Shown: positions 1 through 20,913 of the stretch, piece by piece | Layout: every line of letters begins with the position of its first letter | How positions within the stretch are numbered: position 1 is the stretch's first letter | Virus record (IMG/VR): IMGVR_UViG_3300033571_013227 | Coordinates: 1 to 20,913 of that record | Strand: one strand, 5' to 3' | Length of the DNA: 20,913 bases | Source: a virus | Notes under the pieces: model-generated | What the model was told of the DNA's origin: nothing | Databases searched by the model: none | What the model saw: only the letters and a program-made list of their open reading frames with translations | Made by a program: the position numbers and the translations under genes

Positions 1-857
1 AAGTATTCAGTAATCAATTTCCACAAATCAAATGTGTCTGATACGATTGAGAGAATTCCTTTAGGGAATTCAACTAACCAATCAGCAATCATTTGAGATT
101 CACCACAAGTAAATATCTTTGTGGTTGATACTGAATGTTCAGAAGCATTTACCGAATTGATACATACCTCATCTTTTGATTCATCATAGAAATAACGAGC
201 TCCTGGTATAACTATTAAAGTATCACTACCTCTGAATGACATAGCGTGTCCCAATCCACTTGATAACATATCAAAAGGTGATAAACCTCTTGCTGAGAAA
301 TCGTGACATAAGAAAGGAATTAACCAAGCATTTGCTGGATCTGTTTTCGCTACCCATTTAGCGACATTTCTACGATATTGTAATGCAATTGTGGCTGATG
401 TGGATGTTTTCCAAGCCAAACTTGAAATGACTGTTTCAAGATAAAGTGTAAGCCAAGCAAATCCATCAACAGTATTGATAAATGTCATATGTGGAATGTT
501 TGGAAGAGTTTCAACACCTTCAGGTAAGGCTTTAACTCTAATAGGTAAATAACCTAAATCGTGTAATGCTTCAAAATGAACCCCATCATAATCCATTCCA
601 AGATAGTTTGACATATCTTTTTGAAATTGGGTTGCAACATCTTTTGGTTGATTGAAGAAATTCTCTTGGAACTCATCGTGTAACCAACGCATCGTAAGTT
701 GGTGTCCAGCCGATAAGATTTTTTTAACACCTTTAGGTGCGTATTTAAGGGAACGAGGAATCCATGTCCCATATAAACGGGCAGTTCCTTTTGCTAACAT
801 TTTTTTGTGTGATGCTTTATACCCATCGGTATAAAATAATGCAATTGGTTTAAACAT
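1..857 (-). CDS. nadV: Nicotinamide phosphoribosyltransferase-like protein (partial, C-terminus outside window)
   Basis: Read by hand on the minus strand from the ATG at 857; 285 codons are open to the window edge, so the C-terminal part is missing. NAMPT/NadV enzymes join nicotinamide and PRPP to give NMN in cytoplasmic NAD+ salvage. Visible family motifs: DGYKASHKKM (about 11-20), ETVISSLAW (141-149), HDFSARG (185-191), the acidic GSDT motif (210-213), ASEHSV holding the expected active-site His (238-243), and SIVSDTFDLW (270-279). A Bacteroidota-type promoter lies just upstream. A Prs-like gene lies three genes upstream on the same strand, which suggests a joint NAD+ pathway. An alternative is the related Namat enzyme of the NARP1 pathway, which uses ADP-ribose pyrophosphate and makes NAD+ directly; sequence reading alone cannot separate the two. 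The family call is firm; the exact substrate is not. Confidence 0.92.
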   Translation of the reverse strand, partial: MFKPIALFYTDGYKASHKKMLAKGTARLYGTWIPRSLKYAPKGVKKILSAGHQLTMRWLHDEFQENFFNQPKDVATQFQKDMSNYLGMDYDGVHFEALHDLGYLPIRVKALPEGVETLPNIPHMTFINTVDGFAWLTLYLETVISSLAWKTSTSATIALQYRRNVAKWVAKTDPANAWLIPFLCHDFSARGLSPFDMLSSGLGHAMSFRGSDTLIVIPGARYFYDESKDEVCINSVNASEHSVSTTKIFTCGESQMIADWLVEFPKGILSIVSDTFDLWKLITEY

Positions 858-883
858 AATTTTTATTTTTTTTAATTGTTTTA

Positions 884-915
884 CAAATGTATTTTTTATT
901 TTTTAATTATCCAAA
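884..915 (-). promoter_or_regulatory. Bacteroidota-type promoter of nadV
   Basis: Read on the minus strand, TTTG (912-915) is followed after 20 nt by TACATTTG (884-891). This matches the Bacteroidota primary sigma consensus TTTG-N19-21-TAnnTTTG. The predicted transcript start is near 877, giving a leader of about 20 nt before the ATG at 857. The site sits in the 64-nt gap between nadV and the HAD gene, so nadV can be transcribed independently of its upstream neighbours. Confidence 0.75.
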
Positions 916-921
916 TTTTTT

Positions 922-1365
922 TTAAAAATCGTACATTTGGGTTGTTTTTGAACCCCTTATTTTATACATAGCGAATTGTAACGTTTTTAACGCCTCATTT
1001 AAACCAGCCCTATCATCAAGGTATATGTTCGCATATATTTTTCCGTGATGTCCGTAAGGTAAATGAATTGGATTTTCATTAATTGAATCAATTGACAAAC
1101 CTTTTGTTTTACAATATTCTCTAATTTCAACGTGTCTATCGGGAGCACTACAAGTGAAAATTGCTATATAAGCACCTGTTTCTTTCGCTATTTTCAATAC
1201 ATCAATAACTTTTTCAATGTCTTTAGTATTGTCAATTGTGTGGTATGGGAATATGGTTGAATCATAATCAACCGCTATTACTATTTTACCATGCTCACGC
1301 CATTCTTTTTCCAATCTATTCAAATATGGTATAGATTCTGGATTATTATCAAAATATTCTTTCAT
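922..1365 (-). CDS. HAD-superfamily hydrolase-like protein
   Basis: 147 aa, cytoplasmic. Motif I is VDYDST (32-37), giving the nucleophile Asp33 and acid/base Asp35. Motif II is the FTC segment (Thr71). Lys109 could serve as motif III, and LDDRAG (116-121) supplies the Mg2+-binding acidic pair. The order and spacing fit a small capless HAD phosphatase or nucleotidase; the substrate cannot be read. The ATG at 1365 lies one nucleotide after the stop of the upstream 84-aa gene, so the two are probably co-transcribed and translationally coupled. It sits between the Prs-like and NadV-like genes, so a role in nucleotide or ribose-phosphate turnover is plausible, but that rests only on position. The superfamily call is good; the specific function is unknown. 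Confidence 0.7.
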   Translation of the reverse strand: MKEYFDNNPESIPYLNRLEKEWREHGKIVIAVDYDSTIFPYHTIDNTKDIEKVIDVLKIAKETGAYIAIFTCSAPDRHVEIREYCKTKGLSIDSINENPIHLPYGHHGKIYANIYLDDRAGLNEALKTLQFAMYKIRGSKTTQMYDF

Positions 1366-1366
1366 T

Positions 1367-1621
1367 TTATTTAAAGTTTATAAAGCCGTTTTCTTTTAAT
1401 TCCTTACTATATTCTAATAGATTTCGGTAAGAATAATATAAATCACCATTACAACTCCTGTAATCAAATTGATTGATGAATAAATCATAAACAATCATCT
1501 CAACCAATCTTGTTAATCCTGGTTGCTTAGTTTCAATAAAAATCTCATAAGATTTCTCCAGCCCTACAAATTTAGATAACGCTAAAATATCTTTTTCAAA
1601 TTGTTCTTTTGTTATAATCAT
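1367..1621 (-). CDS. Hypothetical protein, 84 aa
   Basis: I do not recognise this family. The 84-residue product is mostly helical in appearance, with a hydrophobic patch around LTRLVEMIVYDLFI (about 36-49) that is amphipathic rather than clearly membrane-spanning, and Tyr/Phe-rich stretches after it. There is no signal peptide and no Cys/His metal pattern. It lies 29 nt after the Prs-like gene and stops one nucleotide before the HAD gene, so it appears to be the first gene of a two-gene unit. TATCTTTG sits exactly 4 nt before its ATG, predicting a leaderless message. It is a real gene by position, close packing and upstream signal rather than by homology. Confidence 0.6.
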   Translation of the reverse strand: MIITKEQFEKDILALSKFVGLEKSYEIFIETKQPGLTRLVEMIVYDLFINQFDYRSCNGDLYYSYRNLLEYSKELKENGFINFK

Positions 1622-1625
1622 ACCA

Positions 1626-1633
1626 CAAAGATA
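1626..1633 (-). promoter_or_regulatory. TAnnTTTG -7 box, leaderless start of the 84-aa gene
   Basis: The minus strand reads TATCTTTG, then GTGG-T-ATG with exactly 4 nt between the box and the start codon (ATG at 1621). No convincing TTTG is present 19-21 nt upstream, so this is a partial match to the host promoter consensus. The same box, spacer and start sequence recur at 3285-3292. Confidence 0.45.
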
Positions 1634-1650
1634 ATAAAAAAATTGTTAAA

Positions 1651-2616
1651 TTAAAAAATATTTAATTGTTTTACTAATGAATTAATTGTTTTATGACGTG
1701 AGAAGGTGTTAACTATTGTTCCATCAGTAATATCTTTAACCGAGTTTGTACAATAGATACCATCAAAGTACTCAGCAAGTAAATCAAAACCTGCGCTGAA
1801 GATGCCATGAGTAACAATCAAATAGTTTTTACCATACTGTTCAGGTTTAACGGAACTTGATAATTTTCTAACCTCATTAACAGCTTTAGCAACCTCAATA
1901 AAAGTTCTAGCACCATCACAGATATCATCAATGATAAACACATCCTTATCAGCGTCGTGTACTGACATTGGTACATTGGTGTAATCAATCTTACCTGTTT
2001 CAAGATTACGATGTTTAGATGCGATAATGACTTCACCTTTATAACCAATATTTTCAGCAACATGAAACACTTTCTTCAATGCACCAGCATCAGGTGATAT
2101 AAAACGCACACCATCAAAATTCATGGAGTCCCAAATTTCAAATCCTTTTGATAAAAAGTAATTACTAAGTGACCAATGAACAAGTTTAGTATTATCAATC
2201 TTAACAAAATTATTAATACACGCCTCAAGTACATCTGAGTGTGGATCCGTGATTATTACTCGTTCAAAACCTTGTGAGTTGATAATTGGTGCAATTACGT
2301 GTTTTACATAATTGAAACCACCCTCCATAAACTTACGATCACTTCTTGCACCAACACAATATGGGATAAACAATCTAATTCTTTTAACACCAACCTCTTT
2401 TAGAGCTTGTGTTGCGCATATGATAATTTCCAAATCACGGAAATCATTTAATCGTGATTTGATTGTTATACCATTTGGATTATTTTCCAGTGAATGGAAT
2501 GTATTGTATCCCCCTTCAATCAATCGTAATGATTGTTGCCCATCAGGGAATCTGCTTATCTCATACTTGAAAGATAAGATGTCGTTTGGATTAACCAAGT
2601 TTAATGTTTCTGCCAT
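1651..2616 (-). CDS. prs: Ribose-phosphate pyrophosphokinase-like protein (Prs or ADP-ribose pyrophosphate synthetase)
   Basis: 321 aa, about the usual Prs length. Prs transfers pyrophosphate from ATP to ribose-5-phosphate to make PRPP, the co-substrate of NadV. Family landmarks in order: FPDGQ (23-27), PYCVGARSDR (85-94, cf. the canonical ARQDR), DPHSD (124-128, canonical DLHA/S), SPDAG (174-178), the catalytic flexible-loop KHR (201-203, usually KRR) and the PRPP-type loop DDICDGARTF (230-239). The deviations from cellular Prs (DPHS for DLHS; DGART in place of DTAGT) fit a phage branch and leave open the NARP1 enzyme Adps, a Prs homologue that pyrophosphorylates ADP-ribose. The ATG at 2616 lies inside the smpB end (16-nt overlap), so it is read from the smpB promoter. 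Confidence 0.88.
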   Translation of the reverse strand: MAETLNLVNPNDILSFKYEISRFPDGQQSLRLIEGGYNTFHSLENNPNGITIKSRLNDFRDLEIIICATQALKEVGVKRIRLFIPYCVGARSDRKFMEGGFNYVKHVIAPIINSQGFERVIITDPHSDVLEACINNFVKIDNTKLVHWSLSNYFLSKGFEIWDSMNFDGVRFISPDAGALKKVFHVAENIGYKGEVIIASKHRNLETGKIDYTNVPMSVHDADKDVFIIDDICDGARTFIEVAKAVNEVRKLSSSVKPEQYGKNYLIVTHGIFSAGFDLLAEYFDGIYCTNSVKDITDGTIVNTFSRHKTINSLVKQLNIF

Positions 2617-3032
2617 ATTTTTATTTCTCGTTTTGTTTCTTTTTCTATATCCTTTTCCTTTATTGATAATTTCTTATCAAAAGATTTTTTACCTTTTCCC
2701 ACACCAATAATCATTTTAGCTAATCCTTTTACAAAAGTTAACTCCAAAGGAATTAAACTATATCCTTTTTGAATGAATTTATTACGTATTTTAGTTATTT
2801 CTTTTTTATTTAAAAGTAAAACCTTATCTCTCTTTTCATCAGGTGAAAAGGTATTGTTTTTATTCACATATAAACCTTTAAGAATAACTGAATTAGATGT
2901 GATAATACAGAAAGCATCGGTGAAATTACATTTACCATTTCTGATAGATTTAATTTCATCCCCCTGAAGAATAATACCAGCAGTGTATTGTTCTTCAATA
3001 TTGTAATCATAAAAGGCTTTCCTGTTTTTCAT
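2601..3032 (-). CDS. smpB: SsrA-binding protein SmpB
   Basis: 143 aa (cellular SmpB is about 150-160). SmpB binds tmRNA and brings it to stalled ribosomes for trans-translation. Landmarks in order: NRKAFYDYNIEE (3-14), GDEIKSIRNGKCN (24-36, the RNA-binding OB-fold signature), DKVLLLNKKEI (69-79), KGYSLIPLEL (89-98), GKGKKSFDKK (112-121), and a basic C-terminal tail that forms the decoding-site helix. All family blocks are present in order, so it looks functional and not a fragment. It has a perfect host-type promoter, is the first gene of an operon, and overlaps prs by 16 nt. SmpB is seldom seen on phages. No tmRNA gene was found in this window. Confidence 0.93.
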   Translation of the reverse strand: MKNRKAFYDYNIEEQYTAGIILQGDEIKSIRNGKCNFTDAFCIITSNSVILKGLYVNKNNTFSPDEKRDKVLLLNKKEITKIRNKFIQKGYSLIPLELTFVKGLAKMIIGVGKGKKSFDKKLSIKEKDIEKETKREIKIWQKH

Positions 3033-3036
3033 TCAA

Positions 3037-3067
3037 CAAATATAAATAAAATTATTTAATTAACAAA
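3037..3067 (-). promoter_or_regulatory. Bacteroidota-type promoter of the smpB-prs operon
   Basis: The minus strand reads TTTG (3064-3067), 19 nt, then TATATTTG (3037-3044), then 4 nt and the smpB ATG at 3032. Both boxes match the TTTG-N19-21-TAnnTTTG consensus exactly. The predicted transcript begins at or next to the start codon, so the message should be leaderless. The -33 box directly abuts the stop codon of the upstream 70-aa gene. Confidence 0.8.
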
Positions 3068-3280
3068 CTATTTTTCGTGAAAACAATAACTCATACTACC
3101 TTCACTAAATGGTTTATATATTTCAATCTGACTTTTAGCGAACTCTTCCTTTATTTCCTTTGTAGCGTCACTTGAAAATGGACAATCCATAGCCCAATTA
3201 TGACCAAATCTACCCATTTTAGGATTACCATAATCTGAAATTATTAATAAGACTTGATTAATTTCCTTTTTCTTCTTCAT
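3068..3280 (-). CDS. Hypothetical protein, 70 aa
   Basis: I do not recognise this family. It is a small soluble protein with a Lys-rich N-terminus, a short hydrophobic strand (VLLIISDYG, about 10-18), then a Gly/Asn/Trp-containing segment (GRFGHNWAMDCPF, about 23-35) and a Cys/His near the C-terminus (YCFHEK). It has two cysteines and two histidines but no recognisable zinc-finger spacing. It follows the aminotransferase by 21 nt and carries its own TATCTTTG box exactly 4 nt before the ATG, so it is probably expressed from a leaderless message. Position and upstream signal, not homology, support it. Confidence 0.55.
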   Translation of the reverse strand: MKKKKEINQVLLIISDYGNPKMGRFGHNWAMDCPFSSDATKEIKEEFAKSQIEIYKPFSEGSMSYCFHEK

Positions 3281-3284
3281 ACCA

Positions 3285-3292
3285 CAAAGATA
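3285..3292 (-). promoter_or_regulatory. TAnnTTTG -7 box, leaderless start of the 70-aa gene
   Basis: TATCTTTG on the minus strand, 4 nt before the ATG at 3280. A near-match -33 box, ATTG (3314-3317), lies 21 nt upstream within the end of the aminotransferase gene. Confidence 0.5.
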
Positions 3293-3301
3293 TGGAAAAA
3301 A

Positions 3302-4555
3302 TTATTTATCTGCCAATTTTTTTATCATATTTTTTATAACTTCTTGATGTTCAGATAAATCTTTGAGTTTAATTGTTCCAATTGACAATCTAAACCATCC
3401 TTTATTATGTGTAGATCCAAAATATTCAAACGGTACTAAACCAACTTTACAATCATCAATTAGAAAATCCAACATTTGTTCTAAGTCATTAAACTTATTT
3501 ATATAACCCAAATAAACTGATATATAGATAGCACCATCAGGTTTTTTAAAGTCGACCTTATATCCTGTAGATTTCATATCTTGTAAAACATCACAAATAC
3601 CATCACATATTTGTCCGAAAGTATTATTTCTTGCTGATAAGAATGTATCAATACCAAAGTAAGGATCATCTACATTTGTTGATAAGTATTTAGATACAGC
3701 AATTTGTTCAGGTTTGTTAGCCCAAGCTCCAATATGACTAAATATTTCACCAGCTTTTTTGATAAGATGTTCAGGTCCAAACATCCAACCCACTCTAACA
3801 CCTGTAGCTGCTAATGATTTAGATATACCATCAACACACACTAAATAATCTTTAATTTCAGGTACTAATTTAATCGGGTGATGTGTTTCTATTCTTGATA
3901 GATCCGAATAAATCTGATCAAAGAAAAGATATAATGGTTTGTAAATATTTTGTGTCTCCAATCTTCTTTTATTTTCATCTACTATGATTTGACAAATATC
4001 TTTAAGAACATCAGGTTTAATTATTTTCCCTGTTGGGTTTTGTGGAGAACAAAGACATATCATTTTCGCATTTTTAACATTATCTTTAATTTGTTCCGCT
4101 GTTGGGAAAAAGTCATTTTCAGGTGAGCATTCAATCACTATTGGCATCCCATCGTGCAAAAATGTATAATGATTATTATTCCAACTCGGAACTGGAAAAA
4201 TAATCTCATCACCTTTATTAATAATTGTCTTAAATATTGTATATATTAAAGGTCTAACACCAGCACCAATAAGTATTTGATTTGGTGAATAATCAATAAA
4301 ATGTTTTCTTTTAAGATGTAGTGAAACACTTTCTCTAAGTGATAATTCACCAACCGGTGTTGGATAATTTGTGTTTGATATATTAAAGTTCCATTGAATG
4401 TAATCATTCAATTTTTGAGGTATAGGATACAATTGAGAATCAAAATCCCCAATTGTATAATTATAAACCTTTTCATTTTTAGCTTTGATTTTACCTGATA
4501 TTTTTAATATCTCAGAGCCAATAATATTTTCTCCGTAATTTGATAATTTTTCCAT
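3302..4555 (-). CDS. PLP-dependent aminotransferase, class I/II
   Basis: 417 aa from the ATG at 4555. A longer frame begins with a TTG at 4567 inside the upstream gene; I prefer the ATG, because it lies one nucleotide after the upstream stop (TAA-T-ATG), as at the 13064 junction. This is a fold-type I aminotransferase, cytoplasmic, transferring an amino group to a 2-oxoacid through PLP. Landmarks (this numbering): the NYPTPVGELSLRE substrate-side loop (63-75), SPQNPTG with the PLP-contacting Asn173, DQIY with Asp213 and Tyr216, SKSLAATGVRVGW with Schiff-base Lys246 and phosphate-binding Arg254, and WFRLSIG near the C-terminus with the carboxylate-binding Arg. The full catalytic set is present. 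The amino-acid substrate is not evident. It is an unusual gene for a phage. Confidence 0.9.
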   Translation of the reverse strand: MEKLSNYGENIIGSEILKISGKIKAKNEKVYNYTIGDFDSQLYPIPQKLNDYIQWNFNISNTNYPTPVGELSLRESVSLHLKRKHFIDYSPNQILIGAGVRPLIYTIFKTIINKGDEIIFPVPSWNNNHYTFLHDGMPIVIECSPENDFFPTAEQIKDNVKNAKMICLCSPQNPTGKIIKPDVLKDICQIIVDENKRRLETQNIYKPLYLFFDQIYSDLSRIETHHPIKLVPEIKDYLVCVDGISKSLAATGVRVGWMFGPEHLIKKAGEIFSHIGAWANKPEQIAVSKYLSTNVDDPYFGIDTFLSARNNTFGQICDGICDVLQDMKSTGYKVDFKKPDGAIYISVYLGYINKFNDLEQMLDFLIDDCKVGLVPFEYFGSTHNKGWFRLSIGTIKLKDLSEHQEVIKNMIKKLADK

Positions 4556-4556
4556 A

Positions 4557-5453
4557 TTAACCTGCAACTGGAACCTCCGTAACTAAATAATCGTTTTCAA
4601 CTGGTTGTTTTAAATCACAATAGTCTTCGTAGTATTTCGTCATATTTTCAATTTCAACTTTATCCAGTAAAGAAGCATTTTGTATATTTTTTTCTTTACA
4701 ATAATTAATAAATAATTCTTTAATGTGTAAAGGAATTGGAATGAACATCATTTCCATTCTACTATCCCAATCAGTCCAACAAGAAAACTTATTTGAGAAA
4801 TCATATATCTCCATTAATTCGGCATCATATTTAATTCCCTCACCATCATTCTTTTCTATACACAATGCATCATCATTTTTAGTTGAGAGGGTTGATTTTT
4901 TTATTACCGAATAGTAATATGAAATATCCATATCATAATAAAAAGCAATTTTCCTATTTATTCCTTTTTCAATGAAATATGCAAGAATACCTTTATCGGT
5001 ATATCTATAAAAATATTCTGATTGGGTTATACACCATTTAGTTCCCCTACCATAAACAGAAGCTGCATCATATGATAATGGTAAAAATAACATATAATTA
5101 TCATCTTCATAAAGAATTTTAATTTCTTTTTTAGCCTTACCAATTGATTTTGATAAACTAGCTTCATTAATTGATTGTTTAATACTTGAAAAGTTATTAT
5201 AAGAATATAAATCAGGATTTTCAATCATACCATTCGTCGCTAATTCATCAAACTTTTTCAAATTATTTAACATATACCCCATCTCATTTATTATTGTTTC
5301 TTCAAAATCACCAATCAAATTTTTTGTAAATCTAATTAAATGTTCTGTATATTTTTTCGTTTTTGAATTGTCAATATTATTAGCCAATTCGATAAAATCT
5401 ATAGGTTTAATTTTATCTTTAAATTTTTCTCTTATTAAATCAATTTTAGCCAT
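4557..5453 (-). CDS. YGxGTKWC-motif protein A, 298 aa (unrecognised family)
   Basis: I do not recognise the function. It is one of four proteins in this window sharing a core domain. The core here runs about 113-175: an acidic lead-in (YEDDNYMLFLPLSYDAASV), the signature YGRGTKWC (134-141), a Tyr-rich stretch, then GILAYFIEKG (155-164) and a beta-like segment. The N-terminal ~100 residues are helical and variable. There is no signal peptide or membrane segment. It overlaps the 92-aa gene by 8 nt (ATGGCTAA) and stops one nucleotide before the aminotransferase, so it is in the middle of a tightly coupled operon starting at 6240. The conserved Trp-Cys could be structural or catalytic; nothing visible decides this. 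Strong as a gene, unknown as a function. Confidence 0.75.
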   Translation of the reverse strand: MAKIDLIREKFKDKIKPIDFIELANNIDNSKTKKYTEHLIRFTKNLIGDFEETIINEMGYMLNNLKKFDELATNGMIENPDLYSYNNFSSIKQSINEASLSKSIGKAKKEIKILYEDDNYMLFLPLSYDAASVYGRGTKWCITQSEYFYRYTDKGILAYFIEKGINRKIAFYYDMDISYYYSVIKKSTLSTKNDDALCIEKNDGEGIKYDAELMEIYDFSNKFSCWTDWDSRMEMMFIPIPLHIKELFINYCKEKNIQNASLLDKVEIENMTKYYEDYCDLKQPVENDYLVTEVPVAG

Positions 5454-5724
5454 TTGTTTCTATATTATATTGTGAATTTATATTTATTTTATTGTTATTA
5501 AAATCTTTCATTAATGATTCCCCGAATTCATCAACCCATTTGTCGTAATCAACCAGTTTTTGTTGTTCTTTATAAAGGATTTTTAATTTTCCATTATCAC
5601 CCAATATTGTTATTTTTTCTTCACCTTCTATTATATCAATTGGTGAGAAATTGATTAATTGTGCCATCATAGCAAAAAAATCAAACTTTGTTTTGTTTTT
5701 TAATGTTTCTCTTAAATCTGTCAT
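5446..5724 (-). CDS. Hypothetical protein, 92 aa
   Basis: I do not recognise this family. It begins MTDLRETLKNKTKFDFFAMM, then an isoleucine-rich segment (about 30-52) that reads as two beta strands, and ends in a polar Asn/Ile tail. There is no signal peptide. It overlaps its upstream neighbour by the classic ATGA (ATG at 5724, TGA of the lipoprotein gene at 5721-5723) and its downstream neighbour by 8 nt, so it is translationally coupled on both sides. Its place directly before YGxGTKWC protein A raises the possibility of a partner protein, but only by position. Confidence 0.6.
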   Translation of the reverse strand: MTDLRETLKNKTKFDFFAMMAQLINFSPIDIIEGEEKITILGDNGKLKILYKEQQKLVDYDKWVDEFGESLMKDFNNNKININSQYNIETNG

Positions 5725-5930
5725 TGTTCAATCGTATATTCGTTATGCTTAATAATCCATTTTATTTCACCGTCTTTATATAGTAATAATTGTCCTTCAT
5801 CAGTTATTATTACTTTATCACAAACATAAGTTGTGTCCACAATAACTTTTGTTTGTTTATTAGTTTCAATATTACAGGATAATATATTAAATATCGTTAT
5901 CATTCCAATTATAAGGAATACCATTTTCAT
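5721..5930 (-). CDS. Small predicted lipoprotein, 69 aa
   Basis: It reads MKMVFLIIGMITIFNILSCN: a short basic start, a hydrophobic stretch of about 13 residues, then the lipobox-like ILSC with Cys19 (from the ATG at 5930; a second ATG at 5924 would also keep the lipobox, while a TTG at 5936 is less likely). This predicts export, cleavage by signal peptidase II and lipidation of Cys19. The mature part is about 50 residues, two or three beta strands, with one further Cys. It overlaps the upstream 117-aa gene by 44 nt. Small phage lipoproteins are known in superinfection exclusion and as outer-membrane spanin subunits; no lysozyme or inner spanin is adjacent on this strand, so exclusion or envelope modification is the more natural guess. 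The function is inferred. Confidence 0.55.
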   Translation of the reverse strand: MKMVFLIIGMITIFNILSCNIETNKQTKVIVDTTYVCDKVIITDEGQLLLYKDGEIKWIIKHNEYTIEQ

Positions 5931-6240
5931 AATCAATCGTCTTAAATGATTTTATTAAATTATTTATTTTAACTAAGTCTTTATTATTAGGATCATTCTT
6001 TAATAAAAGTTTTTGGTAGTTTTTTACCAATTGAAACATCGTATCAAAATTATTTACAGCATTTAATATGAATACAGCGTCTTTTCTAGTGTCAATAATA
6101 TTTTGTTCATCTCTATATTTTACATCTTCAGATAATACTGTTGCCACAAACAAGTCGTTTTCATCTACTAAATCAATAGAACTATCTTCTCTTTCTTCCA
6201 TTATTAAAGGAAGCTTCATACTTCTATCAAACTTTACCAT
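5887..6240 (-). CDS. Small phage protein, 117 aa, with ANAxFIVxAxN-like core
   Basis: A soluble acidic protein. The central segment RKDAVFILNAVNNFDTMFQL (about 52-71) followed by a helix resembles the widespread short phage proteins whose core reads roughly ANAxFIVxAxNxHDxLVxxxK; their function is unknown. The preceding stretch VDENDLFVATVLSEDV also fits that layout, in which a beta strand describing a 'value' precedes the helical core. It is the first gene of a minus-strand operon that continues into the lipoprotein, the 92-aa protein, YGxGTKWC protein A and the aminotransferase, and is divergent from the lysozyme gene across a 70-nt gap. I could not find a good TAnnTTTG or ATATTTAT box before its ATG. 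Confidence 0.6.
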   Translation of the reverse strand: MVKFDRSMKLPLIMEEREDSSIDLVDENDLFVATVLSEDVKYRDEQNIIDTRKDAVFILNAVNNFDTMFQLVKNYQKLLLKNDPNNKDLVKINNLIKSFKTIDYENGIPYNWNDNDI

Positions 6241-6295
6241 TCTATCATATAATTTTTAATATTATAAAGTATATTAAATAAAAACCAAAAAAGAA

Positions 6296-6304
6296 AATAT
6301 TTAT
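6296..6304 (+). promoter_or_regulatory. Candidate late-gene signal AATATTTAT before the lysozyme gene
   Basis: AATATTTAT ends 6 nt before the ATG at 6311. The same element precedes six other lysis, structural or packaging genes here at 4-6 nt. It may be the -10 region of a phage late promoter giving a leaderless message, or a translation signal. No Shine-Dalgarno sequence is present. Confidence 0.45.
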
Positions 6305-6310
6305 CATAAT

Positions 6311-7489
6311 ATGAGAAACATAAATAAGAAAAAATTAACTGAAACTATTAAAGCTTCTGAAGCTCACACGGAGTTAGGTTCATTTGAAACATTAGAACAA
6401 GGAAAAAGAGGGATTGCTTTAATTCAGATTAATACGGTTGATGATATGATAAAAAGATATATTATTAATTCAATTAACGAAAATGATTTTGGTTACGTTG
6501 TAGTTCAAAAAAACCCAAAAAAACCAATAATTGTTTATAGAAAAGGGTATAGACAGAATGCGGAAGAATTGGCTAAAATAGCTGATAAATATAATGGTTT
6601 ATTATCAGCGAAAGCAACCTACGAAGATAGTAAAAGAATTGGTGAGTTATTAGAATACGATCCGGAAGATATTCAAAATTATCTTAAAAAAAATTATAAT
6701 GGTAAAACTTTAAAAGAACACGAAACCCCGTCTTTCTTGTTGAAAGAAGAAATAATTCTAATAAGGGAAGGGAATGTTCAAGATTACATAAATAATGTGT
6801 TATCAAAGATTAAAAACTTACCTTACGAAACAAAAAAGAAATATCTAACAATAGCGATTTCAACCCTTTTGGGTTATACATCTTACCCTATCATTCAATC
6901 ATTAATTGATAACTCATCTGATAAAGACGCTAAAGAAATTACCCATAAATTAATGAAGGAAAAAGATGATTTTTCAGTATTTAAGGATGGAACAAAACTT
7001 CGTTTATCTAAGAGAGGGTTTCAACATATCATAGATGAAGAAAAACCAAAACTAATCGCTTATGCCTTAGGTGATGGTAAAATAACAATTGGTTATGGAC
7101 ACGCCGAACCAATTGGTAAAACAAAACTTAAAGTTGGACAAAAAATAACCAAAGAACAAGCAAAAAAACATCTTAAAGAAGATCTTAAAACCGCAGCAGA
7201 TGGTGTAAGAAGAATGTTTAGTGATTGGAAACAACAAGGTAAAAACTACAAAATAACTCAAGATATGTTTGATGCATTAGTTTCAATGGCTTTCAATATG
7301 GGTGTTTCAGGTTTAAGACAATCAGAAATGGTTAAATACCTTAAAAACGGTAATTATAAAACAGCAGGACAACTTATTAAACAAACTAATATTAACCCAG
7401 ACACATTTCCAGGACTAGAAAAGAGAAGGTATAGAGAATCCGATATGTTTTTATCATATTTATCAAAACCAGTTGACATAAACGTTTAA
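6311..7489 (+). CDS. GH24 (T4-type) lysozyme with long N-terminal extension
   Basis: 392 aa. The C-terminal part, about 236-385, is a T4-type muramidase that cuts the MurNAc-GlcNAc bond of peptidoglycan. The catalytic Glu is Glu244 and the signature TIGYGH is at 259-264 with Thr259. The Asp expected 9 residues after the Glu is Leu253, with Asp254 next to it. The DMFDALVSMAFNMG helix (318-331) and the GLEKRRYRE segment (368-376) are also typical. T4 lysozyme is about 164 aa, so some 230 residues are added in front. These have no recognised domain, a Lys-rich start and one hydrophobic segment (about 178-199) that could touch the membrane. The gene may encode an endolysin or a virion-associated lysin; no holin was identified. 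It is the first gene of a plus-strand late block. Confidence 0.88.
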   Translation: MRNINKKKLTETIKASEAHTELGSFETLEQGKRGIALIQINTVDDMIKRYIINSINENDFGYVVVQKNPKKPIIVYRKGYRQNAEELAKIADKYNGLLSAKATYEDSKRIGELLEYDPEDIQNYLKKNYNGKTLKEHETPSFLLKEEIILIREGNVQDYINNVLSKIKNLPYETKKKYLTIAISTLLGYTSYPIIQSLIDNSSDKDAKEITHKLMKEKDDFSVFKDGTKLRLSKRGFQHIIDEEKPKLIAYALGDGKITIGYGHAEPIGKTKLKVGQKITKEQAKKHLKEDLKTAADGVRRMFSDWKQQGKNYKITQDMFDALVSMAFNMGVSGLRQSEMVKYLKNGNYKTAGQLIKQTNINPDTFPGLEKRRYRESDMFLSYLSKPVDINV

Positions 7490-7494
7490 AACAT

Positions 7495-7503
7495 AATATT
7501 TAT
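7495..7503 (+). promoter_or_regulatory. Candidate late-gene signal AATATTTAT before YGxGTKWC protein B
   Basis: AATATTTAT ends exactly 6 nt before the ATG at 7510, the same element and spacing as for the lysozyme gene, inside the 20-nt gap between the two. Confidence 0.45.
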
Positions 7504-7509
7504 ACTAAT

Positions 7510-9339
7510 ATGAAATTATTACAATTATTATTTGAGGGAAAGGTTGATGACTTTAAAAAAATATTTAAAGACAAATACACAACCCCTGAACAAATGGACG
7601 CTATTATTAGAGTTTCATCTGAAATAGAACCTAAACACAAATATTTAATTTGGTTAGGAAAATCATTAACCAAACCAGTATTTAATAATGAAATTGCCTT
7701 CGCTGAAGAATTATCTGGAACACAAGAACTCCTAATGAAGTTTGATAAAATTAGTTCTAATTTACCCATTAAAGACATTTCACAATATAAAAGCTTATCT
7801 GAGTTAGCAGAAGCAATTAAAACCTATGAAAATAGACAAAGAAGAACAATTAAAAAGGTTGATGGTGCTGATATAATTTACGATAGTGATGATTATACAA
7901 TTATCCATCCAAAAGAATATAACGCTTCTTGTTTTTATGGTAAAGGTTCTAAATGGTGTACAGCTTCTGAAAAAAGCGACGAGCAATGGAAAAATCATAA
8001 TAGAGAAGGTAAATTATTTTATTTTCTTTCAAAAAAATTACCTACATCTGATAACTATTATAAAGTCGCTTTAGATCAAAAATTTAAAGGTACTAAATCT
8101 TTTTATGATGCAAATGACACCCCATTTACTAAAGGATGGATTATGGATACAGAGGAGTTTAAAGAAATGATTGGTGTTATTAATCTATATATGAAAGATA
8201 ACTTTTCAAATCAAATTGAAATATTCTCAAATGAAGAAAAAGCACAGGTTGAAATGGAAAGGATTAGAAGAATTGAAGCTCAGGAAAGAATTAATAGGAA
8301 AAAAGCCGAGGCTAATAGTAGAAGAGAGAATAATGAATGGGATCCTGAAGAAATTACTCACGGTGATGTTGGATCACATGCTTGGGCTTTATTTACATTT
8401 CTTTTATCTACAGAGAATTTAAATGAAAAACAACCTGAAGATGAACAAAGAATTGAGTTTATTGATTCCGAATTAGAAAGATTAAGTGAAATACAAAGTC
8501 AATATGAAGTGGAAGGAAGGGATTTAACTGATATAGACGCTGAGATTTCGGCATATGAAGAAGAAAAACAAGGATTGGAAAATAGAATTGATGTGTATGA
8601 TATGATACCGGAAGGTAACAATTATCAGTTAACAATATTTAGTATTACTCATCCTGATTTTGATGGTTATGAATGGACTGTTGGTGATGACGATCAAATT
8701 GATTATGCTGCGTATGAGAGTGAAAAAGATTTAATAAATGATGTGGGTATTAATTCGTTCCCTAAAGATTTTATTGAAAATTTTATTGACGCTGAGGCTG
8801 TTGCCGATGAAGCTAGAGAAAATTATAACTATTGGGTTTATGATAGTCCAGAATCATATTTGGATGAAAAAGAAGATAAATTATTAAGTAAATCACAAGA
8901 AAAAGAAATTGCCGAATACCAAGAAAAGATTGATAAATATAAATCTTTCTATGAAAAAGCAACCGCACGTCAAGAAGAATATGATCCTGATAGCACACAA
9001 TGGAAAGCAATTGAGAAAGGTTTAGATAAACTAACCGATTTAATATCAGATTTAGAATATGATATAGAAAACATTAAAGATGAACCGGATGGTGATTGGG
9101 ATGAGGATAAAATTGAAGAAAAAATTGATGAATTAGTTGATGATGTTAAAGATAGACCTTTGAATTGGTTAAATGAAATGGGTGTTGAAAACTTAGATGA
9201 CTATGTTGATAAAGATGAATTAATTAAATCAATTATTAATGAAAATGGATATTATTCAACATTAAACAGTTATAATGGAGATGGTGACACAATAGAATGG
9301 GATGGTGAAACATATCATATTATGAATACAGATCAATAA
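7510..9339 (+). CDS. YGxGTKWC-motif protein B, 609 aa (unrecognised family)
   Basis: I do not recognise the function. The shared core lies at about 118-190: YDSDDYTIIHPKEYNAS, the signature YGKGSKWCTA (143-152), then GKLFYFLSKK (167-176) and YYKVALDQ. After it come a charged coiled-coil-like stretch (about 224-275, rich in Glu, Arg and Lys), a unit with a further Glu-rich helix pair, and a very acidic C-terminal third with Tyr/Trp. The N-terminus, MKLLQLLFEG, resembles T4 capsid-targeting propeptides ending in a (L/I)xE|G cleavage site. Late-type signal and position next to the lysozyme suggest a virion or late protein. It is the longest of the four homologues. Confidence 0.75.
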   Translation: MKLLQLLFEGKVDDFKKIFKDKYTTPEQMDAIIRVSSEIEPKHKYLIWLGKSLTKPVFNNEIAFAEELSGTQELLMKFDKISSNLPIKDISQYKSLSELAEAIKTYENRQRRTIKKVDGADIIYDSDDYTIIHPKEYNASCFYGKGSKWCTASEKSDEQWKNHNREGKLFYFLSKKLPTSDNYYKVALDQKFKGTKSFYDANDTPFTKGWIMDTEEFKEMIGVINLYMKDNFSNQIEIFSNEEKAQVEMERIRRIEAQERINRKKAEANSRRENNEWDPEEITHGDVGSHAWALFTFLLSTENLNEKQPEDEQRIEFIDSELERLSEIQSQYEVEGRDLTDIDAEISAYEEEKQGLENRIDVYDMIPEGNNYQLTIFSITHPDFDGYEWTVGDDDQIDYAAYESEKDLINDVGINSFPKDFIENFIDAEAVADEARENYNYWVYDSPESYLDEKEDKLLSKSQEKEIAEYQEKIDKYKSFYEKATARQEEYDPDSTQWKAIEKGLDKLTDLISDLEYDIENIKDEPDGDWDEDKIEEKIDELVDDVKDRPLNWLNEMGVENLDDYVDKDELIKSIINENGYYSTLNSYNGDGDTIEWDGETYHIMNTDQ

Positions 9340-9354
9340 ATTAATAAAAAATAT

Positions 9355-9362
9355 TATATTTG
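9355..9362 (+). promoter_or_regulatory. Possible TATATTTG -7 box upstream of YGxGTKWC protein C
   Basis: TATATTTG on the plus strand in the 54-nt gap, 31 nt before the ATG at 9394. No TTTG is present at the proper distance upstream, so it is weak. Gene C therefore may have both signal types. Confidence 0.25.
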
Positions 9363-9380
9363 TAAAAATAAAAATAACTC

Positions 9381-9389
9381 AATATTTAT
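9381..9389 (+). promoter_or_regulatory. Candidate late-gene signal AATATTTAT before YGxGTKWC protein C
   Basis: AATATTTAT ends 4 nt before the ATG at 9394; the following base makes ATATTTATA, as at the genes starting at 7510 and 17136. Confidence 0.45.
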
Positions 9390-9393
9390 AGGT

Positions 9394-10377
9394 ATGACAA
9401 AAAATGAAGCAAAAAGAAATTATTTAGATAGGGGAATATTAAAAAACGATGCTTTTGAAAGGTTCTTAAATGAGGATCCAACATCTCAAAAGAAATATGT
9501 GTTTTATATGATTAAAGAATATTTAAGACAATCTGACGATGCAGGTAATAAAGTATCTGACATATCAGTAAATGATTTAGATATGGGTATTTTATCACCA
9601 ATCTTTTCATATGTAACAGAATATAATGCTTTACTTGGTAGAGTTCCACAAGATAAAAAAGATATATATAAATTATCTTTTGATAGTTTAGTTGATATTG
9701 TTGATGAATTAAACGCATCTGAGGGTGAAAGTGATAGGACTTCTTTAAGAAAAAGAGCTCGTGAAAACTCTCTCAACTATAATGAAATGGGTATTGTAGA
9801 TGTACCAGGAGTATCGGTTATTACCCCAAATAATCACGACGCCATATGTTATTATGGTCAAGGAACTAGGTGGTGTGTTTCTATGAATACCCCTACCCAT
9901 TTTATGAGTTATTATTATAATCAAAATTATACTTTTTTCATTATAAGCATAACAAGCGATGCGGTTAAAAACAAAATTAAAGAACACTACGAAAACAAAT
10001 GGGAAAAAATGGGGTTAGGAAAACCCACTTGGGATAGAAAGAAAATGAAATGGGTATTAGTTAAAAATGGTAAAGATATTGCTGATATAGCAGCCAATAA
10101 TGAAAATGATGCCGCTGAATTATTTAAACAAAGATTAAACTTATCATCTTTGAAAGGTTATACTATTGAAAATTATGGTTATAGAAACTTATATAAAGTA
10201 GCTTTTTTAGTTCCACCATTAAAAGGTAGTGATGGTGAAATAGTTAGGGATGAAGATAATCAACCTTTACCTGATATGGAAAGAGCTCAGATTTATTCAT
10301 CTGATGATATTTCATTTAATACTGGTTGGAAAGAATACTTTAAAGTAATTGGTTTAGAAGACTTTATTGAAAGCTAA
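9394..10377 (+). CDS. YGxGTKWC-motif protein C, 327 aa (unrecognised family)
   Basis: I do not recognise the function. The core runs about 135-185: a beta-like lead-in (VDVPGVSVITPNNHDAI), the signature YGQGTRWCVS (154-163), an aromatic stretch (FMSYYYNQNY) and a strand (TFFIIS). It is the most divergent copy: Arg replaces Lys, and the acidic lead-in is gone. The N-terminal ~110 residues are helical. The C-terminal part has a KWVLVKNGKDIADIA segment and ends NTGWKEYFKVIGLEDFIES; protein B has a similar TKGWIMDTEEFKEMIG after its core, so B and C share more than the motif and are probably duplicates. It is co-oriented with lysozyme and B. The gene is certain; the role is not. Confidence 0.75.
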   Translation: MTKNEAKRNYLDRGILKNDAFERFLNEDPTSQKKYVFYMIKEYLRQSDDAGNKVSDISVNDLDMGILSPIFSYVTEYNALLGRVPQDKKDIYKLSFDSLVDIVDELNASEGESDRTSLRKRARENSLNYNEMGIVDVPGVSVITPNNHDAICYYGQGTRWCVSMNTPTHFMSYYYNQNYTFFIISITSDAVKNKIKEHYENKWEKMGLGKPTWDRKKMKWVLVKNGKDIADIAANNENDAAELFKQRLNLSSLKGYTIENYGYRNLYKVAFLVPPLKGSDGEIVRDEDNQPLPDMERAQIYSSDDISFNTGWKEYFKVIGLEDFIES

Positions 10378-10381
10378 AAAT

Positions 10382-10810
10382 ATGGAAAAGATTAAATTAA
10401 CAGAAAAACATTTAACTGAAATAGTTAAAAAGGTTATTACTGAAGAACAAAAAAAGAAGTTGTTTACTCCAAAAAATATAGATGAAAGAAAAAAAGATTA
10501 CCAAAAAATAATTGAAAAAAGATTAGAAGAGTTAAAAAATACTCCTTTTGGTAAACTATCAAAAGACTATATATTTGAATGGATTCATGAAAATAATTTA
10601 GATCAAGAATTTAAATTAAGTTTTAGAGGTCCAAAATTGGGTGAAGTATATGGAACATCATTTAATAAATCAACAGGTGATGTTACTTTATTTGTTGATG
10701 ATTATACAGATAAGAATATAGCCATAAAGTTTAAAATATCAGATATTCAAATAGGTGTCTTTGATTTAGGACCAGAGGATTCTGATGAGTCTTTTTACCC
10801 ATTAAACTAA
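10382..10810 (+). CDS. Hypothetical protein with duplicated ITEEQ-type N-terminus, 142 aa
   Basis: I prefer the ATG at 10382, 4 nt after the stop of protein C, over a TTG at 10367 inside it. It begins MEKIKLTEKHLTEIVKKVI, followed by TEEQKKKLFTPKNIDERK, which is repeated almost unchanged at the start of the next gene. The rest is a Lys/Glu-rich helix and a small beta-rich domain (about 75-130) with an acidic end. I do not recognise a family. The leading (I/L)-T-E segments resemble the short N-termini of many phage proteins and fit the (L/I)xE cleavage pattern of T4-type prohead protease, so packaging into the capsid is a possibility but only an inference. Confidence 0.65.
   Translation: MEKIKLTEKHLTEIVKKVITEEQKKKLFTPKNIDERKKDYQKIIEKRLEELKNTPFGKLSKDYIFEWIHENNLDQEFKLSFRGPKLGEVYGTSFNKSTGDVTLFVDDYTDKNIAIKFKISDIQIGVFDLGPEDSDESFYPLN
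10433..10488 (+). repeat. Direct repeat, copy 1 (coding)
   Basis: 56 nt matching 10823-10878 at an offset of 390 nt, with a single mismatch (T at 10464, C at 10854). It encodes VITEEQKKKLFTPKNIDER in both genes. The identity holds at synonymous positions, so the copy is recent or is kept alike by recombination. Confidence 0.85.
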
Positions 10811-10813
10811 GTT

Positions 10814-11293
10814 ATGAAAATAGTTATTACTGAAGAACAAAAAAAGAAGTTGTTCACTCCAAAAAATATAGATGAAAGGAAAGAACAACTTAAAAAAGAC
10901 TTGTCTGAAAAAACCAAAAATCTTCTTTCACGTCTTAACATAACTGAAATTATGGTTCACGCTCGTATTGATGATTACGATGAAATAATAACCCCTATGG
11001 ATCATTTAGATGATGCATATAGTAAACTTATTATTGACGGTAAAAACTATAATGGATTTCCAAAAATGAGTGAGGAAGATGAGAATATGGTGATTAATTG
11101 GGAAGACACCTTAACAATATTCTTAAACTCAATAATACCTCAACCATCGGATGAAAGTATTTATAAAGCCGAACCAAATGTTGTTGGTAGAATGTTTAGG
11201 GTTGATATTACCCCATCAAAAATAAATATTATTTTTTCTTACTCAATTGTAGAATATAAGAATAAAGAAGGTAAAGAAACTATTGACTTATAA
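10814..11293 (+). CDS. Hypothetical protein with duplicated ITEEQ-type N-terminus, 159 aa
   Basis: It starts MKIVITEEQKKKLFTPKNI, 4 nt after the stop of the previous gene, and shares with it a 56-nt stretch that differs at one base. Past residue 25 the two proteins diverge: this one continues with a Lys/Glu helix, then HARIDDYDEIITPMDHLDDA, an Asp/Asn-rich middle, and a beta-rich C-terminal part (VGRMFRVDITPSKINIIFSY, about 123-142). I do not recognise a family. Its end overlaps the convergent 81-aa gene by 14 nt. A short hairpin plus T-run follows on the plus strand, so it closes the plus-strand block. Confidence 0.65.
   Translation: MKIVITEEQKKKLFTPKNIDERKEQLKKDLSEKTKNLLSRLNITEIMVHARIDDYDEIITPMDHLDDAYSKLIIDGKNYNGFPKMSEEDENMVINWEDTLTIFLNSIIPQPSDESIYKAEPNVVGRMFRVDITPSKINIIFSYSIVEYKNKEGKETIDL
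10823..10878 (+). repeat. Direct repeat, copy 2 (coding)
   Basis: Second copy of the 56-nt repeat of 10433-10488, one mismatch, offset 390 nt. It lies at the 5' end of the 159-aa gene. Confidence 0.85.
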
Positions 11294-11525
11294 TATCATC
11301 AACCCAAATAGGGGTTTTTTCTCCAACGTAAGCCCCTGAAACATTAAAATCAAAGTATTCAATAGCATCTATCTCATTCATATCCTTAGAAAGGATTTGG
11401 ATACATTTAGACATTGAATAAACTAATCTCATAGATTTAATATCTACACCAATGAGAGCTTCATCAAAACCATCTGGTATAAGGAAACTCTCATCTGGGT
11501 ATTTTTCAATAATTATATCAATCAT
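11280..11525 (-). CDS. Conserved small phage protein, 81 aa, function unknown
   Basis: The layout PDGFDEALIGVD (17-28), RLVYSMSKCIQIL (33-45), AIEYFDFNVSGAYVGEKTP (54-72) is a recurring small-protein family in phages, which I remember as 'GxD...LxYSxxKCIxIL...YFxxNVxGAYVGExTPIF'. No biochemical role is known to me. It is soluble and compact, with no metal motif. Its ATG shares a base with the stop of YGxGTKWC protein D (TAATG), so it is translationally coupled to that gene. Its 3' end overlaps the convergent plus-strand gene by 14 nt. Confidence 0.75.
   Translation of the reverse strand: MIDIIIEKYPDESFLIPDGFDEALIGVDIKSMRLVYSMSKCIQILSKDMNEIDAIEYFDFNVSGAYVGEKTPIWVDDIISQ
11301..11320 (+). terminator. 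Weak intrinsic terminator of the plus-strand block
   Basis: AACCC (11301-11305) pairs with GGGTT (11312-11316) around a 6-nt loop and is followed by TTTT. It lies 8 nt after the stop of the 159-aa gene, within the 3' end of the convergent 81-aa gene. The stem is short, so efficiency is uncertain. Confidence 0.45.
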
Positions 11526-12304
11526 TATTTTTTACTTTTAATATCAGGGCGATTTGATATGTGTTCAATAACCGATTCGTAAAGCTTGATGAACATTTCT
11601 TTTGTTCTATTACCAAACACGACATCTTTTACTTCGGTTTTAACATCCTGTACATTCCAAAATTCAATGTGTTTTTGAATGTCCGTAAACTTTTTACCTT
11701 TACTTTCTAAGTTTTTAAAATCTGAAATCAATTTTTCAGGTTGTAGATAAATACCAAAGGTTTCTTTCTGGTGATTTTTCTTAGATATAAAGTAAATTAA
11801 TACATTCTTTGAGTAAGTATTAAAGTGATTTGACGTATCTTTTGAAGCCGTACACCATTTGGTATTAGATCCATAAGTTAATGAGGATTCATAAGTTAAA
11901 GGTGTTCCAATCATATAGTCATCATCCTCAAAATACTTATGAAACTCTTTTTCTCTACGTTTCAATTCACGTTGTTGTTTCGCAGCTTCTAATACCTTAT
12001 TAAAATCCTCAACCGATTTAAACTTAAAAATATCAGAATCAACCCCCTTAATAAATCCTTCTTTTACCAGCTCTTCAAAAATAGCACAATCCTTTTTAAA
12101 ATCATTTTCTAACCAATCAGTAAATTCATCTAAAATAGACTTTTTAAGATTTTCAATTTCATCCGTGCAAGATACCAACCACTTAGTGTATTTAAATTGG
12201 CTTGACTTATTTTGAGCCGATGGATCATATTTTTTTAATAAATCTAAAAGGTCTATTGTTAATTGCTCTTTGTATTTTTCTTTAATTTCGGTGATACTAA
12301 TCAT
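11525..12304 (-). CDS. YGxGTKWC-motif protein D, 259 aa (unrecognised family)
   Basis: I do not recognise the function. Core about 122-190: FEDDDYMIGTPLTYESSLT, the signature YGSNTKWCTAS (144-154), HFNTYSKNVLIYFISKKN and FGIYLQPE. The acidic lead-in is close to that of protein A (DDNYMLFLPLSYDAAS), so A and D are nearer to each other than to B or C. The first ~115 residues are helical with a basic/acidic run (KQQRELKRREKEFHKYF). Here the Gly before Thr is Asn, showing that only Tyr-Gly, Thr/Ser, Lys/Arg, Trp and Cys are invariant. It has a perfect host-type promoter and is coupled to the 81-aa gene. Confidence 0.75.
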   Translation of the reverse strand: MISITEIKEKYKEQLTIDLLDLLKKYDPSAQNKSSQFKYTKWLVSCTDEIENLKKSILDEFTDWLENDFKKDCAIFEELVKEGFIKGVDSDIFKFKSVEDFNKVLEAAKQQRELKRREKEFHKYFEDDDYMIGTPLTYESSLTYGSNTKWCTASKDTSNHFNTYSKNVLIYFISKKNHQKETFGIYLQPEKLISDFKNLESKGKKFTDIQKHIEFWNVQDVKTEVKDVVFGNRTKEMFIKLYESVIEHISNRPDIKSKK

Positions 12305-12326
12305 AATTTCTTTTTTTATTGTTACA

Positions 12327-12357
12327 CAAATATAATTATTTATTTTAAACTTTCAAA
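12327..12357 (-). promoter_or_regulatory. Bacteroidota-type promoter of YGxGTKWC gene D
   Basis: The minus strand reads TTTG (12354-12357), 19 nt, then TATATTTG (12327-12334); both boxes are exact. 22 nt separate the box from the ATG at 12304, so a leader of about 16 nt is expected, unlike the leaderless cases. Confidence 0.78.
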
Positions 12358-12362
12358 CTTTT

Positions 12363-13064
12363 TTATATTTCTTTTAATATTTCTAAAACTTCATATTTCA
12401 TATAAGGTAAAGGAACTCTATCAAAATCCATACTTTCCCTATTCCACCATAAAATCTTTAACTCTCTAAGTTTTTTACCTGTCCGTAATTGATACATATA
12501 AGCGTAAAAACTTAATTGAATTGCGTAAGCATTATATGAACAATCCGATAAATGTGATAAACAACCTTTCATCCAATTCCCATAATCGTTCTTATATGTT
12601 AATTTTTTATTTGATTTATAATCATTAATATCAAAGAAATCACCATAATCTAATATTAAGTCAGATGTTCCAGCGACTTTCTTTTCATTAATCCATAAAC
12701 ATTCTTCAGCCATTATGGTTTCAGCCTTTAATAAATCCAATCTTTTAAATGCATCCACTACCTTCTGTTCATATTCATCCGTAGGGAAATAAAACCCTTT
12801 AGCTTTAATATAATCTTCAATAGGGTTATGAACTTTATATGTACCAAAATCAGTAGCCTCTTTGTTTATTGCTCTCCATTCAGCAATAATATCTTCTTTC
12901 TTTCTACCATCACGTCTAGCAATGGCTGCAGCAATTTTATCTTCTTCAAACTTAACTTTATATTTACCTAAGATTGCCGATATTGATGTGTATTGTTCCC
13001 CTGTTTCTCTGTTGAAGTATTTATGTTCAATAGGTTCGAGGAATACTAAGTTTTCTTTATTCAT
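12363..13064 (-). CDS. PD-(D/E)XK nuclease (RecB/Cas4-like exonuclease)
   Basis: 233 aa from the ATG at 13064; a TTG start at 13100 lies inside the upstream gene and I reject it because of the TAA-T-ATG junction. Motifs (numbered from the ATG): MAEECLW with the acidic residues at about 120-121, GTSDLIL with metal-binding Asp135, and INDYKS with Asp148 and catalytic Lys150. Then comes QLSFYAYMY (about 183-191), the Q-xxx-Y helix typical of the RecB/Cas4/lambda-exonuclease group. It should bind Mg2+ or Mn2+ and degrade or resect DNA. No Cys cluster for an Fe-S centre is evident. It is translationally coupled to a metallopeptidase, which is an unexplained pairing. A role in phage DNA recombination or host DNA breakdown is likely. 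Confidence 0.82.
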   Translation of the reverse strand: MNKENLVFLEPIEHKYFNRETGEQYTSISAILGKYKVKFEEDKIAAAIARRDGRKKEDIIAEWRAINKEATDFGTYKVHNPIEDYIKAKGFYFPTDEYEQKVVDAFKRLDLLKAETIMAEECLWINEKKVAGTSDLILDYGDFFDINDYKSNKKLTYKNDYGNWMKGCLSHLSDCSYNAYAIQLSFYAYMYQLRTGKKLRELKILWWNRESMDFDRVPLPYMKYEVLEILKEI

Positions 13065-13065
13065 A

Positions 13066-14166
13066 TTAATAGTAAAATGCTGATTCTTTATATTCTTCAA
13101 TTATTTCCGTAATAGTCCGTTCTCCTTCAAAATTATCAATAAATGAATATAATCCATCATATAGAAAAATGAATTCATTGTCAGTCATACCATACTTTTC
13201 TTGGAAATATTTCATTACTCTTTTTTTCATTTCAATCGTTGATAATACCTCACTCTTATTTGATGCGGTACTAACTCCACTATATTTATAGTTTTGTTCT
13301 TGTTGTTCAAACGGTTGTTTTTCATTACCTAATCTTTCAATAATAGCCACAGATAACTCAAACGCTGTTTCAATACCTTCAATTAATACACATTCATTAG
13401 ATGAATGATATTGATAATAAGCCGCTGGTAGGTTAATACATTGAAAATTAAATTTCTTCTTTAATTGACTAACATCGGTATATGGATGACGAGCAAATGT
13501 TCTTACACCATACTTATATAGTAAATCACCAATCTTACCATCAAAATATTCTTCACCTGTTTCCATATCAACTACAATACCAGGTTTAGCCCATTTTTCG
13601 TCAAATAACAAATAACCTGAGCAATACCAAGATATCGTATCATTCTCAGGTGAATCGTGTTGAATTGCATAAGCAACATTCTCAAAAAAGTTAGGGTCAG
13701 CCTTACTTGAACCAATACAACCGATTTCTTCAGATATAAAAAAAGCACATTTCATAACGTCAAACTTATCCATTATTTCAAGAGCTAAGAAAATACCGGC
13801 CTTATCATCACCACCACAACCAGTTCTATTATTATATGTATACTCCTTACCTTTAATATAACCACGAAGAACTTGCTTACCATTACATACTGATGAACGA
13901 TCATACGCACTCATTTGATACGTTTCTTCAACTATGTCAATACCATTACGTTGAATAGTATGGACAGTATCCATATGAGCAACCATACAAGGATAACTAC
14001 TACTTAAACCTTTTGTTAAGTAAATATTACCAATGTCATCAATATAAAATGGAATATTACGAACCGTAGCCCATTCACTAATATACTCACGAACCTTTTC
14101 TTCCTTTCCATAAAATGATGGAATTGAGAGAATTTCTTTTAATCTTTCTAATTTTATGTTATCCAT
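13066..14166 (-). CDS. Zinc metallopeptidase of the M20/M28/M42 type
   Basis: 366 aa, cytoplasmic, no signal peptide. All five expected ligands of a co-catalytic di-zinc aminopeptidase appear in order: AHMDTVH (His64, Asp66), GCGGDDKAG (bridging Asp120 or Asp121), FISEEIGCIGS (general base Glu146 with metal ligand Glu147), QHDSPEND (Asp171) and QYHSSNE (His254). Such enzymes remove N-terminal residues or cleave small peptides, and some split amide bonds in non-peptides. About 90 residues follow the last ligand, including a Gln/Glu-rich linker and a helical tail. The gene has an exact host-type promoter with a leaderless start and runs into the nuclease gene. It is an unusual gene for a phage; the substrate is unknown. 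Confidence 0.85.
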   Translation of the reverse strand: MDNIKLERLKEILSIPSFYGKEEKVREYISEWATVRNIPFYIDDIGNIYLTKGLSSSYPCMVAHMDTVHTIQRNGIDIVEETYQMSAYDRSSVCNGKQVLRGYIKGKEYTYNNRTGCGGDDKAGIFLALEIMDKFDVMKCAFFISEEIGCIGSSKADPNFFENVAYAIQHDSPENDTISWYCSGYLLFDEKWAKPGIVVDMETGEEYFDGKIGDLLYKYGVRTFARHPYTDVSQLKKKFNFQCINLPAAYYQYHSSNECVLIEGIETAFELSVAIIERLGNEKQPFEQQEQNYKYSGVSTASNKSEVLSTIEMKKRVMKYFQEKYGMTDNEFIFLYDGLYSFIDNFEGERTITEIIEEYKESAFYY

Positions 14167-14170
14167 ACTA

Positions 14171-14201
14171 CAAATATAAAACTTTTTTTTAATTAACCAA
14201 A
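14171..14201 (-). promoter_or_regulatory. Bacteroidota-type promoter of the peptidase-nuclease operon
   Basis: The minus strand reads TTTG (14198-14201), 19 nt, TATATTTG (14171-14178), 4 nt, ATG at 14166. Exact consensus with a leaderless geometry. The -33 box overlaps the last codons of the upstream 98-aa gene. Confidence 0.8.
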
Positions 14202-14447
14202 ATATTTTTTGTATAATTCTCTAACTAAAATACTTTTCCTCATAATTGATTGATACTCATAGGTGTTTAAATATTTATATTCTACATATGAATGTTCTTT
14301 AAACGTAAAGTTTTCATTATCTTCCATTATTCCACTATAATCTGAATAATGAACAATAAATCTTTCATCGTCAATTTTTTCGTACAAACAATATTGATTA
14401 CCCGAACAAATAAAATATTTTTTCTTTAAATCTTTTAATTTTCTCAT
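14193..14447 (-). CDS. Hypothetical protein, 84 aa
   Basis: Start chosen at the ATG at 14447 (MRKLKDLKKKYFICSGNQYC). The longer frame from a TTG at 14489 would begin inside the terminator hairpin and add a hydrophobic stretch with no supporting signal. The product is basic and Tyr-rich, with two Cys near the N-terminus (about 14 and 20) and no recognisable domain; the middle (DERFIVHYSDYSGIM) reads as beta strands. A TATATTTG box lies exactly 4 nt before this ATG, which supports the start. It stands alone between the structural-block terminator and the peptidase operon. Confidence 0.55.
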   Translation of the reverse strand: MRKLKDLKKKYFICSGNQYCLYEKIDDERFIVHYSDYSGIMEDNENFTFKEHSYVEYKYLNTYEYQSIMRKSILVRELYKKYFG

Positions 14448-14451
14448 ATTG

Positions 14452-14459
14452 CAAATATA
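14452..14459 (-). promoter_or_regulatory. TAnnTTTG -7 box, leaderless start
   Basis: TATATTTG on the minus strand, 4 nt before the ATG at 14447. There is no TTTG at the expected -33 position, which falls in the A-run beside the terminator hairpin. Confidence 0.5.
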
Positions 14460-14471
14460 AATAAAAAAATA

Positions 14472-14510
14472 TAAATAAAAAACCCACAACTAAAAAAATT
14501 AGCGTGGGTT
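14472..14510 (-). terminator. Intrinsic terminator of the head/packaging block
   Basis: On the minus strand AACCCAC (14504-14510 side) pairs with GTGGGTT (14481-14487 side). An inner CTAA/TTAG helix closes a 5-nt loop. The stem is followed on the minus strand by TTTTATTTATAT. It lies about 35 nt after the stop of the 247-aa gene, so it ends transcription of the portal block. Confidence 0.8.
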
Positions 14511-14544
14511 CTTTTCTGTTTAACTTCGGGAAAAGTCAATTTCT

Positions 14545-15288
14545 TTATATTGTCTCTAAATCTGATTTTAGTTTAATTAACTTAATAATACTATCTTTTT
14601 TATCGGTTGATGAGTAAGATTCTAATTTTAATTTAACTTTTGAAAGTTTTTCTTTTAATTCTGTATCACCAATATTTATTTTGTTATTTACTAATTCTAA
14701 GTTTTCTTTAATAATACTCTCTTCAATGGTTTTTAATTTCTCATCATCATTATTTAATACTGATTTTACTAAATCTTTTTCCCATTCTGTTAAGTTTTCA
14801 TATTTTTTGTTAAACTTCTTAGCTATTAAATTAGTATAAACTTTGATTGGTAGTGTTCCTTCAACTACATTATCTGATACAGATTTATGTGTTAATAAAT
14901 GTGATACCAAATATTTTTTAGCACTTACCCTATTTTCTATTAAATTAGATTTTGTATCCTGTAATAATGTATCAATGTTTTCTAATAAAGTTTCTTTAAC
15001 ATATGTTTTATCTGAATTATATTTTAATATAAAGTCATGTACAACTGAAAAATCAACATCTAATGATTTAAGATAATCTAAATTTTCATTCAAATAAGAT
15101 GTTGCATCTGAAATATCATCAAATTTCTTATTTTCAATATTAGAATATACGATGTAATATTCTTTAATTGTTTTATTGTTTTTTAATATATTATAAAACT
15201 CCTTGAAGATTGTTTTGAACTTATTTTTATCAGAATAAGATTCAAGTAATATATTATTAATTTCTTGTTTTATTTTACCAAATGTCAT
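14545..15288 (-). CDS. Helical protein downstream of portal, 247 aa (possible head-core or assembly protein)
   Basis: I do not recognise the family by sequence. It is Lys/Glu/Leu/Asn-rich and reads as almost all helix, including likely coiled-coil stretches at the C-terminus (about 185-247). The start MTFGKIKQEINNILLESY has an LLE|S segment that fits the (L/I)xE site of T4-type prohead protease. In T4 the genes just after the portal encode prohead-core proteins, and the composition here would suit a core or scaffold protein; this is inference from position and composition. It has its own ATATTTAT element, and the terminator follows. There is no membrane segment or Cys. Confidence 0.65.
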   Translation of the reverse strand: MTFGKIKQEINNILLESYSDKNKFKTIFKEFYNILKNNKTIKEYYIVYSNIENKKFDDISDATSYLNENLDYLKSLDVDFSVVHDFILKYNSDKTYVKETLLENIDTLLQDTKSNLIENRVSAKKYLVSHLLTHKSVSDNVVEGTLPIKVYTNLIAKKFNKKYENLTEWEKDLVKSVLNNDDEKLKTIEESIIKENLELVNNKINIGDTELKEKLSKVKLKLESYSSTDKKDSIIKLIKLKSDLETI

Positions 15289-15292
15289 AACA

Positions 15293-15300
15293 ATAAATAT
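15293..15300 (-). promoter_or_regulatory. Candidate late-gene signal ATATTTAT before the 247-aa gene
   Basis: ATATTTAT on the minus strand ends 4 nt before the ATG at 15288, in the 24-nt gap after the portal gene. Confidence 0.45.
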
Positions 15301-15312
15301 GCGTTAGTTTAA

Positions 15313-17136
15313 TTATATAATGGTTTTATCAATTTTTTCTATCATTTCTTTTATTTCCCTATTATACGTATCCGTTTTACTTACTAATTTCTCAGTTATT
15401 AAAGGTTTATGTTTACCAAGTATGAATGATTCTTGCGGAGCACCTTCAGGTCCACCAATAGGAGTTACACCACCAGCTTCTGGTGTAGTAGGTATTTCAG
15501 TTTCAAAACCACCAGCTTCAGCCCCACCAGCAAAACCACCAGCTTCAGCCCCACCAGCAAAACCACCAGCTTCAGCCCCACCAGCAACTTCAGCCGGAAC
15601 AGGACCACCTTCATTAGGTTTAACTCCGTATATCTTATCAACCTTATCAAACACACCTGTTTTTGGTATAACTGATGGTGTGTTAGCTAATTCAGCAGCT
15701 GCAGCTTTTTCTATCCTTTGTTGTTGTAAATCTAACGCAATTTCTTCGTCTGACATACCTAATATTTCTTTTTTAGCTCTTACCATAGATATAGCTGAAA
15801 AACCATTTCCAGCATCAGCCATTGCTTTAGAATAGACATCCAACTTTTGTGACCATAATTCAATTTTCAATAATTCAGCTTGAGTTGAAGGATTGGTTAA
15901 GGCTAATGTAAAATTATCCAATTCTTCTTCATATCCTAACATAAATAAATGAATAATGGCGATCTTATTCAATTCTTGAATCATTGCCTTTTGTATACGA
16001 TTAATAGTTCTTGAGAACCTAATATCGAGTAAAGAAAGATTTTTACCATCACCCACAGCCTCACCAAAACCTAAAAATGGTGCAGGAACTCTAATAGCCG
16101 CAAATAATTTCTTTTGTAAGTATTCAATGTCATCAATTGGTAATGGTGCAGCTCCCGGTAAAGTATCAATAGGGCTAGCAGCATTTTCAGTTCTAACAGG
16201 AACAAACCAATCTTGATCAATACCTGCCTGATTGTATCTTAAATCAATCTGACCTGTTTTACCATCAACAATGGGTGTTCTTTTAAACTTATTAGCTATC
16301 TTTTGGATATATGCTTCAATGTCATTATCTTCCATATTACCAACAAATACTTTAAATATTCTTCTTTCAGGTGCTCTTACAACTCTATAAATTAACATAG
16401 CGTCTTCCGACATTACTAATTGTCTATATATTCTTCTAGCCTTTTCTAAAATTGATGTCCCATATGGAAGTTTTCTATCATCACCCAATAATCTAAAATG
16501 AGCAATCTGAAACGGTTCGAATTGTAAATCTTTTGTTTTATATTGAAATCTAATCTTCTTTTTCTTAGCAATTAAATCAGTATCCTCAAACCTCTCAATT
16601 TCAATTGTAGGTAATTGAGTACAACCAACAACCCCTTCACCATGTTCCAAATGTAAATAAACAAAGTTATCACCATATTTAATTGTTGATCTTGTCCAAG
16701 ATTGTAAGTTTGTTTCAATATCCAATACTTTATTAAAAAGGTTTTGAAGGATTGATCTCACCCTTTCCGATTCTGAAAATATTGTTAATACTTTACCTTG
16801 TTCTGATGGCACTGTCGCCTCTTCAGACATAATATCAAGAGCAGCAGCAATCTCAGGAAAAAACTCCATCGATTCAAAGTCATAATTCGCAGCCATTCTT
16901 GTCGGTTCATTGTGGATTGATCGAGCATACATATCATTCTCCACCTTACCCCATAAATCATTTATGTATTTTTGTTGTTGAAGTTCGTTTTTTGTTTGTT
17001 TAAACTCTTCAGGGTTTGTTGTCACCAATAAAGGATCAACAGGTTTTTGAGGTCTATTTATTCTTCTTTTATTTTCATTATTAGGTCCCAATAAGATACC
17101 TAATCTCTGAAATATTGTATAATTTTGTTCTGCCAT
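15313..17136 (-). CDS. Portal protein (T4 gp20-like)
   Basis: 607 aa (T4 gp20 is about 520). The portal dodecamer forms the DNA channel at the capsid vertex and docks the terminase. Recognisable gp20-type blocks: EIAAALDIMSEEA (95-107), STIKYGDNFVYLHLE (150-164), RVVRAPERRIFKVFVGNM (251-268), VDGKTGQI (290-297), STLPG-like IDTLPGAAPLPIDDIEYLQK (323-342) and RVPAPFLGF (349-357). After about residue 500 the protein leaves the family and carries a Gly/Ala/Glu-rich tail with three 9-residue repeats, then a Lys-rich end. It lies 21 nt after the terminase gene and has its own ATATTTAT element. The call is secure; the tail is unusual. Confidence 0.95.
   Translation of the reverse strand: MAEQNYTIFQRLGILLGPNNENKRRINRPQKPVDPLLVTTNPEEFKQTKNELQQQKYINDLWGKVENDMYARSIHNEPTRMAANYDFESMEFFPEIAAALDIMSEEATVPSEQGKVLTIFSESERVRSILQNLFNKVLDIETNLQSWTRSTIKYGDNFVYLHLEHGEGVVGCTQLPTIEIERFEDTDLIAKKKKIRFQYKTKDLQFEPFQIAHFRLLGDDRKLPYGTSILEKARRIYRQLVMSEDAMLIYRVVRAPERRIFKVFVGNMEDNDIEAYIQKIANKFKRTPIVDGKTGQIDLRYNQAGIDQDWFVPVRTENAASPIDTLPGAAPLPIDDIEYLQKKLFAAIRVPAPFLGFGEAVGDGKNLSLLDIRFSRTINRIQKAMIQELNKIAIIHLFMLGYEEELDNFTLALTNPSTQAELLKIELWSQKLDVYSKAMADAGNGFSAISMVRAKKEILGMSDEEIALDLQQQRIEKAAAAELANTPSVIPKTGVFDKVDKIYGVKPNEGGPVPAEVAGGAEAGGFAGGAEAGGFAGGAEAGGFETEIPTTPEAGGVTPIGGPEGAPQESFILGKHKPLITEKLVSKTDTYNREIKEMIEKIDKTII
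15505..15585. repeat. Three tandem 27-nt repeats in the portal gene
   Basis: Three identical 27-nt units (15505-15531, 15532-15558, 15559-15585) encode three copies of a GGAEAGGFA-type unit at about residues 518-544 of the portal protein. The first and last units run on into related Gly/Ala/Glu codons. Perfect identity between units suggests recent slippage and likely length variation between relatives. Confidence 0.9.
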
Positions 17137-17140
17137 ATAT

Positions 17141-17148
17141 ATAAATAT
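17141..17148 (-). promoter_or_regulatory. Candidate late-gene signal ATATTTAT before the portal gene
   Basis: ATATTTAT on the minus strand ends 4 nt before the ATG at 17136; the next base makes ATATTTATA. Confidence 0.45.
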
Positions 17149-17157
17149 CTATTTTTT

Positions 17158-18846
17158 TCATTTAATCCCGAATAACCACCTAAATTCATTTTGAACTTGT
17201 CTTTGATTTGTTTGACCACCTAAAGGATTCATTTTATCTTGCATATTATATGTTGGAACACCTGTAATAGTAGTTTCAACAGTCCACGAATTTAATAATG
17301 ATTTTATTTGCGATTCATTTTTACTAAGATCTTTAAATCTAATCTCACATAAGTATAATGCTAAGGCTAAGGAAAATAAACAGTCATCATTACATCCTTT
17401 CATATGATCAGGTCTACCAGATACGTTTACAATAAATGTTCTCATTTCTGATAGAACCCTATGACTTCTTACCTTAAACCCTTGTCTTATATTTCTCTCA
17501 AAGGCATCTAACACATTCATTCTAGTTATAGATGAACCAATAACCAAACCAGCAGGTAATTCATCCTTATTAATGTATCCATACATATCCTTACCTTTAT
17601 AATCATAAAAGAAATTCTTATAACCGAATTCTTTTAGTTTATTTACACAAATTAAACCTAACCCACCTGTTAAATCTGTTATAAGCATAGGATTACCATA
17701 CATTTCTAAATATTTCATTATAAACTCAGCTGTAATATCCGGAGCCATTTTACCCCTCCATTCAAATACTTGCTCCCAAGTTTCAAAATCAACGATAGTT
17801 AATACACTCCAGTCATCAGATTGACCTAATGATATATCTAAACCCGCAGCATACCTATGACCTTTTTCTGGTTCTTTAAATATCCAAACTGATTTATCGA
17901 AACCTTCAATCCTAATCGGATCCATTACACATTCTCTTTCTTGTTTATCAATATCTTCACCAGCAACAAATGTATTACCAGAACCAACAAAATTACCATC
18001 AATCTCCTGACTTACTTTTCTTGGTGAATCCATATCCGCCTTCATCCCCTCATACCAAGCAGAAGTTGGTTTCCAACCATTTTTAATTAAATCTTTCCAC
18101 TCATCTTGATTCCAATTTTCAATTTCCTCATCTTCTTTTTTCCACATTAAATTAATGTTATATCTTGGATCTTGATACCATTTAATTTCATTAATAACGA
18201 ATTTATTTTTACCAAGTTTAGCATTGTTATATGTTTTCCAATATAACAAATCATTACCATTTGGTGTTGATATGAGAATTGCTCTACCACCTGTTGATAA
18301 AGCAGCCATTGATGCAGTCCAAAACTCTTCAACATCTATATTATCGATGTGAGCAGCTTCGTCAATAATCATTAAAGTAGGTGTATAACCCCTTAAAGCA
18401 TCCATTGATGTTGCAACGGCTTTAACTTCAGATTTGTTATACATTATCTTATGAAACTCTGTTGATTTAGCATACATTTGTTCTTTAGCTACATCAAACA
18501 TCCAATCAGGACATTGACTAATAAACTCATTAACCTTTTTTAACATTAAGGCTGCAGTATCTCTTTTATTTGCAACAATTAGAACCTTTTCAGGTGATTC
18601 TTCATCGGCAAATAATAATAACCAACAAACGTAAGCTGCGGTAATTGTAGATAAACCAGCTTGTCTATACTTGAGTGCTAAATTATATCTTTCATTCTTA
18701 AAATTGTGTAAAATATTTTGTTGTATGGGAAACAATTTAAATGGAACATTACCCTTTTGTGTTTGGTCGTATGTTGTAAGATAATTCTCAATAAAATAAA
18801 CGTAATCTATACTACACTTTAAATATTCAGTTGTAATATCATTCAT
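17158..18846 (-). CDS. Terminase large subunit (T4 gp17-like)
   Basis: 562 aa. The packaging motor ATPase and nuclease, which pumps DNA through the portal and cuts concatemers. ATPase domain: adenine-side LFPIQQNIL (38-46), a deviant Walker A RQAGLST (61-67), Walker B LMIIDEAAHI (158-167) with catalytic Glu163, and coupling motif ISTPNG (192-197). Nuclease domain of the RNase H type: AGLDISLGQSDDW (334-346) with Asp337, LITDLTGG (388-395) with Asp391, and GCNDDCLFSLALA (484-496) with Asp487/488. The usual middle Glu of gp17 is Asp here. It lies 13 nt after the 158-aa gene and 21 nt before the portal gene, the normal phage order. Confidence 0.96.
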   Translation of the reverse strand: MNDITTEYLKCSIDYVYFIENYLTTYDQTQKGNVPFKLFPIQQNILHNFKNERYNLALKYRQAGLSTITAAYVCWLLLFADEESPEKVLIVANKRDTAALMLKKVNEFISQCPDWMFDVAKEQMYAKSTEFHKIMYNKSEVKAVATSMDALRGYTPTLMIIDEAAHIDNIDVEEFWTASMAALSTGGRAILISTPNGNDLLYWKTYNNAKLGKNKFVINEIKWYQDPRYNINLMWKKEDEEIENWNQDEWKDLIKNGWKPTSAWYEGMKADMDSPRKVSQEIDGNFVGSGNTFVAGEDIDKQERECVMDPIRIEGFDKSVWIFKEPEKGHRYAAGLDISLGQSDDWSVLTIVDFETWEQVFEWRGKMAPDITAEFIMKYLEMYGNPMLITDLTGGLGLICVNKLKEFGYKNFFYDYKGKDMYGYINKDELPAGLVIGSSITRMNVLDAFERNIRQGFKVRSHRVLSEMRTFIVNVSGRPDHMKGCNDDCLFSLALALYLCEIRFKDLSKNESQIKSLLNSWTVETTITGVPTYNMQDKMNPLGGQTNQRQVQNEFRWLFGIK

Positions 18847-18851
18847 ATAGA

Positions 18852-18859
18852 ATAAATAG
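18852..18859 (-). promoter_or_regulatory. Candidate late-gene signal CTATTTAT before the terminase gene
   Basis: CTATTTAT (one change from ATATTTAT) on the minus strand ends 5 nt before the ATG at 18846 and fills the gap after the previous stop. Confidence 0.35.
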
Positions 18860-19336
18860 TTATAATAATTTATTTTCTAAATTATCCCTTAATAGCTCAT
18901 ATATTATTTTCATATTATCAATATCACTCATAGTTTTATCTTTAGTGATATCTAATACAGATCTAAAAAATTCCTTCATACCTATAACAATCTTATCTTT
19001 GTCTTTAGCAACATAGAAATTTTCGTGTAAGAAATACCAAAAATAATCTTTATGGTACCCATCTTCTTTAAACTTAATTTTTTCTTTTTTGTATTGATTT
19101 AAAGTTTTTTTCCATACCCAATTGAAATGATTATATCTATCCGTATCATTAGTAATTGTATCATCACCTAAATAACTATCGTACAATAAAGATAAAAGGG
19201 TAATCGTAAAATCAATAAACAAATCAGTTTGTTCAACTTTTACATTTTGTTGATTAAAGAAATCTTTAGTTTTTTCTTTCGGTAAAAACTTCCCTATGTA
19301 TTCTATAAAGTTTTTAGGATTATCCATTTTAGTCAT
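18860..19336 (-). CDS. Hypothetical protein before the large terminase, 158 aa
   Basis: Soluble, rich in aromatic and Lys residues, with a notable NHFNWVWKKTLNQYKKEKIKF... HKDYFWYFLHENFY region (about 69-108, quoted in parts). I do not recognise a family. Its position directly before the large terminase is that of the small terminase in many phages, but no helix-turn-helix or gp16-like coiled coil is evident, so I do not make that call. Two ATGs are possible: 19336, overlapping the phoH stop by 8 nt, and 19327, one nucleotide after the stop. Either way it is coupled to phoH. Without a late signal of its own it is probably read from the phoH promoter. Confidence 0.65.
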   Translation of the reverse strand: MTKMDNPKNFIEYIGKFLPKEKTKDFFNQQNVKVEQTDLFIDFTITLLSLLYDSYLGDDTITNDTDRYNHFNWVWKKTLNQYKKEKIKFKEDGYHKDYFWYFLHENFYVAKDKDKIVIGMKEFFRSVLDITKDKTMSDIDNMKIIYELLRDNLENKLL

Positions 19337-20009
19337 TGAATTCTTTATAGATATTTAACACTTCAGCAACAATTGGGTGTCTATGGTTTTCTTTAAGAGT
19401 AATAACCTTAAATCCTTTAACTCTACCATCTAATCCAGATAAGAAAGAAAGACCTGATTCTTTTTTATTTCTTAAATCCACTTGTGATGTATCACCACAA
19501 AGAACCATTTTACTTCTCATACCTAATCTACCAATAACCAATTCCGTTTGAGTGTGAATTAAGTTTTGACATTCATCAACAATAATAAATGAATCTTGAA
19601 ATGTATGACCTCTCATATAAGCTAACGGTATCATTTGAATAACACCTTCTTTAATCATCTCATCTATTTTTTGTTTATTGTATAACTTATAAAAGTTATT
19701 ATGTATTGGTTGAATGTATGGTTGTAATTTATCATCAGCACCACCAGGTAAGAATCCAATTTCTTCTTTTGATACTGCCGGTCTACAAATGATTATTTTT
19801 TCAATTTCCCTTTTATTAAACATATCTAAAGCAATTAGACACGATAAAATAGTTTTCCCTGAACCGGCAGCTCCTTTAAGTACCGTAATGTCATTCTCCA
19901 TTATAAACCTTTTAGCGTTTTTTTGTTCATCATTAAGATCAATATTATATTTAATATCACCTTTAGGTTTCCTCTTTTGAGTATTTGACGTTTTACCTGT
20001 ATATTCCAT
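19329..20009 (-). CDS. phoH: PhoH-family ATPase
   Basis: 226 aa from the ATG at 20009. The ATG at 20015 overlaps the ATATTTAT element, whereas the one at 20009 lies 4 nt after it as in other late genes; I therefore prefer 20009. PhoH-like proteins are P-loop NTPases, predicted RNA helicases of superfamily 1 type, common in phages but of uncertain role. Motifs: Walker A GAAGSGKT (46-53), CRPAVSKEEIGFLPG (75-89), MRGHTF (132-137), Walker B VDECQN (144-149), GDTSQVD and the arginine-bearing KENHRHP near the end. All key residues are intact. It is the first gene after the upstream terminator and leads the phoH-terminase run. Confidence 0.94.
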   Translation of the reverse strand: MEYTGKTSNTQKRKPKGDIKYNIDLNDEQKNAKRFIMENDITVLKGAAGSGKTILSCLIALDMFNKREIEKIIICRPAVSKEEIGFLPGGADDKLQPYIQPIHNNFYKLYNKQKIDEMIKEGVIQMIPLAYMRGHTFQDSFIIVDECQNLIHTQTELVIGRLGMRSKMVLCGDTSQVDLRNKKESGLSFLSGLDGRVKGFKVITLKENHRHPIVAEVLNIYKEFND

Positions 20010-20013
20010 ATTC

Positions 20014-20022
20014 ATAAATATT
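20014..20022 (-). promoter_or_regulatory. Candidate late-gene signal AATATTTAT before phoH
   Basis: AATATTTAT on the minus strand ends 4 nt before the ATG at 20009 and overlaps the alternative ATG at 20015, which helps decide the start. Confidence 0.45.
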
Positions 20023-20061
20023 TGTTTTATTTATTTTAAATAAAATCCTTGCAAAATAAAG

Positions 20062-20107
20062 CATAAAAAAAGCCACAAGAATTTATTATATTCTTTGTGG
20101 CTTTATT
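20062..20107 (-). terminator. Intrinsic terminator after the 256-aa gene
   Basis: On the minus strand AAAGCCACAA (20095-20104) pairs over 10 bp with TTGTGGCTTT (20069-20078), extended by 3 further pairs past a bulged base. A run of T follows (TTTTTTT). It lies about 30 nt after the stop of the 256-aa gene and before phoH, separating the two transcripts. The 118-nt gap between the genes holds this hairpin and the phoH upstream signal. Confidence 0.85.
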
Positions 20108-20133
20108 ATTGTTATAATCACTTAATTATGATT

Positions 20134-20904
20134 TTATTCTTTTGTTAAACCTTTAACTTCACTTAACATTTTCTTTAAAGTAATATTAACATCTTCCGTC
20201 ATTACACTTTTAGCTGATGGTTTAGTGTTATAGTTATAATTCATTAACTTCATAATTTTAGATGATTCTTCATTTATCATCTTTTTATTTTTATCAGCCA
20301 ATACAATTAATTCACCTTCCTCAAATCTAACTTTAGCAGTTCTATTATCATCAGCAATTTCAAATATATGACCTTCAACTTTATAATCTTCAGGTAATAC
20401 TACCTTATCCAAGTTTTCAGCATTTTCAACTCTTAAAGAACCTAAATTAACCGAAGCAAATCCTGTTGAAATATTCATACTTGCCGACGGTCTTTCAACT
20501 TTAGGTTGTGGGGTTGAATTGATTTCTTTCATTGCATTATTATCCAATATAGTTACCCAACCACCTTCTGATTCTTTCATATCTTTCTTCTTGAAGATTT
20601 TAGATTTTTTCATCATTGGTTTACCTTTTTTAGCGTCTTTAGCTGCTTTCTTCATAGGTTCTTTTTTATCACCATCTTTATCTAAATCTAAGAAATCAGG
20701 TTTAGCTTTCTTAGCTTCTTTCATTTTGATAGCTTCTTCAATAATTCTATCCACAATAGATGATATTGATTCTTCCACATTCTTATTTTTACCGAATGCT
20801 TTATAATTATTTACTAAATCTTTCATAGGTTTTGGGTCTTTATAAAATGTGTGATACACAGATTGTTTATTTTGTAATTCTTTTCTTTTATTCGCAATTT
20901 TCAT
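20134..20904 (-). CDS. Lys-rich protein with DLDKDGDKKEP segment, 256 aa (possible head-core protein)
   Basis: The N-terminal ~60 residues are helical. Then comes FLDLDKDGDKKEPMKKAAKD (about 71-90), an Asp-rich EF-hand/dockerin-like calcium motif with a poly-Lys/Ala tail up to about 110. A small beta-rich domain (about 115-215) and a C-terminal helix ending MLSEVKGLTKE follow. I have a general memory of this Asp-Lys segment in phage structural proteins but cannot name the family. The frame stays open upstream of the ATG at 20904 for the last 9 nt of the window, so the true start may lie outside. The late element is not visible. The terminator follows. Proposed role: virion or prohead component, by context only. 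Confidence 0.65.
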   Translation of the reverse strand: MKIANKRKELQNKQSVYHTFYKDPKPMKDLVNNYKAFGKNKNVEESISSIVDRIIEEAIKMKEAKKAKPDFLDLDKDGDKKEPMKKAAKDAKKGKPMMKKSKIFKKKDMKESEGGWVTILDNNAMKEINSTPQPKVERPSASMNISTGFASVNLGSLRVENAENLDKVVLPEDYKVEGHIFEIADDNRTAKVRFEEGELIVLADKNKKMINEESSKIMKLMNYNYNTKPSAKSVMTEDVNITLKKMLSEVKGLTKE

Positions 20905-20913
20905 TGAAACGCT

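Follow-up and report, generated by a model that had tools for sequence, protein, structure and literature searches.

By their sequences, the four proteins encoded in the window (the whole stretch of DNA analysed, a 20.9-kb fragment; Table 1) belong as paralogues to a single, mostly viral domain family, which is probably put to two uses: B-type members would be packaged and ejected, and A/D-type members would act in the cell.

Table 1. Position of the four family members and associated elements in the window.
Feature	Position	Strand	Description
Protein A	4557..5453	-	Leaderless member, 298 aa; core ~4938-5201; in leaderless clade
Phage lysozyme directly 5' of B	6311..7489	+	PF00959, 1.1e-24; own TATTTAT at 6298-6304
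Late-type motif TATTTAT before B	7497..7503	+	
Protein B	7510..9339	+	Leader-bearing, 609 aa; 400-aa helical C-terminal part; core ~7786-8064
Predicted capsid-targeting leader of B	7510..7539	+	MKLLQLLFE/G, slash marking the putative cleavage site; by comparison with T4
Late-type motif TATTTAT before C	9383..9389	+	
Protein C	9394..10377	+	327 aa, without leader, late-type motif; core ~9679-9981
Protein D	11525..12304	-	Leaderless, 259 aa, structure predicted; core ~11756-12022
Bacteroidota-type promoter TTTG-N19-TATATTTG before D	12327..12357	-	
Gene after portal gene	14545..15288	-	Starts MTFGKIKQEINNILLES, a B-kind leader; TATTTAT upstream

A shared core in four proteins

All four open reading frames of the original prediction are present at their positions, and the core it ascribed to them is real. 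In the six-frame translation the motif YGx(G/N)(T/S)(K/R)WC has exactly four occurrences, one per protein, and it never appeared when the four proteins were shuffled 20,000 times. The proteins also find each other by blastp (A-D 6e-20, A-B 2e-11, B-D 1e-9, B-C 1e-6, C-D 8e-5, A-C 1e-4), and with D as query against the window A, B and C are recovered at 1.1e-18, 3.4e-11 and 9.9e-5. A profile started from A-D detects the domain in 79/79 sources and then in 163/163, a measure of consistency and not of frequency, as these sources had been fetched as relatives. Together, blastp, shuffles and profile rule out chance similarity of the four cores. The homology is in fact longer than the YGxGTKWC core, extending N-terminally (DPxxxKY, DIxxY, EDD...P). 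The invariance ascribed to Trp-Cys at the outset is partly a search artefact, since the core pattern required WC. The Cys is found in 77/77 aligned members; two divergent members detected by profile read YGAGYRFC (L150) and RNGRGWC (L106).

The family is mostly viral, with 473 confirmed stretches in viral contigs and three in 84,980 prokaryote species genomes. Its predicted expansion is borne out by copy numbers of 1 to 8 across 33 surveyed records, all picked for having the domain. The same core occurs in Marseillevirus-like giant viruses, one copy being linked to ankyrin repeats. It is also found, rarely, in Bacteroidota proteins, one of which links it to TPRs. Over the core, A and D match PHROG 17056 (2.9e-7 and 2.7e-9) and C and D match PHROG 28193 (7.4e-7 and 1.8e-9; threshold E<=0.01), as do most relatives tested, and B matches neither at E<=1. 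Both PHROGs are listed as of unknown function. A literature search for the motif returned nothing related, judged by title.

Fold of the core

Unrelated folds had been named beforehand as the sign of a chance motif. In the two of the four cores compared, D and B, the folds agree: the core elements of the predicted structures come in the same order, and 20 Foldseek matches in BFVD are common to both, of 24 for D and 22 for B. In the same database D matches two proteins named PcfJ-like (E 3.9e-4 and 4.7e-4, prob 0.99 and 0.98) and B matches one (E 4.1e-4, prob 1.00), with low TM-scores of at most 0.26 when normalised by query. The predicted models suggest a domain family whose fold resembles that of PcfJ-like proteins. 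Against PF14284 (PcfJ-like), D reaches 16.9 bits (E 0.0058), L038 17.2 bits and L119 13.1 bits, all in the same region of the profile and all below the curated cut-off of 25 bits, which is passed in 0/7 genomes. Comparison by hhalign with 22 PcfJ domains is not significant either, giving a probability of 0.4% (0.15% with A3), and a rerun gave 0.1%, against 7.1% for the top-scoring of 60 column shuffles. The original statement that no fold could be assigned is changed in so far as the predicted structures put the fold close to PcfJ-like proteins; sequence profiles do not confirm this placement. A literature search gave no paper in which 'PcfJ-like protein' is linked to phage.

Neither sequence profile nor Foldseek yields a PDB fold for D (E<=0.001), which does not show that the fold is new. 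VIA rows for D do not exceed Z 4.5 (103 aligned at rmsd 4.4); those for B are mostly coiled-coil matches in the region of residues 427-550, the best with Z 9.4 (67 aligned at rmsd 1.4), and show a common helix arrangement. An enzymatic core in which the Cys is catalytic seems improbable to us. The residue is conserved in the aligned members and even in the divergent RFC member, and PcfJ domains too have an invariant Cys, hhalign putting WC opposite HC; however, this alignment is not significant, and the complete conservation is biased by search patterns that required WC. Moreover, no His/Asp partner is prominent beyond D91 and D220 and the PDB gave no enzyme fold. The Cys as nucleophile, one of the two roles first proposed for it, is not borne out. 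What the core does is the least certain part of our interpretation; we lean towards a binding or recruiting domain whose Cys is structural, since in relatives the core is combined with repeats of several kinds and none of the matches was an enzyme fold.

Leader, clades and C-terminal modules

Most members outside one clade, B included, start with a hydrophobic N-terminal leader ending (L/I/F)xE(G/S), and in A, C and D no leader ending (L/I)xE plus a small residue was found. The pattern [LIFVM]xE[GSAD], defined after inspection of the N-termini and carried by 15% of other genes (123/797), is present in 28/34 members with a long C-terminus and 3/48 with a short one, or 30/34 and 6/48 when non-ATG starts are admitted. 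The tree, whose root serves for drawing only, groups 36 distinct members, A and D among them, in one leaderless clade (support 99/96); the long branches L150_10883, L174, L083_9497 and L171_16208 are unsurely placed. Genes truncated at locus ends, and redundant ones (>40% shared 5-mers), were dropped before the leader, tree, module and upstream counts.

In 48 members the C-terminal parts form 19 groups, and the modules, which are found again without the core, are exchangeable between members. It is this swapping, and nothing else in the data, that suggests the variable partners of the original prediction. One could also imagine a matched pair, in which the B-type proteins would target the cell and the A/D/C-type ones would inhibit or neutralise them, or keep later phages out. 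Both kinds do lie within a few kb of each other in the window, L119, L111 and L113, but A and D are on the opposite strand to B and C, and 0/10 proteins matched PADLOC profiles of known or candidate anti-phage defence (E<=0.01); we attach only a small chance to such a pairing.

Proposed virion packaging and proteolysis

Several observations support the virion-packaged role proposed for the B-type copies, namely the leader, a virion annotation in phage PA5oct and a gp21-type protease. The PA5oct member EST35_0205 is annotated as a virion protein, with ESI-MS/MS in the record note, and labelled structural. In this phage the leader is carried by 11/64 MS-noted CDS vs 4/104 other CDS (p=0.0047; 150 kb), the capsid precursor being among the former; from the 175 rows, six for cut CDS and one for an ncRNA had been excluded. 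The MS-noted EST35_0167 is without the leader. The protease (PF03420) occurs in 7/7 records >280 kb and in 3/17 smaller virus records. It gave no match in G001, the 98-kb contig that is the nearest long relative, or in 13/16 other virus records <280 kb, many of which may be fragments.

The PA5oct capsid precursor and the protein after its portal have a leader of the B kind, the PA5oct member bears its structural label, and the C-terminus of B is largely helical. Leader-bearing members could thus belong to the head core or to the internal structural proteins, helping to build or fill the capsid without acting as effectors once ejected, the leaderless copies having diverged to other roles. We regard this as unlikely, though less so than the two readings weighed above: 19 groups of C-terminal parts among 48 members are more variation than a head-building part would be expected to show, copy number ranges from 1 to 8, and the leaderless copies are set apart by a clade and upstream DNA of their own. 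In the window, the gene after the portal gene had no match in a PHROG search at 0.001.

Packaging and ejection of B-type members, which we prefer, have a precedent in T4, where, according to PMC9026906, leaders bring internal proteins into the head, gp21 cuts these leaders, and many IPs and Alt are ejected. IPI-III and Alt resemble the B-type proteins in their short N-terminal leader, with Glu then a small residue, and the likeness extends to the gp21-type protease of the larger genomes with the domain and to the PA5oct member annotated as a virion protein. They differ in that they share no demonstrated fold with the B-type proteins, in which cleavage is putative. As regards an ADP-ribosyltransferase fold or family, no PDB match was obtained at E<=0.001, and the search with PF01129 (ADP-ribosyltransferase), in which the controls were unmatched too, is uninformative. 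The Alt kind of domain recurs in ModA and ModB, from genes expressed in the cell, so that the deployment proposed here is alike: one domain kind both in the virion and expressed in the cell.

Upstream signals

The TATTTAT of B and C also precedes the portal and terminase genes, and is found upstream of 19/46 members outside the leaderless clade vs 1/36 inside (p=5e-5). The promoter pattern of D, TTTG-N19-TATATTTG, which we take to be the Bacteroidota promoter consensus, occurs six times in the window, with 1.74 expected. The use of both signal classes by the four genes, as originally described, thus holds for B and C (late-type) and for D (host-type), but not for A, upstream of which no motif was seen, and C also has TATATTTG further upstream. 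As the host-type TAnnTTTG stands before only 3/36 members of the leaderless clade, the case for 'early' comes mainly from D and its orthologue. For the T4 late promoter TATAAATA the window shows no enrichment (10 observed vs 7.32 expected).

One family, probably two uses

If such interpretation holds, B-type proteins would be made late and carried by their leader into the prohead, where a gp21-type protease would cut the leader after Glu; the mature protein would then be ejected together with the DNA, its C-terminal module selecting the target or bearing the activity. The leaderless A and D would stay unpackaged and function inside the infected cell, probably early in the case of D. C, late but leaderless, may have a late role or accompany B, which it adjoins in 7/7 related loci.

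Jumbo-phage heads contain many unexplained proteins, and to our knowledge few ejected phage effectors are known. Going further, and quite tentatively, large T4-like phages might possess a modular, polymorphic effector family, in which a PcfJ-like core is combined with a capsid-targeting leader and exchangeable target modules and is ejected, with leaderless copies made in the cell, and the same host-manipulation module might be shared by bacterial and eukaryotic viruses. Leader plus core would amount to a sequence rule predicting which proteins are packaged and which are retained in the cell, and PcfJ-like proteins would gain a tractable phage setting.

In a survey of neighbouring genes, from which we draw no conclusion, the largest cluster consisted of family members mixed with other proteins.

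Domain conservation and distribution

The original prediction that four proteins of the window (A to D, see table) share a domain is borne out, as the YGxGTKWC motif occurs there exactly four times, once in each protein, and the four match one another both by blastp and by profile. Compared with 50,697 phage records, the window (a virus record of 20.9 kb) has no close counterpart. Conservation across 77 aligned members (proteins carrying the core domain) is strongest, in D numbering, at K38-Y39 (within DPxxxKY), D91, P135, Y144-G145, T148, W150-C151, Y164, L169, the lysine at 182 and D220. The Trp-Cys pair, earlier called invariant, is indeed present in 100% of the aligned members, but this is an overestimate, since WC was already required by the core pattern used for scanning, and two members found by profile alone deviate at the core (YGAGYRFC and RNGRGWC).

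The family is mostly viral. In viral contigs, 154 of 170 stretches matched with D were confirmed (78 loci being retained), as were 473 of 521 matched with the core alignment; the same alignment, with a pattern one residue longer, gave three confirmed stretches out of five in 84,980 species genomes, titled Candidatus Symbiothrix, Bacteroidia bacterium and Chitinophagales MAG. A search of annotated phages with D hit a single record, Salicola phage SCTP-2, in six places; with B it hit 12, SCTP-2 plus 11 from Pseudomonas jumbo phages. Copies per record range from 1 to 8 in 33 whole records selected for containing the domain, with eight in G001 (98 kb, the nearest long relative) and in G011, seven in SCTP-2 and one in phage PA5oct.

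Predicted fold

The AlphaFold2 models of D (mean pLDDT 86.2, pTM 0.74; block means 92-95 over residues 121-190) and B (mean pLDDT 81.8, pTM 0.42) give their cores an identical order of two strands, two helices and two strands. In BFVD at E<=0.001 the D model matched 24 proteins and the B model 22, with 20 common to both and TM-scores low throughout. These include a PA5oct structural protein, leucine-rich repeat proteins, proteins of Marseillevirus LCMAC201/202, among them one that bears the name ankyrin repeat protein, and unnamed proteins of 243, 378 and 547 aa, which would be the SCTP-2 members of equal lengths. Two PcfJ-like proteins were matched by the D model and one by the B model. Judging by these models, the core is perhaps PcfJ-like in fold. 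A PDB search with D returned nothing at E<=0.001. Sequence comparison did not confirm membership of PcfJ, the signal being weak or negative: scores for its Pfam family fall under cut-off and profile-profile comparison did no better than shuffled columns, though WC was aligned opposite HC.

C-terminal modules and the N-terminal leader

The C-terminal parts of the 48 members with at least 150 residues past the core form 19 groups, several of which are also found without it; B's module stands without a core in a protein starting MKKTFKITES (L063), and another does so in L069 and L157, where the called starts have no leader. Modules include L5 gp82-like (L076; PF25735, 1.9e-24), DUF4116 (SCTP-2; 3.1e-17), nucleotidyltransferase-like (L174; PHROG 1614, 5.3e-7), TPRs (bacterial protein of L165; 9.7e-42), MORN-like repeats (L171; only 0.041 in Pfam, with phmmer matches of 1e-9 to 1e-14 to adjacent MORN-lysozyme proteins) and leucine-rich repeats, under cut-off (L106; 1.3e-6).

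A short hydrophobic leader ending (L/I/F)xE(G/S), similar to T4 capsid-targeting sequences, opens B and most of the members whose C-terminal part is long (with the predicted cut site as a slash, MKLLQLLFE/G in B, and elsewhere MKFSTILNE/G, MNLLEKYIRLLLIE/S and MKVKHITQYLFE/S). By the pattern [LIFVM]xE[GSAD], defined post hoc like the stricter one, after the N-termini were inspected, it is found in 28/34 long members (at least 185 residues past the core), 3/48 short members and 123/797 other genes. Once non-ATG starts are allowed, two of the six long members lacking the pattern gain it, as do three short ones (30/34 versus 6/48, p=3e-12), and the stricter pattern occurs in 22/82 members versus 74/797 other genes (p=1.7e-5) and in 2-3% of interior stretches. 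In the tree, A and D belong to a clade (support 99/96) made up of 38 leaderless rows, of which 36 are distinct; B and C are placed in other clades, and five SCTP-2 copies in a separate one.

Upstream motifs and possible timing

Over 841 genes, starts of the late-type TATTTAT peak at 11-20 bases ahead of the start codon, with 133 against a background of 3-11 per 10 bases farther out than -40, and the host-type, Bacteroidota-like TAnnTTTG peaks at 11-30 bases (54 and 44 versus 5-13). TATTTAT(A) corresponds to the reverse complement of T4 late TATAAATA. Both of these short promoter-like classes (TTTG-N19-TAnnTTTG and TATTTAT) lie very near the ATG, so leaderless mRNAs are likely. Read by eye in the window, TATTTAT stands directly before six genes (lysozyme, B, C, 14545-15288, portal and terminase) and overlaps the first ATG at PhoH. 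TAnnTTTG precedes two small genes as well as those for D, SmpB and the peptidase, and lies also farther upstream of C and of 12363-13100. The full TTTG-N17..21-TAnnTTTG occurs there six times versus 1.74 expected (six being reached in 2/100 shuffles), three of the sites directly preceding D, SmpB and the peptidase. The use of the domain under both signal classes thus holds for B and C on one side and D on the other, but not for A, which has neither motif. Among members, TATTTAT precedes 19/46 outside the leaderless clade versus 1/36 inside (p=5e-5); TAnnTTTG does not separate them (3/46 versus 3/36), so that 'early' for this clade depends on D, on the orthologue of D and on a third member.

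Predicted packaging and a possible division of labour

In T4-type leaders the cut comes after (L/I)xE. In T4 itself such leaders send internal proteins (IPs) to the head and are cleaved by gp21, and Alt as well as many IPs are ejected (PMC9026906). By this analogy the leader is read as a predicted packaging tag on B-type members. The member in PA5oct, EST35_0205, is labelled structural in that record and carries an ESI-MS/MS note. Among 168 complete CDS in three 50-kb stretches of PA5oct, the pattern occurs in 11/64 with an MS note versus 4/104 others (p=0.0047), the 11 including the major head subunit precursor (MSNRLFE/S) and a small protein that follows the portal (MKINDIITE/G); since 53/64 virion proteins are without it, the leader marks a subset, consistent with head proteins. 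The gp21-type protease (PF03420) was found in 7/7 records >280 kb (G016-G018 look like near-copies) and 3/17 smaller virus records, with no match in G001 or in either bacterial genome tried.

We consider it rather probable that leader-bearing copies would be produced late, packaged, cleaved and ejected, whilst leaderless copies would work within the infected cell, the core being a shared module and the C-terminus choosing target or activity. Such deployment, with virion copies and in-cell copies, would be like that of T4 Alt beside ModA and ModB, but no ADP-ribosyltransferase feature came to light, including in the PDB search with D. C, which adjoins B in 7/7 related loci (L005-L008, L010, L012, L013), combines late-type upstream DNA with a leaderless N-terminus and does not fit this two-class scheme.

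Neighbouring genes

The phage SmpB may tune trans-translation. The MORN repeats of relatives' lysozymes are absent from that of the window. Relatives' lysozymes carry KKLFxP near their start, and this stretch, like the ITEEQKKKLFTPKNIDERK shared by two adjacent genes after C, is perhaps a second packaging tag.

Coordinates of the proteins and genes discussed (window unless a locus, L, is given)
Feature	Position	Strand	Observation
A	4557-5453	-	core
B	7510-9339	+	core
C	9394-10377	+	core
D	11525-12304	-	core
Gene after portal	14545-15288		begins MTFGKIKQEINNILLE/S, leader-like
B's module	L063:1091-2620		without core
SmpB	2601-3032	-	PF01668, 1.4e-43; host-type promoter directly before
Adjacent genes after C	10367-10810, 10814-11293	+	N-terminal stretch in common
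Class I/II aminotransferase	3302-4567	-	PF00155, 5.1e-34; metabolic-type
Ribose-phosphate pyrophosphokinase-like	1651-2616	-	PHROG 619, 1.4e-59; metabolic-type
Peptidase T/dipeptidase-like	13066-14166	-	NCBIfam matches under cut-offs; metabolic-type
Lysozymes before B in relatives	L090:9319-11247, L087:12574-14883		8-9 MORN repeats ahead of lysozyme domain
Bacteroidia bacterium MS495-7	L165:283-2224		two adjacent core-bearing ORFs, TPRs after core in first; rare non-viral setting
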